64,000 nt of DNA from Alphaproteobacteria bacterium (GTDB lineage Bacteria; Pseudomonadota; Alphaproteobacteria; Rs-D84): contig JAFZZS010000013.1 in the NCBI GenBank assembly GCA_017615655.1, positions 1-64,000 of the forward strand. Direction: 5' to 3'. This document shows positions 1-64,000 of the stretch, piece after piece. The notes under the pieces were generated by a model. It saw nothing but the letters and a program-made list of their open reading frames with translations. It was not told the origin of the DNA and did not search any database. Numbering within the stretch: the first letter of the stretch is position 1; every line of letters begins with the position of its first letter. Both the position numbers and the translations under genes were made by a program.

Positions 1-244
1 AAGTGGTTTATATAAATACGCATCGACAGGGATAACAACTGGTGCATATACGTCGTTATCACGTGCCCTGACTGATACCGAAGGTGCCGATGCAGCCGCG
101 TGGAACGCCCAGAAAGAAGACAGCGCAAAGAAACTTAAAACCGGCGTTACCGCTACTGGTGCGGGTGTTGCGGGGGGTGTTTTGGGGAATACCGCGGTAA
201 ATACTGATACTTTTGAAAATATCATAGATAAATTTAAAAATTAA
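1..244 (+). CDS. C-terminal end of an unidentified protein (partial)
   Basis: A frame open from base 2 ends at TAA 242-244 and gives about 80 residues; the start lies outside the window. A Gly/Ala-rich hydrophobic stretch (GVTATGAGVAGGVLG) sits near the end, followed by a short polar tail. I recognise no domain. It reads toward fabI, which has its own promoter, so the two are probably separate transcripts. Confidence 0.6.
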   Translation, partial: SGLYKYASTGITTGAYTSLSRALTDTEGADAAAWNAQKEDSAKKLKTGVTATGAGVAGGVLGNTAVNTDTFENIIDKFKN

Positions 245-260
245 TTTGCCAAATTATTTG

Positions 261-289
261 TTGCTCCGACACCCAAGTGGTGCTATATT
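261..289 (+). promoter_or_regulatory. Sigma70-type promoter of fabI
   Basis: TTGCTC (261-266) and TATATT (284-289) are 17 bp apart, 31 bases before the fabI ATG, which is preceded by AAGGGAAA. Confidence 0.6.
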
Positions 290-319
290 TATTCAGCAAA
301 ACAACAAAAGGGAAAAGTT

Positions 320-1132
320 ATGTTATTAAAAGGTAAAAAGATTTTAATTACTGGTGTTGCAAACGATTGGTCCATGGCATGGGCGATTGCAAAACGCGCC
401 CATGACGAAGGGGCAGAAATTGCGATGCCATACGCGATGCCAGTATTGGAAAAACGCGTACGCCCATTGGCAGAACAAATCGGTGCAAAGTTTGTCCAGG
501 AATGCAATGTTCAAAATGATGAACAGATGGATTCTCTTTTCGCAAATATCGAAAAAGAATGGGGACATTTAGATGGAATGCTGCACGCGATTGCTTTCTC
601 GGACAAAAATGAATTAACAGGGCGCTATGCTGATACAACACGTGATAATTTCAAAAATACAATGGATATTTCGGTTTATTCATTGGTTGATTTAACACGT
701 CGTGCATCAAAACTTATGACTGATGGTGGTTCTATTGTTACGTTGACTTATTTTGGTGGGGAAAAATCTGTTCCAAATTACAATGTGATGGGTGTCGCAA
801 AATCTGCCTTGGATTCGTCAGTTCGTTATTTGGCGTCAGATTTGGGACGCGATAAAATCCGTATCAATGCGATTAGCGCTGGTCCAATTTTGACATTGGC
901 ATCCAGTGGTGTTGGCGGAATCAAATCAATGTTGCGTCTTAACGCAGAACAAACACCACTGCGCCGTAATATGACCTTGGACGATGTATCTGGGGCGGCG
1001 CTGTATCTGTTAAGTGATTTATCATCGGCGGTTACAGGTGAAGTTCACCACGTTGATTGCGGTTATTCTACAACCGGTATGATACCAAATGAATTAAAAA
1101 ACATATTGCTAAAGGCAATGGATGAACAATAA
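320..1132 (+). CDS. fabI: Enoyl-[acyl-carrier-protein] reductase (NADH), FabI
   Basis: Catalyses the last reduction of each fatty-acid elongation cycle in the cytoplasm. At 270 residues it is of normal FabI length. The N-terminal nucleotide-binding signature GVANDWSMAWAIAK (residues 12-25) is the FabI variant of the Rossmann glycine motif. The catalytic Tyr-x6-Lys pair is visible in NYNVMGVAKSAL at about residues 155-166. The conserved INAISAGP segment follows. The gene stands alone, with its own promoter upstream and a bidirectional terminator downstream. Identification is secure. Confidence 0.97.
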   Translation: MLLKGKKILITGVANDWSMAWAIAKRAHDEGAEIAMPYAMPVLEKRVRPLAEQIGAKFVQECNVQNDEQMDSLFANIEKEWGHLDGMLHAIAFSDKNELTGRYADTTRDNFKNTMDISVYSLVDLTRRASKLMTDGGSIVTLTYFGGEKSVPNYNVMGVAKSALDSSVRYLASDLGRDKIRINAISAGPILTLASSGVGGIKSMLRLNAEQTPLRRNMTLDDVSGAALYLLSDLSSAVTGEVHHVDCGYSTTGMIPNELKNILLKAMDEQ

Positions 1133-1136
1133 AAAT

Positions 1137-1160
1137 AAAACCCACAGAAATGTGGGTTTT
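1137..1160. terminator. Bidirectional intrinsic terminator between fabI and the TM2 gene
   Basis: AAAACCCACA, loop GAAA, TGTGGGTTTT. A-tract and T-tract on either side serve both convergent genes. Confidence 0.75.
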
Positions 1161-1163
1161 AAA

Positions 1164-1481
1164 TTACTTTGATTCAAATATTCTTTCGGGCGTTCCAATA
1201 TTGCAAAGTCCGATAATAAAATCAACTAATGCCCATATACAAACAGCCAGCCCAGGTAATATCAACAACCAGCCAATTGTCCCCATTAATAACATAGCAA
1301 TACCCTGATTGTTTTTCCCAATATAAAACTTATGTATTCCCAAAAATCCAACAAACCACGTCAAAACCAGGTAAATCCAAATATTTTTGGCACCGTTAAA
1401 AGGACGATAGCCACATTTTGGACACGCCGCCGCACGATCAGAGTATTTTCTACCACATTCACGACAATAAATCATCGTCAT
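1164..1481 (-). CDS. Zinc-ribbon plus TM2-domain membrane protein
   Basis: 105 residues. An N-terminal zinc ribbon (CRECGRK, then CPKCGY) is followed by a TM2 domain: a first hydrophobic helix with WFVGFLGIHKFYIG, a turn and a second helix. TM2 proteins are small two-helix inner-membrane proteins of unclear role. Start ATG 1481 follows AAGGGAT. The gene is convergent with fabI and shares its terminator. Confidence 0.85.
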   Translation of the reverse strand: MTMIYCRECGRKYSDRAAACPKCGYRPFNGAKNIWIYLVLTWFVGFLGIHKFYIGKNNQGIAMLLMGTIGWLLILPGLAVCIWALVDFIIGLCNIGTPERIFESK

Positions 1482-1521
1482 TTTTATCCCTTTTGATTTT
1501 ATGAACTTGTTCCTATTCTAG

Positions 1522-5356
<3,835 letters not shown>

Positions 5357-5402
5357 AACCCGCCAAGAAAACTTGACGGGCATCGGTGCAGAATGAAAAA
5401 TA

Positions 5403-5606
5403 TTATTTAACTGGTCTTTCAATAAACATTAGTATCAGCCAAACCACTGCGGCGATACCAATTATCGCATAGATTATATTGCTGACCATTGTGGCCGGGC
5501 CGAACAGCCATGCAACCAAATCAAAACCAAAGATTCCGACTAATCCCCAGTTTAATGCACCTATAAAAGTTAACGGCGCAAGAATGTAATCTGTTAATCC
5601 TTTCAT
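5403..5606 (-). CDS. DUF378 family small membrane protein
   Basis: 67 residues with two hydrophobic helices. The first contains APLTFIGALNWGLVGIFGFDLVAWLFG, typical of DUF378, and the second is ending in a short basic tail. Function of the family is unknown. The start follows GGGAGAAAAA, and the gene has its own strong promoter. Confidence 0.85.
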   Translation of the reverse strand: MKGLTDYILAPLTFIGALNWGLVGIFGFDLVAWLFGPATMVSNIIYAIIGIAAVVWLILMFIERPVK

Positions 5607-5653
5607 TTTTTTCTCCCATAAAATTTGTTTGTATTTGTCTTTTGGACAATTGC

Positions 5654-5682
5654 ATTATATCGTATGCATTATATACAGACAA
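5654..5682 (-). promoter_or_regulatory. Promoter of the DUF378 gene
   Basis: Minus strand: TTGTCT (5682-5677), 17 bp, TATAAT (5659-5654). Confidence 0.65.
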
Positions 5683-5703
5683 TACGAACAAATCCCTAAT
5701 AAG

Positions 5704-5724
5704 AAACGCCCAACTGGGCGTTTT
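5704..5724 (-). terminator. rpsU terminator
   Basis: AAACGCCC and GGGCGTTT arms with loop AACT lie directly after the rpsU stop; a U-rich tail follows on the minus strand. Confidence 0.7.
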
Positions 5725-5727
5725 AAA

Positions 5728-5934
5728 CTAGAATCCGAAAACCATTCTTTGTTTTGACTGACGTTTCTTTTCATTACGAACGGCTTCTTCTTTTAAACGT
5801 TTGCGTTTAGTCGTTGGTTTCTCATAACGCTGGCGTTCTTTCATTTCACGATATAAACCTTCTTTCTGAGATTTACGCTTCGCAACGCGCAGTGCTTGTT
5901 CAACGTTATTATCACGTACAAGAACCTTAACCAT
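5728..5934 (-). CDS. rpsU: 30S ribosomal protein S21
   Basis: 68 residues, the usual S21 size: [20 protein letters not shown] at the start and a strongly basic, Arg/Lys-rich helix after it. S21 sits on the small subunit and helps initiation. The start codon follows a strong GGGGGTG ribosome-binding site. It is a single-gene transcript ending in a hairpin. Confidence 0.95.
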
Positions 5935-5978
5935 AAATCATTCACCCCCTTCGGCGATTTTTCATTCTTTTGTTATTC

Positions 5979-6055
5979 TGGTGGAGCTGATGGGACTCAA
6001 ACCCACGACCTCCTGAATGCAAATCAGGCGCTCTAATCAACTGAGCTACAACCCC
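5979..6055 (-). tRNA. tRNA-Ala (anticodon TGC)
   Basis: Full cloverleaf on the minus strand: acceptor GGGGTTG with CAGCTCC, anticodon loop TTTGCAT, T-loop TTTGAGT between GTGGG and CCCAT, discriminator A, and an encoded CCA. It lies between rpsU and aroK, pointing the same way as rpsU. Confidence 0.95.
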
Positions 6056-6149
6056 AGAACTCGCAGGGCATATTTTATGTGCATTTTGCACAAAAGTCAA
6101 TAAAAAAGTTCCAAAATACAGATACAAAACAAAATTATGAAAGTTTCTG

Positions 6150-6178
6150 TTGTCCAAAAATAAAAAATTATTTAGAAT
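6150..6178 (+). promoter_or_regulatory. aroK promoter, apparently leaderless
   Basis: TTGTCC (6150-6155), 17 bp, TAGAAT (6173-6178), seven bases to ATG 6186. There is no Shine-Dalgarno sequence. Confidence 0.6.
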
Positions 6179-6185
6179 GGCTTCT

Positions 6186-6752
6186 ATGAAAACAAATATA
6201 AAGCTTGATAAACCAATAGTTATGGTCGGCCTTATGGGCGCTGGTAAAACAAGTGTTGGACGCGCGTTGGCTCATCATCTTGGGGTCCCATTTATTGATT
6301 CGGATAAAGAAATTGAACGGGCCGCCGGATGTAGTGTTGTTGATATATTTTCTTTGTACGGTGAAAAAGAGTTTCGCCGTGTCGAACGCCAGGTTGTTGA
6401 TAGACTTATTGATTCACCCCCACGTGTAAAGGTAATTTCCACGGGCGAGGGGGCATTTATAACCCCCGAAATTCGCAAGCGTGTTTTGGATGATGCGGTT
6501 AGTATATGGCTTAAGGCGGACTTGGATTTATTGGTCAAAAGAACCAAGTTTCGTGACACCCGTCCGCAACTTTTACACAATGATAGTAAAAAAATCCTTG
6601 CTCAATTGATTGCGGAGCGGTATAACACATATGCAATGGCAAACATAACCGTTGAAACATTCGATGAAAGTTTACACAAAACATTGAACAAGGTTGTGGA
6701 TGCATTAAAACAACACTTAAACCAAAAGGAACAAAACAATGGCAGTAAGTAA
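6186..6752 (+). CDS. aroK: Shikimate kinase
   Basis: Phosphorylates shikimate with ATP in the chorismate pathway. Walker A GLMGAGKTS (about 16-24), the FIDSDKEIE segment with the shikimate-binding Asp, FR in KEFRRVE, and the lid region around RDTRPQL all fit the family; 188 residues is normal. ATG 6186 is preferred over in-frame ATGs at 6150 and 6177 because those lie inside the promoter elements. The C-terminus overlaps the mscL start by 14 bases, so both are on one transcript. Confidence 0.93.
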   Translation: MKTNIKLDKPIVMVGLMGAGKTSVGRALAHHLGVPFIDSDKEIERAAGCSVVDIFSLYGEKEFRRVERQVVDRLIDSPPRVKVISTGEGAFITPEIRKRVLDDAVSIWLKADLDLLVKRTKFRDTRPQLLHNDSKKILAQLIAERYNTYAMANITVETFDESLHKTLNKVVDALKQHLNQKEQNNGSK

Positions 6753-7266
6753 TTTTCTAAAGGAATTTCGCAGTTTTGCGGAACGTGGTAACGCGATCGA
6801 CATGGCGATTGGTATCATCGTTGGGTCTGTGATGACCAGTGTCGTCAATTCATTAGTGTCTGATATTATTATGCCACCGATTGGATTGTTAATAGGTGGT
6901 GTCGATTTTTCACAAATCTTTTTCGTTATCGCTGGTGGTAATGGTGCACACTTTAACACGTTCGCCGAAGCTCAGGCGGCCGGTGCCACGACAATTAATT
7001 TTGGTGTGTTTATAAACACATTAATCAGTTTCATTATTACTATGTTTGCAGCATTCCTTATTGTTCGTACCGTTAATAAGATGAAATCTAAGAAAGCGGT
7101 TACAACAACAGCTTGTCCATATTGCAAACAGACGGTTGATATGACTGCGACAAAATGTCCGCATTGCTGTTCTGAACTGATTCCACAGGAAGTTAAGCCA
7201 GGTGAAGAAAGTGACTTGTCCAAGGGTATCAAGAACCTTAAGAAAATGGTAAAAATTAAAAAATAA
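6739..7266 (+). CDS. mscL: Large-conductance mechanosensitive channel MscL with C-terminal zinc ribbon
   Basis: Releases osmolytes on hypo-osmotic shock. The MscL core (residues about 1-115) has the N-terminal FLKEFRSFAERGNAIDMAIG and two membrane helices around 19-45 and 85-110. After the core comes an extra segment with CPYC and CPHC (about 130-148), a four-cysteine zinc ribbon, then a Lys-rich tail. Ordinary MscL is about 130-150 residues, so the 175-residue length is explained by this appended ribbon. Starts after AAAAGGAAC. Confidence 0.92.
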   Translation: MAVSNFLKEFRSFAERGNAIDMAIGIIVGSVMTSVVNSLVSDIIMPPIGLLIGGVDFSQIFFVIAGGNGAHFNTFAEAQAAGATTINFGVFINTLISFIITMFAAFLIVRTVNKMKSKKAVTTTACPYCKQTVDMTATKCPHCCSELIPQEVKPGEESDLSKGIKNLKKMVKIKK

Positions 7267-7282
7267 ATATCAGAATAAAATA

Positions 7283-7310
7283 AAAAATGCCGCAAATTGC
7301 GGCATTTTTT
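7283..7310. terminator. Bidirectional terminator after mscL
   Basis: ATGCCGC, loop AAATT, GCGGCAT with T6 on the plus side and A6 on the other, shared with the convergent gene at 7320. Confidence 0.8.
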
Positions 7311-7319
7311 ATTACAAAT

Positions 7320-7739
7320 TTATCGTTTGTTTGCTTGTCGAGCCAATTCTAATTCATAACATATATGTTTATATTTATTCATGATCAGCGCACCATCATC
7401 TTTCTTTATCCGATTAAATTCGCGATCAAAATTATCGGTTTGCTTAAATTCCGAATAAATAATATCAGTTATATTATTTGCATATTTCGCAGAATCTTGG
7501 CGCAATTCAACCAAATGTTCTGGTGAAACATAATAATCATAAAACATGAACATATTGTTTTTTGCATCATCGGCAAGACGATTCAAAGTATAATCTGTAA
7601 ATTGTTGTATTCTTGCCCGGTTTTTTTGTATTTTATTTTCCGTATACTTTTGATGTACCACATGATAAACAAATGGCGAAAAGAACAAAGCAGCAAGACC
7701 GATTACTTTAAAAATTGACCTAATATCATCTTTTTTCAT
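7320..7739 (-). CDS. Hypothetical membrane-anchored protein
   Basis: 139 residues. A short basic N-terminus is followed by one hydrophobic helix (IFKVIGLAALFFSPFVYHVV, about 9-28), then a charged, probably helical domain rich in Asp, Lys and Tyr. No family recognised. The start follows AAAGGAATC. It lies 20 bases after the gene at 7760 on the same strand and is probably its operon partner. Confidence 0.7.
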   Translation of the reverse strand: MKKDDIRSIFKVIGLAALFFSPFVYHVVHQKYTENKIQKNRARIQQFTDYTLNRLADDAKNNMFMFYDYYVSPEHLVELRQDSAKYANNITDIIYSEFKQTDNFDREFNRIKKDDGALIMNKYKHICYELELARQANKR

Positions 7740-7759
7740 TTTTGATTCCTTTGCATTAT

Positions 7760-8623
7760 TTATTTTGTTTTGCTTTGTGTAGCCAGAAAACGCTTGGTAA
7801 GTGGTCCTGGAAACATTTCCTGTCCACCATTGTAAACATTATCGTATAACGAAAGTAAATTCGCACCAAGTCCGCTAAATGCGTATGGTTGTCGTTTTTC
7901 GTCATATAGGGTGTGAAAATAATCTGGCCCGTAATCCTTTTTGTGCTTAAAATACCAACAAAAGAACATTCTGTTCATATTTGGATCCAACTCAGTGTGA
8001 TATGTATGCTCTCTTGTACAATGAAAGGTCGTTTGCCCGATACCGCATTCAAATCCGTTCTTAATTTTCTCATGCGTTTTACAATTCATTATGTATGCTG
8101 CAAACAGGCGAAACACGTTATATTGTATGGCTTTAATGTCCTTTGCGTGGGCATATCGTATTTTATTTGTGCAACCACATTTGGACATAATATTATACAA
8201 ATTGTTATAATAATCGACAGCATATTGTATATTTTTTTGTGCATAATATACCTGTTGCCGCATAAAATATTCTCTCTCCATTATACTGAATATTTGGTAT
8301 GCTTTTTCCCCATCAATGTACATATTTTTCCGTGGGTATCCGAAAGATATTGTCGCCGTATAGTCGTACACTTGGTTCACTGACAGTTCGCCGTTTGCAT
8401 AACCACCAGGAAATTCCAACAATGATCGTTCTGCACGAACCGAACTGATTTTATCCATTGGTGCACGTAACGGTATCTCACCGTATTTGAATAAATCCGC
8501 TGTATATTTGGTAATTCTGGAATTGCGCCCTTGGGTGTTCTCGTCGCTTTTTAATAATACGCTATCGGGAATAATGGGTTCATCCTTTATAAAGCATCGC
8601 ACTTGGTCATATATTGTTGGCAT
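7760..8623 (-). CDS. Hypothetical cytoplasmic protein
   Basis: About 287 residues, rich in Tyr, Cys and Asn, with no signal peptide or membrane helix. Cysteines recur in the middle (MSKCGCTNKIRY, ECGIGQTTFHC), which could bind metal, but I recognise no family. I start at ATG 8623, 10 bases after AAAGGA; an upstream in-frame ATG at 8665 sits only a few bases from the predicted transcription start and has no Shine-Dalgarno. It leads the gene at 7320. Confidence 0.65.
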   Translation of the reverse strand: MPTIYDQVRCFIKDEPIIPDSVLLKSDENTQGRNSRITKYTADLFKYGEIPLRAPMDKISSVRAERSLLEFPGGYANGELSVNQVYDYTATISFGYPRKNMYIDGEKAYQIFSIMEREYFMRQQVYYAQKNIQYAVDYYNNLYNIMSKCGCTNKIRYAHAKDIKAIQYNVFRLFAAYIMNCKTHEKIKNGFECGIGQTTFHCTREHTYHTELDPNMNRMFFCWYFKHKKDYGPDYFHTLYDEKRQPYAFSGLGANLLSLYDNVYNGGQEMFPGPLTKRFLATQSKTK

Positions 8624-8675
8624 TATTTCTATTCCTTTCTTGTCGAATCTCTCGTCATTTCCCATTTCGTATGTT

Positions 8676-8704
8676 TATATACCAAAATAAAACCAAATTT
8701 ACAA
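8676..8704 (-). promoter_or_regulatory. Promoter of the 8623-7320 operon
   Basis: Minus strand: TTGTAA (8704-8699), 17 bp, TATATA (8681-8676). Confidence 0.5.
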
Positions 8705-8995
8705 TAAAAAAGCGGCTTTGCCGATGGCAAAGGCAGACGACCGGATTACACATTCCAAACATAAATGTTGGGGACCTTCCACTCGTAAGACTTGACCTGC
8801 GCTATGCTTGTTCTCGTCAACTATTGTGTCGAACCTCGGTTCGCACCCGACCCATCCAGGTAAAAATAAATCACGCCGTTGGCGTGTTTAATTTTTTATG
8901 GGGCGCCTTACTGGGCAATATTCGAACCAGCAAAGCGGCGGAAATCCGGCAAATTCAATTCGCAAATTGGAATTTTGATATGCTTTTGGCGGCAT
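8705..8995 (-). other. Gene-less, hairpin-rich stretch; possible unannotated RNA
   Basis: About 290 bases with no convincing gene and a higher GC content than nearby DNA. Hairpins include CACGCC/GGCGTG (8872-8886), CGAAC/GTTCG (8830-8843) and a terminator at its left edge. I found no good promoter. An open frame crosses it on the plus strand but has no ribosome-binding site. It may be a minus-strand RNA ending at the 8706 terminator. Confidence 0.35.
8706..8732 (-). terminator. Intrinsic terminator, minus strand
   Basis: CTTTGCC, loop ATC, GGCAAAG, then CCGC and six U on the minus strand. It ends whatever is transcribed across 8735-8995. Confidence 0.55.
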
Positions 8996-9018
8996 AAAAA
9001 ACCGTCCTTTCGGACGGG
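8996..9018 (-). terminator. Terminator of the DUF4258/HTH operon
   Basis: Minus strand CCGTCC, loop GAAA, GGACGG followed by U6, 22 bases after the antitoxin stop. Confidence 0.75.
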
Positions 9019-9039
9019 TAATTGATTTAACAATTTGTA

Positions 9040-9489
9040 CTATGCTGCTTTTTCTTGCCATTTATTATTATCCATTTGTAACATAACTTTATGGTTTTGT
9101 GCATCTGTTTGGAAATTTATCTCATCTATGAGCACAGCAATTTCTGAACGCTTTTTGCAAATAATTTCGTTTGCATACGCACGGAATAAAGCCTCATATG
9201 GCACATCAGGGTTCGTTTCCCCCTTTTCTATGCGTGCAACTGTCTGAGATGTGACCCCAAACATACCAGACAACATCCCTTGTGTTAATTTCATTTCTTT
9301 TCGCAAAAATCTAAACTCAGCCGGAGACAAACGTTTCGATTTGTTAATAAGCGTTTGTGCTATCATTTTATGTAAACCGTCAATATCTATAATTGATACA
9401 GCATCACCGTAAGCGGTATGCGTAATTGTGTAACCGTTTAATAGATAAATATTATCTAAGCCAGATAAAGTGTATTTGTATTTAGTCAT
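9040..9489 (-). CDS. Helix-turn-helix antitoxin (MqsA/HigA-like)
   Basis: 149 residues. The central part (about 55-105) is an HTH: LSPAEFRFLRKEMKLTQGML followed by FGVTSQTVARIEKGET, the usual XRE recognition helix. An N-terminal region of about 50 residues carries no zinc cysteines, unlike true MqsA. It overlaps the upstream DUF4258 gene by 8 bases. Likely role: neutralises the partner and represses the operon, probably through the palindrome at 9815-9833. Confidence 0.8.
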   Translation of the reverse strand: MTKYKYTLSGLDNIYLLNGYTITHTAYGDAVSIIDIDGLHKMIAQTLINKSKRLSPAEFRFLRKEMKLTQGMLSGMFGVTSQTVARIEKGETNPDVPYEALFRAYANEIICKKRSEIAVLIDEINFQTDAQNHKVMLQMDNNKWQEKAA

Positions 9490-9814
9490 CGTATATTTTC
9501 CACATAACTGTTATTACTAGCAGACGCCGATTATCTATGATAACCGTTATGGCGGCTGCGGTTCTTGTATCAACAATTCTTGCTATTTTATATTTGTATT
9601 CTTGAGTTTCTGCATTATATTGAGCATTATCGTCAACATAACCGTTGCGCAACAACTCCAACAAATCACGCATTGTAAAACCGCGAGACTCCATTTGTTC
9701 TACCGCATGAGTAGTTACACTGACATTTCCCGATTCGGCAGCAATTTCTCGAATCTTATTTGTTGCTTCTTCGGGTGATAATGGTTTTTCAAATTTTAAT
9801 ACTTGACTTTTCAT
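9482..9814 (-). CDS. DUF4258 family protein, probable toxin
   Basis: 110 residues with the DUF4258 pattern THAVEQMESRGFTMRDLLELLRNG, then a beta-rich C-terminus with YKIARIVDTR and ITVIIDNRRLLVITVMW. Members of this family often sit before an XRE-type antitoxin and resemble MqsR/RelE-fold toxins; that role is inferred here. I start at ATG 9814; an in-frame ATG at 9823 lies inside the operator palindrome. Neither start has a clear Shine-Dalgarno. Confidence 0.75.
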   Translation of the reverse strand: MKSQVLKFEKPLSPEEATNKIREIAAESGNVSVTTHAVEQMESRGFTMRDLLELLRNGYVDDNAQYNAETQEYKYKIARIVDTRTAAAITVIIDNRRLLVITVMWKIYDD

Positions 9815-9833
9815 ATCTATCATAATGATAGAT
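9815..9833. promoter_or_regulatory. Perfect 19-bp palindrome, probable autoregulatory operator
   Basis: ATCTATCATAATGATAGAT is a 9+1+9 inverted repeat touching the start of the DUF4258 gene. On the minus strand TTGACT and TATCAT, 17 bp apart, place the -10 element inside it. That is the classic site for an antitoxin repressor. Confidence 0.6.
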
Positions 9834-9944
9834 TATAAACTACTATAAGTCAAGCACGAATCTCTCTTTTTGGGACAATGTTTACAAAGCCCCGGTGCTT
9901 TCTACTGCCAATCCATTTTCTAAAGGAACACTTAAACAAAAAAC

Positions 9945-10045
9945 AAATAAAAAAATGAGCCCCCGGTAAGCTTGTTGTCGCTCATTATCGGGGGCTGCCT
10001 TATTCCTTGAAGAATTAGGTCTTGCAAGCCAGTTTCCTGGATACA
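9945..10045 (-). ncRNA. Small RNA of about 100 nt with its own promoter and terminator
   Basis: On the minus strand a near-consensus promoter (10051-10080) is followed by a hairpin CCAG-GAAA-CTGG (10030-10041), a second small hairpin, and a strong terminator AGCCCCCG/CGGGGGCT (9996-9989 with 9965-9958) with a seven-U tail. It has no credible open frame. It does not match 4.5S, RNase P, tmRNA or 6S signatures that I know. It might instead be a stable 3' product of the toxin transcript. Confidence 0.65.
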
Positions 10046-10050
10046 CCATT

Positions 10051-10080
10051 ATTATATAACAAACTTGAACGGATTGTCAA
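10051..10080 (-). promoter_or_regulatory. Strong promoter of the small RNA
   Basis: TTGACA (10080-10075), 18 bp, TATAAT (10056-10051): consensus boxes. The -35 overlaps the stop codon of the PemK-like gene. Confidence 0.75.
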
Positions 10081-10481
10081 GCGACAAACCCAAAAGCCCA
10101 ACCAACACCGCGCACAACATTTGCAAAATCATCTTCATTCATTCGCGGACACACGTATTTGCGTACACCAACTTTTATTCTATCTAATCTTTTTAGTGAC
10201 ACTGAACAAGCCAAATCGCATTTAGCATACATCGGTTTGTCATCTTGTGACAAGTAATTTTGCGACAACAACACACAATATGGCACATCATATTTGGGCG
10301 GTGTTGAACTCAAAGGAACTACTATCGCTAAATCACTGCGGTAAGGCAATGGATCGCGCAAAACCACAACGGGACGTTTTTTCACAATTTCTGGAACAAT
10401 ATTGCCCTTGAAATCGCATATCAATATCTCACGCTTGCGTGGATGAAACTGTAAACCTGAATCTTTTATTTGTGCTGTCAT
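10077..10481 (-). CDS. PemK/MazF-family toxin-like protein
   Basis: 134 residues. The N-terminal FHPRKREILICDFKGN and KKRPVVVLRDP, then VVPLSSTPP, match the MazF/PemK fold, an mRNA-cleaving endoribonuclease in toxin-antitoxin systems. No antitoxin gene lies beside it, which is common for the longer, solitary members of this family. The start appears leaderless: -10 TACAAT ends seven bases before the ATG. Confidence 0.75.
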   Translation of the reverse strand: MTAQIKDSGLQFHPRKREILICDFKGNIVPEIVKKRPVVVLRDPLPYRSDLAIVVPLSSTPPKYDVPYCVLLSQNYLSQDDKPMYAKCDLACSVSLKRLDRIKVGVRKYVCPRMNEDDFANVVRGVGWAFGFVA

Positions 10482-10488
10482 GCACGGA

Positions 10489-10516
10489 ATTGTATCATAA
10501 TAACGTTACTAATCAA
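10489..10516 (-). promoter_or_regulatory. Promoter of the PemK-like gene, apparently leaderless
   Basis: Minus strand TTGATT (10516-10511), 16 bp, TACAAT (10494-10489), seven bases to the ATG. Confidence 0.5.
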
Positions 10517-10561
10517 GAAAATTTTTATATCAAAAAACACAGTAAAATCAATAGATTATCA

Positions 10562-10639
10562 TGGGGCGGATGACCGGATTCGAACCGGCGACATTCGGTA
10601 CCACAAACCGACGCTCTAACCAGCTGAGCTACATCCGCC
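10562..10639 (-). tRNA. tRNA-His (anticodon GTG)
   Basis: Acceptor GCGGATG/CATCCGC with the extra G-1 opposite C73, the mark of tRNA-His. Anticodon loop TTGTGGT, T-loop TTCGAAT, encoded CCA. Confidence 0.96.
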
Positions 10640-10696
10640 ATACGTGAGAGGCAGTCTATCATCAAAATATACGGATTTCAAGGTTTTTCTTTTTTC

Positions 10697-10726
10697 TTGC
10701 CTCGGATGGCGAAAATTTAGTATTTT
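10697..10726 (+). promoter_or_regulatory. Possible recG promoter, leaderless
   Basis: TTGCCT (10697-10702), 18 bp, TATTTT (10721-10726), eight bases to ATG 10735. The recG start has no Shine-Dalgarno. Confidence 0.4.
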
Positions 10727-10734
10727 TAACACAG

Positions 10735-12786
10735 ATGAAAAGAGAACTATTTGATTTTCTAAACACAGACCTGCAATTTATACGCGGGGTAGGGCCGGTG
10801 TTGGCAGCCCGATTTGCAGATCTTTTGGGCGGACGCCGTATTCTTGATTTTATGCTGCATATTCCTGCGTATGTAAAAGACCGGGGAATTATTGATTCTG
10901 TATCAGCTGCCACCCCGGGCGAAGTAATAACAATAATGTTACAGGTCAAATCTCATAAATTAGGGCAAACATTTGGTCGCCGTCGGCGTCCTACACGTAT
11001 TATTTGTGCTGATAAGACGGGCAAACAGGTAGTAATTCAGTTCTTTAATACCAATTTTTTAGATTACTGGGTAAAAAAATTTCCAATTGGTGAATGGCGT
11101 TTGGTTAGTGGTAAATTGGAACCAGGCGCGACACCAACAATAAATCATCCAGAATTTGTCGAAGAACCCAAAGATGCCGATAAAATACCAAAAATTCAGG
11201 CAATATATCCGTCAGGCGAAGGTATAACACAAAAAACATTTACCAATGTTCGTGATCAGATTTTTGCCGATTTTGATAACAAACTTATTGGCGAAGACGA
11301 GCATATTGTTGAATTTTTTGATGCATTAAAACACGCACATTTTGCCAAAACTAGCACTGATTTATTACCTATGGCGGACGATATTGTAAAATTGTCTTAT
11401 TTTGAACTTTTCGCGCATCAAATGGCAATTGCAATTAGTCGTCGCACACGTAACGATGAACGTCATCGTCGCACTGTGCGTCAAAAGAAATATGATTTAT
11501 TAGATAAATTTTATGCTTCGTTGCCATTTGATTTAACGGGTGCGCAAAAACGTGCTATTGACGAAATACATGTAGATATGTTGCGTAATTTTCCGATGAT
11601 GCGTCTTGTCCAGGGTGATGTTGGATGTGGTAAAACAATGGTTGCTATGGCGGCAATGGTTATAATGGCAGAATTTGGCGCTCAGACTGCGTTATTGGCA
11701 CCTACAGATACATTAGCGGGTCAGCACTATGCAAAACTTAAACCATTGTGCGATAGATTGGGTTTGGTGTGTGATATATTGACTGGGCGTGACAAGGGGG
11801 CGGCCCGTCGCGAGAAATTAACTTCACTTCGTTCTGGGCGAACGCGATTGGTTGTTGGAACGCATGCGCTTTTCTCTGAGGACGTTATTTACAAAGATCT
11901 GGGGCTTGTTATTATCGATGAACAGCACCGTTTTGGTGTCGGTCAACGTGAATCATTACGTGCCAAGGGAAATAATCCTGATGTGTTGGCACTGTCCGCG
12001 ACCCCAATTCCGCGCACGCTTTCTATGACAATCTATGGTGATATGGACATTTCAATTATAAACGAAAAGCCCGCTGGGCGTATTCCGATTAAAACCACAA
12101 AATTACCGATATCTCGCATTAGTGCATTAATAGAGCATCTGAAACCACAAATTGTTGCTGGCGCCAAGGTGTTTTGGGTTTGCCCCTTGGTCACGGACAG
12201 TGAAGAATCAGATGCGACCGCCGCAGAATATCGATACAACGAATTGAAACAGAATTTTACATGTGTCGGACTTGTTCATGGGCAAATGCCAAAGAGTGAA
12301 CGTGACGCAGTGATGGCGCAATTCGCCGATAAAAATTCTGATATAAAAATCCTTGTTGCAACCACAGTCATAGAGGTTGGCATTGATGTTCCCGACGCGA
12401 CTATAATCGTAATTGAAAATGCGGAAAGGTTTGGTTTGGCGGCGTTACATCAATTGCGTGGTCGTGTGGGACGTGGTGGTGCGCAATCGTTTTGCATTTT
12501 ACTGCATGGAAACAACTTGTCTCCTGATGGATTAAAGCGTCTTGATATACTTACGGAAACAGACGATGGCTTTGTAATTGCAGAACAAGATTTAATGATG
12601 CGTGGGGTTGGTGAATTACTTGGAACGCGTCAAACTGGTTGGATAAATTATCATTTTGTTGCATATCGTGAACATCGGGATTTATTTAAATTGGCATCGC
12701 GTGCAGCGGTCAATATGGTAACAGTTGAACCATGGGCGCGTGATTTAATGTATATATTCGATAGAACAACGATACTGGGGGCATGA
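10735..12786 (+). CDS. recG: ATP-dependent DNA helicase RecG
   Basis: Reverses stalled replication forks and migrates Holliday junctions. 683 residues, standard length. An N-terminal wedge/OB region (about 55-160, FIRGVGPVLAARFADLLG before it), Walker A GDVGCGKTM (about 292-300), the helicase DEQH box in IIDEQHRFGVGQRE (about 393), SATPIPRTLSMTIYGDMD, and the C-terminal RGRVGRGGAQSFC and QTGW segment all match RecG. It overlaps the following peptidase gene by four bases (ATGA), so they are translationally coupled. Confidence 0.96.
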   Translation: MKRELFDFLNTDLQFIRGVGPVLAARFADLLGGRRILDFMLHIPAYVKDRGIIDSVSAATPGEVITIMLQVKSHKLGQTFGRRRRPTRIICADKTGKQVVIQFFNTNFLDYWVKKFPIGEWRLVSGKLEPGATPTINHPEFVEEPKDADKIPKIQAIYPSGEGITQKTFTNVRDQIFADFDNKLIGEDEHIVEFFDALKHAHFAKTSTDLLPMADDIVKLSYFELFAHQMAIAISRRTRNDERHRRTVRQKKYDLLDKFYASLPFDLTGAQKRAIDEIHVDMLRNFPMMRLVQGDVGCGKTMVAMAAMVIMAEFGAQTALLAPTDTLAGQHYAKLKPLCDRLGLVCDILTGRDKGAARREKLTSLRSGRTRLVVGTHALFSEDVIYKDLGLVIIDEQHRFGVGQRESLRAKGNNPDVLALSATPIPRTLSMTIYGDMDISIINEKPAGRIPIKTTKLPISRISALIEHLKPQIVAGAKVFWVCPLVTDSEESDATAAEYRYNELKQNFTCVGLVHGQMPKSERDAVMAQFADKNSDIKILVATTVIEVGIDVPDATIIVIENAERFGLAALHQLRGRVGRGGAQSFCILLHGNNLSPDGLKRLDILTETDDGFVIAEQDLMMRGVGELLGTRQTGWINYHFVAYREHRDLFKLASRAAVNMVTVEPWARDLMYIFDRTTILGA

Positions 12787-14093
12787 TGCGAAAAATACTT
12801 GTGCTTTTGATTTGTTTATTTTGTTCTATATCTGCGCAAGCGGCATCGCTTATTAACGATACGGAAATAGAATCAGTCGTCCAAGAAATAATTACCCCAG
12901 TCGTCAAAGCGGCGGATATATCGCCATCGCGTATGAAAATATTCATTGTAAATAATGATGACTTTAATGCATTTGTAATGAGTGGCGAAGATATTTATAT
13001 TTATACCGGTTTATTAACCCGGATAACAAGCCCCAATGCACTGCGTGCAGTTGTCGCACACGAACTTGGGCATATGATTGGTGGACATATGGCGCAAATG
13101 TCTGCCGCGATGGAGGCCGAGATGAAGCGTACCATGCTGATTCAGGCATTAGGAATCGGACTTATGGTCGCGGGTGGAAATCCATCATTAGGTGCGGGGG
13201 TTATGGCGGGTGCAACGTCTGTGGCGCGACAATCTATTTTATCCTTTTCGCGTGACGAAGAAAGAATCGCTGATGACATGGGGTTGAATTTAATGGTGCG
13301 CGCCGGAATGAATCCAAATGGTTTTCTTGACGTGTTTAAACAGATGAGTGATATGACATCGCATATTGAATCAAAAGTGAATCCGAATTCTATAAATCAC
13401 CCACTGACAGCTGAACGATTAAAAAATGTTCGTGATAGATTGGCATCCACCGAAATTAAAAATAAAAAATTCAATGATGATTCTACAGATATAATAAAAA
13501 AATATGCGATGGTTCGCGCAAAATTGATTGGGTACCTGGATAATCTGGGACGAGTAAAAACACTTTATCCATATTCTGACAAATCTGATGCAGCGATTTA
13601 CGCGCGTGCAATTGCCAATATGCGTGGCGGAAATTTGGATAGTGCATTGGTTGGAACAAAGACACTTATTTCGCGATTGCCAAATAATCCATATTTGTAT
13701 GAATTACTTGGTGATATTGAATATTCATACGGACATTATGATGACAGTGTGGATGCATACGAACATGCATTAAAATTGCGTCCCCAGGCCCCTCAGATAG
13801 AAACAGCACTGGCCATTGTCCTGGCGGAACGTAATAAAAATGATGATAAAGCACGTGCGATTGAATTGTGCAAACGGGTTATATTGGTTGACGAAACACC
13901 ATTAGCCTATTGGACATTGGCGCGCGCATATGGTGCCGATGATGGTCGTGCAGATTGGGCAATGGCGGAATATTATCGTATGCAAAAATCATCGGAAAAA
14001 TCGCGCGAATATGCTAAACGTGCGAAAACACGTCTGCAAAAGAATTCGCCAGAATATATAAAATCTGATGATATATTGAAACAGAAAAAATAG
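12783..14093 (+). CDS. Secreted M48-family metalloprotease with TPR repeats (BepA-like)
   Basis: 436 residues. Signal peptide MMRKILVLLICLFCSISAQA, then a zinc peptidase domain with HELGH (about 93-97) and the third ligand Glu in RDEERIADDMG (about 158). The C-terminal half (about 270-420) has TPR-like helices, e.g. NPYLYELLGDIEYSYGHYDD. This is the layout of BepA/YfgC, which degrades or chaperones misassembled outer-membrane proteins in the periplasm. Coupled to recG by a 4-base overlap. Confidence 0.92.
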   Translation: MMRKILVLLICLFCSISAQAASLINDTEIESVVQEIITPVVKAADISPSRMKIFIVNNDDFNAFVMSGEDIYIYTGLLTRITSPNALRAVVAHELGHMIGGHMAQMSAAMEAEMKRTMLIQALGIGLMVAGGNPSLGAGVMAGATSVARQSILSFSRDEERIADDMGLNLMVRAGMNPNGFLDVFKQMSDMTSHIESKVNPNSINHPLTAERLKNVRDRLASTEIKNKKFNDDSTDIIKKYAMVRAKLIGYLDNLGRVKTLYPYSDKSDAAIYARAIANMRGGNLDSALVGTKTLISRLPNNPYLYELLGDIEYSYGHYDDSVDAYEHALKLRPQAPQIETALAIVLAERNKNDDKARAIELCKRVILVDETPLAYWTLARAYGADDGRADWAMAEYYRMQKSSEKSREYAKRAKTRLQKNSPEYIKSDDILKQKK

Positions 14094-14095
14094 AT

Positions 14096-14812
14096 TTACG
14101 ACAAAACCTGTTTTTGCAAATCAATCAATTTTTTTGCACCAATTGCCGCCATATCCATTATTTCACCAAGTTGTGATTTTTCAAATGGATGCTGTTCACC
14201 AGTTGATTGAACCTCGATAAAACGACCTGATTCCGCGACGACAAAATTTGCATCCATTTCTGCATTTGAATCTTCTTCGTAGTCTAAATCAAGTATTAAT
14301 TCATTATTCCATAATCCTGCACTTACCGCGGCGACATTTTCGCGTATGGGATTTTCTTTGATACGTTCATTTTTTATCAGCCATTGTACCGCCAACGCAA
14401 GTGCAACAAATCCGCCAGTAATACTTGCAGTGCGTGTTCCACCATCTGCCTGAATTACATCGCAATCAATTGTAATTGTATGTTTACCCAGTATTTCCAT
14501 ATCAACGACACTGCGTAATGCCCGCCCAATCAAACGAGAAATTTCTGCGCTGCGGTGATCTTTGGCAATTGCATCGCGTGTTTTACGAACATCATTTGCG
14601 CGTGGCAACATGGCATACTCCGCAGTTACCCAACCGCCAGTTTTATTTTGCATACGTTTCCATGTGGGCTGATTAAAATCGACACTCGCGGTACATAAAA
14701 CATGTGTTCCACCAATTTTAATAAGACACGAACCTTCGGCCCATTTATTGACCGCAGTTTCCATTGATACAGGGCGCATTTGATTTGCTTTACGCAAAGA
14801 CGGACGCAACAT
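14096..14812 (-). CDS. rph: Ribonuclease PH
   Basis: Phosphorolytic 3'-5' exoribonuclease that trims tRNA 3' ends. 238 residues, normal size. RPSLRKANQMRPV at the start, GSCLIKIGGTHVLCTASVD, GWVTAEYAMLPRAN, and DCDVIQADGGTRTASITG are all hallmark segments. ATG 14812 follows AAAGGA. It is convergent with the peptidase gene, only three bases apart. Confidence 0.96.
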   Translation of the reverse strand: MLRPSLRKANQMRPVSMETAVNKWAEGSCLIKIGGTHVLCTASVDFNQPTWKRMQNKTGGWVTAEYAMLPRANDVRKTRDAIAKDHRSAEISRLIGRALRSVVDMEILGKHTITIDCDVIQADGGTRTASITGGFVALALAVQWLIKNERIKENPIRENVAAVSAGLWNNELILDLDYEEDSNAEMDANFVVAESGRFIEVQSTGEQHPFEKSQLGEIMDMAAIGAKKLIDLQKQVLS

Positions 14813-14878
14813 AGTAAATCCTTTGGTTTATTTTTTTGTTCAAGTATATATGAATAAGCAGCAATTGCAATTTTTTTA

Positions 14879-14908
14879 TTGCCCAATAATTTATAAATAT
14901 GATAAAAT
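14879..14908 (+). promoter_or_regulatory. Promoter of the structured RNA
   Basis: TTGCCC (14879-14884), 18 bp, TAAAAT (14903-14908); predicted start near 14914. Confidence 0.45.
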
Positions 14909-14911
14909 ATA

Positions 14912-15125
14912 GGTGAACCGGGTGGGAATCTGGTTCGGGGCTGTAGCAAGCCCATACTTTCCGGTGCAATGCATCGTAATCCGAAGTGATTCCTGTGTCT
15001 TTGCACCGTCATTATGCCCCAACATTGTCGGGGTGCTGATGATATATGTATAAAAATCATCAGAGTCATTGAAAGTATGATTTGCTAACACCCCGACCGT
15101 CAATTTCCATTGACGGTTGTTTTAT
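14912..15125 (+). ncRNA. Multi-domain structured RNA of about 210 nt ending in a terminator
   Basis: No coding sense. Helices read directly from the sequence: H1 14915-14922/14929-14936; domain 2 GGGGC 14937-14941/15016-15020 enclosing GGTGCAA 14963-14969/15001-15007; domain 3 TCGGGGTG 15028-15035/15089-15096 enclosing CTGATGAT 15036-15043/15056-15063; and a 9-bp match CATACTTTC 14953-14961 with GAAAGTATG 15071-15079 that links domains 2 and 3 as a pseudoknot. A terminator follows. It ends 22 bases before the secreted-protein gene at 15147, so it is either that gene's regulatory leader or an independent RNA. The first 40 bases slightly resemble a cobalamin riboswitch, but no B12 box is present. 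Confidence 0.6.
15096..15123 (+). terminator. Intrinsic terminator of the structured RNA
   Basis: ACCGTCAAT (15096-15104), loop TTCC, ATTGACGGT (15109-15117), then TGTTTT. Confidence 0.75.
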
Positions 15126-15146
15126 ACAACAAAGGGGGAAAAATCC

Positions 15147-15671
15147 ATGAAAAAGATATTGTTAACATCAATACTTGCAATTGTTACCGGAATAACAGTG
15201 GCAAATGCTACGGATGGCGATAAAAAAGTAACATCCAAAAACTATGTCGATACCGCGGTCGCAACACGCCAAGAAAAAATCACTGCTGGAACCAGCGGCA
15301 GCGTTGTCACATATAATGGAACTCAAAACGGTCAGACGCAGTTTAGTGAACATGCAATTTTAGACGCAGAAAACGATTTTGATAATGATGGAAATGTTAG
15401 TGATGGACACGAGGATGATTTGGTAACAGTTGATGGGGTGTATAATATGCTCGATAGCGAATTTAATAATAGAGATAGTCATCTAGAATCAACGCGTGTT
15501 GTTCAAACGACATGTTCAAATCCACCAGATTGTACATTATGGTCAATGGAGGACGTTGTTGTTCATAAATTGGAATGCACAGCAGCCGCAGATTGTGCAA
15601 GTAAAGTGTGTCTGGCGGGTTCCACTAGAGATTGTGTAGGTGGGATGTGCAAATGTGTAATGGCCGAATAA
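15147..15671 (+). CDS. Small secreted protein with fibre-like motif and Cys-rich C-terminus
   Basis: 174 residues from ATG 15147, which follows AAGGGGGAAAAA. Signal peptide ends at about VANA (residue 21). The mature start KKVTSKNYVDTAVATRQEKI is shared in pattern with the secreted proteins at 28.5-30.6 kb. The last 60 residues hold about 10 cysteines (TTCSNPPDC, CTAAADCASKVC) in pairs, suggesting disulfide bonds. Function unknown; export to periplasm or surface is inferred. Confidence 0.7.
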   Translation: MKKILLTSILAIVTGITVANATDGDKKVTSKNYVDTAVATRQEKITAGTSGSVVTYNGTQNGQTQFSEHAILDAENDFDNDGNVSDGHEDDLVTVDGVYNMLDSEFNNRDSHLESTRVVQTTCSNPPDCTLWSMEDVVVHKLECTAAADCASKVCLAGSTRDCVGGMCKCVMAE

Positions 15672-15676
15672 TATAA

Positions 15677-15700
15677 GCCGCCCAAATGGGCGGTTTTTTG
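15677..15700 (+). terminator. Terminator after the 15147 gene
   Basis: CCGCCC, loop AAAT, GGGCGG, T6. Confidence 0.8.
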
Positions 15701-15728
15701 TTTAAAAATTACAAGATTTTTTAACCAC

Positions 15729-15757
15729 TTGAAAAATTACTTTTGGGGTGCTAGAAT
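15729..15757 (+). promoter_or_regulatory. Promoter of the ihfB-like gene and accDA
   Basis: TTGAAA (15729-15734), 17 bp, TAGAAT (15752-15757). Confidence 0.65.
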
Positions 15758-15793
15758 CTACACGATATAAAGAAACCAAGGGGAAAGATTATT

Positions 15794-16072
15794 ATGAAAC
15801 GTTCTGATATTATACGTACCATTCAGGTCCAATTTAAACGTATGCGCAGCAAAGATGCCGCCGCAGTGTTAGATACAGTGTCCGATTCAATGATTGATGC
15901 AATTGCCAATGGTGATCGCATCGAAATTCGTGGTTTTGGTACATTTCAGCCACGTCCACGTGCGACCAAAATTGGATATAACCCTGTAACGGGTCAGCCA
16001 ATGCATTTGCCGGCTAACACGACAATCTTGTTTAAACCAAGTCGTGAATTAACCAAAAAGATGAATGGATAA
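15794..16072 (+). CDS. ihfB: HU/IHF-family DNA-bending protein, IHF-beta-like
   Basis: 92 residues. N-terminal helices MKRSDIIRTIQVQ, core DRIEIRGFGTFQPRPRATKIGYNP, and the DNA-inserting arm with GYNPVTGQP. RGFGTF and the arm sequence are closer to IHF than to HU. It bends DNA in replication, recombination and transcription; phage integrases of the type at 47 kb often use IHF. Start follows AAGGGGAAAG. It is five bases upstream of accDA. Confidence 0.85.
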   Translation: MKRSDIIRTIQVQFKRMRSKDAAAVLDTVSDSMIDAIANGDRIEIRGFGTFQPRPRATKIGYNPVTGQPMHLPANTTILFKPSRELTKKMNG

Positions 16073-16077
16073 AAATT

Positions 16078-17805
16078 ATGCTATTCGGTAAAAAGTCCGG
16101 AATCAAAAATAAAAATCGCGAGAAGTATGATCGTGTCCGCCGGTTAATGTGGATAAAATGTGAATCTTGCGATAAATTAGTGTATTACAAGGACTATAAA
16201 AACAATCATTATATTTGCCCGCGTTGCGGTCGGGCATTTATTATGAACCCAAAACAGCGATTTGATTTGCTGTTTGATGACAGAACGTGGGAAAAAATAC
16301 CTTTACCCACCATGCCAGATGACCCATTGAATTTCACTGACAGGATTCCATATGCCGAAAGATTGGCCGAAGGACGTTCTGACACTGGATACAATGATGC
16401 AGTAACAACGGCAGATGGGCGTATTGGCGGAATACCAACAACGATATGTATTCTTAATGGTGAATTTATGATGGGTTCAATGGGACGCGTTGCCGGCGAA
16501 GGTATCGTCGCCAGTGCTGAACACGCCATCAAAATGCATCAACCACTGATTATGGTTGCATGCAGTGGCGGTGCCCGCATGCAAGAAAATATTCTATCAT
16601 TAATGCAAATGGCACGAACAACGGTGGCAGTGAATAAATTACACGCCGCTAAAATTCCATACATTGTATTGCTAACCGATCCGACATATGGTGGTGTTAC
16701 GGCGTCATTTGCGATGCTGGGCGATATAAATATCGCAGAATCTGGTGCGCGTATCGGATTTGCGGGTCGTCGTGTAATTGAACAGAATATTCGTGAAAAA
16801 TTACCTTCAAATTTCCAAACGGCTGATTATTTGTACGAACATGGTATGGTTGATATGGTCGTGCCACGAACCGAATTGAAATCGCAATTAGAAAAAATAC
16901 TGGCGGTTTTTATGCATCAGGCTCGCCCGGTTAACAAAATATCTGTTCAAACCCCAAAACCCCAAGATACATCAAAACAGGCACGTCGGGGTATGGGTGA
17001 AAATGAAGCGTATGACAAAGTGTTGCTTGCGCGAAACGAAAATCGTCCGCATTTTCTGGATTACATCAATGGAATTGTGTCAGATTGGACATATTTAGCG
17101 GGCGATAGATTGTTTGGCGAGGATGCGGCAATGTGTGGCGGTATTGGCTTTTGGAATGGGGTTCCTGCTGTGATTTTGGGTCAGGAAAAGGGCCGTACAA
17201 TTGAAACACGTCAATTACACCGTTTTGGTATGCCTAATCCCGAAGGTTATCGCAAGGCGCAACGTCTTATGCGATTGGCCGAACGATTTAATTTACCTGT
17301 TATATCGTTGTTTGATACAGCAGGGGCATTTGCAGGTTCGGCGGCCGAAGAACGCGGTCAATCCGAAGCTGTGGCTTCCTCGATACAAACAGGGCTTTCT
17401 ATTAAAACCCCATATATTGCCGTCAACGTAGGCGAGGGCGGTTCTGGGGGTGCAATTGCAATTGGCACTGGTGACAAGGTATTAATGCTTGAAAACGCGA
17501 TTTATTCGGTTATTGCCCCAGAGTCATGTGCAAGCATTTTGTGGAAAGATAATAAATTCAAGGCTACGGCTGCTGCTGCGATGAAATTGACAGCAAATGA
17601 CATGATGGAAATGCGTGTTATTGATAAGATAATTGCCGAACCCGCAGGTGGCGCTCATACCGATTGGCAAACAACCATGGAAAACGTAGCAACGGCGGTC
17701 AGTGAACAAATGAAACTGTTGCAAAAGACCGATCCAGAAAAATTACCAGAATTGCGCGCTGAAAAATTCCTTAAGATGACACGAAAAATTGATAGTCAAA
17801 AATAA
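16078..17805 (+). CDS. Fused acetyl-CoA carboxyltransferase, AccD-AccA
   Basis: 575 residues, one polypeptide for both carboxyltransferase subunits, which move CO2 from biotin to acetyl-CoA in fatty-acid synthesis. The AccD half (1 to about 285) has the zinc ribbon CESC (28-31) and CPRC (about 47-50) and SGGARMQE. The AccA half (from about 300) has GRTIETRQLHRFGMPNPEGY, FDTAGAFAG and GEGGSGGAIAIG. In most alphaproteobacteria accD and accA are separate genes. Start is weak (GGAT before ATG), five bases after ihfB, pointing to an operon. Confidence 0.93.
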   Translation: MLFGKKSGIKNKNREKYDRVRRLMWIKCESCDKLVYYKDYKNNHYICPRCGRAFIMNPKQRFDLLFDDRTWEKIPLPTMPDDPLNFTDRIPYAERLAEGRSDTGYNDAVTTADGRIGGIPTTICILNGEFMMGSMGRVAGEGIVASAEHAIKMHQPLIMVACSGGARMQENILSLMQMARTTVAVNKLHAAKIPYIVLLTDPTYGGVTASFAMLGDINIAESGARIGFAGRRVIEQNIREKLPSNFQTADYLYEHGMVDMVVPRTELKSQLEKILAVFMHQARPVNKISVQTPKPQDTSKQARRGMGENEAYDKVLLARNENRPHFLDYINGIVSDWTYLAGDRLFGEDAAMCGGIGFWNGVPAVILGQEKGRTIETRQLHRFGMPNPEGYRKAQRLMRLAERFNLPVISLFDTAGAFAGSAAEERGQSEAVASSIQTGLSIKTPYIAVNVGEGGSGGAIAIGTGDKVLMLENAIYSVIAPESCASILWKDNKFKATAAAAMKLTANDMMEMRVIDKIIAEPAGGAHTDWQTTMENVATAVSEQMKLLQKTDPEKLPELRAEKFLKMTRKIDSQK

Positions 17806-17810
17806 AAATA

Positions 17811-17830
17811 CTGCCGAAAGGCAGTTTTTT
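17811..17830 (+). terminator. accDA terminator
   Basis: CTGCC, GAAA tetraloop, GGCAG, T6. Confidence 0.8.
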
Positions 17831-17877
17831 ATAACTTATTAATTTTTCTGTGTTTTTTATTTGTTTAACACAACAAC

Positions 17878-17966
17878 TGGCGGAGCGTATAGGACTCGAA
17901 CCTATGGACCGCGTTACCACGGTCACGGATTAGCAATCCGCTGCATTACCACTCTGCCAACGCTCC
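17878..17966 (-). tRNA. tRNA-Ser (anticodon GCT)
   Basis: Class II tRNA of 89 nt with a long variable arm (GACCGTGGTAACGCGGTC), acceptor GGAGCGT/ACGCTCC, anticodon loop TTGCTAA, T-loop TTCGAGT and encoded CCA. Confidence 0.96.
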
Positions 17967-18089
17967 GCAGGGCTTGGTGATTATAACAGCATATAAAATA
18001 AAAAATCAAGATAAAATATTAAAAACAATCTCATACTTGACATTATTTATTTTTGTATTATATATAAGTACAGAAAAGGAGTGATAAGA

Positions 18090-19451
18090 ATGATGACAAA
18101 AAAAACATCGGCAATAACAAGAGCAACAGGTAGATTGTTGTTTAGTACGTTATCAATGTTGGCTGCATCGGGTTGTTCACCAAAAGAAAACGAAGAATCA
18201 AAAGAACAAAACGAAGAAACACCACAAACTGAGGTCGTTGTTCAAGATTCAATATCAACAGACGATCCATATGGTAACATTGCGTTGTTCGAAGCCTCGC
18301 GCAGTAAAATTAAATTTGCGTTGGCATTCTGTGAGAATTATTTCCCATATGTATACAATGACAATGGGGGCAAGGGAACATGGACAACAGGTCATGGGCT
18401 TACGATTTTATATAATGCCGATGGAACATATAAACGTGTAACCAAAAATACACCCGTTCCAACATTGGAACAGTCAGATGTCTATAAGGGGCGTTACTTA
18501 ACAATAGAAGTTTTGCCAGATATCAAAAAACATATCACGGTTTCAATGGACGAAAATACATTGATTGCGGCATGTGTACTTAGATATTGCATCGGTGGCA
18601 GTAATTTTAAAACATCCGAATTCGTTAAGCAATTAAATGCTGGTAAAACAGGTGCCGAATTGGCACAAACGTTGACCGGTTGGCGTAATCCAGATGGTGT
18701 TCCAAAAAGATGTTATTTCTTTGCAGCGCTTATGGCGGGCAAAATACAGTATTCTGACTTGTTAGATTTACGCGCCGAAGGTTGTTATAATTTAAAATGG
18801 AAAGACATTTTTGTGTACGATGCCAAGGGAAATCTTAAGAAAGATAAATCTGACTTTTGTGAATGGGATTTTTCAAAGGTGCGCGCTAATCTTGAAAAAG
18901 CCAAAAACGAAAAAAGCACAGTATTATGGCTTCATGCTGGCAAGAATGGTAAAAAAGTTGTTCAGGCTCAATTGACCAAAGATATTGTTCCAGATTATAT
19001 CTGGCAAGAGGTATCCAATGGGATGGATATTACAATTGAAATGCCAGGGGACACTATCAGTCTTAGTGATGCCAAAGCGCTTTTATATAACGATAGTTCC
19101 TATATTGCTTATCAGAAAAACAATTACGAACAAGCGTTAGAATCTGCAACTGTTGCACTGCAATTTGCGGAAAGCAACAAGCAACGTAGTGCTGCGTACT
19201 ATAATTTAGGTATAACATATTTTACAATGGGTAATTATAGTCGCGCAGTTGAAAATTTAAAGAAAGCCGTATCTTTGGCGGAAACAGATGCTCAACGTAA
19301 AGCCACACAAAAGGCGCTTGCTGATGCAGAACAGGCCAAGAAAAACCAAAACCACAAAACCACACGAAATGTTGCATTGAGTGTCTTGGGTTTGGCGGCA
19401 TTGGGATACGCTACAAAAAAATATTATCTTAATAGACAACGTCAAAGATAA
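18090..19451 (+). CDS. Exported lysozyme-like protein with TPR repeats and C-terminal membrane helix
   Basis: About 453 residues from ATG 18090, nine bases after AAAGGAG (an in-frame GTG at 18081 is closer than usual). The N-terminal hydrophobic stretch ends ASGC, close to a lipobox. Residues about 70-240 resemble a GH24 lysozyme: FCENYFPYVYND then WTTGHGL, the spacing of catalytic Glu, Asp and Thr. Two TPR units follow (SAAYYNLGITYFTMGNYSRA), then a single C-terminal helix VALSVLGLAALGYATKKYYL. Likely envelope peptidoglycan remodelling; activity not certain because the domain is divergent. Confidence 0.7.
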   Translation: MMTKKTSAITRATGRLLFSTLSMLAASGCSPKENEESKEQNEETPQTEVVVQDSISTDDPYGNIALFEASRSKIKFALAFCENYFPYVYNDNGGKGTWTTGHGLTILYNADGTYKRVTKNTPVPTLEQSDVYKGRYLTIEVLPDIKKHITVSMDENTLIAACVLRYCIGGSNFKTSEFVKQLNAGKTGAELAQTLTGWRNPDGVPKRCYFFAALMAGKIQYSDLLDLRAEGCYNLKWKDIFVYDAKGNLKKDKSDFCEWDFSKVRANLEKAKNEKSTVLWLHAGKNGKKVVQAQLTKDIVPDYIWQEVSNGMDITIEMPGDTISLSDAKALLYNDSSYIAYQKNNYEQALESATVALQFAESNKQRSAAYYNLGITYFTMGNYSRAVENLKKAVSLAETDAQRKATQKALADAEQAKKNQNHKTTRNVALSVLGLAALGYATKKYYLNRQRQR

Positions 19452-19471
19452 TATACGCTGACGATAATAAA

Positions 19472-19504
19472 ATGCCCCATGTTACTAAAACAGGGGCATT
19501 TTTG
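19472..19504 (+). terminator. Terminator before the trpS leader
   Basis: ATGCCCC, 14-base loop, GGGGCAT, T-rich tail. Confidence 0.7.
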
Positions 19505-19512
19505 TGTGTACC

Positions 19513-19541
19513 TTGACAATTTTACAAATTCTATCTATAAT
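19513..19541 (+). promoter_or_regulatory. trpS promoter (consensus)
   Basis: TTGACA (19513-19518), 17 bp, TATAAT (19536-19541). Start near 19548 leaves a leader of about 145 nt before trpS. Confidence 0.8.
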
Positions 19542-19564
19542 ACCACTGATTTAGGTAAGATCCT

Positions 19565-19639
19565 ATGATTGAACAAAAAAATGCTTTTATTGTGTATCTT
19601 AACACGCCATCGGTTACGTATGGACGATGGTGCATGTAA
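19565..19639 (+). CDS. Possible 24-codon leader peptide upstream of trpS
   Basis: ATG 19565, preceded by TAGGTAAG, reads 24 codons to TAA 19639 and has one Trp codon three codons before the stop (ending GRWCM). It lies in the leader of the tryptophanyl-tRNA synthetase gene. The Trp codon sits in the 3' arm of a stem CGCCATCG/CGATGGTG. This suggests sensing of charged tRNA-Trp, but no terminator is seen downstream, so a translational mechanism would be needed. Speculative. Confidence 0.4.
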   Translation: MIEQKNAFIVYLNTPSVTYGRWCM

Positions 19640-19692
19640 TTTTCTACTTTATTTCAGATTTTACAATAACCAAAAAGCATAAGGATTTAAAA

Positions 19693-20790
19693 ATGGAAAA
19701 TAAGAAAGAGATAATTGTAACAGGCGATCGCCCGACGGGTCGTTTGCACCTTGGACATTATGTGGGCAGCTTGCGTAAACGTGTTGAATTGCAGGATGAT
19801 CCACGTTACAAGCAATATGTTTTTATTGCTGATTGTCAGGCATTAACAGATAATGCGCGTAATCCTGAAAAAATTCGTCAGAATTTAATAGAGGTTGCAT
19901 TAGATTATTTGTCAGTAGGTATTGATCCTACAAAGACGACAATTTTTGTTCAGTCACAAATTCCAGAGTTAACAGAATTGACATTTTACTACATGAATTT
20001 GGTGACCCTGGGACGTCTGCAACGCAATCCGACAATTAAAACAGAAATTAAAGAAAAAAACTTTGATGGTGGTATTCCAACAGGCTTTATGACATATCCT
20101 ATTAGCCAGGCTGCTGATATAACCGCATTTGGTGCAAAATATGTGCCGGTTGGCGAAGACCAAGAACCATTGTTAGAACAAACGCGCGAAATTGTTCGCA
20201 CATTTAATTCTATATATGGTGACATTCTTGTAGAACCGCGTGCTATACTTTCGGCAGATGGTGTATGTCGTCGTCTTCCTGGAATTGATGGCAGCGAGAA
20301 AATGGGAAAGTCCCTGGGCAATGCAATTTATCTGGCAGATGAACCATCTGTAATTAAAAAACAGATTAACAATATGTTTACTGACCCATTGCATTTGCGT
20401 GTCGAAGACCCTGGTCATTTGGAAGGTAATATTCCTTTTATATATCTAACCGCATTCGCCACACCAGAACATTTTACAAAATATTTGCCGGCGTATGCCA
20501 ACCTGGATGAAATGAAGGCACATTATACACGTGGTGGACTTGGTGATGGAACGGTCAAAAAGTTCTTGAATGATGTTTTAAATGATGTTTTGACCCCAAT
20601 ACGTGAACGTCGCAAAAAATATGAACAGAATATAGATTTTGTTTACGATATGCTTGAAAAAGGTAGTCGCGAAGCGCGCGCTATTGCCACTGACACATTA
20701 AAACGTGTTCGTCGTGCGATGGGCTTAGAGTATTTCGAAGATACTGGATTACGTAACGAATATAAGTCAAAGTATACCAATAAAAAATAA
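19693..20790 (+). CDS. trpS: Tryptophanyl-tRNA synthetase
   Basis: Charges tRNA-Trp. 365 residues. Class I signatures: HLGH (19-22, the HIGH motif) after VTGDRPTGR, and KMGKS (about 202-206, the KMSKS motif) in SEKMGKSLGN. GEDQEPLLEQTREI and the typical C-terminal helices are present. ATG 19693 follows AAGGA; an upstream in-frame ATG at 19627 overlaps the leader peptide. Longer than the roughly 330 residues usual for bacterial enzymes. Confidence 0.95.
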   Translation: MENKKEIIVTGDRPTGRLHLGHYVGSLRKRVELQDDPRYKQYVFIADCQALTDNARNPEKIRQNLIEVALDYLSVGIDPTKTTIFVQSQIPELTELTFYYMNLVTLGRLQRNPTIKTEIKEKNFDGGIPTGFMTYPISQAADITAFGAKYVPVGEDQEPLLEQTREIVRTFNSIYGDILVEPRAILSADGVCRRLPGIDGSEKMGKSLGNAIYLADEPSVIKKQINNMFTDPLHLRVEDPGHLEGNIPFIYLTAFATPEHFTKYLPAYANLDEMKAHYTRGGLGDGTVKKFLNDVLNDVLTPIRERRKKYEQNIDFVYDMLEKGSREARAIATDTLKRVRRAMGLEYFEDTGLRNEYKSKYTNKK

Positions 20791-20793
20791 TTA

Positions 20794-20816
20794 CCCGCCC
20801 AGATGGGCGGTTTTTT
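20794..20816 (+). terminator. trpS terminator
   Basis: CCGCCC, loop AGAT, GGGCGG, T6. Confidence 0.8.
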
Positions 20817-20889
20817 ATTACGATGTTATATCTTGACAAATGTAAATGATAGTATACCATATTTTATGATATAAGTAAAAGGATTGCAA

Positions 20890-21297
20890 ATGTGGCAAGA
20901 TATATCTGTCAATGCGATTGAAAATGCACGTATGCGCATGACAAAGGCCGAAATTCAAGCCGAGCAAGAGGTTTATTCTATTGTGTCCGCGGCCATAGAA
21001 GAAAATGGCGTGGAAATCAAAGATAATCAAGATATTCGAACATGGAATAGTCACCTTTTCTCTCGCGTTGATTATATGATTCCAAATACGAATTTTTACT
21101 TCACACATCTTATGGATACATCACGCGTAGTAAGTGGCCGCGTGGAACGTCCATTTTCATTCAATTTTGACCCAAGATTACGTCGGTTGATTCAGGTAAA
21201 AAATACATCAAATAACTCGCTGCTATTTAATATAATTAACGGTGAACGTATACAAAAGTTATTGGATATTGCCGTCGCGCATCAGATTGCACGATAG
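20890..21297 (+). CDS. Hypothetical protein
   Basis: 135 residues, soluble, no signal or membrane segment, no family recognised. ATG 20890 follows AAAAGG by seven bases. A promoter-like TTGACA and TACCAT, 16 bp apart (20831-20858), precedes it. It stands alone, between two terminators. Confidence 0.65.
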   Translation: MWQDISVNAIENARMRMTKAEIQAEQEVYSIVSAAIEENGVEIKDNQDIRTWNSHLFSRVDYMIPNTNFYFTHLMDTSRVVSGRVERPFSFNFDPRLRRLIQVKNTSNNSLLFNIINGERIQKLLDIAVAHQIAR

Positions 21298-21321
21298 GTA
21301 GACAAACTGTTAATTTCAAAT

Positions 21322-21347
21322 AATAACCGCCCATTTGGGCGGTTATT
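21322..21347. terminator. Bidirectional terminator between the 20890 gene and metK
   Basis: AATAACCGCCC, loop ATTT, GGGCGGTTATT: 11 bp, placed between convergent stops. Confidence 0.75.
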
Positions 21348-22359
21348 ATTTATTCATTACCCCAGATATACCTTTCTTGCATAATTTGGTGTAAATTGGT
21401 TTGTCTAAACCATATGCCCGGATAAGTGTGCGCGGTTTTTGATTGCACCACAGGTTAGAAAAAGAAACGATGCCGTTTTTGACTGTTTTAATCAGGCCAC
21501 TAGGCAGTTCCGCGCGTCCGATGCACGAAGACAGGTAAACGAAACATTCATCGTTGTCGGTCAAATTTTCGCAGGCTAAGATACGGGCATACAGGTTCAG
21601 TGTTAAATCAGCCTTGCTGCCATCTTTGGTCCATGGGGCCCCCCCACCAATTGGACATGCCGTAGAATAGAAATCACATGCCAATTTTCGCCCTGTAATT
21701 CCACAGTCTGCGATGGAACCATGGTAAGTATACCGTCCAGTACCATTTACGATGGTATTTAACGGTTTTTCGCCTAATACAGATATAATAAAATCCGTCA
21801 GATCTTCCTCTTGTAACATTGGAATTGCAACAATCGCGGTTTCTATTTTATCATCGTTCAATGTGATTTGTGTCTTGATATCTATTCCAAGATTATCAGA
21901 CTTAATGGCCTTTTCATACAAGGCATCATTCAGTTTTCGGCTTAAGAATAATTCTCTATTTATTTTGCCTTCACCTTGGCAAGCATACCCAACAAACACA
22001 CCTTGATCACCCCAGCCATCAGCCTCGACCCCTTGGGTAATATCAGGCGATTGTAGGCCAATCAAATTGATAATTTTGATTTGCGCTGGATTAATAACAT
22101 AATCACCCCACAAAGCAGAATACCTTTCATTATACCCAATTTCCGCTAACGCAGTTTTTACATATGTGGTTAAATCATCTAATTTTGCACTAGTGCCGAT
22201 TTCGCCACCAAGGACGATAGTGTTACCTTTGATCATAACTTCAACGGCGTATCGTGCATGGGGATCTTGTTCGATTATTCTGTCCAATATATAGCTGGAA
22301 ATGTAATCAGCTGTTTTATCTGGGTGTCCAATTGACACTGCTTCTGCTGTTCTTTGCAT
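21346..22359 (-). CDS. metK: S-adenosylmethionine synthetase (divergent, compact)
   Basis: Makes SAM from methionine and ATP. Residues 10-14 GHPDK, GGEIGTSAK, ITGRKLACDFY, and GGGAPWTKDGSKAD are recognisable MetK signatures. At 337 residues it is about 45 shorter than typical enzymes, and the usual GGGAFSGKD loop reads GGGAPWTKD. The start follows AAAGGAG, which is buried in a hairpin. The long, structured leader with a SAM-II-like riboswitch is strong contextual support for the function. Confidence 0.9.
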   Translation of the reverse strand: MQRTAEAVSIGHPDKTADYISSYILDRIIEQDPHARYAVEVMIKGNTIVLGGEIGTSAKLDDLTTYVKTALAEIGYNERYSALWGDYVINPAQIKIINLIGLQSPDITQGVEADGWGDQGVFVGYACQGEGKINRELFLSRKLNDALYEKAIKSDNLGIDIKTQITLNDDKIETAIVAIPMLQEEDLTDFIISVLGEKPLNTIVNGTGRYTYHGSIADCGITGRKLACDFYSTACPIGGGAPWTKDGSKADLTLNLYARILACENLTDNDECFVYLSSCIGRAELPSGLIKTVKNGIVSFSNLWCNQKPRTLIRAYGLDKPIYTKLCKKGISGVMNK

Positions 22360-22451
22360 AATTTACTCCTTTGGTTTTTGCAAGATGAACCAAAGGTGGA
22401 TTGTGGCGTTGTACCACGCATAACGAACGTTAAAAAACGGAAAATAAGCAT
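22275..22451 (-). CDS. Possible leader ORF between the SAM-II element and metK
   Basis: ATG 22451 lies eight bases after AAGGAG (22465-22460), the site controlled by the riboswitch. The frame runs 58 codons (start MLIFRFLTFVMRGTTPQSTF) and ends inside metK, overlapping it by 85 bases out of frame. Codons for PQSTFG are the same bases that form the anti-SD and alternative pairings. The riboswitch RBS directly serves this ORF, not metK, so it must be translated if the switch controls translation. Confidence 0.5.
   Translation of the reverse strand: MLIFRFLTFVMRGTTPQSTFGSSCKNQRSKLCKEQQKQCQLDTQIKQLITFPAIYWTE
22368..22396 (-). promoter_or_regulatory. Hairpin sequestering the metK Shine-Dalgarno
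   Basis: Minus-strand RNA CCUUUGGUU (22396-22388) pairs perfectly with AACCAAAGG (22376-22368), 9 bp around an 11-base loop, and buries AAAGGAG, the metK ribosome-binding site. Confidence 0.65.
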
Positions 22452-22459
22452 AATAACAA

Positions 22460-22513
22460 CTCCTTGTTTAGTCCATTTATAAGGCAGGACAAGTCAGGTT
22501 AAATCCACCTTTA
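22460..22513 (-). promoter_or_regulatory. SAM-II-type riboswitch
   Basis: The minus-strand RNA carries the SAM-II core segments in order: GAUUUAACC, AUAAAUG, CUAAA, and then the ribosome-binding site AAGGAG. P1 forms from AAGGUGG (22511-22505) with CUGCCUU (22487-22481). CUUGU in the loop can pair with ACAAG at the ribosome-binding site, as the SAM-II pseudoknot does. SAM-V is a close relative and cannot be excluded. Its position ahead of metK fits SAM feedback. Confidence 0.85.
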
Positions 22514-22522
22514 TCGGTTGCC

Positions 22523-22551
22523 ATTATATTTTATTTTCGGTCATTATTCAA
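22523..22551 (-). promoter_or_regulatory. metK promoter
   Basis: Minus strand TTGAAT (22551-22546), 17 bp, TATAAT (22528-22523); transcription would begin just before the riboswitch. Confidence 0.7.
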
Positions 22552-22840
22552 GTGCTATTTAGCAAAATGTATACGGTTTAGTTTATCAAATATATCGCAT
22601 TTATATAAGTAGCAGCCTATACACAGTAAATATTTGTAGGGTTTTTGCGTATATTACACATGAAAAAAAACTGATGGTGGGTAAATAAAGGTTGCGTTTC
22701 AAAGAATGCATCGGGCACAAGCCCGATGGTGATTATTATTAATAATTAATTATTAATAAATATTAAAAACAACTTGCGTGCGTGCGCGCATTTTTAGTAC
22801 GATTTTTACAAAGGTATGAAGGAAAGGGAGCAAACCTATC
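22552..22840. other. Intergenic region between metK leader and the large surface protein
   Basis: No gene. Contains a hairpin CATCGGGC/GCCCGATG (22709-22728) without a clear T-run, an AT palindrome (22736-22759) and a short GTGCGCGC stretch. A promoter for the gene at 22841 must lie here, but I cannot fix it. Confidence 0.5.
22736..22759. repeat. Perfect 24-bp AT-only palindrome
   Basis: Arms TTATTAATAATT and its complement, abutting. Eight bases after the 22709-22728 hairpin. Confidence 0.6.
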
Positions 22841-25800
22841 TTGAAACGCGTGTTTTCTGTGGTTTTGGCGTGTTTGTTTTGCACGTTTGTTACAAACGTG
22901 GCAGTTGCTGCGTGCGCATCAAACCAAATTGATGTGTCGGGTGACGGATCAAGTTGCCAAACGTCTAAATTTGAGTTGACAACAACCAATTTATCCGCTG
23001 GTGATTCCTTTAAGTTTAGTATGGCGGCCAAGGGTACGTTTTATGTCGATTGTGGCGACGGTGGAACGTTATCGGGAACAAATGCATCCGGCAAAACAAT
23101 TTCCAAAAGCACGAATGTTAGTTCCACGTATACTTGTGAATGGGCATCAGCGGGTGCGCATACAATAAGGTTTGGTGGGGTTGCAACAGAATATCCCGTT
23201 CTCGTTTTAGATATTACATCGGATAAATCGGCAATCGCTTTTGATAATTTGATAAATGACAATGCGGCGAAAATTGCATCGATATCGGGTTCTTTTGTTG
23301 AATTGTTTCCACAAATTGGTACCAATGCCAGTCAAATACCACAGTTTATCAACACGTTCAAAAACGCAACCAATTTAACAACAATACCATCAACTTTGTT
23401 TAATGGCTATACGGGTGGCGAACATGCGGACTTTATGTTCTATGGTACCTTTACGGGTTGTACGGGGTTAACATCAATGCCCGAATATTTATTTAGCACA
23501 ATTACCACCCCAGCAAGTTCCATGTTTTCCCAGACATTTGAGGGTTGTACAAACATGTCGGGTTATATACCACCGTCAACATTTATTGGGCTTGTTGCCA
23601 CGGGGCATCCGTCCGCAGCAGCACTGTGGTATGATACGTTCGAAGATACAAATTTGGTGACAACTTGTCCGTCTGGCACCCCACAATATATTACCGGATA
23701 TGAAGGAAACACTAATAACTCTACATGGAATGGTGCGATTTCGTGTGGTTGCGCACCGGGGGCACGTCTTGAAAATGGTGTGTGTGTTTGTGATACATTC
23801 ACTGTGACGACAACGAATTTATCTGCTAACTATGAAATGTCGTTCTATCTGTCTGCGGCTGGTATTTTTGCGGTTGATTGGGGTGACGGCAGTGCTATTG
23901 AAACAATCTATCGTATTGGCAATACAAATTCTGCACAAACATATTCACATACCTATACAACGGCTGGCTCATACACAATCGGCCTTTGTGGCACCACGCC
24001 AACCGCATACCGTATTCCCGACGCCAGTAAAGATAAACCACCGATTACCGATACAACGATTAGTTTTTCAAAAGGAAACGCCGGTAGTTGTAAGGTTGCG
24101 TCAATCGGGGGCTCGTTGGGTGCATTGTTTCCGACATTGAATAATGGTGCAAGTGATACGGATTTCCCGCGATTTTATAAGACGTTCCAAGAGTGTGACG
24201 ATTTGACCAGTATTCCATCTGGGTTGTTTGTTGGGGTTACGGGTTCTGCCAGTGACATGTTCCGTGAAACGTTTGACAAGTGTGACGGGATAACCACGAT
24301 TCCGTCAAACCTTTTTGCTGGGGTATCGGGTGGTGGAAAGGGCATGTTCCGTGCGGTATTCAACGAGTGTACATCTTTGACCGCAATGCCGGAAAATTTG
24401 TTTAGCGGTGTTACCAGAGCGTATGAGAATCAGTTTAAGTACGCTTTCTATAAGGATACGTCAATGACGGGTTATATTCCACCGTCAACATTTAGCGGAC
24501 TTATTGCAAATGGCAGTCCAACCGCAACCAATATGTGGCAAAATGCGTTTGGCACCCAAAACACATTGGCAACAAGTTGTGATAGCTTTACCGGAATGAC
24601 GGAATTTACAACTGGGTATAAAACGCTATGGAACAACAAAGTGTCATGTCAACCGGCAACGTGTCCGGCGGGGAAAATGCTGATTAATGGTATGTGCAGT
24701 GATCCGGGGTTTACAGTCACAACAACATCAAACACAACCAGTTTGGTTTTTTCATTGGCTGCCAAGGGAACATTCTATGTTGATTGTGGTGATGACGGAA
24801 CATTAACGGGCAGCGGTGTCACTGGTACACAAATTATACGCAACGGTACCGGATCATCATCATATACGTGTACGTGGGGATCTGCCGGTGCACATACGGT
24901 GCGGTTTGGCGGTGTCGCAATTGCGTACGGAACTGATTCTTCTATCACATTCTGGCGTTCCAGTAATGGTACTCAGGCGAATATTGCATCTGTTACCGGT
25001 TCGTTATCATCGGTGTTTCCACAACTTGGTACGGGCAGTGGCGAATTACCTGTATTTATGAATACATTCAAGGGTTGTACAAATATTACAAGTATCCCAT
25101 CCGGATTATTCAGTGGCATCACTGATGGGGAACAGAATATGTTTTCCAGTACGTTTGAGGGTTGTACAAATCTTGCCACGATACCAAGTGGATTGTTTGA
25201 TGATTTAGAAACAAGTGCCCAAAACATGTTTGCAAATACGTTTAATGGTTGTACCAGTTTGACAACAATACCATCCAATATGTTTGGTGATATCAGTAAT
25301 GGGGAAACCAGTTTATTCTATGGAACATTCAAGAACTGTACGGGTATTACATCGATACCATCCGATTTGTTCACCAAGATTACCAGTGCGGCAGACTTTA
25401 TGTTCAGTGAAACATTTAGTGGGTGTACAAATTTATCTGGCTATATTCCACCAACCACATTTGCGGGACTGATTGTAAACAACAGTCCAACCGCTACGGA
25501 TATGTGGTTAAATACATTTAATGGTACAAATGTTGCGACCAGTTGTGAATCATTTACGAATATGCGTCAATATATTACAAATTACGAAACTGCGTGGAAT
25601 GGTAAGGTTTCTTGTAAAGAATCGTCAAACAGATGTACTGGTGCAACATATTACGATGAAGATAATGTTAATGCAGATGCAAATGGTTGCGTTGCGTGTC
25701 CATCGGGCTACACATACAATACCGAAAATTATAAGGATTATGTTGAACAATGCGAAATCCATTGTGCGTTGGGAACGTATGTTGCAACATCCGGTGGTGC

Positions 25801-28492
25801 ATGTGTCGCAGTTGACAGTGGATACTATGCACCCGAAGCCACATATGCCTATGGTGAAACAGGAACTCAACAGGCGTTGCAAACATGTACGGGCGCAAAA
25901 TATCGTAATGATTATAACGAGTGTATTGATTGTCCGAACGGGTACACTTATAATACTGAAAATGGAAAAACATCAATCAATCAATGTCAAATTCGTTGCA
26001 GTGCCGGTCATTATTTGGCGCATGCTGGCGATTCAAGTTGTTCTGAGGTTGGTGACGGATATTATGCAGCCGCGGAAACATTGAACTATGGTTCGGTTAG
26101 TAGCCATACGCATTGTCCAAATCCCGAAGAAACCACCGGAACAATGACGGCGGAAAGTTCCGCGGAATGTTCGTTGTTATGTACGGGTGCAACATATTTC
26201 GATTCCAGCACAGATAGTTGTGTCGCATGTCCATCGGGATACACTGCGCACACAATATCGGGTAAAACATCCGCATCACAATGCCAAATTGCGTGTTCTG
26301 CTGGGACATATTTGGCCGCAGCAGGTGATACAAGTTGTATTAATGTGGGATATGGATATTGGGCGGCTGCATCAGCGGTAAATTATGGTTCAACTGGCAC
26401 AAGAACAGCATGTTCATCGGGTGCAATAACAAATTCAGACCATGCGGGCAGTGCATCAGAATGTTTGGCCGTGTGTACTGGGGCAACATATCGTAATTCT
26501 AATAATCAATGTGTTGCATGTCCAACAAGTTATTCTGATAATCTGGATACCGGAAAAACGTCTATAAATCAATGTCAACATCGGTGTGATGCTGGCACAT
26601 ATATGGCAGAATATACACCCGTTGAATATTTGCAGAGTAACGCTATGGGTCAGTTTATTGATACAGGGTATTCTGTAACATCAACAAACGTCAAAATTAA
26701 TATTGTTGTCGGAACACCGAGTACAACTACAGGCGATGTCGGTAACTTTTTTGGTAATATTTATTTCGAGGGTGGTTTCAGTTCAAATTACAAGGGTAAT
26801 AGATTTGGTTTATGGTTGCGTAATGATACAGAAGGTGGCAGTAAGGCGCAATCGGCTAATATGACATTTTCTGCAGATGTTAAATATAGCATAGATTATA
26901 CAGTTACGGGATCAGGGTCTGTAACTGGTACATTGCGGGTCAATGGCGGTGCACAGGCATCTAAGGATCAAGGTAGCACGTATTTTAATGACGAAGGTAA
27001 TACGATAAAATTATTTACTAATGGAGCCGCATTTGTGAACGAAAATAATAATACTGAAACTCGTTGGGGGGACGCTTTATTTAATGGACGTATATATTCA
27101 TTCAAATTGTGGGACGGTGGTAACACAGATGCGTATTTAAAATTGGATTTGGTGCCCGTTCGCCGTAATAGTGACAATGTTCTGGGATTTTACAACCGTG
27201 TCAATGGCGAGTTTTACCCGAACTCTGGTACGGGGACATTTACATCCGCTACTTGTAGTGTAGATATTGATGATGCGAGTGATGCGTGTGATGCAATCGC
27301 ATCGTGCAGTCCTGTTGGATATGGATATTATGCAAATGAAAATTATACAAACTATGGTTCCAATGGTGTTCGTAACCAGTGTCCAAATGGTGCGGGAACA
27401 ATTGTAAACGGTGAACCGATACATAATGCAACAAGTATTTATAATTGCGAAGGTATAAATCCATGTACCGGTGCGACTTATCCAGATTACACAACAGGTA
27501 TCTGTACAGCATGTCCAACAGGGTATGATGCAGACACCACAAATAACAAAGAATCAATCAGTCAATGTAAAATACATTGTAATGCAGGATATTATGTGTC
27601 GCAAGAACACGACTCGTCCTGTACTGCCGCCGATAATGGATATTATATTGCGGCAAATGATGTGAAGTACGGACAATACAGCGAACCGTCCAGGTGTACT
27701 AATGCACCGGGACATGCTACATATTCTGGTAATGCGACAACTAACAGTTGTCCATGGCTTTGTGATGCCAAGTATTATGCCGTTAATGACGCGTGTATTG
27801 ATCCTGGTGTTGGGTATTATTCGGCAGATGGTGAAAATGAACGCCACGCGTGTACCAATACAAAACCCTCAAACAGTTCATATAGTGGTTCTGCATCATC
27901 AAATAATTGCCCATGGGCTTGTGACACTGGATACGGAGAAAGCAATGGGGAATGTATCGCGGGTGGTGTATGTATCGGCGCGACATATCTTGATGGTGAT
28001 GTGTGTACGGCATGTCCAACGGGATATGATGCAAATACGATGTCTGGCAAAACATCGGCCAGTGAATGTCAACTTATTTGCCCCGTGGGAACATATATGG
28101 CAACGGCGAATGGCGCATCATGTACAGATGTGGGTGTCGGTTATTGGTCACCTGGTGGCGTGGTAAGTTACGGCGCAACCAGTAATCGTACCGCATGCGC
28201 GTCTGGATTGACCACGGTTGGATATGGACACGGTGCAGATGCATTGGATGATTGTGGGCGCAAATTACATATCAACAATCATATCATCTATGCCAAGACA
28301 ACAAAACCAACCACGCCTGCGTTAAATATTCAACCCGAAAATGGTTCGGTATATTATATCGGGGCCAGTGACAGCGATCACACTCTTACGCCATTACATG
28401 TAACACAGGGTAATTTGCAATATACCTTGTTTGACGACAGTATTTTATACGGTGAACGCGATTTTGAAACCGACACGCGTATTATACCTTAA
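22841..28492 (+). CDS. Very large secreted surface protein: PKD-like/BspA-LRR modules, ConA-like insert, Cys-rich repeats
   Basis: 1,883 residues. It starts with TTG, about ten bases after GGGAG, and a signal peptide ending VAVA (about residue 23). Three copies of a module follow, each a beta-sandwich start (AAKGTFYVDCGDGG) and BspA-type leucine-rich units (LTTIPSTLF, CTGLTSMPEYLF, GYIPPSTF) at about 30-300, 316-605 and 620-910. From about 928 come Cys-rich repeats (CTGATY...CVACPSGYT...SQC) broken by a LamG/concanavalin-like domain (about 1257-1473, EYLQSNAMGQFIDTGY). The tail from about 1805 has no cysteine. It looks like an adhesin or host-contact protein; no C-terminal anchor is recognised. 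Confidence 0.85.
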   Translation: MKRVFSVVLACLFCTFVTNVAVAACASNQIDVSGDGSSCQTSKFELTTTNLSAGDSFKFSMAAKGTFYVDCGDGGTLSGTNASGKTISKSTNVSSTYTCEWASAGAHTIRFGGVATEYPVLVLDITSDKSAIAFDNLINDNAAKIASISGSFVELFPQIGTNASQIPQFINTFKNATNLTTIPSTLFNGYTGGEHADFMFYGTFTGCTGLTSMPEYLFSTITTPASSMFSQTFEGCTNMSGYIPPSTFIGLVATGHPSAAALWYDTFEDTNLVTTCPSGTPQYITGYEGNTNNSTWNGAISCGCAPGARLENGVCVCDTFTVTTTNLSANYEMSFYLSAAGIFAVDWGDGSAIETIYRIGNTNSAQTYSHTYTTAGSYTIGLCGTTPTAYRIPDASKDKPPITDTTISFSKGNAGSCKVASIGGSLGALFPTLNNGASDTDFPRFYKTFQECDDLTSIPSGLFVGVTGSASDMFRETFDKCDGITTIPSNLFAGVSGGGKGMFRAVFNECTSLTAMPENLFSGVTRAYENQFKYAFYKDTSMTGYIPPSTFSGLIANGSPTATNMWQNAFGTQNTLATSCDSFTGMTEFTTGYKTLWNNKVSCQPATCPAGKMLINGMCSDPGFTVTTTSNTTSLVFSLAAKGTFYVDCGDDGTLTGSGVTGTQIIRNGTGSSSYTCTWGSAGAHTVRFGGVAIAYGTDSSITFWRSSNGTQANIASVTGSLSSVFPQLGTGSGELPVFMNTFKGCTNITSIPSGLFSGITDGEQNMFSSTFEGCTNLATIPSGLFDDLETSAQNMFANTFNGCTSLTTIPSNMFGDISNGETSLFYGTFKNCTGITSIPSDLFTKITSAADFMFSETFSGCTNLSGYIPPTTFAGLIVNNSPTATDMWLNTFNGTNVATSCESFTNMRQYITNYETAWNGKVSCKESSNRCTGATYYDEDNVNADANGCVACPSGYTYNTENYKDYVEQCEIHCALGTYVATSGGACVAVDSGYYAPEATYAYGETGTQQALQTCTGAKYRNDYNECIDCPNGYTYNTENGKTSINQCQIRCSAGHYLAHAGDSSCSEVGDGYYAAAETLNYGSVSSHTHCPNPEETTGTMTAESSAECSLLCTGATYFDSSTDSCVACPSGYTAHTISGKTSASQCQIACSAGTYLAAAGDTSCINVGYGYWAAASAVNYGSTGTRTACSSGAITNSDHAGSASECLAVCTGATYRNSNNQCVACPTSYSDNLDTGKTSINQCQHRCDAGTYMAEYTPVEYLQSNAMGQFIDTGYSVTSTNVKINIVVGTPSTTTGDVGNFFGNIYFEGGFSSNYKGNRFGLWLRNDTEGGSKAQSANMTFSADVKYSIDYTVTGSGSVTGTLRVNGGAQASKDQGSTYFNDEGNTIKLFTNGAAFVNENNNTETRWGDALFNGRIYSFKLWDGGNTDAYLKLDLVPVRRNSDNVLGFYNRVNGEFYPNSGTGTFTSATCSVDIDDASDACDAIASCSPVGYGYYANENYTNYGSNGVRNQCPNGAGTIVNGEPIHNATSIYNCEGINPCTGATYPDYTTGICTACPTGYDADTTNNKESISQCKIHCNAGYYVSQEHDSSCTAADNGYYIAANDVKYGQYSEPSRCTNAPGHATYSGNATTNSCPWLCDAKYYAVNDACIDPGVGYYSADGENERHACTNTKPSNSSYSGSASSNNCPWACDTGYGESNGECIAGGVCIGATYLDGDVCTACPTGYDANTMSGKTSASECQLICPVGTYMATANGASCTDVGVGYWSPGGVVSYGATSNRTACASGLTTVGYGHGADALDDCGRKLHINNHIIYAKTTKPTTPALNIQPENGSVYYIGASDSDHTLTPLHVTQGNLQYTLFDDSILYGERDFETDTRIIP

Positions 28493-28553
28493 ATAAAAAA
28501 AATCACCGCAGGTGATTAAAAATCAGTCATAAAATTAGATATTAGATTTTTGT

Positions 28554-28865
28554 TTATTCAAACCAAATGGTTGCACGGGTAGTGCTGGTTGTGGCACCAA
28601 CAGGAATTGTAACTTCGCCTTTTGATACGGTAACGGTTCCATTACTTGCGGAAACGCCCGTCACAACTGGTCCCAAACCAGATTCCACAACGTTCGTTGA
28701 TGTTAATTTGTCTTGTTTTATCGCATTAATTGCATTATATGCACCTTCGACATAAGATGCCGTCGCTGCAACCGATGTTTTATCCAATGGTTGTTGCTGT
28801 TCCCCCTCGGCCATGGCGGGGAAAACCAAGATAAATGCAATAAAGATGTAAAATAATTTCTTCAT
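28554..28865 (-). CDS. Small secreted fibre-like protein
   Basis: 103 residues. Signal peptide MKKLFYIFIAFILVFPAMA, then TSVAATASYVEGAYNAINAIKQDKLTS, the motif shared with neighbours, and a beta-rich, Thr/Ser/Val-rich C-terminus. Function unknown; like a short version of the 28956 gene. Confidence 0.65.
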   Translation of the reverse strand: MKKLFYIFIAFILVFPAMAEGEQQQPLDKTSVAATASYVEGAYNAINAIKQDKLTSTNVVESGLGPVVTGVSASNGTVTVSKGEVTIPVGATTSTTRATIWFE

Positions 28866-28955
28866 ATTCCCGAAAATGGGTCTGGAAAAATTTCATCATA
28901 CATTATTACACACGATACAGACGAAATCGTCCAGACCTAAAATTAAGATTTTTTG

Positions 28956-29939
28956 TTATTGTGCATTATAAGTAACTGTACCCGCAGAAATCTTGTTTGC
29001 AACATTTGCGGTATTCCCTGTCAAGCCTGTAACAACAGAGTTCTGACTCAATGTTACAGATACAGGATTAGTAGCCGTTGTAGTAGCACCCCAAGTATCT
29101 ACAACTGGAACGCTGCCTGTAAGGGAGGCTGTTGTAGCCTGAATTCCGGACAGGTCAATTGTTGCGCCATTAACCGCCGCCGCCGCTGTTGCCGCCGCAC
29201 CAGTTTGTGTTGCATAAGTTGCCAAATCTGTCTGTTGCAAAGCATTATCAGCTTTATCCAAAGAGGCTTGAACAGTCGAATCTAATTTTGCTTTTGTAAC
29301 TTGTTCATCATCAATATTGGCCGTTTTAACAGAACCAGCAGCAGAAGAAATATAATCTGTTGTTGCTGAATACGCCGCACTGCCCAACCCATATACAGAA
29401 ACTGCGTTGCCATCCACTTTAATTGTACCATTACCAGAATTCGCATCCCCAGTTGTTACAGTTTGAACCGCAGTGACGTTCACAGCACCATCGCTATCTT
29501 CTGTTAATGCGGTACCATTTAGCTTAACTGTTTGAACTGCGGTATCAGCTTTTTCACCTTGTGCCGCTGTTGCGTAATCTGTTGACGCTGTGTATGCCGC
29601 AGTGCCCAAACCTTTAACTGCTACATCCGTGCCACCAACGGCGATTGTACCATTTGCGCCACCTGTGGTGATGTCAGCTTTTTGTAATGCGCTGCCTGCT
29701 GTTGTCGCGACTTTATTAATTGCTTTGATTGCCGCGTTATACGCACCCTTGACGTAACCCGCGGTTGCAACAACGCCATCAACGGTTGAATTGGCTTCTG
29801 CTAACTGATATTTTGGCGCAGCTGATGCTACAGCACCATTGTCATCGTGCACAGGATCACCAGCTACAGGATCTGCATTCGCCGCCAATGGCAATATTGC
29901 CAATGCTGCGATTACTGATATGTTTAGAAGTTTTTTCAT
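28956..29939 (-). CDS. Secreted fibre-like repeat protein
   Basis: About 327 residues from ATG 29939, which follows GGAGAGAAC. Signal peptide ends LAANA. Then ATAGYVKGAYNAAIKAINKV and repeats of the type GLGTAAYTASTDYATAAQ, KADTAVQTVKLNG and GNGTIKVDGNAV, which resemble phage-tail-fibre and trimeric-adhesin repeats. It is almost free of cysteine and very rich in Ala, Thr and Val. Probably a surface-exposed fibre; trimerisation is inferred from resemblance. Confidence 0.7.
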   Translation of the reverse strand: MKKLLNISVIAALAILPLAANADPVAGDPVHDDNGAVASAAPKYQLAEANSTVDGVVATAGYVKGAYNAAIKAINKVATTAGSALQKADITTGGANGTIAVGGTDVAVKGLGTAAYTASTDYATAAQGEKADTAVQTVKLNGTALTEDSDGAVNVTAVQTVTTGDANSGNGTIKVDGNAVSVYGLGSAAYSATTDYISSAAGSVKTANIDDEQVTKAKLDSTVQASLDKADNALQQTDLATYATQTGAAATAAAAVNGATIDLSGIQATTASLTGSVPVVDTWGATTTATNPVSVTLSQNSVVTGLTGNTANVANKISAGTVTYNAQ

Positions 29940-30036
29940 TTGTTCTCTCCGTGTTTGTTTGTTGTTTTGTTCGTTTACATCATACCATAAAAGGGGGTGG
30001 CCTTGTAACAATATAATGTGTTCTTTTTAATTTTTT

Positions 30037-30582
30037 TTATGGGTTTGTTAAAAATCCTGGATCCCAACTGCTTTCTACCTCTAATGCCTGCCACGTGCCG
30101 TTACCCTGGGCATCGGTTTTGAATACATATGTTGTATTTGCCGATGTGGTTACATCTAAACCAATCGTTGATGGGGCATCTGTGGTGGCACCTGGGGTGA
30201 CAACAATACCTGTTCCCGCGTTATATGTTTTACTGGCCGATTCCAAAGAATTAACTTTTTGAATTAAACCACTGTTTGCATCACCAATTGTGTTTTGCAA
30301 ACTTTCAACAGTACCTGTCAAACCAGTCCCAGGCGTGTCGCCAACATGCGCCGTTCCAACAGCGTTTTGCAAATTAGTAACGTCACCTTTGACATCGTTA
30401 ACATCGCTTTTGACATTGCTAACTTCGCCTTTGATTGCATCATATACATATTTCAATCCGGTATCCACATATCCCTTGGTCGTTACTGCCGAACTGCTGG
30501 CATCAGCGACCGGGTCAGCGTATGCATCGATTGAAAATACCGATATTGATGCCACTAAACCGTATAAAAATTTCTTTTTCAT
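30037..30582 (-). CDS. Secreted fibre-like protein with heptad repeats
   Basis: 181 residues. Signal peptide MKKKFLYGLVASISVFSIDAYA, the shared motif VTTKGYVDTGLKYVYDAIKGEV, then a coiled-coil run of VKSDVNDVKGDVTNLQNAVG type and a C-terminal beta region ending ESSWDPGFLTNP. The end resembles that of the 30624 gene (FDPAFLHQG), suggesting a shared terminal element. Confidence 0.7.
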   Translation of the reverse strand: MKKKFLYGLVASISVFSIDAYADPVADASSSAVTTKGYVDTGLKYVYDAIKGEVSNVKSDVNDVKGDVTNLQNAVGTAHVGDTPGTGLTGTVESLQNTIGDANSGLIQKVNSLESASKTYNAGTGIVVTPGATTDAPSTIGLDVTTSANTTYVFKTDAQGNGTWQALEVESSWDPGFLTNP

Positions 30583-30623
30583 TTATCGTCTACCCCCCTT
30601 AGTTCACTTTCGTTTGTTTTTGT

Positions 30624-31361
30624 TTATGGTTGCGCACTTTGTCCCTGGTGTAAAAAGGCCGGGTCAAAATGGCTTGCAATATTTGTTTTAGATAACTGGT
30701 TCACAATTTGATCAACATATTGTTTCGTATAATAATGTTGTTGAAGATATGCCTCGGTTTCGTCAATAGTGTAATAATTCTCAGGTAAAGTTACGGCGTC
30801 AATTTGTTCACCTAACTCATCTATATTTTGTGTTAATTCATCTATTATTTCTGGTAAAACTGCTATCTCTTCGGACAGACTAATTGTGTTGCCATTAATA
30901 TCAATTCCATTGCCAGATTCCAATATATCTTGCTTTGTGGCCATTTCCGCTTCTAAATCGGTGATGCGACGTTCCAAATCAGATGTATTACCGCTGCCAC
31001 CTGGTTGTGATGAATTGCTGGATGAAAGTTTTGAACTTATACCCTTTATAAGATTATTGTGTTTTCCCGGCGTACGTGCGGAATCGACAGCATTTGCCGT
31101 TTTTGTTGTACCAACATAAGTGCCATTGACAGTTTTGGTTGCAGCAGGCTTGGTTGCCAAACTTAACGCGCGTACGGATGATGCCCGTTTGCCTGCTGTG
31201 GTTGATTCTGCCTGTATCCCTTTAGTGCCCCGAACATTGCCATAGGCGCTGGTGCTGGTCGCGCCCTCAAGGTTTTTTACCGTCGGCGCCGCAATAACCG
31301 GGCATGCCAGTAAACCGCCGGCTACAAAAACAACCCCAAAAAACAGCTTAGTTGAGTACAA
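30624..31361 (-). CDS. Secreted coiled-coil protein
   Basis: 245 residues. Hydrophobic signal MYSTKLFFGVVFVAGGLLACPVIA, a Ser/Thr/Lys-rich linker, then a long predicted coiled coil (about 135-235) with DLERRITDLEAEMATKQDILE and a second run IIDELTQNIDELGEQIDAV. It ends HFDPAFLHQGQ. No enzyme motif. First gene of the minus-strand cluster 31361-28554. Confidence 0.65.
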   Translation of the reverse strand: MYSTKLFFGVVFVAGGLLACPVIAAPTVKNLEGATSTSAYGNVRGTKGIQAESTTAGKRASSVRALSLATKPAATKTVNGTYVGTTKTANAVDSARTPGKHNNLIKGISSKLSSSNSSQPGGSGNTSDLERRITDLEAEMATKQDILESGNGIDINGNTISLSEEIAVLPEIIDELTQNIDELGEQIDAVTLPENYYTIDETEAYLQQHYYTKQYVDQIVNQLSKTNIASHFDPAFLHQGQSAQP

Positions 31362-31499
31362 TTTAAAGTTCCTTCTGCGCTATATTATATCACAAAAACG
31401 CCCCCAGAACAAACAGTCTGACAAGCATAATTCTAAAATTTTGCACTTGACTTTTTTGTTTTGGTTATTTTTTTGCTGGATTTATTTGGTGAATTATTG

Positions 31500-31528
31500 T
31501 TGAAATAATTTTGGGGTATTATTATAAT
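31500..31528 (+). promoter_or_regulatory. Promoter of the beta-barrel gene
   Basis: TTGAAA (31500-31505), 17 bp, TATAAT (31523-31528). Confidence 0.75.
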
Positions 31529-31554
31529 AATTCTCATATTAACGGGGAAAGGGT

Positions 31555-32244
31555 ATGAAGAAATTTCTTGTGTTGATTTGTTTGGTTTTGGTTACCAATG
31601 TTGCAAACGCACGAACCGAGTATTATACGTCGGTAAAAGTCGGGGCGGGGGATACTACTATTTATGTGAATGATGACGATAAACTGGGTGATTATTTGAT
31701 TAAAGTTTCCGAAGAAAATACCGGACTTAATGGATATAAGTATAGTGATTTTGGTTTACTATGGGAAATATCCGCTGCGGTGGGGCTTGATTGGGCACCA
31801 GGTAAGATGTACGTGAAAAAAAATCCGTATGATTGGTTCCACCTGCGGTTAGAGACGGAATTTGGATACAATAATTATCGTGAAAATGGAAAATTAAGAT
31901 ACGATTATACGATTACCGATAGAATAAAAGTAAAATATGACCATTTCTTTGCTCTTTTAAATGGGTACGCAGATTTCAGAATTGACAATATCGTTCCGTA
32001 TGTCGGGCTGGGTGTGGGATATGGTTTCGGCAAGGAAGAAATAAAAGTAACCAATGAACATGGCAGATACAGTGATTCTGTTGATGATAGCGGGGTAATT
32101 TATGCTGTGCACTTGGGGGTTGGTTATAAATATTCCGATATAACGACTTTGGACTTTGGTGTCAGACGCGTTTATGCACCAACAGAAGATGATGGCATGG
32201 ATGTATTTGATACCGTAAGATTAGGTGCAAGATTTCGTATGTAA
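31555..32244 (+). CDS. Outer-membrane beta-barrel protein (OmpA-like/porin-type barrel)
   Basis: 229 residues. Signal peptide MKKFLVLICLVLVTNVANA, then alternating amphipathic strands rich in Tyr and Gly, e.g. IVPYVGLGVGYGFGKEE and GVIYAVHLGVGYKYSD. It ends RLGARFRM, with the aromatic third from the end common in barrel proteins. An 8-stranded barrel is likely. Start follows GGGGAAAGGGT. Confidence 0.8.
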   Translation: MKKFLVLICLVLVTNVANARTEYYTSVKVGAGDTTIYVNDDDKLGDYLIKVSEENTGLNGYKYSDFGLLWEISAAVGLDWAPGKMYVKKNPYDWFHLRLETEFGYNNYRENGKLRYDYTITDRIKVKYDHFFALLNGYADFRIDNIVPYVGLGVGYGFGKEEIKVTNEHGRYSDSVDDSGVIYAVHLGVGYKYSDITTLDFGVRRVYAPTEDDGMDVFDTVRLGARFRM

Positions 32245-32300
32245 ATCAATACATGCCGCGATTGCACATATCCCATTCATATTGTCTCGCCAGAATAAAT

Positions 32301-32795
32301 TTAATTGTTGAACATGTTCCATTCTTGATTTCTACGATTACTAAGGCCTGTCATTACATGCCCACCAGATTTGTTCCATGTTTTCCATGCAGATTCTAAT
32401 GTTGGATAAGTATTGTCTTTAAAGTCTGGATTGTTTACATATTTAACAACAGTTGAATCTGCAAAGTTTTTGGTACCGATGTTATAAGCCAAAGAAGTAA
32501 GAGCATCAAATTGATTCTGTGATAATGGTACAGTTATGTTATCTCGTACGGCACGTTCTGCAGTTGCAATGTCGGCGCGTAGTAATTCGGTGGCTTTAGA
32601 TTCTGAAATTCCGTTTCTAAAATCTTCGTTCGGTTTGATTAAATGACCATAACCGATAGTTGCACCACTTGGTAAAGGTTTGTTCACATCCACGGGTTTT
32701 CCTGTTTTATCGTCATATATAACGTGTTTATCGCCTTTTGTTACAGAACCTTCAAATTTTTTTAACATATTTATGCCATTATCACTCATTTTCAT
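32301..32795 (-). CDS. GH24 phage-type lysozyme
   Basis: About 164 residues. The T4-lysozyme catalytic triad is visible: Glu in LKKFEG, Asp in VIYDDKTG and Thr in GATIGYGH. SQNQFDALTSLAYNIG and GLSNRRNQEWNMF also match. No signal peptide is seen, so export would need a holin or similar. ATG 32795 is nine bases after AAAGAG; an ATG at 32804 is also possible. It lies on the same strand as the MuF-DUF2778 gene. Confidence 0.9.
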   Translation of the reverse strand: MKMSDNGINMLKKFEGSVTKGDKHVIYDDKTGKPVDVNKPLPSGATIGYGHLIKPNEDFRNGISESKATELLRADIATAERAVRDNITVPLSQNQFDALTSLAYNIGTKNFADSTVVKYVNNPDFKDNTYPTLESAWKTWNKSGGHVMTGLSNRRNQEWNMFNN

Positions 32796-32904
32796 GTGTT
32801 TCATCTCTTTTTTTATTAAAAAAAATCTGCATCAAATGATGCAGGACAAAGTATTTCTTTATATTAACAATCAAATCATGTCCATTATTTTAGACGTCTA
32901 ACCA

Positions 32905-33252
32905 TTAAGCATAATAATATAGTACGTATTCTAGAATTTCACTAAGCAAAGATATTATGATTGGGGCTAATGCAGCCCAAAAGGCATATTTATAATTTTG
33001 ATTGTACAAATAATATATTGCCCATGGAATAAACAATAACAAAACAGCACCTGATGATGCTATACCATTCAAATACACATCTGCATTTCGCCATCCCCAC
33101 CCCATAGCTTCCCCACCCCAGGGGCAGTAATGAAATGGAAAGGCATCACGACAATCTTTAATAAAAAATTCATAATATTCATCGATCAATACAAAAAGTA
33201 GAAAAATATCAATTCCAACAAAAACTATTGCTGCACGTTTCCAATATTTCAT
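32905..33252 (-). CDS. Small multi-pass membrane protein
   Basis: 115 residues with three hydrophobic segments: IVFVGIDIFLLFVLI, GIASSGAVLLLFIPWAIYYL and YAFWAALAPIIISLLSEILEYVL. No family recognised. It sits 15 bases downstream of the MuF-DUF2778 gene, the usual place for an immunity gene to a wall-targeting toxin; that role is inference. Confidence 0.65.
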   Translation of the reverse strand: MKYWKRAAIVFVGIDIFLLFVLIDEYYEFFIKDCRDAFPFHYCPWGGEAMGWGWRNADVYLNGIASSGAVLLLFIPWAIYYLYNQNYKYAFWAALAPIIISLLSEILEYVLYYYA

Positions 33253-33267
33253 AAAACATCCTTTGCA

Positions 33268-34404
33268 TTATTCATATTTTACATATATTAATAAATCTTT
33301 TCCAGTACTTTCTAACCAAGATGTAAAAGCATTTATTTGACCTGTCATATCAATACAACCCGCGGAACCCGGAATCAACCCACCGTGAATAGAAAAATTG
33401 CTGCGCCCATATGTGTTGGTTTCTTTTGACGGTTCTAACCATACGCGTGAGGAGCCCCAAGACACGTATGAACCAGGCCATTTCCCACCAAAATTATCAC
33501 CTAGAACTCTGGACCATCCAATTGCCCAATCAGCCGGTGACATATATTGTAGCTTTTCTTGTCTTGCCACATATGTACCTTCTGGAATCGGCCCCGTATT
33601 TTTTAGGTTTTGATATTCTGGACTTTGAAAACCTGGTTTCCCGGATACGGCATTCCAAGACATAATTGGCTTGCCATCTTGATATATTGTTAATGTTTTC
33701 CCATCAAATTTTGCATATTGTCCTTCTTTTATATCAACAGGTTTGTCAAAAGTTGGTGTTTTTTCTGGCTGAGATTCTTTATCATTTTTTGGTACTTCTG
33801 GCTTTTGACCTTTATAAACTTTTCTGGAAATTGGTTTGCCGTTATCATCCAACTTTACTTCTTCAACCCAGCAACGACAATTAGGATGAACGGGAACATC
33901 TGGAATATCATCTTTGTCTGCAAATACTTCACCATTATGTGATGCGCAATCATCGCAAATACGTTCATCTTCTTCACTGTGCCAAATCCAAATCTTTTTT
34001 GCCTCGGTGTGTTCTTCATCATCGTTATCTGGAATGTTTAGTGTATAAACAATCAATTTTTTATTTTGTATATCACCCCAAGGCATTAAAACACAAACAT
34101 CTATTTCTTCGTCGATTTCCACAAATTGTGAACAATCAACGGTATTTCCTGTTTCTTCTTCTATTTCTTCTTCGGCTTCTTGAATTGCGTTTTGTATATC
34201 ATCATCAAATTTCTTTTGTGCATCCAGAAACTGTTCATAAGTCATATCATATTCTGGGTCGATATATTGACCAGTTACATCTTGCTGCAATTCGCCAGGA
34301 AACAGTTTTCCCAGATATTCATTTGCTTTTGCAAATTCGGCGCTGTTTTTGTTCCAATAGTTATTAGATTGTAATAAATCGCGTAAAAATTTTGGTGTTT
34401 GCAT
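33268..34404 (-). CDS. MuF/gp7-like motif fused to a DUF2778 L,D-transpeptidase-like domain
   Basis: 378 residues from ATG 34404 (after AAAGGAG). An acidic, coiled N-terminal region reaches about 135. Residues 140-180 (HSEEDERICDDCASHNGEVF then PVHPNCRCW) carry the Cys/His motif of SPP1 gp7/MuF head-morphogenesis proteins. Residues 225-378 are a DUF2778 domain with the active-site pattern SIHGG (H340) and GSAGCIDM (C350), found in Tlde1-type wall-attacking effectors. MuF domains are known to carry C-terminal toxins. No phage head genes lie nearby, so this is an orphan or remnant. Confidence 0.8.
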   Translation of the reverse strand: MQTPKFLRDLLQSNNYWNKNSAEFAKANEYLGKLFPGELQQDVTGQYIDPEYDMTYEQFLDAQKKFDDDIQNAIQEAEEEIEEETGNTVDCSQFVEIDEEIDVCVLMPWGDIQNKKLIVYTLNIPDNDDEEHTEAKKIWIWHSEEDERICDDCASHNGEVFADKDDIPDVPVHPNCRCWVEEVKLDDNGKPISRKVYKGQKPEVPKNDKESQPEKTPTFDKPVDIKEGQYAKFDGKTLTIYQDGKPIMSWNAVSGKPGFQSPEYQNLKNTGPIPEGTYVARQEKLQYMSPADWAIGWSRVLGDNFGGKWPGSYVSWGSSRVWLEPSKETNTYGRSNFSIHGGLIPGSAGCIDMTGQINAFTSWLESTGKDLLIYVKYE

Positions 34405-34638
34405 TATAACTCCTTTGGTTAAATAAAAAAGCCCGCACATCGGGCCCCGCGAAATTGTAAAATTTTGTGGGTGATTTAGCGGGCAATAAAAACGGCGCAA
34501 TAACGCGCCTTGGATTGCCGAATATTATATCATAAAATGGCATAAAAATCAATATGTTTCTATGCATTCATAGATAAAATGTCTTGATAAAATTGGTATA
34601 AATGGCTAAACTGAACTTAGCTCAATAATGGATTTGGT

Positions 34639-34920
34639 ATGATAAAATCATTTAATTGCCGTGAAACAGAAAAAATATTCCATGGAATAAGGTCAAAGAA
34701 ATTCCCAACAGATATTCAAAAACGCGCGTTTCAAAAGTTGGCTATGTTGGATGCATCTGAAACGGTCGATGATTTGCGTATTCCGCCATCTAATATGTTG
34801 GAAACTTTATCCGGCGACCGCAAAGGTCAGTGGTCCATTCGTATAAATCATAAATATAGGATTTGTTTTACGTGGACTGAACATGAAGCAAATAATGTTG
34901 AGATAGTAGAATACCACTAA
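34639..34920 (+). CDS. higB: HigB-type toxin (RelE superfamily)
   Basis: 93 residues, typical for HigB: IKSFNCRETEKIFHG, RAFQKLAMLDASETVDDLRIPPSN, and GQWSIRINHKYRICFTW. Ribosome-dependent mRNA interferase. It precedes its antitoxin, the HigBA order. Confidence 0.9.
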   Translation: MIKSFNCRETEKIFHGIRSKKFPTDIQKRAFQKLAMLDASETVDDLRIPPSNMLETLSGDRKGQWSIRINHKYRICFTWTEHEANNVEIVEYH

Positions 34921-34927
34921 AAAGCAC

Positions 34928-34957
34928 TTGACTTTTATGCGTTATATATTATATAAT
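34928..34957 (+). promoter_or_regulatory. Second promoter, for higA alone
   Basis: TTGACT (34928-34933), 18 bp, TATAAT (34952-34957) in the gap between toxin and antitoxin. Confidence 0.6.
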
Positions 34958-34987
34958 ACATAATAAGATTAAGAAAGAGGTATTAAG

Positions 34988-35326
34988 ATGTCTAACTATA
35001 TTGATATCGATCATGTTGGAACAGTGTTACGTGAAGAATTTATGGAGCCATTAAATTTATCTATGAATGCTCTGGCGCGGGCGATTGGTGTTCCGGCTAA
35101 TTATATTCATGGCATAGTTCATGGAACACGTGGGATTTCTGCTGCAATAGATTTACGGCTTACTCGTTATTTTGGATTATCCCAAGGATACTTTCTGCGT
35201 ATTCAAACACATTACGATATGGTGTTGGCATCTCGTAATATAACTGATGCAGAATTGGCTAAAATTATACCACTTGATCGTCCAGCTAATGGAAGTTTAA
35301 ATGTTGTTGTGATGTACAAAGGATAG
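34988..35326 (+). CDS. higA: HigA-type antitoxin (XRE helix-turn-helix)
   Basis: 112 residues. VLREEFMEPLNLSMNALARAIG and VPANYIHGIVHGTRGISAAIDLRL form the HTH of the VapI/HigA group. Binds HigB and represses the operon. Its extra promoter gives antitoxin in excess. Confidence 0.92.
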   Translation: MSNYIDIDHVGTVLREEFMEPLNLSMNALARAIGVPANYIHGIVHGTRGISAAIDLRLTRYFGLSQGYFLRIQTHYDMVLASRNITDAELAKIIPLDRPANGSLNVVVMYKG

Positions 35327-35341
35327 TGTTTGTTGACCATA

Positions 35342-35362
35342 GCGCCCCACGGGGCGTTTTTT
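35342..35362 (+). terminator. higBA terminator
   Basis: CGCCCC, two-base loop, GGGGCG, T6. Confidence 0.7.
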
Positions 35363-35452
35363 ATACTTACGTTAATATATTAGTGTGTAGCAAATATGTA
35401 GATTTTTTGTTTTATGGCTGTAATTAGCCAAAAAAATACAAAAAATTTAGCA

Positions 35453-35747
35453 GACACACGGACTAAGGTGTTGGTTTCCTGCGGTTTTTAAGAATTTATT
35501 TGTTGTGACATACGGACTAGTCCGTGTGTTTGAGTATATTTTTGGTAAAAATAGCTGTTTTAGAACTTTTATAAACAATCAATATTTTATCAAATTTCCG
35601 CAGAAATCCAAGGTGTTCAGTAGATATAGTTTGTCTGGAAAAGTGACATACGGATTAACAGCAAATTGGAAGGTGTAATAAAAATCTTCTGTATGCCGCA
35701 GAAATCCGGGCTTTTTTGTGTGTAATTTGTGTAATGACACACGGACT
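35453..35747. repeat. Left array of short repeats
   Basis: Motif A (GACAYACGGAYTA) at 35453-35466, 35505-35519, 35642-35658 and 35735-35747; one copy is doubled head to head in the palindrome ACGGACTAGTCCGT (35512-35525). Motif B (CCGCAGAAATCC) at 35598-35609, 35695-35708 and inverted at 35479-35490. They look like integrase arm sites or replication iterons. Confidence 0.65.
35642..35661. repeat. Left copy of the tRNA-Asn core 20-mer (possible att)
   Basis: Twenty bases identical to 46469-46488, running from the tRNA-Asn anticodon loop to the variable loop. To its left the sequence is not tRNA, so only the core is present here. Confidence 0.6.
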
Positions 35748-35826
35748 GGTGTAGAAATATGTAACTTTGTAATTGGTTCTGATGTAATTAAACCGCACTA
35801 AATTCATACAATTTTTGCGAATTTTT

Positions 35827-35876
35827 CGTGACGAAATCGTATACGAAATCGACCACGATATCGTCACGATTTCGTT
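35827..35876. repeat. Palindromic cluster of ACGAAATCG
   Basis: Two direct and one inverted ACGAAATCG, with CGTGACGA/TCGTCACG as outer inverted arms and ACGATATCGT inside. Bases 35831-35851 recur exactly at 52210-52230 in the prophage. Confidence 0.55.
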
Positions 35877-35965
35877 GGTATAGAAATGTCAAATAGTATT
35901 GAAAAAATGGTGCGTTTTTATTATGTTTAACAGTAACAACTAAATAAGAACAAAAGAGCTATGTT

Positions 35966-36802
35966 ATGTCAGAAAAAGAATTTCCAGTACAGCACCCATT
36001 AAAAAACGATAGTATTGATACGTTGATGAAAAAATTAAGGATGATGGTTCGTACTATGGAAGTATTTCAGCCGCAGGCTACGACAGATAAGGCCCTTATG
36101 GGGCTTCATAGTCTAGTTGCTGCGATTGTTTCACTGTCTGCAGAAGTTTATGATGCAATGCGGAACAATAGGGTGTTTGTCGCTTGTTCTATTACGTGTC
36201 AAATACTTGAACTTTACATTCAATTATTATGGTTAGATAAGCATTTTGATACAAACGGGGTTGATTATATTGATTTTGGGTACATAGAACAGATAGAAAT
36301 GTTGCGTGTACACCCAGAACGTAAAGATAAGGTTTTGGAAATAATAAAACAAAATAATTGCGAACGTTTTTTGTTAAAAAATCCTAAAACTACGAATCTG
36401 CTAGATAGAAAAAATTACAGGCCGCATTGGTACCCGGGAACGTTAAAAACAATTTCTAATGATTGTTTTAATGATATATATGAACAGATAAAACATGTGC
36501 CACAATTGGTGAATTATTATGGTGGCATAGATGTAAATTACGAAAATTATCAGTTGTTCTGTGGGTTTAAACATTTTTCGCCATACATGGTCCGTAAATG
36601 TTTTGCCACAATGAGATCTTTTGTGGAGGATACACCAGAAGATACAAAATGGATTGCTTTAGTTACGGTTGTCCAAAATTTAATTGTTATTTGTGAAATA
36701 TTGGAACGTCATGGCGATCATATTTTACATGTTAAACCTGTTGCAACAGAGGGGTTAACCCCAGCATCTGCAAAACAAAAGACAAACATAACCCAGAAAT
36801 AA
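35966..36802 (+). CDS. Hypothetical helical protein of the defence island
   Basis: 278 residues, all-helical in appearance, soluble. Segments such as VAAIVSLSAEVYDAMRNNRVFVACSITCQILELYIQLLWLDKHF resemble HEPN/DUF5677-like helical bundles, but I see no clear RxxxxH motif, so I do not assign the family. First plus-strand gene inside the island, converging on the Mrr-like gene seven bases away. Confidence 0.7.
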   Translation: MSEKEFPVQHPLKNDSIDTLMKKLRMMVRTMEVFQPQATTDKALMGLHSLVAAIVSLSAEVYDAMRNNRVFVACSITCQILELYIQLLWLDKHFDTNGVDYIDFGYIEQIEMLRVHPERKDKVLEIIKQNNCERFLLKNPKTTNLLDRKNYRPHWYPGTLKTISNDCFNDIYEQIKHVPQLVNYYGGIDVNYENYQLFCGFKHFSPYMVRKCFATMRSFVEDTPEDTKWIALVTVVQNLIVICEILERHGDHILHVKPVATEGLTPASAKQKTNITQK

Positions 36803-36808
36803 TACAAT

Positions 36809-37783
36809 TTATGCAGGCAGATATACCTTCCTAAGAGGTAACAAAACTTTGCCTTCTGCTCTAAAGTTATCATAATGTAAAGTAATCAATTCGGCTAACA
36901 TATTCAAATCTATTAGTGTTAGAGGTATTTCAGACCGATCTGCTTCATATTTGGCATCTTTTGTAAAACCACCAGTACTGATATACAAACATTTATCGCC
37001 TTTCCTGCGCCCGCCCATAAAACTTCTTACATGTTGTGCACTCATTTGGCCCTCTCTGTGTTTTACCTCTACAAAAATACGAGGCTCTTCCAAACCAAGA
37101 CCATCTTTAGAAGCAAAGACATCCTTACCTCTGTCGGCGCCTTTAGGAGAACGTCTAGCTATGTATCCCATTGCATTTAATATCTCCTTAGCTAGCTCTT
37201 CCATTTCGTCTGATGTCAAAGAAAGAATTTTATCTTTTAATAATTCAATGGAATTTTCTAAGAGGTTACCTGTTTGTTGTTCTGTTTCCTGTTCTTTTTC
37301 ATCTTCCGTTTTTTCTTGGATTTTTTTACCATCAAGTATGTTTCTGAACTCGGATTCTATTTCTTTTGTGACGCTGAAAAGGGTTTGAGAGGCACCTAAA
37401 TAATTTTTAGCGGTCACAGATAAAAGATCTCTAGAAACAGTCTTTTTGTTCCATTTTACTTTCCGAATGTTAGGTCTTTCGTATTTTTTTATAAAAGAAT
37501 AATCACTCATTATTTCAGCTATATGATATACCCGTAATGAAGAGTCATATGTTATGACAAGATCTCCGATTTTCATTTTATTAGCAAAATTATCAAGCAT
37601 GCTGGCCCAAACAGGAATAGATTTGTATTTGTTTGGATATTCTTTTAGTAGAGCTTGTTTTATGTTATCTCTACTTTTCCCACGAAGATCACCTATCAAT
37701 CCCCAGCCAAGTGCAACGATATTCTTTTCTGTAAATTCTGGTAATAAATCGCCTCCTAAAGATCGTAGCATCCACATAGACAT
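36809..37783 (-). CDS. Mrr-like restriction endonuclease
   Basis: 324 residues. The N-terminal part (about 1-120, MLRSLGGDLLPEFTEKNIVALGWG) is the EVE/PUA-like front domain common in this group. A Glu/Lys/Gln-rich linker (about 155-180) follows. The C-terminal Mrr domain has the PD-(D/E)XK core: GADRGKDVFASKDG with the Asp, and FVEVKHR with ExK, then YISTGGFTKDAK. Mrr enzymes cut modified foreign DNA; the front domain may read the modified base. No methylase partner is adjacent. Confidence 0.85.
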   Translation of the reverse strand: MSMWMLRSLGGDLLPEFTEKNIVALGWGLIGDLRGKSRDNIKQALLKEYPNKYKSIPVWASMLDNFANKMKIGDLVITYDSSLRVYHIAEIMSDYSFIKKYERPNIRKVKWNKKTVSRDLLSVTAKNYLGASQTLFSVTKEIESEFRNILDGKKIQEKTEDEKEQETEQQTGNLLENSIELLKDKILSLTSDEMEELAKEILNAMGYIARRSPKGADRGKDVFASKDGLGLEEPRIFVEVKHREGQMSAQHVRSFMGGRRKGDKCLYISTGGFTKDAKYEADRSEIPLTLIDLNMLAELITLHYDNFRAEGKVLLPLRKVYLPA

Positions 37784-37952
37784 AAGTTTACTCCTATATT
37801 GCTTGTTAACTACCTTAAATTATACACTCAAAATCGTTTTTTTGCAACCTAAGGTAATATGACTTAAGTTTTGTAACGAAAAAAATATTTGTTCTCTTGA
37901 CTTTATTCCTTGTTTTAGATTACTTTTCTCTACAAAGATTGAGGTATAGATT

Positions 37953-38735
37953 ATGGTGAAAAAGATTTTTAATAACTGGCCGCTTTTAATTTTGATGTCA
38001 ATTATAGGCTTTGGAATATATGTTTGGAATTTGCCGAATTTAGACCAAAATAATAAATTGTCGTTAACCGTATTATTGGGAACGGCAGCAATATATTGTT
38101 TTCAATTTATGAATATGCGTCAAACTTCAAAGAATCAAGATCTGGTTCTTAAACAACAATACAATATTTCGCAAAAACAGCATGATTTTAATGTTTTTAT
38201 GTTGCGTATGAATCTGCGAAACAATTTAGTTAAATCATTTACTATGGCATTATCTTCTGAAGATTTAAGTATTACAAATGATGTAAATCTGCATTTAGTA
38301 AATATTGGCAAAATATGTGAGGATATAAAATTTGCGTTTTCACGTACTAAAGACTTAGATAATGCGATAAAGGTATTCAAAACCAGTTGTGATGAGATAA
38401 CAAGATTGGCAACAGATAAACAACTCATGATAGAATGCTCTCTCAATAATAAAGGGGAAACATTGTATATGACGTATAAAGACTGTTTGAGGGTGGTTTT
38501 AGAGAATGGGAAATATACACCTGGTATTATCGATAAGGAAAAGAAAAAATCTTTAAAAATTTCTCATAAGGCGGAAACGATAATACTAGGCACAATGTGT
38601 AAATATATCGGAACCGCAAGGAATAAAGAAGAATTAGATCAACATATGTATTTGTTATTCAACAGGGCAATGTCTGCCGGAAATGCGAAATTGAATAATC
38701 TATTGGGGATAATAGATAAACAGATTAAATTGTGA
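37953..38735 (+). CDS. Hypothetical two-helix membrane protein
   Basis: 260 residues. Two N-terminal helices (WPLLILMSIIGFGIYVW, about 9-25, and LSLTVLLGTAAIYCFQFM, about 36-53), then a long charged helical cytoplasmic domain. No family recognised. Membrane proteins of this shape occur in phage-defence islands as abortive effectors, but nothing here proves it. It is ten bases upstream of the ASCH gene. Confidence 0.65.
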   Translation: MVKKIFNNWPLLILMSIIGFGIYVWNLPNLDQNNKLSLTVLLGTAAIYCFQFMNMRQTSKNQDLVLKQQYNISQKQHDFNVFMLRMNLRNNLVKSFTMALSSEDLSITNDVNLHLVNIGKICEDIKFAFSRTKDLDNAIKVFKTSCDEITRLATDKQLMIECSLNNKGETLYMTYKDCLRVVLENGKYTPGIIDKEKKKSLKISHKAETIILGTMCKYIGTARNKEELDQHMYLLFNRAMSAGNAKLNNLLGIIDKQIKL

Positions 38736-38745
38736 GTGTAGGAAC

Positions 38746-39021
38746 ATGAACGGCGCTCTACATCTTGTGTTGAAACACTGTTGGTTTGATAAAATAGTGT
38801 CCTGTGAAAAAACATCGGAATATCGTGAGTGTTCTGAATATTGGAATAAACGGTTAACAAATAAACATTATGACACAGTGGTTTTTCACAAAGGGTATAC
38901 AAATATAATCGCTGCATACAAAATTATCTCAATAGACATAACAACAGCTAAAAATGATTTGAATCTCCCTAAATGTTGGGAAATAAAACTTGAAAACAAG
39001 GACGTTAAAAACAAGCACTAA
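38746..39021 (+). CDS. ASCH-domain protein
   Basis: 91 residues: LHLVLKHCWFDKIVSCEKTSEYRE, then W..RL and YDTVVFHKGYTNIIAAYKI, the ASCH pattern. ASCH domains are PUA-like RNA or modified-nucleotide binders; some relatives are RNases or amidohydrolases. It sits between a membrane protein and the restriction-modification operon and may serve either. Confidence 0.75.
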   Translation: MNGALHLVLKHCWFDKIVSCEKTSEYRECSEYWNKRLTNKHYDTVVFHKGYTNIIAAYKIISIDITTAKNDLNLPKCWEIKLENKDVKNKH

Positions 39022-39113
39022 AAAGCCAAATAGGAAAATATTACATTGTTAATAAAATACTAGACTTTCAAGCGGTTGATGTCGTATAGTATCCCCAGGA
39101 AAGGATTGTAAAA

Positions 39114-39977
39114 ATGAAGGATTTATTTGGAGAAGATATCGTTAATATAGCGTGTAAAGCTCATGAAGATGTTATGCGTAGTCATGGCGGCAGTTATGAT
39201 AAAAGAAATAAATTAAATGATTTGACTGGATCCGAGTGGCAGTTTTGGACAAAAACAGTTATTTCAAAACCTTACCCATCCAATATGCAACATAAACTTC
39301 GGTCACAACATGGTGGCCAAAAACCTCCACAATTATGTGCGGATCTGATAAAGGTTTTTACAAAAAAAGGTCAAACTGTTCTTGATCCGTTAGCAGGTGT
39401 GGGCGGCACATTATTAGGTGCTGCGTTGTGTGGAAGAAAAGCTATAGGTATTGAATTAAATCAAAAATGGGCGGATATTTATAAACAAGTCTGTGATTTG
39501 GAACATCTGGACCGTTATCCGATCATTGTCGGAGATGCCAATGACAAATTAAAAGAACTTGAACCGAATAGTGTAGATTTTGTGTTAACTGATGTTCCGT
39601 ATTGGATAATGGATCAAGTGACTAAAACAAGATCTTCTGCGGCCAGAGCGTCCAATTTATCGAAATTTAATGAAAAGGACCTGCAGACAAAAGAAGAGTG
39701 GTTAAGTGAAATGAAAGCTATTTTTACTAATGCAGTTCGTCCATTAAAGAAAAACGGCTATATGGCAGTATTTATTGGTGATATGTATCGTGGCAAGGAA
39801 TATCATTTCTTGGCTGGGGAACTAGCAAAAACTATTTCAGAAATTAAAGAATTTACCTTGAAGTCAGACATAATTTGGCACGATGACTCCAAAATGTTGC
39901 ATATATACGGATACCCATTTGCCTATATACCTTCAGTGATTCACCAACATATTTTGATTTTTAGAAAGGATGGATAA
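39114..39977 (+). CDS. DNA methyltransferase (N4/N6 amino-methylase fold)
   Basis: 287 residues. SAM-binding motif I VLDPLAGVGGTLLGAALCGRKAIGIEL (about 88-114) precedes the catalytic motif TDVPYW (about 160-165), where the usual DPPY/W reads DVPYW. A substrate loop rich in Ser/Arg follows. It likely protects host DNA for the endonuclease encoded next. Start follows AAAGGATT; the stop overlaps the next ATG by one base. Confidence 0.85.
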   Translation: MKDLFGEDIVNIACKAHEDVMRSHGGSYDKRNKLNDLTGSEWQFWTKTVISKPYPSNMQHKLRSQHGGQKPPQLCADLIKVFTKKGQTVLDPLAGVGGTLLGAALCGRKAIGIELNQKWADIYKQVCDLEHLDRYPIIVGDANDKLKELEPNSVDFVLTDVPYWIMDQVTKTRSSAARASNLSKFNEKDLQTKEEWLSEMKAIFTNAVRPLKKNGYMAVFIGDMYRGKEYHFLAGELAKTISEIKEFTLKSDIIWHDDSKMLHIYGYPFAYIPSVIHQHILIFRKDG

Positions 39978-42049
39978 TGCAAGCAACTTTAGTTAACCCT
40001 AAAATAACAAAAAAGAACATTTTTACTATGGCAGATTATAGCCGTTTACATAATGTTCACGAATTTATATTGTACGGAGATAATATTTTAGAGGGCATAA
40101 CCTTATTAAATACTTTGACATTACATGATGGTATTTTAGAATTTTATGGCGTTATTTATGAACCAATAGATCAACCTATTTACTTATTTAAAGATAGAGA
40201 AGAAAATATTTATTCAATAAAAATTTGTGGGGCTTTTGAGAAGTGGAATCTGCCGAAACAAGTAAATCGTATAAGACAATTTGTAGATTTACCGGATTAT
40301 ATTTTATATTCAATATCTTCTAAAAAGGTTATTTTGGCTGGGGAGAACACAGAAACCGCATCAGTTGGTAATTCCCAATGGCAGAGGGAAGGAAGAAAAC
40401 TAGGGGCAGCAAGAAATGGGGTTCCTTTTATTTATCAGACATTTTATTCTGGCAAAGATGAATCACAGCAAACAGTCAGAGAACCAACATCTTTACAGGT
40501 TTATAATCAGCTAGTATATTCAATACGCTATAAAACACCGTCTTTTGTTGCTTATTTCGAGAATAATTTTGATGGTTCTAAGACAAGAAAAAGAGAACCA
40601 GAAGATAGCCAAGATTTGTTCGCTAGATATATAAAATCTGTCTTGTTAAATGATGTAAACCCTGCACAAAATAAGGTAAAAAGAGAGTTAGAGGCAGAGT
40701 TTTTTATACATATGTTATCTTACCTGAAAGAGGGAAAATATTCTGGAAGTAGAGGAATAGAAAATACCCCAAGATTGCAAAAGGATTTTGTTGTTATAAA
40801 TCCTGCAGTTGAAGATGGTATCATTAAACATACAGATGATTTTGTTTGTTCTTTGTTAGAATATATATACGATGACAATAAAGATTTTATCAAAAAGTAC
40901 CCTATAGATAGTTTGGTTGCAGCAAATTTCGTGAATTGGACAGCATATAGCAATAAAAAATATATTTCTGATTTGTTAAAATTTTTAGAAAATCATGGTC
41001 AGAGAGCGCAAAGTTATATGAGGGGTCAGGCCAAAATAGGTTTTGCTAACACAGAATTGTGCAAGAGTTTCATGTGTGAGAAATTTCCAGATAGCATCAA
41101 GGCCGTTTCTGGAATTTTAAATCCTGAAGTATCTAAAACAACATTGGTGATGCCATTAAGGATACATAAGGTATCAAATGGACGGTTAACTTTTTCTCCG
41201 GATCCAGAAAGCGGTGAAATAGTTGCTTTTTGTGAGTTGTTTGGTTATACAGTTAAAAAAGAGAAAAAACATCCAGTTATTGGTTATGTAACCGTAGATG
41301 CCGGAGATAATTTTAATATAGACGATAAACAAGGAACAAAATTATATAAGGCATTGGCCGAGTATATTGATGTTCTTATAATTAACAACTCTCAAGTTGT
41401 TACAAGGTTTAATAATGAAATTCATGATACAGATTTTGTGCCGAAATCTATATCCGAAGTCCATCCAACCGGTAAAACAGAAGAAATGGCCATAGTCGCT
41501 ACTTATCTGACACAAACGACAATAAAAGATAATTGGACATTGTGTTTTATACATACACATCATTCTTCTTGGCAGCAGCTGGTTATTCATAACGATGGTG
41601 TAGATGTACAACATAAGATAGATAGAGTTTCAACAAAAGTAGATTTAATCACTCAATATCCAGATAAAAACAATAACTTATTTATGGTAGCTGAGGGTAA
41701 GAATAATTATCAGGATCTATTGAGAGATGAAAAAATTCGCACCGCTATGGAAAAAGCAGGGGAACAAATTAAAAAATTATGCAAGCTTCATCATACGAAA
41801 TTTGATGCTTTTATTTATAACTTGGACACTGTTCCAGATAAAGATCCTGAGTATTATGCAAAACAAGAAGTAGAAACGGTTACTGGTGCCATTAAGTTAG
41901 GCCATTTTGATGACATAGCTTTTGAACCAAATTTTGTTGTTATCATTGTATACAATGATGTGCATGGTAAAACGGCATTTAAGTTGGTTTATTCGCCTAA
42001 TTTTGATGAAAAAATCAAAACAAAATTGGATTTGGAATTTGAACAATGA
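39977..42049 (+). CDS. Probable type II restriction endonuclease
   Basis: 690 residues with no close family that I recognise. Near the C-terminus VDLITQYPDKNNNLFMVAEGKNNYQDLL gives an Asp then ExK in the PD-(D/E)XK arrangement (about 555-580), followed by EKAGEQIKKL. The position between two methylase genes with 1-base and 4-base overlaps makes endonuclease the natural role. The size leaves room for a separate target-recognition domain in the first 500 residues. Confidence 0.65.
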   Translation: MQATLVNPKITKKNIFTMADYSRLHNVHEFILYGDNILEGITLLNTLTLHDGILEFYGVIYEPIDQPIYLFKDREENIYSIKICGAFEKWNLPKQVNRIRQFVDLPDYILYSISSKKVILAGENTETASVGNSQWQREGRKLGAARNGVPFIYQTFYSGKDESQQTVREPTSLQVYNQLVYSIRYKTPSFVAYFENNFDGSKTRKREPEDSQDLFARYIKSVLLNDVNPAQNKVKRELEAEFFIHMLSYLKEGKYSGSRGIENTPRLQKDFVVINPAVEDGIIKHTDDFVCSLLEYIYDDNKDFIKKYPIDSLVAANFVNWTAYSNKKYISDLLKFLENHGQRAQSYMRGQAKIGFANTELCKSFMCEKFPDSIKAVSGILNPEVSKTTLVMPLRIHKVSNGRLTFSPDPESGEIVAFCELFGYTVKKEKKHPVIGYVTVDAGDNFNIDDKQGTKLYKALAEYIDVLIINNSQVVTRFNNEIHDTDFVPKSISEVHPTGKTEEMAIVATYLTQTTIKDNWTLCFIHTHHSSWQQLVIHNDGVDVQHKIDRVSTKVDLITQYPDKNNNLFMVAEGKNNYQDLLRDEKIRTAMEKAGEQIKKLCKLHHTKFDAFIYNLDTVPDKDPEYYAKQEVETVTGAIKLGHFDDIAFEPNFVVIIVYNDVHGKTAFKLVYSPNFDEKIKTKLDLEFEQ

Positions 42050-43080
42050 AATATATAGGGAATAAAACCAGATTACTAGAATTTATAGATAAATCCATGC
42101 AAGAGAGCGGTGTGCCTCTTGGTGGCGTATTTATGGATATATTTGGCGGGACTGGTTCAGTAGGTAAATATTTTAAAAATAAAGGTTATCAAATTATATC
42201 TAATGATATAATGCTATATTCATATATAGCACAGTATGTGAATGTATACATGAATATGATCCCGAAGTTTTCTAAAATTTCAGCAAGCGGTATCGAGGGA
42301 GTGTTGGAGATTTTAAATGATCCTAGTTTAAAAAAAACTGGATATGTTTATGATAATTTTGCCCCAGGTGGCACCTATAAGCGTCAATATTTTTCTGATT
42401 CCAATGCAATGCGGATAGATGCAGTGAGAGATCAGATAGAAGATTGGTATTTAAATGGTAAGTTGTCAGTAGATGAGTATTATACACTGGTATATATGTT
42501 AATAGATGCTGCTGATTTTGTGGCTAACATTTCTGGTACTTATGGTGCGTATTTGAAAATATGGCGTTCTATGGCGTTAAAACCGTTATGTCTCAAGATC
42601 CCAGAAGTAATAGATAATAAGTGCAATAATTATATATATCAACAAGATGCCAATTGTTTAATAGAACAAGTCAAAGGGGATGTTTTATACTTAGATCCAC
42701 CATATAATCAAAGACAATATGCACCAAATTTTCACGTGTTAGAAACTTTGGCGGTATGGGATAAACAAAAATTGACAGGTAAAACGGGACAACGTGATTA
42801 TAGTGATAAAAAATCCGATTACTGTCAGAAGATCAAGGCGACTGAAGCTTTGAAAGATTTGGTTTCAAAAGCCAAATTTAAATACATTATTTTGAGTTAC
42901 AATAACGAGGGTATAATCCCTAGAGAAGATATTCTCAATATATTATCTTCTGTTGGAAAAGTGGAAGAATATGTAGAAGACTATAGACGTTTCAGAACAG
43001 AAAGAAACAATGCAAATAGACATTACAAAGAGTGCGATGACAAGGTTCAAGAACATTTATATATTGTAAAGGTCTTTTAA
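42046..43080 (+). CDS. D12-class (Dam-type) adenine DNA methyltransferase
   Basis: 344 residues. N-terminal KYIGNKTRLLEFI (D12 start motif), motif I VFMDIFGGTGSVGKYF (about 28-43), and the catalytic motif VLYLDPPYNQRQYAPNFH (about 216-233). Transfers a methyl group to adenine N6. Third gene of the restriction-modification operon, coupled by ATGA overlap. A D12 methylase plus a second methylase and an endonuclease recalls the three-gene DpnII layout. Confidence 0.9.
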   Translation: MKYIGNKTRLLEFIDKSMQESGVPLGGVFMDIFGGTGSVGKYFKNKGYQIISNDIMLYSYIAQYVNVYMNMIPKFSKISASGIEGVLEILNDPSLKKTGYVYDNFAPGGTYKRQYFSDSNAMRIDAVRDQIEDWYLNGKLSVDEYYTLVYMLIDAADFVANISGTYGAYLKIWRSMALKPLCLKIPEVIDNKCNNYIYQQDANCLIEQVKGDVLYLDPPYNQRQYAPNFHVLETLAVWDKQKLTGKTGQRDYSDKKSDYCQKIKATEALKDLVSKAKFKYIILSYNNEGIIPREDILNILSSVGKVEEYVEDYRRFRTERNNANRHYKECDDKVQEHLYIVKVF

Positions 43081-43198
43081 TGGCTTTAAATGGGCAAAAT
43101 ATAAAATGTTTTTAATTGTTTTATGAGTTTTTCTACTTGTATTTTCGGGCTTTTTACCTATTATACTAAACATAAAAAGGAAATACAAGGGTTGTGAC

Positions 43199-44662
43199 AT
43201 GAAAACAGTGTTGGATTTAGATGCAAATGCAGCTAAAAAGTTTTTTTTAACCAATGAAAATTATTTTACGGGGGATCTGCCGCCATATTTTCAATTTAAT
43301 GATATTATTAAAGAGACCGAAAACATACTGCAAAATAACAAGTTTTTACAGATATACGATAGAAAACCACAAGATGTTTCAAATATAAATTATGAAATAA
43401 TAATAAATAAAAATGGTGAATATGATTGGCGCAAATTAACGATAATAAATCCTGTATTGTATGTAAACCTTGTAAATTGTATATGTAGTGTTGATGCTTG
43501 GGAGAAAATATGCGATAGGTTTAAAGAATTTAAGGCAGATGATCATATTGTGTGTTCAAGTATACCAGTTGTGAAGGGTATACGAAAAAGACAAAAGGCA
43601 CAACAAATTTCCAATTGGTTAACGGAATTTGAACAAGATTCTGTTAAGCAGTCGTTAGTTTTCTCTCATATGGTATGTACTGATATAGTAAATTGTTATT
43701 CTTCAATATACACACATTCAATAGCTTGGGCATTACATGGAGAAGAAATAGCAAAAAACAATAAACATGATATGTCTTTTTTAGGAAATGTTATAGATAG
43801 TTGTGTAAGAGATCTTTCATATAATCAAACTAACGGGATACCCCAAGGGTCTGTGCTGATGGATTTTATTGCAGAGATTGTGTTAGGGTATATAGATACC
43901 TTGATCTTGAAAAAATTAAAACAACAACACATAGAAGAATATAAAATTTTAAGATATAGGGATGATTATAGAATTTTTACAAACAATCCAAAAGATAGTG
44001 AGACGATATTAAAAATTATAAATGATATATGTCAACATATGGGACTAAGATTAAATATACAGAAGACGTTTGCTACGGATAAAATTATCTCAAAAGCTGT
44101 AAAAAAAGATCGATTTGAATTTCCTATAAATTTTGCACAGCCCAATTATAAACTATTTCTACAATTATATAAAATGTCGGAAGATCAACAGAATGCTGGT
44201 GCGTTACAAAGTTTATTGTCGATCCTAAATCAAAAAATAAAGCTAACTAAAAAAGACAAGCTTGAATTACTGATAAGTGTAATGACAGATATAGCTTACA
44301 ATGTTCCCAAAGTTATTCCTCAGGCATTTACGACCATCAGTCATATTTTGAGAAAAGAACCACGAGAGGTTCAGTTAGAACACATAGCAAAGATCAGATA
44401 TAAATTTTCTAAGAAGGCTTACACAAGCTTTGTTCATATATGGTTGCAAAGACTAAGTGTAAATATTGACAATGGAATCGAATACGAACCAGATATTTGC
44501 AAAAAAATTAAAGATGAAACAGTTGAATTGTGGAATTTTGGTTGGTTAAAAAAAGAATTTTTAGATCGCTTAAAGGCTTGTGGTATAGTAAATACATATA
44601 AGCTCAGACATGCTAAATTACCGATTGAAAGCAAAGAAACAAACATTTTTGAGTATAATTAA
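43199..44662 (+). CDS. Defence-type reverse transcriptase (DRT/Abi-like)
   Basis: 487 residues. RT fingers-palm region about 130-330: CTDIVNCYSSIYTHSIAWAL (motif A Asp), GIPQGSVLMDFIAEIVLGYID (motif B, about 212), and RYRDDYRIF (motif C, about 249-257; RDD in place of the usual ADD). The last 150 residues are helical, with no maturase X domain, HNH or integrase. The layout fits the uncharacterised/Abi group of antiphage RTs, not group II introns or retrons. Start follows AAGGG; a promoter with TTGTAT and TATTAT precedes it. Confidence 0.85.
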   Translation: MKTVLDLDANAAKKFFLTNENYFTGDLPPYFQFNDIIKETENILQNNKFLQIYDRKPQDVSNINYEIIINKNGEYDWRKLTIINPVLYVNLVNCICSVDAWEKICDRFKEFKADDHIVCSSIPVVKGIRKRQKAQQISNWLTEFEQDSVKQSLVFSHMVCTDIVNCYSSIYTHSIAWALHGEEIAKNNKHDMSFLGNVIDSCVRDLSYNQTNGIPQGSVLMDFIAEIVLGYIDTLILKKLKQQHIEEYKILRYRDDYRIFTNNPKDSETILKIINDICQHMGLRLNIQKTFATDKIISKAVKKDRFEFPINFAQPNYKLFLQLYKMSEDQQNAGALQSLLSILNQKIKLTKKDKLELLISVMTDIAYNVPKVIPQAFTTISHILRKEPREVQLEHIAKIRYKFSKKAYTSFVHIWLQRLSVNIDNGIEYEPDICKKIKDETVELWNFGWLKKEFLDRLKACGIVNTYKLRHAKLPIESKETNIFEYN

Positions 44663-44678
44663 ACCATTTATTCAGAAT

Positions 44679-44885
44679 TTAGGTACCTTTCCACAATGCT
44701 GCCATCTGGGATAACTTGCGCTGGATGCGGAGAAGTAGCCATGCTTGGCGGCATGTCAATTTGCCACCGTTTATTTTTCGGATGGCCGCTTCCAGTTGGC
44801 GCAGGGAGCGACATGCCGCGAAGTAGAGCATAATAAAATCGGTCTTATGGTTAGGCTCAATATCATCAAAATGTTTATATTTCAT
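44679..44885 (-). CDS. Hypothetical small basic protein
   Basis: 68 residues: KYKHFDDIEPNHKTDFIMLY then RSLRQLEAAIRKINGGKLTCRQAWLLLRIQRKL, basic and helical. ATG 44885 has a good Shine-Dalgarno (AAGGA) on the minus strand. GC content is higher than in the flanking genes. It lies convergent with the RT gene. No family recognised; could instead be part of an RNA-coding region. Confidence 0.5.
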   Translation of the reverse strand: MKYKHFDDIEPNHKTDFIMLYFAACRSLRQLEAAIRKINGGKLTCRQAWLLLRIQRKLSQMAALWKGT

Positions 44886-44986
44886 ATGCGATCCTTTTTA
44901 GGTTGTCGCATTTGTCCGTATATTTCGATGAAAGTCCAGTTGTTTGTTTAAAAATGTGAAAAAATATCAGATATTGTTTTATTTCT

Positions 44987-45015
44987 TGACATTGCGATCA
45001 AAAAAAGCAATACTT
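44987..45015 (+). promoter_or_regulatory. Promoter of the small RNA next to the RT
   Basis: TTGACA (44987-44992), 17 bp, AATACT (45010-45015). Confidence 0.6.
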
Positions 45016-45021
45016 ATATCA

Positions 45022-45075
45022 GAGGTTCGGCTGAGGAGTTGCTAATGGTGGCTCCAACTGCATTACCTCTTTTTT
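45022..45075 (+). ncRNA. Candidate 54-nt structured RNA downstream of the RT
   Basis: Begins seven bases after the promoter. AGAGGT (45022-45027) pairs with ACCTCT (45065-45070), which is followed by a T-run, so the whole RNA closes as one terminator-like stem. The interior can form GGAG/CTCC or AGTTG/CAACT hairpins. No open frame. It overlaps the 3' end of the DUF3800 gene antisense. Defence RTs often need a small RNA; a link is inferred from position only. Confidence 0.5.
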
Positions 45076-45947
45076 CTTGTCTGATAAGGGTTTTTATGAA
45101 GTTTTATACTCTCTACTTTCGTCTTTTTCCCGTTTACTGTCTTAAAGAAACTGTACTGTAATCTATGGATTTTTCTTTCGTATTTCTGTTGAATTTCAGT
45201 TCGTGCTGGGGCGGTCATACCACGACCTAGTCTGTACCCCGTATTTATTATATATATGCACACGTCAGCAACTTGGATTAAATAATTGATATCAGATTCT
45301 ATAAAAAGAGGCTCTGGAACAATCCAATTTGCGCGTTGTTGTCCAGAAATCGTTTTAGAAAAATAGTTGGATAATTGACGTTTAAACTTTTTATCATATT
45401 CTTTTTCGCATTGATCCATTATTAACAAACCATCTTCACGTTGTTTTTCCAGAAAGTTTGAAAAAGATTCCATTAACGATATATGATCCTTGCGTAAATA
45501 ATCATCAAATTCGAAATTTTTTGGTTTTTGTATACCTTTTTCTACCATACACGCAAAAACTTTTGCCTTATATTTGACTAACAACCCGAGTATGGTATCC
45601 GCCATTTCCAAAGATGCTTGTCCAAATGCAGTGAAATCTTGGCGCGTTGGGGTTTTCTTTTCTAGACAAGCTGTCAAAAAACGTCTACAGCCTTTTTGTC
45701 GGTCTTGATCAGACATTTTTGGACCCTGTGCTGCCCATTTGAATCGCTCTTTCTCTAATAATTTTGATCCCTTAAGTTCTGTTTTGAATTCTGATAATTT
45801 ACAACCAAATATTTTTTCTTCTGAGCATTGAATATCTTTTAAGAAATTAAAAACATTTATTGTAGCAATGGAAACGCCGCCACGAACTTCATAGCTCATG
45901 TTTTTGTGATCGTGACCGCTTTCATCCATAAATAACAAATAACTCAT
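45063..45947 (-). CDS. DUF3800 family protein (RNase H-like fold)
   Basis: 294 residues. Start MSYLLFMDESGHD carries the first acidic residues of the family; NYLIQVADVCIYIINTGYRLG near the C-terminus is the second signature (Q-ADV). The middle holds a helical insertion. DUF3800 proteins have a predicted RNase H-like nuclease fold and are frequent in defence islands and prophages. ATG 45947 is nine bases after AAAGG. It is the last island gene before the right repeat array. Confidence 0.8.
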   Translation of the reverse strand: MSYLLFMDESGHDHKNMSYEVRGGVSIATINVFNFLKDIQCSEEKIFGCKLSEFKTELKGSKLLEKERFKWAAQGPKMSDQDRQKGCRRFLTACLEKKTPTRQDFTAFGQASLEMADTILGLLVKYKAKVFACMVEKGIQKPKNFEFDDYLRKDHISLMESFSNFLEKQREDGLLIMDQCEKEYDKKFKRQLSNYFSKTISGQQRANWIVPEPLFIESDINYLIQVADVCIYIINTGYRLGRGMTAPARTEIQQKYERKIHRLQYSFFKTVNGKKTKVESIKLHKNPYQTRKKR

Positions 45948-46100
45948 AATATAACCTTTCAAATATCAATATAAACCTAGCAAAATTTTGGTTTTTTTGC
46001 AAGCAGTTATGAGAAGAAGTCAGGTAAGAAAAACAAACATATAAAAAACACAGGATTTTTTGTAAAAATAAAAATGCGGGATTTCTGCAGATTTTATCAA

Positions 46101-46270
46101 AGTGACACACGGACTAAATTTCACTCGCAAATGTTTATAAAGAGGTATTTAGCGGTATTAAAGGTGGTTTTTGTTTGATTAAGACCAATTATAAAATTAC
46201 ACCAGTGTTTTTGCGTTTTTCATAACATATTGATTTTATTATATTTTTTAATAACTGACACACGGACTAA
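46101..46270. repeat. Right array of motif A repeats
   Basis: TGACACACGGACTAA at 46101-46117 (with AG before) and 46256-46270, 155 bp apart in the same orientation, matching the left array. Confidence 0.65.
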
Positions 46271-46443
46271 ATGTATATTTAAGGGTGTTTTTGTTACTTT
46301 TTTGTGCTAAACATGGGCTTTTTTGTATAAAAATGTGTAATTTTATGTAAAAAATGACATTTTTGAGGGTGTTATACCAGAACAAATTGCCGCAGAGGCA
46401 AATAAAATAAATGCCGTAAATACAAAGACTTACGGCTAATTTT

Positions 46444-46488
46444 TGGCTCGGGCAACTGGACTCGAACCAGTGACATACGGATTAACAG
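46444..46488 (-). pseudogene. 3' half of tRNA-Asn(GTT), prophage attachment site
   Basis: Reading on the minus strand, the sequence starts exactly at the anticodon loop CTGTTAA, then TCCGT, variable loop, T-arm ACTGG-TTCGAGT-CCAGT, acceptor strand TGCCCGA, discriminator G and CCA. The 5' half is absent: bases from 46489 on are unrelated. This is the product of integration in the anticodon loop; an intact tRNA-Asn is expected at the far, unseen right end. Confidence 0.85.
46469..46488. repeat. Right copy of the 20-bp tRNA-Asn core repeat
   Basis: Identical to 35642-35661 and in the same orientation. The two copies bracket the 10.8-kb defence island. Confidence 0.7.
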
Positions 46489-46820
46489 TTAGTGGTACTG
46501 GTGTATTTGTTGTATAGCTTAACCGGCTGTAAGCCGCAGAAAACCAGCGGTATATATGATTGGGATTTTTTTATTATTGCACACATAGGTCAAAAATATA
46601 GATTTGGTATAAAAACAGTTTTAGATTTTATTAGACTTTGTTGGCAAGTAATATGAACACATCATATTTTTTCAGGTCATTTTTTCATAATTTTTGAGAA
46701 AGAATTTTTTCAAAAAAAATTTTTAATCGCCGATACTGATTTATCAGAAAAAATAAGACACAGGTAGATATAGTATGACATTATGTCTCGTTTCTGAAGT
46801 GACTCATAGAATATTCAGCG

Positions 46821-46885
46821 GTATAAATTAGATTGAAAATGTATAAATGACAGTATAAACGCAGGGGTGTATGAAATGTATAAAT
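46821..46885. repeat. Iterated GTATAAAT boxes upstream of the excisionase-like gene
   Basis: GTATAAAT or one-base variants at 46821, 46841, 46853 and 46878, with looser copies to 46933. Probable operator or excisionase-binding sites. Confidence 0.45.
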
Positions 46886-46952
46886 TTTGGCAACTTTGCT
46901 CCTGTATATAAACTGTATATTTATCGATATAAACAACCGAAGAGGTATAAAA

Positions 46953-47144
46953 ATGAACGATGATATATGGACAACGAAACAGGTTGCAGAGTATATGAAA
47001 ATATCTGTAGCACAGGTTAACGCATTTCGTGCGTATGGTACAGGTCCGATATATATGAAAATCGGTAAGCTTGTGAGATATCGCAGGGAAGATGTTGAAA
47101 AATGGCTGTTTGGACAAAAGATTAAGCGAAAAGAATTATTTTAA
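46953..47144 (+). CDS. AlpA/excisionase-like helix-turn-helix protein
   Basis: 63 residues. IWTTKQVAEYMKISVAQVNAF then GPIYMKIGKLVRYRREDVEKWL is the winged MerR-type HTH of excisionases and AlpA regulators. ATG 46953 follows GAGGT; the open frame upstream has no ribosome-binding site. It lies 76 bases before the integrase and probably directs excision or regulates it. Confidence 0.85.
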   Translation: MNDDIWTTKQVAEYMKISVAQVNAFRAYGTGPIYMKIGKLVRYRREDVEKWLFGQKIKRKELF

Positions 47145-47220
47145 TAAAATAATTCTTTTCGCTGGATATGTTGATTTTCTTGTGCATTGTATGTGGTCGT
47201 ACAGAACAAGAGGTAAAATA

Positions 47221-48420
47221 ATGGACACTAAATGGAAATGTTATACAAAGGCATTCAGAGATACGTGGATTAGAAATTTGACAGCGGATCAGAATCTGCA
47301 AATTACAGATGGAACAATCCCAGGTTTGATGTTGAGATATCTGCATAAGAGAAAAATCATAAGTTTCTTTCTGATGAGCAAAACAAGAATAAAACTAAGA
47401 TGTATATTCATTGGAAGATATGGGGATTTGAATGTTAAAGCAGCAAAGGATAAGGCAATGCAATTAAGACGAGATATTGCATTGGGATATGATCCTGGTG
47501 AGGCAAAAAAAGAAAAGCTGCAATCTGGCGGAGGTTTATTCAGAGATTTATTTAATGAGTATATGGAAAAATATTCAAAGTTATACAAGAAACCAAGAAC
47601 TATAGATTCCAACTGGGCAGAGTATCGTTTGTACATCGCACCAGAGTTTGCTGAAATGCGAATTGGACAGATAGAAGAACAACACGTTATGGATGCATAT
47701 GTGAAATGGGTTAAAAGAACGTCGTTTTCAACAGCTAACAAAGCATTGTCATTATTATCAAATTTCTGGGATTGGTGTGAATCATATAAATATGTACCCA
47801 AGAGATCAAATCCATGCAAATACGTCAGAAAAGGAACAAATGAAAAATACGTGCCGACTGTACTGAGTGCAGATGGGTATAAGAGATTATTCCATTGGTT
47901 GAACGTTGGACAAACAAATGGTGGAAAAAATCACCCGAGATTATTTCGGGCAGTAAAGGTCATCGCCTTAACCGGATGTCGAGCATCAGAAATAACAGAC
48001 CTGGAAATTGATGAGGTATCATTACCGGATAAAATGTTGCGGTTGAAAGATAGCAAGACAGGGGCAAGAGATGTAAAGTTGGCAGATGCAGCAGTAAAAG
48101 AATTACAAGAGGAACTGGAAGAAACGAAAGGACTGAACAGCAAGTATGTATTCCCTGGACTAAAGGATCCGAACAAACCGATAGATAATATCCGGAAAGC
48201 CTTTGAATGGGCATTAAAACAGGCTGAGTTGCCACATATGCGAATACACGATTTGCGGCATTCATTCATCACTATGGGGGCAAATATGGGGGAAAATATG
48301 AATGCTTTAAAAGATGCTGCCGGACACAGCCGATTGGCCACGACAGAACATTATACGCACTATGCAGCAGAACAGACATTTAAGGCAGTAAACCACATCA
48401 CCGAGGCCATATGCGAATAA
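47221..48420 (+). CDS. int: Tyrosine-type site-specific integrase
   Basis: 399 residues from ATG 47221 (after AGAGGT). N-terminal arm-binding region includes LKLRCIFIGRYGDLNVKAAKDKA style sequence of the DUF4102 group; a core-binding SAM-like domain follows. Catalytic residues: Arg in TGCRASEI (about 252), HDLRH (about 342-346), His in AGHSR (about 367) and Tyr in TEHYTHY (about 376). Such enzymes insert into tRNA 3' halves, in keeping with the tRNA-Asn fragment just upstream. Confidence 0.95.
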   Translation: MDTKWKCYTKAFRDTWIRNLTADQNLQITDGTIPGLMLRYLHKRKIISFFLMSKTRIKLRCIFIGRYGDLNVKAAKDKAMQLRRDIALGYDPGEAKKEKLQSGGGLFRDLFNEYMEKYSKLYKKPRTIDSNWAEYRLYIAPEFAEMRIGQIEEQHVMDAYVKWVKRTSFSTANKALSLLSNFWDWCESYKYVPKRSNPCKYVRKGTNEKYVPTVLSADGYKRLFHWLNVGQTNGGKNHPRLFRAVKVIALTGCRASEITDLEIDEVSLPDKMLRLKDSKTGARDVKLADAAVKELQEELEETKGLNSKYVFPGLKDPNKPIDNIRKAFEWALKQAELPHMRIHDLRHSFITMGANMGENMNALKDAAGHSRLATTEHYTHYAAEQTFKAVNHITEAICE

Positions 48421-48486
48421 GTGTCTTATTCGCTGGACTTGTGCTTTTGTTCGGGTATGTTGTTGTTGAAAAAAGAGGTAAAAACA

Positions 48487-48737
48487 TGGGAAAACCAAAG
48501 AAAAATATATACCTGGCTGCGCTGGCACATGCCATAAGCACAGATAGCGGATTAGATAAAATCTGCTGGGCCTTAGGTTGCGAATACGTAAGCGAAAGCA
48601 ATGCATATTGCTGGCTTGAAGAGGGTCGCACAGAAAGGGAAATCGTAACCATGTTACGCAAGATTGGGTACGACATACCAAAGGACTTCAAAGGGTCCGA
48701 AGACATCAAGTTTGATAGCACAGTACAGGAGGACTAA
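48487..48737 (+). CDS. Hypothetical phage protein
   Basis: 83 residues from ATG 48487, after AGAGGT. Contains a likely HTH-like segment (LDKICWALGCEYVSESNAYCWLEEGRTEREIVTML). No family recognised. First of a run of small, tightly packed early genes. Confidence 0.65.
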
Positions 48738-48739
48738 CC

Positions 48740-49297
48740 ATGGGATCAGTAAATAAAAAGTTTGGCTTTTACGGAACAGTGAACAATGAGTTTGACGATG
48801 AAACCACAGAACGCATCTGGAATCTGATGATGACAAAGCTGAAAGAAATGTACCCAAACAAATCGGAAGACGAACTGGTGGAATTCTTGGATTCAAGAGT
48901 TGGAAGACATTTTGCGGACGACCTGTTAAGCGATCCACAAGGAATAACAATGGGCGTGCTGATGTTAAAAATAGCAATGCTGAACAAACTGAAGATGGCA
49001 CCCTGGTGGGGTTATTACAACGACATCACACCAGCGGTGGCAGTACTAGATAAAAAGGTTTTATTCAAAGCAGCGATCAAACACGAAATGCGGAAAAAGG
49101 AAATCAAGGAACTTGTAGCTACCGTTGTAGGATGCGGCTTGGACAAAGTATGGCAGACACCAGAAATGTGGTTGGAATCCGAATACACCACCGCACAGGA
49201 AATGCACCTTATGTGGGGTTACATTCAAGACATATTGAACAAAAGGACAAAACATGGACACAGTCGGAACACTAGAAAGGAAACTGGTTCGTGCTAA
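48740..49297 (+). CDS. Hypothetical phage protein
   Basis: 185 residues, soluble, mixed charge, no family recognised. Good GGAGG site before the ATG. Its 3' end overlaps the next gene by 44 bases in another frame. Confidence 0.7.
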   Translation: MGSVNKKFGFYGTVNNEFDDETTERIWNLMMTKLKEMYPNKSEDELVEFLDSRVGRHFADDLLSDPQGITMGVLMLKIAMLNKLKMAPWWGYYNDITPAVAVLDKKVLFKAAIKHEMRKKEIKELVATVVGCGLDKVWQTPEMWLESEYTTAQEMHLMWGYIQDILNKRTKHGHSRNTRKETGSC

Positions 49298-49535
49298 ACA
49301 ACACGAACCAGAGGGGGCCAAATACCCAACTGGCATTATAATAGATACCAGGGGGCCAGAGGGGAATGTATTCTTCCTATTTGGGGTGGCAAACAAGCTA
49401 TTAAAACAACTGGCGTTGCCAGATGCAGAAATAGCCGAATTCAAACAAGAACGAGATCAACAAATATCGTACCAAGGACACATGGACTTGATGCGGAAAT
49501 GGTTTGGTATCGTATTTGTAGGTGGCGAAGAATGA
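49254..49535 (+). CDS. Hypothetical phage protein
   Basis: 93 residues. PTGIIIDTRGPEGNVFFLFGVANKLLKQL suggests an alpha/beta core; similar short proteins are common in alphaproteobacterial phages, function unknown. AAGGA lies before the ATG, inside the preceding gene. It overlaps the next start by ATGA. Confidence 0.65.
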   Translation: MDTVGTLERKLVRAKQHEPEGAKYPTGIIIDTRGPEGNVFFLFGVANKLLKQLALPDAEIAEFKQERDQQISYQGHMDLMRKWFGIVFVGGEE

Positions 49536-49804
49536 AATACAAAAAGACATTAGAAGAAGAAATTAAAACAAGTGAAAAATACCTTGAAAATCAAGCTGTA
49601 GAAATATTGGAATGTGGTGAGCATGAGTTGGGATATCATGATGGTCTAACATTTGCCTTGCGAGAATATAAAAAACGAGTTACGTCAAGAACCATAGAAC
49701 ATATTATTCGCAAATTTGTACGGCGAAACTTTGGTGATGCTGAGGCTAAAGATCCGTCTTGGAACATAAAATTACTGGCAGCCGAGATCGCAAATAATCT
49801 GTAA
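49532..49804 (+). CDS. Hypothetical phage protein
   Basis: 90 residues, charged and helical (KKTLEEEIKTSEKYLENQAVEILE). Starts in an ATGA overlap with the previous gene, so coupled to it. No family recognised. Confidence 0.65.
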   Translation: MKYKKTLEEEIKTSEKYLENQAVEILECGEHELGYHDGLTFALREYKKRVTSRTIEHIIRKFVRRNFGDAEAKDPSWNIKLLAAEIANNL

Positions 49805-49821
49805 TAAACAAAGAGAAACAA

Positions 49822-50079
49822 ATGACAAACTACGATAATTTTCCAGATGTAATGACAGCAGCAGAAAAGGTAGTATTACAATTACAGGTAACCAAAGAAC
49901 AAGCATTGGAAGAATGTAATAATCAAGGTTTCATCCCAATTAGTATTAGTGAAAGTAGCAAAACACTTATAGCAAAATTTATGTTAAGAAACGCAGAATG
50001 TGAGATAAGAATCCTAAGACGAAAGAAAGGAACATATATACGGCTAAATGTACCAGAGGAAATAATACCTAAGAGATAA
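49822..50079 (+). CDS. Hypothetical phage protein
   Basis: 85 residues, with a basic beta-rich C-terminus (ECEIRILRRKKGTYIRLNV). Follows AAAGAGAAAC. No family recognised. Last gene before an intrinsic terminator. Confidence 0.6.
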   Translation: MTNYDNFPDVMTAAEKVVLQLQVTKEQALEECNNQGFIPISISESSKTLIAKFMLRNAECEIRILRRKKGTYIRLNVPEEIIPKR

Positions 50080-50202
50080 ATCTTTGGGAGGGAAAGTAGT
50101 CTTATTATAACATAACAGTGGCAAAAATCAAGCAACCCAGATAAAAATAAAAATGATGCAAAGATAAAAAACTTGGTGTATTTTTATGGTATAAGGAAAG
50201 GA

Positions 50203-50230
50203 GTTGTTGAAGATTCAACAACCCTTTTTT
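50203..50230 (+). terminator. Intrinsic terminator or attenuator
   Basis: GTTGTTGA, loop AGAT, TCAACAAC, CC, T6; 32 bases upstream of the next start. Confidence 0.75.
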
Positions 50231-50261
50231 CTTTTCAACAACAACGAACAAAAGGCCTGCC

Positions 50262-50945
50262 ATGAACGATCTGGATCTTCCTATCATATTTTTAGATATA
50301 GAGGATTTGGCGCAACGTTGGAAATGTAGAACATCTACGATAGAGGCTTTGGCTGAAACAGATAAATTAAGATTTTGTATACGGCCAGCAGCACTAGAAA
50401 TTGCGCTGGCAGGAACACCACCAGCAGAATACGATAAGCTGCTACAAAGTTTGAGCAATATGTACATAGATCACCGATATATATATATGATGTTTGCAGA
50501 CAAAAGTCGCAAAATAGAAATAGCACGCATCGGCAATTACGATGTGCGAGCAACCCTAAAAGACCCACTGCGTGTGGGTTTTTTTGATCTTATAATCCAC
50601 ATGAACCAGGTTAAAGATTTTGAACAAAAACACAGAAATATCAAAGATGATGCGTTTGAATTGATGGCGGCAGATTTTACATGTTTCAAATGCTACGGGA
50701 AAGAATATAGATTTGGGGAAACCCAAGCAAAGGTTATAAAACGGTTATGGCAAGCAAGAGAAGATGGGCAACCATGGATGTATGGAAAGACAATTTTGAA
50801 AGATATCAATTCAAGTTCAGACAGAATAAAAAATCTATTTAGTCATAATAAACATTGGCGAGAAATTATACAATCTGACAAAAATGGAAAATACAAATTA
50901 AAACTACCACCAAGACAGTTGACGTTATTTGGTCAAGATGTCTGA
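50262..50945 (+). CDS. Hypothetical phage protein
   Basis: 227 residues. The N-terminus (FLDIEDLAQRWKCRTSTIEALAE) looks like an HTH of the same broad class as the AlpA-like genes. The C-terminal half has FGETQAKVIKRLWQAREDGQPWM and IKNLFSHN, reminiscent of replication or regulatory wHTH modules. No firm family. Confidence 0.65.
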   Translation: MNDLDLPIIFLDIEDLAQRWKCRTSTIEALAETDKLRFCIRPAALEIALAGTPPAEYDKLLQSLSNMYIDHRYIYMMFADKSRKIEIARIGNYDVRATLKDPLRVGFFDLIIHMNQVKDFEQKHRNIKDDAFELMAADFTCFKCYGKEYRFGETQAKVIKRLWQAREDGQPWMYGKTILKDINSSSDRIKNLFSHNKHWREIIQSDKNGKYKLKLPPRQLTLFGQDV

Positions 50946-51137
50946 TAAATTTATAGGTCTGCGTTTGTGGCCACGTTGCATAATAACACCGCTGACAGTA
51001 CGATCTACAGAATCATATGAAATCATATACGTATAGAACTTACCCTTAATAGAAACATTCAAAGCACGCACACCAGGGTTTTGTTGAACCGCTTCGTCTA
51101 TTTTTGTCCTAACAAAGTCTATCGTAAATTTATCCAT
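50925..51137 (-). CDS. Hypothetical small protein on the opposite strand
   Basis: 70 residues from ATG 51137: DKFTIDFVRTKIDEAVQQNPGVRALNVSIKGKFYTYMISYD. It has sensible composition and converges on the 50262 gene with a 21-base overlap, but no clear Shine-Dalgarno. The frame stays open upstream to 51344 across the 11-bp repeats, where the translation (many Cys/Trp) looks non-coding. Confidence 0.5.
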   Translation of the reverse strand: MDKFTIDFVRTKIDEAVQQNPGVRALNVSIKGKFYTYMISYDSVDRTVSGVIMQRGHKRRPINLSDILTK

Positions 51138-51187
51138 AGCAGGATCATAGTAAAAAAAGATAATTGTTTCAAGAGGTTCAATCCGGC

Positions 51188-51237
51188 AGCACCCATATAG
51201 CACCCATATAGCACCCACCCAGCACCCACTCGGCACC
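51188..51237. repeat. 11-bp tandem repeat, four and a half units
   Basis: AGCACCCATAT twice, AGCACCCACCC, AGCACCCACTC, then GGCACC. Located between two divergent genes, so possibly an operator array. Confidence 0.75.
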
Positions 51238-51344
51238 AAAATATCATTATACAGACCCCAATCTCCACCCGACAACCTCACCGACAAACACAATGTAACA
51301 CAATAGACTGAAAGTATATCAAATCCAAACAAAGAGGTAGTCAT

Positions 51345-51584
51345 ATGGAAGATATACTAAAAACACATACCCGTCTAACAGAATCAGAATTATCAAAGTA
51401 TTGGGGAATAAAAAGAAACACGCTCCAAAAATGGCGTTCATTAGGAATTGGACCAATTTATATAAAATTGGGTGCAAAAGTTATTTATCCGAGAGAGGCC
51501 ATAATAGCATACGAGCAAGAACGTATGTTTAGTGGATCCGGAAAAAAAGCGAAAATAAAATTAGAGGCGCATAATGAAAAATGA
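51345..51584 (+). CDS. AlpA/excisionase-like helix-turn-helix protein
   Basis: 79 residues: LTESELSKYWGIKRNTLQKWRSLGIGPIYIKLGAKVIYPREAI, the same fold as the gene at 46953, then a Lys-rich tail. Start follows GAGGTAG. Overlaps the next gene by 11 bases. Likely a regulator of the early region. Confidence 0.8.
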   Translation: MEDILKTHTRLTESELSKYWGIKRNTLQKWRSLGIGPIYIKLGAKVIYPREAIIAYEQERMFSGSGKKAKIKLEAHNEK

Positions 51585-51981
51585 AATATCTGTATGCCCT
51601 CTATGCGGACGTAAAATTACAGAATACAAACATACAATCAACAAAACATTGATTGCTGGATTGGCAAAATTAAATGCGTTGGGTGGTCGGGCAAGAATAG
51701 ACAAGATGGGATTGGACTATACGCAATTCACGAATTTCCAAAAGCTGAGATATTTCGGGTTAATAGCATCAACCAACGAAAACAGTGAATGGCAAATTAC
51801 AGATCAAGGTATCTGGTTTTTACAAAGCAGAATCCAAATACCGAGATTTGTGATAACTAGGAACGCAAGTGTTATTCGCAAAAGTTCAGAACTGGTTTTT
51901 ATAAACGAAGTAAAGGATTGTGTTGAATACAAGATTGAATGGAAAGAACAAGCAAGACAACCAAACTTATTCGACAAATAA
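51574..51981 (+). CDS. Hypothetical phage protein with N-terminal Cys pair
   Basis: 135 residues. CPLCGR near the N-terminus is half of a zinc ribbon; no second pair is seen. A winged-helix-like middle (LGGRARIDKMGLDYTQFTNFQKLRYFGLI) follows. Probably DNA-binding; no family recognised. Confidence 0.65.
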   Translation: MKNEISVCPLCGRKITEYKHTINKTLIAGLAKLNALGGRARIDKMGLDYTQFTNFQKLRYFGLIASTNENSEWQITDQGIWFLQSRIQIPRFVITRNASVIRKSSELVFINEVKDCVEYKIEWKEQARQPNLFDK

Positions 51982-51990
51982 GGATACGAT

Positions 51991-52554
51991 ATGAAAATAC
52001 TGTTGGATCCGAATATCGCAATTTTAATCAAAGACATGTCCGATGCCGAATGTGCAGAAATACTAAAATGCATATTTGAATATCCAAACAGGGATTGCGA
52101 TATAGGGCTATGGAAATACATCAAAACACAAATAGATAGAGATGCACGCAAGTATAAAGACAAATGTGATCGTGCACTGGCATTAGTAGAAAAACGCAAA
52201 GAATCAGGTACGAAATCGTATACGAAATCGTCAGTAATAGTAAGTAGTATAGAAAATAATAATGAAAAACATATTGATATTGAAAAAGAAAAAGATAGTA
52301 GTAATGCGGATTTGCCTGTTGAAAACTCTGTTGAAAACTTTTTTATAAGTGATTATTTCAATTTTCAACAATTAGCACAAGCAAACCAAGCATTCAAAAA
52401 ATACATAGAAGAATTTATTCCAGCAATAGTTATACGAGCAGAAAGAACATTGAAACAAAAACGTAAAGGTCAGTTGTTATCAATGAAACAAATAGTGGAA
52501 TGGATTGAACAAGAAAAAACTTTTTATACAGAGAACCATAAGGATAGGATATGA
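51991..52554 (+). CDS. Phage protein resembling DUF6291
   Basis: 187 residues. MSDAECAEILKCIFEYPNRDCDIGLWKYIKTQIDRDARKYKDKCDRALALVEKR matches the DUF6291 pattern seen near phage replication genes. A Ser/Lys/Asp-rich linker encoded partly by the repeated ACGAAATCG sequence (52210-52230) joins it to a helical C-terminal part like primosomal loader proteins. Role in replication is inferred. Coupled to the next gene by ATGA. Confidence 0.65.
   Translation: MKILLDPNIAILIKDMSDAECAEILKCIFEYPNRDCDIGLWKYIKTQIDRDARKYKDKCDRALALVEKRKESGTKSYTKSSVIVSSIENNNEKHIDIEKEKDSSNADLPVENSVENFFISDYFNFQQLAQANQAFKKYIEEFIPAIVIRAERTLKQKRKGQLLSMKQIVEWIEQEKTFYTENHKDRI
52210..52230. repeat. Prophage copy of the 21-bp sequence at 35831-35851
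   Basis: Two ACGAAATCG units, identical over 21 bases to the intergenic island copy; here inside a coding region. Confidence 0.6.
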
Positions 52555-52964
52555 ATTTATCAACAGTAGAATGGAATGTAGAAACAGTAAAGTATTGGCT
52601 CAGTACAGCTGCTATGGTCGATAGATCGTTGCCACCGGTGATGCCACCAAAAGTATCTGGACAGAAATGGAATATCATCAGAGAGTGGTATGAATTACTG
52701 TGGGATAAGGATGAAGATATAAAACCACACATGCAACCAACAAATGAACAAATATCAATGTGGGAAGAAGTAGTGTTGCGCTGGTTTAGATTGATAGATA
52801 GCGACAAAGATAAAAAGATAGTTTGGATGAGAGCCTGCGGTGTTAGTTATTCAAGAATTGGCAAAAAGATAGGTTTGAGTAGGCAGACATTAACGATTAG
52901 ATACAACAATGCGATAAACACATTGGTCGTTTCATTAAATAATTTTTATCATAAAATTGGATAA
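52551..52964 (+). CDS. DUF6362 family phage protein
   Basis: 137 residues. ETVKYWLSTAAMVDRSLPPVMPPKVSGQKWN, then WEEVVLRWFRLID and a C-terminal sigma-factor-like HTH: YSRIGKKIGLSRQTLTIRYNNAINTLV. The family occurs in alphaproteobacterial prophages just before the late genes and may regulate them. Confidence 0.75.
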   Translation: MNLSTVEWNVETVKYWLSTAAMVDRSLPPVMPPKVSGQKWNIIREWYELLWDKDEDIKPHMQPTNEQISMWEEVVLRWFRLIDSDKDKKIVWMRACGVSYSRIGKKIGLSRQTLTIRYNNAINTLVVSLNNFYHKIG

Positions 52965-53080
52965 TTTTTCTTGCTGTATCAAGATAAGTAAAGAGCAGTC
53001 ATACAATGTAAAGAATCTTTGCCTTTACACTTTCACAAAAAAAGCATAGTATTTTTGATATAATAGGACAACGATATACG

Positions 53081-53103
53081 AACCACCGCAAAGGTGGTTT
53101 TTT
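53081..53103 (+). terminator. Intrinsic terminator at the early/late boundary
   Basis: AACCACC, loop GCAAA, GGTGGTT, T6; only 11 bases before the next ATG. Confidence 0.75.
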
Positions 53104-53114
53104 AATACGCAAAA

Positions 53115-53657
53115 ATGGCAATCATTAAACTTGAATTATCATCATCGGATAACGACAAGCTGATGACCCTATGCGAAAAAGATGTCCTATTTACTGCTGC
53201 GAAATCATTGACTCAAACGGCACAAAAAGCACAGGAACAAATACAACAGCATTTGCATTCCACCTTTGTGTTAAGAAAACCGAATTTTGAGAAATCGATC
53301 AAAGTGCGGCCAGCCACCAAAGAAACACTTCAAGCAAGTGTGTATACGATGGCAGGCTTTGCAACATTGCAGCAAACAGGCGGTAGACGTATCGCAAAGA
53401 CCGGACGGTTAGCAATTCCGCAGTACGATGACCTGCGTGAAATAAAAGCCGTCCGGAAAACCAATCAACCGGAATCATTTTTGATGAATCTGAAATCCGG
53501 TGGACTGGTTATCGCACGAAGAAAGAACAAAGACATTGAGATTTTATATCACATCAAAAACGTTGCGCTGGTTCCAAAGAGATTACAGATGCTCGAGATA
53601 GGAACGGAAACAGCACAGAAAGAATTCCCTCGCATATTTTCTAAGAACTTACAATAG
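53115..53657 (+). CDS. Hypothetical phage protein (possible neck/tail component)
   Basis: 180 residues, basic. TLQASVYTMAGFATLQQTGGRRIAKTGRLAIPQYDDLRE resembles phage minor structural proteins of the gp10/neck type, but I cannot name the family. ATG 53115 has no Shine-Dalgarno and sits directly after a terminator hairpin. Confidence 0.6.
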   Translation: MAIIKLELSSSDNDKLMTLCEKDVLFTAAKSLTQTAQKAQEQIQQHLHSTFVLRKPNFEKSIKVRPATKETLQASVYTMAGFATLQQTGGRRIAKTGRLAIPQYDDLREIKAVRKTNQPESFLMNLKSGGLVIARRKNKDIEILYHIKNVALVPKRLQMLEIGTETAQKEFPRIFSKNLQ

Positions 53658-53744
53658 GTTGTTGAAAAAAATAGGTTCTGTCAGAAATAAAAACTATCGA
53701 GGGTAACGGCGAGCAAAACACCTTGCTACACATAGAACTAAAAA

Positions 53745-53847
53745 AGGTGTTCGCAGTTCGCACTTTATGGCTGTGTGCCGCAGAAATCGGGTATTGTTAG
53801 GTGCGAACACCTGTGCGAACACCTGCGAACACCTAGTGCGAACACCT
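53745..53847. repeat. Iterated TGCGAACACCT boxes
   Basis: Four direct copies (53802-53812, 53814-53824, 53824-53834, 53837-53847) and one inverted copy (53745-53755), ending 20 bases before the ParB-methylase start. A motif B copy (GCCGCAGAAATC, 53777-53788) lies between them. Probable operator or iterons. Confidence 0.75.
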
Positions 53848-53867
53848 TAACAAAGAAAGGAAAGGAT

Positions 53868-55187
53868 ATGAACATTGATTATAAAGATTTACAACTTGGC
53901 GTTGAATACGTAGACATCAATTTGATAAAACCATTTTCCAAAAATCCAAGAACGCACAGCAAGGAACAGATCCAACAGATCGTCACATCGATGATGAAAT
54001 TTGGTTGGGTCAATCCGATACTGGTTGATGAAAACTATGAAATCATCGCTGGTCATGGAAGATTGCTGGCCGGAAAGGAATTGGGATATGACAAAGTTCC
54101 TGTCGCACAATTAAAACACCTCAGCAAAGACGAAAAACTTGCGCTGTTGATTGCAGACAACAAGATCGCAGACAACGCAGGCTGGGATGAAGAATTGCTG
54201 CAGCAGGCAATGGAAGAATTACACAACGGCAGTTTTGATTTAGAGGCGTTGGGTTTTTCCAACAAAGAATTGGAAAAGATCAAAGCATCGTTTGAATCAG
54301 AAAAGCAATCAGCCGAGGTTGAAGATATCGTGCCGGATGTAGAACAGGAACAGATAGTCAGCAAGATCGGCGACCTGTGGCAACTGGGCGAACATCGTTT
54401 GTTATGCGGCGATGCGTGCATAGCAGAAAACTACGACAAGCTGATGGATGGCGAAATGGCAAATATGGTATTCACTGATCCACCATACAATGTCGCATAC
54501 GATGAAAGCTTCCGGAACAAGAACGAAAAAGCAGAAAACCCGAGGTTGATAAAGAACGATAACCTGGGTGATGAGTTCCAAGAGTTCTTAACCAGAGCAA
54601 TGGAAAACATCCTGGAACACACAAACGGATCACTGTATATCTGCATGGGTGGCAGCGAACTGCATACGTTATACAAAGCATTTACAGATGCAGGTGGCAA
54701 GTTTGATGCATACATAGTATGGGTCAAAAATACCTTTGCGTTGTCTAGATCCAAATACCAACACCAACACGAATGGTTGGTATTTGGCAATACGGAATCA
54801 GTGTATAAAGAACAACACGAGGCAATCATGTTGGGAAAGAATCCAGGCGACACTGCACCCTGGTATGGTGGTCGAAACCAAACAGACGTATGGAACTTTG
54901 ACAAACCAACCAACAACGATTTGCATCCAACAATGAAACCTGTGGCATTGATAGAACGAGCCATCAACAATTCCAGCCGCACAATGGATATCGTGCTGGA
55001 TGCGTTTGGTGGATCCGGATCAACATTGATAGCCGCAGAAAAGACTAACCGCCGCTGCAGAATGATAGAATTAGATGAGAAATATGTGGACACAATAATC
55101 AAACGCTGGGAAGACTTCACTGGCCAAAAAGCCATACACGTTGAAACCGGCAAAACCTATGCAGAGCTAGCGGCAGAACGCAAATGA
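53868..55187 (+). CDS. ParB-domain/adenine DNA methyltransferase fusion (CcrM-like)
   Basis: 439 residues from ATG 53868 (after AAAGGAAAGGA). Residues about 10-125 are a ParB/Srx nuclease-like domain (LIKPFSKNPRTHSKEQIQQI, IIAGHGRLLAGKELGYDKVPV). The methylase part has MVFTDPPYNVAYDESF (catalytic DPPY, about 203) before DAFGGSGSTLIAAEKTNRRC (motif I, about 383), the beta-class order. Such proteins modify phage DNA to evade restriction. The start codon region behind the TGCGAACACCT array suggests autoregulation. Confidence 0.92.
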   Translation: MNIDYKDLQLGVEYVDINLIKPFSKNPRTHSKEQIQQIVTSMMKFGWVNPILVDENYEIIAGHGRLLAGKELGYDKVPVAQLKHLSKDEKLALLIADNKIADNAGWDEELLQQAMEELHNGSFDLEALGFSNKELEKIKASFESEKQSAEVEDIVPDVEQEQIVSKIGDLWQLGEHRLLCGDACIAENYDKLMDGEMANMVFTDPPYNVAYDESFRNKNEKAENPRLIKNDNLGDEFQEFLTRAMENILEHTNGSLYICMGGSELHTLYKAFTDAGGKFDAYIVWVKNTFALSRSKYQHQHEWLVFGNTESVYKEQHEAIMLGKNPGDTAPWYGGRNQTDVWNFDKPTNNDLHPTMKPVALIERAINNSSRTMDIVLDAFGGSGSTLIAAEKTNRRCRMIELDEKYVDTIIKRWEDFTGQKAIHVETGKTYAELAAERK

Positions 55188-55194
55188 TTAGACC

Positions 55195-55692
55195 ATGGCA
55201 TCATTATCAATCAGAGCTTATGCAAAACATAGAGGGGTATCTGATGCTGCCGTTCGTCGTGCAATAGATGATAAACGCATCACGTTATTGCCAGATGGAC
55301 AAATAGATCCAGAGATTGCGGATAAGGAATGGGATGAAAACACAGATAAAAGGTTTCAACCAAAGCCGGCAGCAAGTCCTGTTCCGGAACCAAGCACAGG
55401 TATATCTCTGCAAAAAAGTAGAGCCAACAAAGAACTGTTTGAGGCACTGCTAAAGAAACTGGAATACGAAGAAAAGTCTGGGAAACTGGTGGATAGAGCC
55501 AAGGTGGAAATGGAGGCCTTTGCAGCAGCCAGGGTAGCAAGAGATAGATTGCTGTTGATACCAGACAGGGTCGCACCGATCATTATCGGCGAAACTGATA
55601 TGTTCGAAATCAAAAGGGTTCTGCGTGAGGAAATAATAAGAAGTTTACAGAACTTAACGGACTTTTTACATGGTGGAACTGGATCCGGATAG
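55195..55692 (+). CDS. Terminase small subunit (Nu1-like)
   Basis: 165 residues. N-terminal HTH LSIRAYAKHRGVSDAAVRRAID recognises packaging sites; a coiled linker and C-terminal region (EIKRVLREEIIRSLQNLTDFL) bind the large subunit. Seven bases after the methylase; overlaps the large subunit by 23 bases. Confidence 0.88.
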   Translation: MASLSIRAYAKHRGVSDAAVRRAIDDKRITLLPDGQIDPEIADKEWDENTDKRFQPKPAASPVPEPSTGISLQKSRANKELFEALLKKLEYEEKSGKLVDRAKVEMEAFAAARVARDRLLLIPDRVAPIIIGETDMFEIKRVLREEIIRSLQNLTDFLHGGTGSG

Positions 55693-57568
55693 TTTTTTTG
55701 TTTATGCGACAGCCGAGGGATACAGGCCAGATCCTGACCTGACGGTAACAGAATGGGCAGATAAGAACCGGTACCTGTCGAGTGTCGCATCAAGCGAACC
55801 AGGTAAATGGAAAACCGAAAGAACACCATACCTGCAAGAAATAATGGACTGCCTGTCACCAAGCCACCCCTGCGAGAGAGTGGTATTCATGAAAGGCGCA
55901 CAGGTAGGCGGTACGGAATGCGGAAACAACTGGATGGGTTTCTGCATTTGCAACGCACCAGGACCAATGCTGATTGTAAACCCCACAACAGAAACGGCCA
56001 AACGAACATCCAGAATGCGTATTGATCCGGCAATAGAAAACTGTCCGGCATTACGTGAAAAGATAAAAAGCCCACGTTCTCGTGACAGCGGCAACACGAT
56101 GTTGATGAAAGAATTCCCAGGTGGGATCTTGATCATGACAGGTGCGAATTCGCCTGTCGGATTACGATCACTTCCCGTTCGCTATCTGTTCCTGGACGAG
56201 GTAGACGGCTTCCCAGATGAGGCTGGTACCGAGGGCGATCCGGTAGATTTGGCGGTGCAAAGAACTGCAACGTTCAACAACCGCAAAATCTTCGTAGTAT
56301 CAACACCGACCATCAAGGATGCGAGCAGAATTGAGCAAGCATTCCTGGAGGGCGATCAACGATACTTTTATGTGCCATGTCCGCACTGCGGTCATTACCA
56401 AGTGCTGCGCTGGCGCAATGTGATATTTGATCCAAAGAATCTCACAGAGGCAGTTTATAAATGCGAAGAATGTGAGGCAATTTGGCACGATTATCAAAAG
56501 GAACTGATTCTCAAAAAAGGCAGATGGATACCAACGAACCCAGATGCAAACCCTGGGGTTGTGTCGTTTCATTTGTCATCGTTATATTCGCCGCATGGCT
56601 GGACCAGCTGGACGAGCATAGCGAGAGAGTTTCTGGATTCCAAAGATGACCCGTCACGTCTGCAGGTATGGACCAACACAAAGCTGGCCGAAACTTGGGA
56701 AGACATGGCAGGCCAACAAATAGACCCAACAAGTCTGATGGTACGCAGAGAAAAATGGGGTCCGGAACTGCCAAAACAGGTTGTGATATTGACCTGTGGT
56801 GTGGACGTGCAGGACAACCGTTTGGAACTGGAAATCGTTGGCTGGGGTCGAGGCGAAGAATCCTGGTCTATCGATTACCACGTTCTGTATGGCGATCCAA
56901 GCACACCGGAACTGTGGGCGCAGTTAGACGAAGTGCTAAGCCGCAAATATCCGCACAGCAAAGATGTGCCGGACTTACCGATAGCAGCAACCTGCATCGA
57001 CAGTGGCGGACACTATACGGATTACGTCATCAATTACTGCCACGCACGCAGACTGCATGGTGTATTCGCCATCAAAGGTGTGGGTGGTGTTGGGAAACCA
57101 ATCTGGCCAGCAACAGCCAGCAAAAGTTATACCACGAAAAAGCCTGTCTATCTGATAGGTGTGAACGATGCAAAAGACATACTGATGCGCCGGTTACATT
57201 TGGAAGATAGCAGCGGACCTGGAATCTGGCACTTTCCAATGGATCGAGAATCCGATTGGTTTGAGCAGGTAACCAACGAGGTCGCATCAAAGAAACTGAG
57301 CAAAGGCCGTTTGATCCGAGAATGGGTTCCACGCAAGAACGGTGTTCGTACCGAGGGTCTTGACTGCCGAGTGTATGCATACGCAGCGCTGCGAGGACTG
57401 GTGCGAAACTTCCGGTTGAACCTGGACTTAGGTGCAGACAAACTGGCCGAAATCAAAATGAAACAACCACGCAAAGCAACGGTTCTGCAACAACAAAACC
57501 GGTCCGAGCCGACAGGCCCGAGCCAACAACCACGTGGCAGAACAGTACGTAGCCGAGGGATAGCATGA
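55670..57568 (+). CDS. Terminase large subunit (lambda GpA family)
   Basis: 632 residues. DNA-packaging motor ATPase with FMKGAQVGGTECGNNWMGF (Walker A region, about 75), YLFLDEVDGFPDEAG (Walker B, about 172), a zinc-binding CPHCGHYQVLRW...CEECEAIW insert (about 237-265), and the nuclease start CGVDVQDNRLELEIVGWG (about 373). All are GpA hallmarks. Overlaps the next gene by ATGA. Confidence 0.95.
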   Translation: MVELDPDSFFVYATAEGYRPDPDLTVTEWADKNRYLSSVASSEPGKWKTERTPYLQEIMDCLSPSHPCERVVFMKGAQVGGTECGNNWMGFCICNAPGPMLIVNPTTETAKRTSRMRIDPAIENCPALREKIKSPRSRDSGNTMLMKEFPGGILIMTGANSPVGLRSLPVRYLFLDEVDGFPDEAGTEGDPVDLAVQRTATFNNRKIFVVSTPTIKDASRIEQAFLEGDQRYFYVPCPHCGHYQVLRWRNVIFDPKNLTEAVYKCEECEAIWHDYQKELILKKGRWIPTNPDANPGVVSFHLSSLYSPHGWTSWTSIAREFLDSKDDPSRLQVWTNTKLAETWEDMAGQQIDPTSLMVRREKWGPELPKQVVILTCGVDVQDNRLELEIVGWGRGEESWSIDYHVLYGDPSTPELWAQLDEVLSRKYPHSKDVPDLPIAATCIDSGGHYTDYVINYCHARRLHGVFAIKGVGGVGKPIWPATASKSYTTKKPVYLIGVNDAKDILMRRLHLEDSSGPGIWHFPMDRESDWFEQVTNEVASKKLSKGRLIREWVPRKNGVRTEGLDCRVYAYAALRGLVRNFRLNLDLGADKLAEIKMKQPRKATVLQQQNRSEPTGPSQQPRGRTVRSRGIA

Positions 57569-57786
57569 CAACAACGATAAGAATAAAAACCTATGAGGAA
57601 CAACTGGTCGAGGTGCAAGAGGCAATCACAGCAATCCTAACCGGTGCTCAAGAGGCATCGTATAACAATCAGAAAGTTAGGAAAGCAGACCTATCTGCAC
57701 TGCAGGCGAGAGAGGAATATCTGCAAAAACAAATCGCATTGAAAAAACGTGGTGGCATTCCAGTACGTGGGGCCACACCAGTCTAA
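57565..57786 (+). CDS. gpW-like head-tail joining protein
   Basis: 73 residues, the size of lambda gpW: YEEQLVEVQEAITAILTGAQEASYNNQKVRKADLSALQAREEYLQKQIA. It plugs the portal and provides the docking surface for the tail. Located between terminase and portal as in lambda. Confidence 0.85.
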   Translation: MTTTIRIKTYEEQLVEVQEAITAILTGAQEASYNNQKVRKADLSALQAREEYLQKQIALKKRGGIPVRGATPV

Positions 57787-57797
57787 ACGGATGAACA

Positions 57798-59363
57798 ATG
57801 AACAAGATTAAAATACCACCGCAAAACTTTGTGGATAAAGCAATATCCTGGATCGCACCACAGGCAGGTCTAAGACGTTGGCAGGCACGAACCCAGATGG
57901 CAATGCTGGGCGGTTACACCGGTGCAAGCAAAAGCCGCAGACAAACACAGACGTGGGCTCCGATCAAGGGATCCGGCAACAACGTAACATTGGACGATTT
58001 GCCAGTGCTGCGTGACAGATCTCGTGATTTGCTCCGCAATGCTCCACTGGCTGTCGGGGCGGTCAGCACTGTTGTGACCAACGTTGTTGGAACCGGACTG
58101 AAACCACAGGCACACATAGACCGTAATGTATTGAAACCATATCTGAAAACCGATGAGGCAATGGAAGAATGGGAAAACAAAGCAGAACGTATATTTCAAA
58201 TGTGGGCCGATAACAGAGATTGCGATATAACACGTTGCCAAAACTTTGCAGAGATGCAGGCACTGGTCCTGCGTTCCTGTTTGGAATCCGGCGATGTGTT
58301 TGCATTAAGAAAATACAAAGAACATGACGGCAATCCATTTGGCACATCAATCCAGATCGTAGAGGCAGACAGAGTAGCAACACCGGATGAAGACAATGAA
58401 AAAGTCGTGGCCGGTGTGGAACTAGATGATGATGGCGCACCGGTTGCATACCACATAACAAACCATCACCCAGATGACTATGACCAGGGTGCGCTGGAAT
58501 TTGCAAAGGTGGATGCGTTTGATGAAAACGGATACCGACAGGTGCTGCATATATTCAACAGAAACAGACCAGGAATGACACGAGGCGTGCCATATCTTGC
58601 TCCGGTTATAGAAAGCCTCAAGCAATTAGACAGATACACCGAGGCCGAAATAATGGCAGCAGTGATATCTTCAATGTTCACGATATTTGTAAAGACAGAA
58701 TCTGAAGAGGGATTGCAACCGATGGTGCCAATGTCTGGTACGGAATCAACGACACTTCCACGTGGCGATGATTACAAACTGTCGCCTGGTGCAATCTTAG
58801 ATTTACAACCAAACGAGGCAATCGAAATCGCAGATCCAAAAAGACCGAACCAATCATTTGATGGGTTCGTGCAATCGATACTGCGACAAATCGGGGTGGC
58901 TTTGGAACTGCCGTTTGAAATACTGATCAAGCATTTCACAGCAAGTTATTCAGCAGCACAGGCAGCATTGGTTGAGGCATGGAAGACATTCAGTGCAAGG
59001 CGCACATGGATGGCAAACCAGTTCTGCCAACCAGTGTATGAAATGGTAATCAGCGAGGCAATCGCAAAAGGGTTCCTGGATGCCCCAGGGTTCTTTTCAG
59101 ATCCATTTGTTCGGGCCGCATATTTGGGTGCCGAGTGGATCGGACCACCAAGGGGCCAGATTGACCAATTGAAAGAAATCCGAGCCGCAGCATATCGGGT
59201 AGATTTGGGCGTTTCGACTTTGGAAGAAGAAACCGCGCAGATCACAGGTGGATCATGGGAAACAAAACACATCCAGCGAGCCAAGGAACAGAAACTACGA
59301 ACCGAGGCAGGATTGGTAACAGCGATAGACAATGACACTGGTGATGAAAAAGATGAAGAATAA
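57798..59363 (+). CDS. Phage portal protein (lambda gpB family)
   Basis: 521 residues. DRSRDLLRNAPLAVGAVSTVVTNVVGTGLKPQ, ADRVATPDEDNEKVVAGVELD, RNRPGMTRGVPYLAPVIESLKQLDRYTEAEIMAA and LPFEILIKHFTASYSAAQAALVEAWKTF are typical of lambda-type portals. Forms the dodecameric ring through which DNA enters the capsid. Confidence 0.95.
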   Translation: MNKIKIPPQNFVDKAISWIAPQAGLRRWQARTQMAMLGGYTGASKSRRQTQTWAPIKGSGNNVTLDDLPVLRDRSRDLLRNAPLAVGAVSTVVTNVVGTGLKPQAHIDRNVLKPYLKTDEAMEEWENKAERIFQMWADNRDCDITRCQNFAEMQALVLRSCLESGDVFALRKYKEHDGNPFGTSIQIVEADRVATPDEDNEKVVAGVELDDDGAPVAYHITNHHPDDYDQGALEFAKVDAFDENGYRQVLHIFNRNRPGMTRGVPYLAPVIESLKQLDRYTEAEIMAAVISSMFTIFVKTESEEGLQPMVPMSGTESTTLPRGDDYKLSPGAILDLQPNEAIEIADPKRPNQSFDGFVQSILRQIGVALELPFEILIKHFTASYSAAQAALVEAWKTFSARRTWMANQFCQPVYEMVISEAIAKGFLDAPGFFSDPFVRAAYLGAEWIGPPRGQIDQLKEIRAAAYRVDLGVSTLEEETAQITGGSWETKHIQRAKEQKLRTEAGLVTAIDNDTGDEKDEE

Positions 59364-59383
59364 TTTTTTTCTGGACTTTTTTA

Positions 59384-59392
59384 TGGTATAAT
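59384..59392 (+). promoter_or_regulatory. Extended -10 promoter of the prophage toxin-antitoxin pair
   Basis: TGGTATAAT without a good -35, 42 bases before the antitoxin start. Confidence 0.55.
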
Positions 59393-59433
59393 GTTAGCAT
59401 TAAATTGAACATCAAATTAGATGCGAGGTAAAA

Positions 59434-59736
59434 ATGATAGCAAATCCTGAAAATATTATTTCTTTAACAGATTTTAAGCGCAATGCAGCAGATGTTGTAA
59501 AGCGCATAAAAGATGATAAATCGCCAGCTGTCTTGACTGTCAACGGTGCAGCATCTGTGGTTGTGCTGGACGCAAACGAATATCACAGAATTGCACGCGA
59601 TGCAGAGATGGGATCTATGATGCGTGGCATTGAAGATGGTTTGAAAAGCATGGAAGAAAATCGTGGTATGCCTTTGGATGCCGCATTCAAAATGCTGAAA
59701 CAAGATATGCGTCTTGCAACAAAACGTCAAGGTTAG
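59434..59736 (+). CDS. Phd/YefM-family antitoxin
   Basis: 100 residues. ISLTDFKRNAADVVKRIKDDKSPAVLTVNGAASVVVLDANEYHRI is the Phd/YefM DNA-binding start; the C-terminal part (about 60-100) would wrap the toxin. Start follows GAGGTAAAA. Own promoter, so independent of the head operon. Confidence 0.9.
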   Translation: MIANPENIISLTDFKRNAADVVKRIKDDKSPAVLTVNGAASVVVLDANEYHRIARDAEMGSMMRGIEDGLKSMEENRGMPLDAAFKMLKQDMRLATKRQG

Positions 59737-59739
59737 ACA

Positions 59740-60042
59740 ATGGCAAAAAAATATTCAGTTATAGTTGAAGAGCGTGCATATAATGATTTGCGTGATATAT
59801 TTATTTATATCGCAAAAGATTCGCCTTTGATTGCGGATCAAATATATGACGGTCTTTTGGAACAGATGCATTCTTTGGAAGAATTTCCAGAACGGCATCA
59901 AGTTATTATAATTGTTCGCGACCATGAGATCAGACATTTGGTATTCAAGAAAGGATTTCGAATACTATATACAATACGCGGTAATGAGGTCCATATTTTA
60001 CACTGTTTCAGATCAGAACAAAATATAGAAGACGTATTATAG
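59740..60042 (+). CDS. RelE/ParE-family toxin
   Basis: 100 residues: VIVEERAYNDLRDIFIYIAKDSPLIADQIYDGLLEQMHSLEEFPERH then RHLVFKKGFRILYTIRGNEVHILHCFRSEQN, the ParE layout. Three bases after the antitoxin stop. Poisons gyrase or translation in relatives. Confidence 0.9.
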   Translation: MAKKYSVIVEERAYNDLRDIFIYIAKDSPLIADQIYDGLLEQMHSLEEFPERHQVIIIVRDHEIRHLVFKKGFRILYTIRGNEVHILHCFRSEQNIEDVL

Positions 60043-60060
60043 AATTTTATTAGAAAACCA

Positions 60061-60088
60061 CACCCCACCAAAACGGTGGGGTGTTTTT
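60061..60088 (+). terminator. Terminator of the toxin-antitoxin pair
   Basis: CACCCCACC, loop AAAAC, GGTGGGGTG, T5. It closes the inserted unit just before the protease gene. Confidence 0.75.
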
Positions 60089-60110
60089 ATACACCAAAAA
60101 AGGAAAGGAC

Positions 60111-61376
60111 ATGAAGAAGATAAAGATGAAGAATGAATTTCAAACATTCGCAAAGCATTGGGCAATAGAACCTAGTGCGATGCAATTGGTCGCAGCAACA
60201 TTCAAGGAGGTCCAATCGGGCCTTTCTTTATTTGCGCAAAAACCATTGGTAAATACATACACAACGACAATTCGCGATGGGGTGGCAGTTATCCCCATTC
60301 ATGGAATTATCACGCCACGTGCCGATGTATTTACGTTTCTGATGGGTGGCACAGCATTGGAATTGCTGGCCCGAGATTTGCAAGCCGCATTGGATAATCC
60401 AGAGGTCAATGCGATATTGCTGGATATCGACAGCCCTGGGGGCGTGGCGGTTGGACCATCAGAAATGGCGGACACCATTCGCAAAGCAACACAGAAGAAA
60501 CCGATATGGGCATACGTTGGCCGTAATTGTTGTTCGGCAGCATATTGGTTGGCATCAGCAGCAAGCAACATCGTTGCACAAAAGACGGCATTGCTGGGCA
60601 GCATTGGCGTTGTATCCAGTGTAGCAGTTCAAGAACAACCGGATGCAGATGGATATAAACAAATAGAAATTGTTTCTTCGAATGCGAAAAACAAAAGACC
60701 AGACCCGAGAACACCCGAGGGCGAGGCAACAATCCGTTCAGAATTAGATGCGTTGGAGGCCGAATTTATTCAATCGGTTGCCACGTATCGAAATGTCGGA
60801 ACAGATACGGTCAAAAGCGATTTTGGCCAAGGCGGTGTGGTTGTCGGCGAGGCAGCAATAAATGCTGGCATGGCCGATGAAATCGGGGATTACGAAACAA
60901 CCATCAAAAATTTATCAACCAAAACCAAAGGAGAAAACAGCATGGATGCGAAAGCCATCACAAAAGACCAAATTGCTGCCTACCGCGCCGAGGGTGCAAA
61001 GGCAGAACGCGAACGTCTTTTGGCATTGGATGAAGTTGCGGTTGCAGGTCATGAAGATCTGTTGGCCAAAGCGAAAGCCGATCCAAATATGACAGCGGAA
61101 AAATTGGCATTACAAATCGTAAAAGCAGAAAAAGCCAAAGGTGGCGATTATCTGAACGGTCTGAAAAAGGCCGCAAATTCTATGCCACAGGTTGCACCAA
61201 GCACAAAGCCAGTGGCAAAAGTAAACAAAGGGGCAACACCGGAAGAACGTGCAAAAAATGAATGGGCAAGCAACCCAGAAATCCGCAGTGAATTCAATGG
61301 GGATAAAGATGCGTTCATTGCATATTGCGTTGCACAGGAAAACGGTCAAATCAAAATCCAAACCAAAGGGGAATAA
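60111..61376 (+). CDS. S49-family capsid maturation protease with C-terminal scaffold domain
   Basis: 421 residues from ATG 60111, after AAAGGAAAGGAC. The S49 (SppA/ClpP-fold) domain spans about 70-260: LLDIDSPGGVAVG, RNCCSAAYWLASAAS with the Ser nucleophile, and ALLGSIGVVS. The last 144 residues (DAKAITKDQIAAYRAEGAKAERERLLALDEV) are a charged helical scaffold. Same arrangement as lambda gpC/Nu3. Ends three bases before the decoration gene. Confidence 0.9.
   Translation: MKKIKMKNEFQTFAKHWAIEPSAMQLVAATFKEVQSGLSLFAQKPLVNTYTTTIRDGVAVIPIHGIITPRADVFTFLMGGTALELLARDLQAALDNPEVNAILLDIDSPGGVAVGPSEMADTIRKATQKKPIWAYVGRNCCSAAYWLASAASNIVAQKTALLGSIGVVSSVAVQEQPDADGYKQIEIVSSNAKNKRPDPRTPEGEATIRSELDALEAEFIQSVATYRNVGTDTVKSDFGQGGVVVGEAAINAGMADEIGDYETTIKNLSTKTKGENSMDAKAITKDQIAAYRAEGAKAERERLLALDEVAVAGHEDLLAKAKADPNMTAEKLALQIVKAEKAKGGDYLNGLKKAANSMPQVAPSTKPVAKVNKGATPEERAKNEWASNPEIRSEFNGDKDAFIAYCVAQENGQIKIQTKGE
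60942..61376 (+). CDS. Internal in-frame start: scaffolding protein (Nu3-like)
   Basis: ATG 60942 is in frame with the protease (residue 278) and has its own strong AAAGGAG, nine bases upstream. It would give a 144-residue scaffold without the protease domain, as lambda Nu3 is made from within gene C. Confidence 0.7.
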   Translation: MDAKAITKDQIAAYRAEGAKAERERLLALDEVAVAGHEDLLAKAKADPNMTAEKLALQIVKAEKAKGGDYLNGLKKAANSMPQVAPSTKPVAKVNKGATPEERAKNEWASNPEIRSEFNGDKDAFIAYCVAQENGQIKIQTKGE

Positions 61377-61379
61377 GAC

Positions 61380-61955
61380 ATGGCCAAAATAACAAAGAAT
61401 GTAATTAGAAATTTCGAAACACAGGCGGATACAAACACAGTCGCAGTTGCGGCAGGTGTTCATATCTTCCAGGGAATGTTGTTGGGATTGAATGACGGAT
61501 ATGCGCGTCCATTTCAAGCCGGCGACAAAATAGTTGGTTTTGCGAAAGATGAAATCGACAATCGCAACGGTCAAGCCGGCGATAAAAAAGTGGATGTAAA
61601 AGCACGCGGCAAAATCTGTTTGGAAATCGCAAGTTTGGCACAGACAAGTATCGGCAGCGATGTTGTTGCAACAGATGACGATACATTTGCGCTGGGATCA
61701 GACGGCGATTATTTCGGCAAAGTGTTGCGTTTGGAAGATGCGGCACATGCGATTGTTGCATTTGATTTCATTTATGTGAAAGAAACCGCAGCATCCGAAG
61801 AAACCACAGAAACGGAAACACCAGCAGAAACACCATCTGGCACCGAAACACCAAGTGGTACTGAAACACCAGCAGGCAGCGATACACCTGCAGGTGGCGA
61901 TGACACACCGGGATCAGATGAACCAGAAACACCAGCTAACACAGAGGGGCAATAA
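61380..61955 (+). CDS. DUF2190-like capsid decoration protein with Thr/Pro-rich tail
   Basis: 191 residues. The first 135 residues (FETQADTNTVAVAAGVHIFQGMLLGLNDGYARPFQAGDKIVGFA) match DUF2190/gpD-like cement proteins that stabilise the filled head. From about 137 a low-complexity tail repeats ETP, SGT and GSD units (TETPSGTETPSGTETPAG), acidic and extended, probably surface-displayed. Confidence 0.8.
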   Translation: MAKITKNVIRNFETQADTNTVAVAAGVHIFQGMLLGLNDGYARPFQAGDKIVGFAKDEIDNRNGQAGDKKVDVKARGKICLEIASLAQTSIGSDVVATDDDTFALGSDGDYFGKVLRLEDAAHAIVAFDFIYVKETAASEETTETETPAETPSGTETPSGTETPAGSDTPAGGDDTPGSDEPETPANTEGQ

Positions 61956-61957
61956 AG

Positions 61958-62908
61958 ATGAATAAATTATCTTCAAGAGCCATCATTGGCCAATTTTATA
62001 AACGCTTGAACGAAAACAGCGGAATGGAATGGATAGAGGCCATTTCAAACTACTTCACATCGGATCAAGATACAGAAGAATATGCATGGATCGGCCAATC
62101 GCCGGTTATGCGTGAATGGGCCGGCGGCCGCCATGCCAAAGGATTCACATCCAACGGTATTACAATCGAAAATAAACATTTCGAGGCGACACTGGATATC
62201 CCATTGAAACACTTGCGCCGCGATAAGACCGGGCAAATTCAAGTTCGCATTGGCGAATTGGCGACAAGAACAAACAGCCATTGGGCATTGTTATTGTCCA
62301 AATTGATAGCCGATGGCGAAACATTGCCATGCTATGACGGCAAAAAGTTCTTTGCGGATGATCACAAAGAGGGTCGTTCCGGAACGCAATCGAACAAAAT
62401 TGAATTCAATTTGGCGACTGCATCAGTGAACGGCGAAGTTGGAACAGCGGATGCGCCAACCGAGGCAGCATTGCGTGAGGCAATATTGGCCGGTATCCAA
62501 CAGATCATCAGTTTCAAAGACGATCAAGGCGAACCGATGAACGAAAACGCATCAAAATTCTTGGTCATGGTACCAGTGAATTTATGGTTCGTTGCCAAGG
62601 CAGCATTGGCAGCACCATTGTCTGTCGGCGGCGCAAGCAACCCGGTCAAGGTTTTTGCAGATCTTGATATCGGGGTGGCGGCAAATCCACGTTTGACCGG
62701 AAACAAGATTTATGTTTTCCGCGCAGATGGCGATGTGAAAGCATTCATCCGCCAAGAAGAAACAGCGGTCCAGATCAAAGCCAAAGCCGAGGGTTCAGAA
62801 TATGAATTCGATCATGATGCGCACCAATATGGTGTCGACACATGGCGCAATGTCGGCTATGGATATTGGCAACAAGCGTGCCAAGTGACTTTAACAAAAA
62901 CAGAGTAA
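61958..62908 (+). CDS. Major capsid protein (Mu gpT family)
   Basis: 316 residues. YKRLNENSGMEWIEAISNYFTSDQDTEEYAWIGQSPVMREW and GFTSNGITIENKHFEATLDIPLKHLRRDKTGQIQVRIGELA are typical for Mu gpT-type head subunits, an HK97-fold capsid. FFADDHKEGRSGTQSN is also conserved. Follows the decoration gene by two bases. Confidence 0.92.
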   Translation: MNKLSSRAIIGQFYKRLNENSGMEWIEAISNYFTSDQDTEEYAWIGQSPVMREWAGGRHAKGFTSNGITIENKHFEATLDIPLKHLRRDKTGQIQVRIGELATRTNSHWALLLSKLIADGETLPCYDGKKFFADDHKEGRSGTQSNKIEFNLATASVNGEVGTADAPTEAALREAILAGIQQIISFKDDQGEPMNENASKFLVMVPVNLWFVAKAALAAPLSVGGASNPVKVFADLDIGVAANPRLTGNKIYVFRADGDVKAFIRQEETAVQIKAKAEGSEYEFDHDAHQYGVDTWRNVGYGYWQQACQVTLTKTE

Positions 62909-62911
62909 ACA

Positions 62912-63238
62912 ATGTTTGACTTTGACAATTTTGTTAATAAACCAAGCATGGATATCTTTGGGCGGCCGGTAACGTACCGCCCAAAGAATACCCAGTTTGC
63001 ACCGTTCGAAATCACAGGCGATTTCCATAAGAGTTACATGGAAATTGAATTGAAAAATGCAGGCGCGGACATATCATCGGCCAAGATAGTTTTATTTGTA
63101 CGGCTGGTTGATTTTCCGACCACATATCCAAAACCAAAGCAAGGCGACTACGTTGAGATTTGGGGCGTGACATATCAAATAATTGATATTGAACATCATA
63201 TCCCCGGATCAAGAAAACTGGTTCTACATGAAGAATGA
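62912..63238 (+). CDS. Head-tail joining protein (gpFII-like)
   Basis: 108 residues. DIFGRPVTYRPKNTQFAPFEITGDFH, then PKQGDYVEIWGVTYQIIDIEH, a small beta-barrel connector of the FII type. Overlaps the next gene by four bases. Confidence 0.75.
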   Translation: MFDFDNFVNKPSMDIFGRPVTYRPKNTQFAPFEITGDFHKSYMEIELKNAGADISSAKIVLFVRLVDFPTTYPKPKQGDYVEIWGVTYQIIDIEHHIPGSRKLVLHEE

Positions 63239-63666
63239 CACACGCAAGACAAGACATCAGAGAACAAATCGCAGAACATTTGCGAACAGAATTTGTGAAT
63301 GTATTCACATCACGATCCAAAGTTTTGTTCGAACAAGACATGCCAGCGATACTTGTTTATACAGCAAACGAAACGATCCAAAAAGAAAGATGGGATACGG
63401 ATGGATTTGGAAATTTGTTTCGCGATTTGGATGTTTCAATAGAGGCAATCGATATTGGCAAAGATGATTTGGATAACAAATTAGATACGATGGCCGAAAC
63501 GATTGAACGGTTATTCGATGGGTGGGAAATGCCAAACAGAATGAATGCGGTTTTGCGTTTCAAAAGCACCGAAACAGATATGAGTATTGACGGCAATAAA
63601 ATATATGGCGCGATCAAATTAACATTCACATTAACGTACCAAACGGAAACGAATAATGAGCATTGA
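63235..63666 (+). CDS. Probable tail completion/terminator protein (gpU-like)
   Basis: 143 residues. HARQDIREQIAEHLRTEF, PAILVYTANETIQKE, and a beta-rich end FKSTETDMSIDGNKIYGAIKLTFTLTY match the alpha/beta tail-terminator fold. Placed between the connector and the baseplate gene, with an 11-base overlap to the latter. Confidence 0.7.
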   Translation: MTHARQDIREQIAEHLRTEFVNVFTSRSKVLFEQDMPAILVYTANETIQKERWDTDGFGNLFRDLDVSIEAIDIGKDDLDNKLDTMAETIERLFDGWEMPNRMNAVLRFKSTETDMSIDGNKIYGAIKLTFTLTYQTETNNEH

Positions 63667-64000
63667 ACAAGGCAAAGATATTTCAGAATTATTCCGTCGT
63701 ATCGGGAATTTAATCCGCATTGGTAAAGTGATTTCTGTCGATTATACAAAGGCAAAAGCAAAGGTTAAAATTGGCAATTTAACAACAGATTATTTGCCCT
63801 GGTTGACCCCAAGCACATCCGCATGGATACCATTGAGGAATGGTGAACAGGTTCTTGTTTTGTCGCCGAATGGTGATCTGCGAATGGGGATGATTTTGCC
63901 AGCATTGTATCAAAATACAAAAACGCCACCGGCACATGATTCAAACAAAATCACATTTAATGTTGATGTGAATCACAAAGGAAATGTAACAGCAACAGGC
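63656..64000 (+). CDS. Phage baseplate assembly protein V (partial)
   Basis: The first 115 residues are seen; the gene runs off the window. RRIGNLIRIGKVISVDYTKAKAKVKIGNLTTDYLPWLTPSTSAW and EQVLVLSPNGDLRMGMILPALYQ are the OB-fold start of gpV spike proteins (P2 gpV, Mu gp45). It forms the central spike of a contractile tail. Hence the prophage is probably a myovirus. Start overlaps the preceding gene. Confidence 0.92.
   Translation, partial: MSIEQGKDISELFRRIGNLIRIGKVISVDYTKAKAKVKIGNLTTDYLPWLTPSTSAWIPLRNGEQVLVLSPNGDLRMGMILPALYQNTKTPPAHDSNKITFNVDVNHKGNVTATG

Follow-up and report, generated by a model that had tools for sequence, protein, structure and literature searches.

A compact aptamer related to SAM-II and SAM-V, with a candidate strand-exchange leader, upstream of metK in gut Alphaproteobacteria

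The metK gene encoded on the minus strand of the window analysed here (64,000 nt of contig JAFZZS010000013.1, from an alphaproteobacterial genome) is probably controlled by a translational OFF riboswitch, in which bound SAM would close two Shine-Dalgarno sequences (SD1 of a leader ORF and SD2 of metK) and a strand exchange would open both. We lean towards placing the aptamer in a new subclass of the SAM-II/SAM-V superfamily whose 5' strand, in one clade, would act as an anti-anti-SD for a second ribosome-binding site more than 100 nt away, so that a single ligand event would gate both SDs together with a coupled leader ORF; the adjacent-SD and two-SD forms would coexist, separated by a single transition. 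The sequences, pairings and conservation reported below are observed; what we infer is the identity of the ligand as SAM, the direction in which control runs, and the respective shares of strand exchange and leader translation.

Organization of the metK leader and its aptamer

The locus comprises the following features, all on the minus strand:

22523..22551, minus: promoter-like TTGAAT - 17 nt - TATAAT; the RNA 5' end would fall just before P1
22460..22513, minus: aptamer of 54 nt, a compact H-type pseudoknot related to SAM-II/SAM-V
22506..22511, minus: P1 5' arm AAGGUG (partner 22486-22481), also part of the strand pairing with the distal element
22481..22486, minus: P1 3' arm, from pair counts and the leader-type alignment
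22501..22503, minus: third strand UUU, equivalent to SAM-V U8, U9 and U10 (mapped via the SAM-V crystal structure text)
22496..22498, minus: P2a 5' side, CCU
22487..22492, minus: P2b 5' side UUGUCC, pairing with GGAC (22474-22471) and AA (22469-22468)
22471..22474, minus: P2b 3' side, GGAC
22467..22470, minus: UAAA, equivalent to SAM-V U47 (adenine contact), A48, A49 and A50 (amino-acid contact)
22462..22464, minus: P2a 3' side AGG, within the SD of the leader ORF
22460..22465, minus: SD1 AAGGAG of the leader ORF, read from the sequence and partly inside P2a
22275..22451, minus: leader ORF (58 aa), crossing the anti-SD hairpin and running 82 nt into metK in a different frame
22392..22402, minus: distal element AAUCCACCUUU, complementary to the P1 arm strand AAAGGUGGAUU (22512-22502)
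22388..22396, minus: anti-SD hairpin 5' arm CCUUUGGUU, each pair kept in 36-37 of 37 leaders
22368..22376, minus: anti-SD hairpin 3' arm AACCAAAGG, 100% identical across 37 leaders
22366..22371, minus: SD2 AAGGAG of metK, 6 nt ahead of the metK AUG (22359)
21346..22359, minus: metK, S-adenosylmethionine synthetase, 337 aa (Pfam PF00438, 2e-22; PF02773, 9.7e-14)

By its Pfam matches the deduced MetK is a divergent yet recognisable SAM synthetase, and its gene lies 107 bases from the aptamer. The promoter-like site was the best of six in the scan (10/12 matches) and is weak on its own, because shuffled sequences gave 5.9 such sites. In the divergent region that separates the metK leader from a large repeat-rich surface-protein-like gene (22841-28492) lies a strong 8-bp hairpin, CATCGGGC-TTGT-GCCCGATG (22709-22728), present as a single copy in the window.

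Aptamer members are 51-54 nt long and share a core with the ligand-contacting letters of SAM-II and SAM-V. Across 40 distinct sequences, 97.5% of the P1, P2a and P2b cells hold standard pairs, versus 31-53% with slid partners, and both P1 and P2a show compensatory changes: the P1 pair 22509-22483 occurs as UA, GC, CG and AU, and the third P2a pair as UA, AU and CG. P2b is invariant in every aligned member, which is no test of covariation, since its letters were fixed in the pattern used to retrieve most members. According to the crystal structure paper on SAM-V, whose pocket is described there as very similar to that of SAM-II, U47 and U8 contact the SAM adenine, A50 contacts the amino acid, the U20:A48.U9 triple lies at the sulfonium, and U19:A49.U10 forms a second triple. 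The counterparts of U47, U8, U20, A48 and U9 are U22470, U22503, U22491, A22469 and U22502, and those of A50, U19, A49 and U10 are A22467, U22492, A22468 and U22501, respectively; overall the pocket letters equal SAM-V U8-U10, U19, U20, G21, U47 and A48-A50, and UAAA is invariant in alignment A1. Because the contact letters have exact counterparts, the predicted ligand is very probably SAM.

The element combines the P1/P2 pseudoknot and conserved SAM pocket that characterize SAM-II (the pocket being mapped through the SAM-V text) with the SAM-V trait of an SD inside P2a, where SD1 contributes its AGG to pairs with CCU, one of which is replaced by AU or CG in relatives. Such pairing, also proposed for part of the SD in SAM-V and in translational metX SAM-II, may control translation from SD1. 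The P3 stem-loop that follows P1 in SAM-V is absent, only 8-12 nt separating the P2b strands, P1 3' arm included. The initial annotation had called the element SAM-II, and its pocket and topology are SAM-II-like; membership by Rfam model does not follow, and the element is better described as a separate compact relative of SAM-II and SAM-V. Rfam 15, at gathering and at permissive thresholds, placed no SAM family at the window element, and the covariance search that had been suggested gave no match to it at E<=10 with any Rfam model, SAM-II and SAM-V included, even on 76 bases. The element did not reach the RF00521 gathering score (36 bits), and that of RF01826 (41 bits) was reached neither in the window nor in relatives. 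RF00521 matches in relatives were at chance level except in one genome (G053); weak SAM_alpha and SAM_V matches in relatives were disregarded, as they lie elsewhere in those genomes and unrelated control genomes give them too. None of the outlying aptamer members scores in Rfam, whereas a true SAM-II control (L028) does; conversely, R1, a covariance model built from the aligned aptamer members, does not detect this control and gives the window aptamer, which belongs to its training set, 69.2 bits.

Distribution and the two metK architectures

At least 80 sequences from gut Alphaproteobacteria carry the aptamer ahead of metK; most of the genomes compared are metagenome-assembled, and the sequences are related. 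Among 201 genomes of the order, 57 matched a pattern of the aptamer core, as did more than 100 stretches of GTDB genomes, by their titles mostly rumen and gut Alphaproteobacteria, and one viral contig. R1 matched 62 of 191 order genomes at E<=0.05, a few weakly; beyond the order, four more families of the class gave strong matches, again mostly directly ahead of metK. R1 matches below about 27 bits were treated as chance or unsure, among them L209 (with a broken P2b), L212 and the weak matches in the order; two others at 24 bits (L210 and L211) appear real by eye. In a sample of 59 genomes of relatives, all 13 same-order genomes with metK also carry the aptamer.

Most of the sampled same-order genomes (G000-G052) lack MetK, as judged by the absence of a PF00438 match, many of them being more than 90% complete, while 13 have it; genomes without MetK may import SAM. 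The aptamer also stands directly before a group of unnamed proteins of about 145-195 aa with the signature LFxNxDL... (L042, L043, L046, L049, L052, L053, L054, L058, L080, L089, L118, L132, L203, L207 and L210), two of which gave no significant Pfam match when searched; in L210 a similar N-terminus is fused to a SprT-like domain. Two aptamer copies each occur in the relatives G088, G118 and G122, and the window genome has, at a contig edge (G000:C6:1-84, L019), another metK end of 28 aa with 71% identity.

Two arrangements of aptamer and gene are found. In the direct type, the majority form (47 distinct metK relatives), the aptamer SD stands right before the metK AUG; in the leader type (37 distinct leaders, window included), the AUG lies 83-136 nt past the aptamer. 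The MetK tree gathers all leader types into one clade (support 99/93) nested among direct types, and its sister rows (L009, L010 and L055) are of direct type with unrelated P1 arms (CGCGG), so that neither the AAGGUGG arm nor the leader occurs outside this one clade. On this tree, the leader architecture arose once, and the conservation seen among leader types consequently comes from a single clade. One direct-type metK with its aptamer (L066:6141-7195) lies on a contig classed as viral in IMG/VR, which also encodes ParB/methyltransferase-like and recombinase-like proteins, judged by eye from translations; this metK may therefore travel on mobile elements.

Mutually exclusive pairings and the proposed switch

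The initial annotation had proposed three mutually exclusive pairings in this leader, and all three are present. The P1 arm strand AAAGGUGGAUU (22512-22502) is the exact complement of the distal element AAUCCACCUUU (22402-22392) over 11/11 bp, and a 9-bp helix joins CCUUUGGUU (22396-22388) to AACCAAAGG (22376-22368), the strand that holds part of the metK SD. Positions 22396-22392 of the long-range duplex also belong to the anti-SD hairpin, and positions 22511-22506 to P1, so that the duplex excludes both. The arm:element complementarity exceeds chance: an uninterrupted Watson-Crick run of 9-11 is found in 35 of 37 leaders (10-11 in 34 of them), whereas among the 47 direct-type relatives the run is at most 6, even with 120 nt of metK included, and when the tails of the 37 leaders were shuffled by mononucleotide (1,850 shuffles) it never exceeded 9, being mostly 4-5.

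Element and hairpin arms are near-invariant, a result in favour of the initial annotation, with 99-100% column identity in the 37 leaders versus 74% for other columns of the leader ORF. Two-sided covariation of the 11-bp duplex, as opposed to the compensatory changes seen in P1 and P2a of the aptamer, is absent among these leaders; only single changes compatible with G-U were found, such as the element substitutions in L008 (A to G) and L105 (C to U), which turn Watson-Crick pairs into G-U and keep the duplex. The P1 5' arm is identical in 37/37 leaders although the opposite side varies (22481 is U, C or A in 18, 14 and 5 leaders, and 22485 is G or A), and both P1 arms vary among the 47 direct-type relatives; the 5' arm is therefore held by something besides P1.

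Folding predictions returned both alternative states. The RNAalifold consensus of the 37 leaders forms the long-range duplex with the arm free and the full anti-SD hairpin with the arm masked. The probability of the long-range duplex, calculated with the arm free and leaving out ligand energy and pseudoknot terms, is 0.825 in the window, with a mean of 0.62 over the 37 leaders and values below 0.2 in a sizeable minority of them. Under the same terms, SD2 accessibility is 0.75 in the window (mean 0.59) and falls to 0.32 (mean 0.25) when the aptamer part is removed.

In the mechanism that we consider probable, the 5' end of the SAM-bound RNA would adopt the P1/P2 pseudoknot, in which P2a would occupy SD1 and leave the leader ORF untranslated; with the P1 arm thus occupied, the distal element would be available for the anti-SD hairpin, which would close over SD2 and leave metK untranslated as well. 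When SAM is absent, the P1 arm and the adjoining AUU third strand would pair with the distal element over 11 bp, which would dissolve the aptamer and free SD1, and at the same time open the anti-SD hairpin and free SD2. Ribosomes translating the leader ORF would then cross the hairpin and help to hold it open. A transcription terminator at the anti-SD hairpin was rejected, since there is no U-run and the site is absent from the terminator scan list.

The leader ORF itself could provide an alternative explanation, in which the aptamer governs only this ORF, translation of metK is coupled to that of the leader through ribosomes that melt the anti-SD hairpin, and the 11-nt complementarity does not serve as a switch. 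The leader frame is indeed open past SD2 in 37/37 members, the other two frames being stopped in 30/37 and 28/37, the leader of L007 is in frame with metK, and ppe2 of M. tuberculosis is a known gene that depends on a riboswitch-controlled uORF. We nevertheless consider this unlikely, because coupling accounts neither for a P1 5' arm that stays frozen while its P1 partner varies, nor for the AAUCCA half of the element, which lies outside the hairpin and shifts in codon phase, yet is 99% conserved. The leader ends, relative to the metK AUG, at +41 (18 leaders), +82 (15), -6 (2) or +14 (1), or is fused in frame (L007); in 33/37 the stop thus falls 41 or 82 nt into metK, ill placed for termination-reinitiation, and simple reinitiation is accordingly unlikely in most members. 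The element is translated as STFG, NPPLV or IHLW, depending on frame, and these three codon phases indicate that the RNA is conserved and not the peptide; together with a frame-dependent C-terminus they rule out a conserved leader peptide. The likely routes to metK are melting of the hairpin by the passing ribosome, plus strand exchange. As dozens of relatives of both types have been sequenced, these two contributions are separable by simple reporter tests.

It is very improbable that the leader works like that of S. meliloti metA, with SD1 recruiting the 30S subunit for a start at the metK AUG and the hairpin merely positioning it: the close metA precedent, in which the SAM-II SD is required and translation begins at AUG2, 74 nt downstream (PMC9373788), lends this idea some ground, but metK owns a strong, invariant SD2, 6 nt from its AUG and covered by the anti-SD hairpin. 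Scarcely credible, finally, is a plain aptamer that switches only the adjacent SD, with leader and complementarity inherited without function, which would suit a leader type that arose only once but not the near-invariance of element and hairpin amid otherwise diverging leader ORF sequence and aptamer-metK distances of 83-136 nt.

Comparison with known systems

The present data add an uncatalogued compact SAM-type aptamer, common among gut Alphaproteobacteria, and what appears to be a natural before/after pair, in which an adjacent-SD riboswitch would have been rebuilt to reach a distant start via strand exchange. In topology, pocket letters and gene context the element is akin to SAM-II and SAM-V, and it would work in the same way. 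In the literature searched, which took in little of the subscription literature, a search for described SAM-II variants of this kind brought up only the Bacteroidetes/marine 'SAM-II long loops' motif, and nothing there couples strand exchange by an aptamer to a second anti-SD hairpin.

With SAM-II (RF00521, SAM_alpha) the element shares the H-type pseudoknot, the GAUUU third strand, the CUUG and CUAAA core and the occurrence in Alphaproteobacteria; the true SAM_alpha L028 reads GAUUUGA...CUUGC...CGCUAAAAGG. It differs in being shorter, in its GUCC/GGAC P2b and in lacking the long 3' pairing element, its P2a having only 2-3 bp; the same lack is part of what sets SAM-V apart. With SAM-V (RF01826) it has in common the predicted role of translational OFF switch, a length of 52-55 nt, the SD in P2a and equivalent contact residues, but it precedes metK, whereas SAM-V precedes metY or bhmT.

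A SAM-II switch that acts on a distant start is already known from S. meliloti metA, where, according to the accessible text of PMC9373788, an aptamer SD and AUG1 are likewise followed by a true gene start further downstream (74 nt); there, however, AUG2 is in frame, a terminator lies between the starts, and that text describes neither an aptamer strand exchange nor a second anti-SD hairpin. The B12 riboswitch of M. tuberculosis ppe2 similarly gates a translated leader ORF on which its gene depends (PMC11260477). The ppe2 gene, however, has no SD of its own and relies on termination-reinitiation at an AUGA overlap (PMC11260477), whereas the metK gene of the window has SD2 and a leader stop far downstream.
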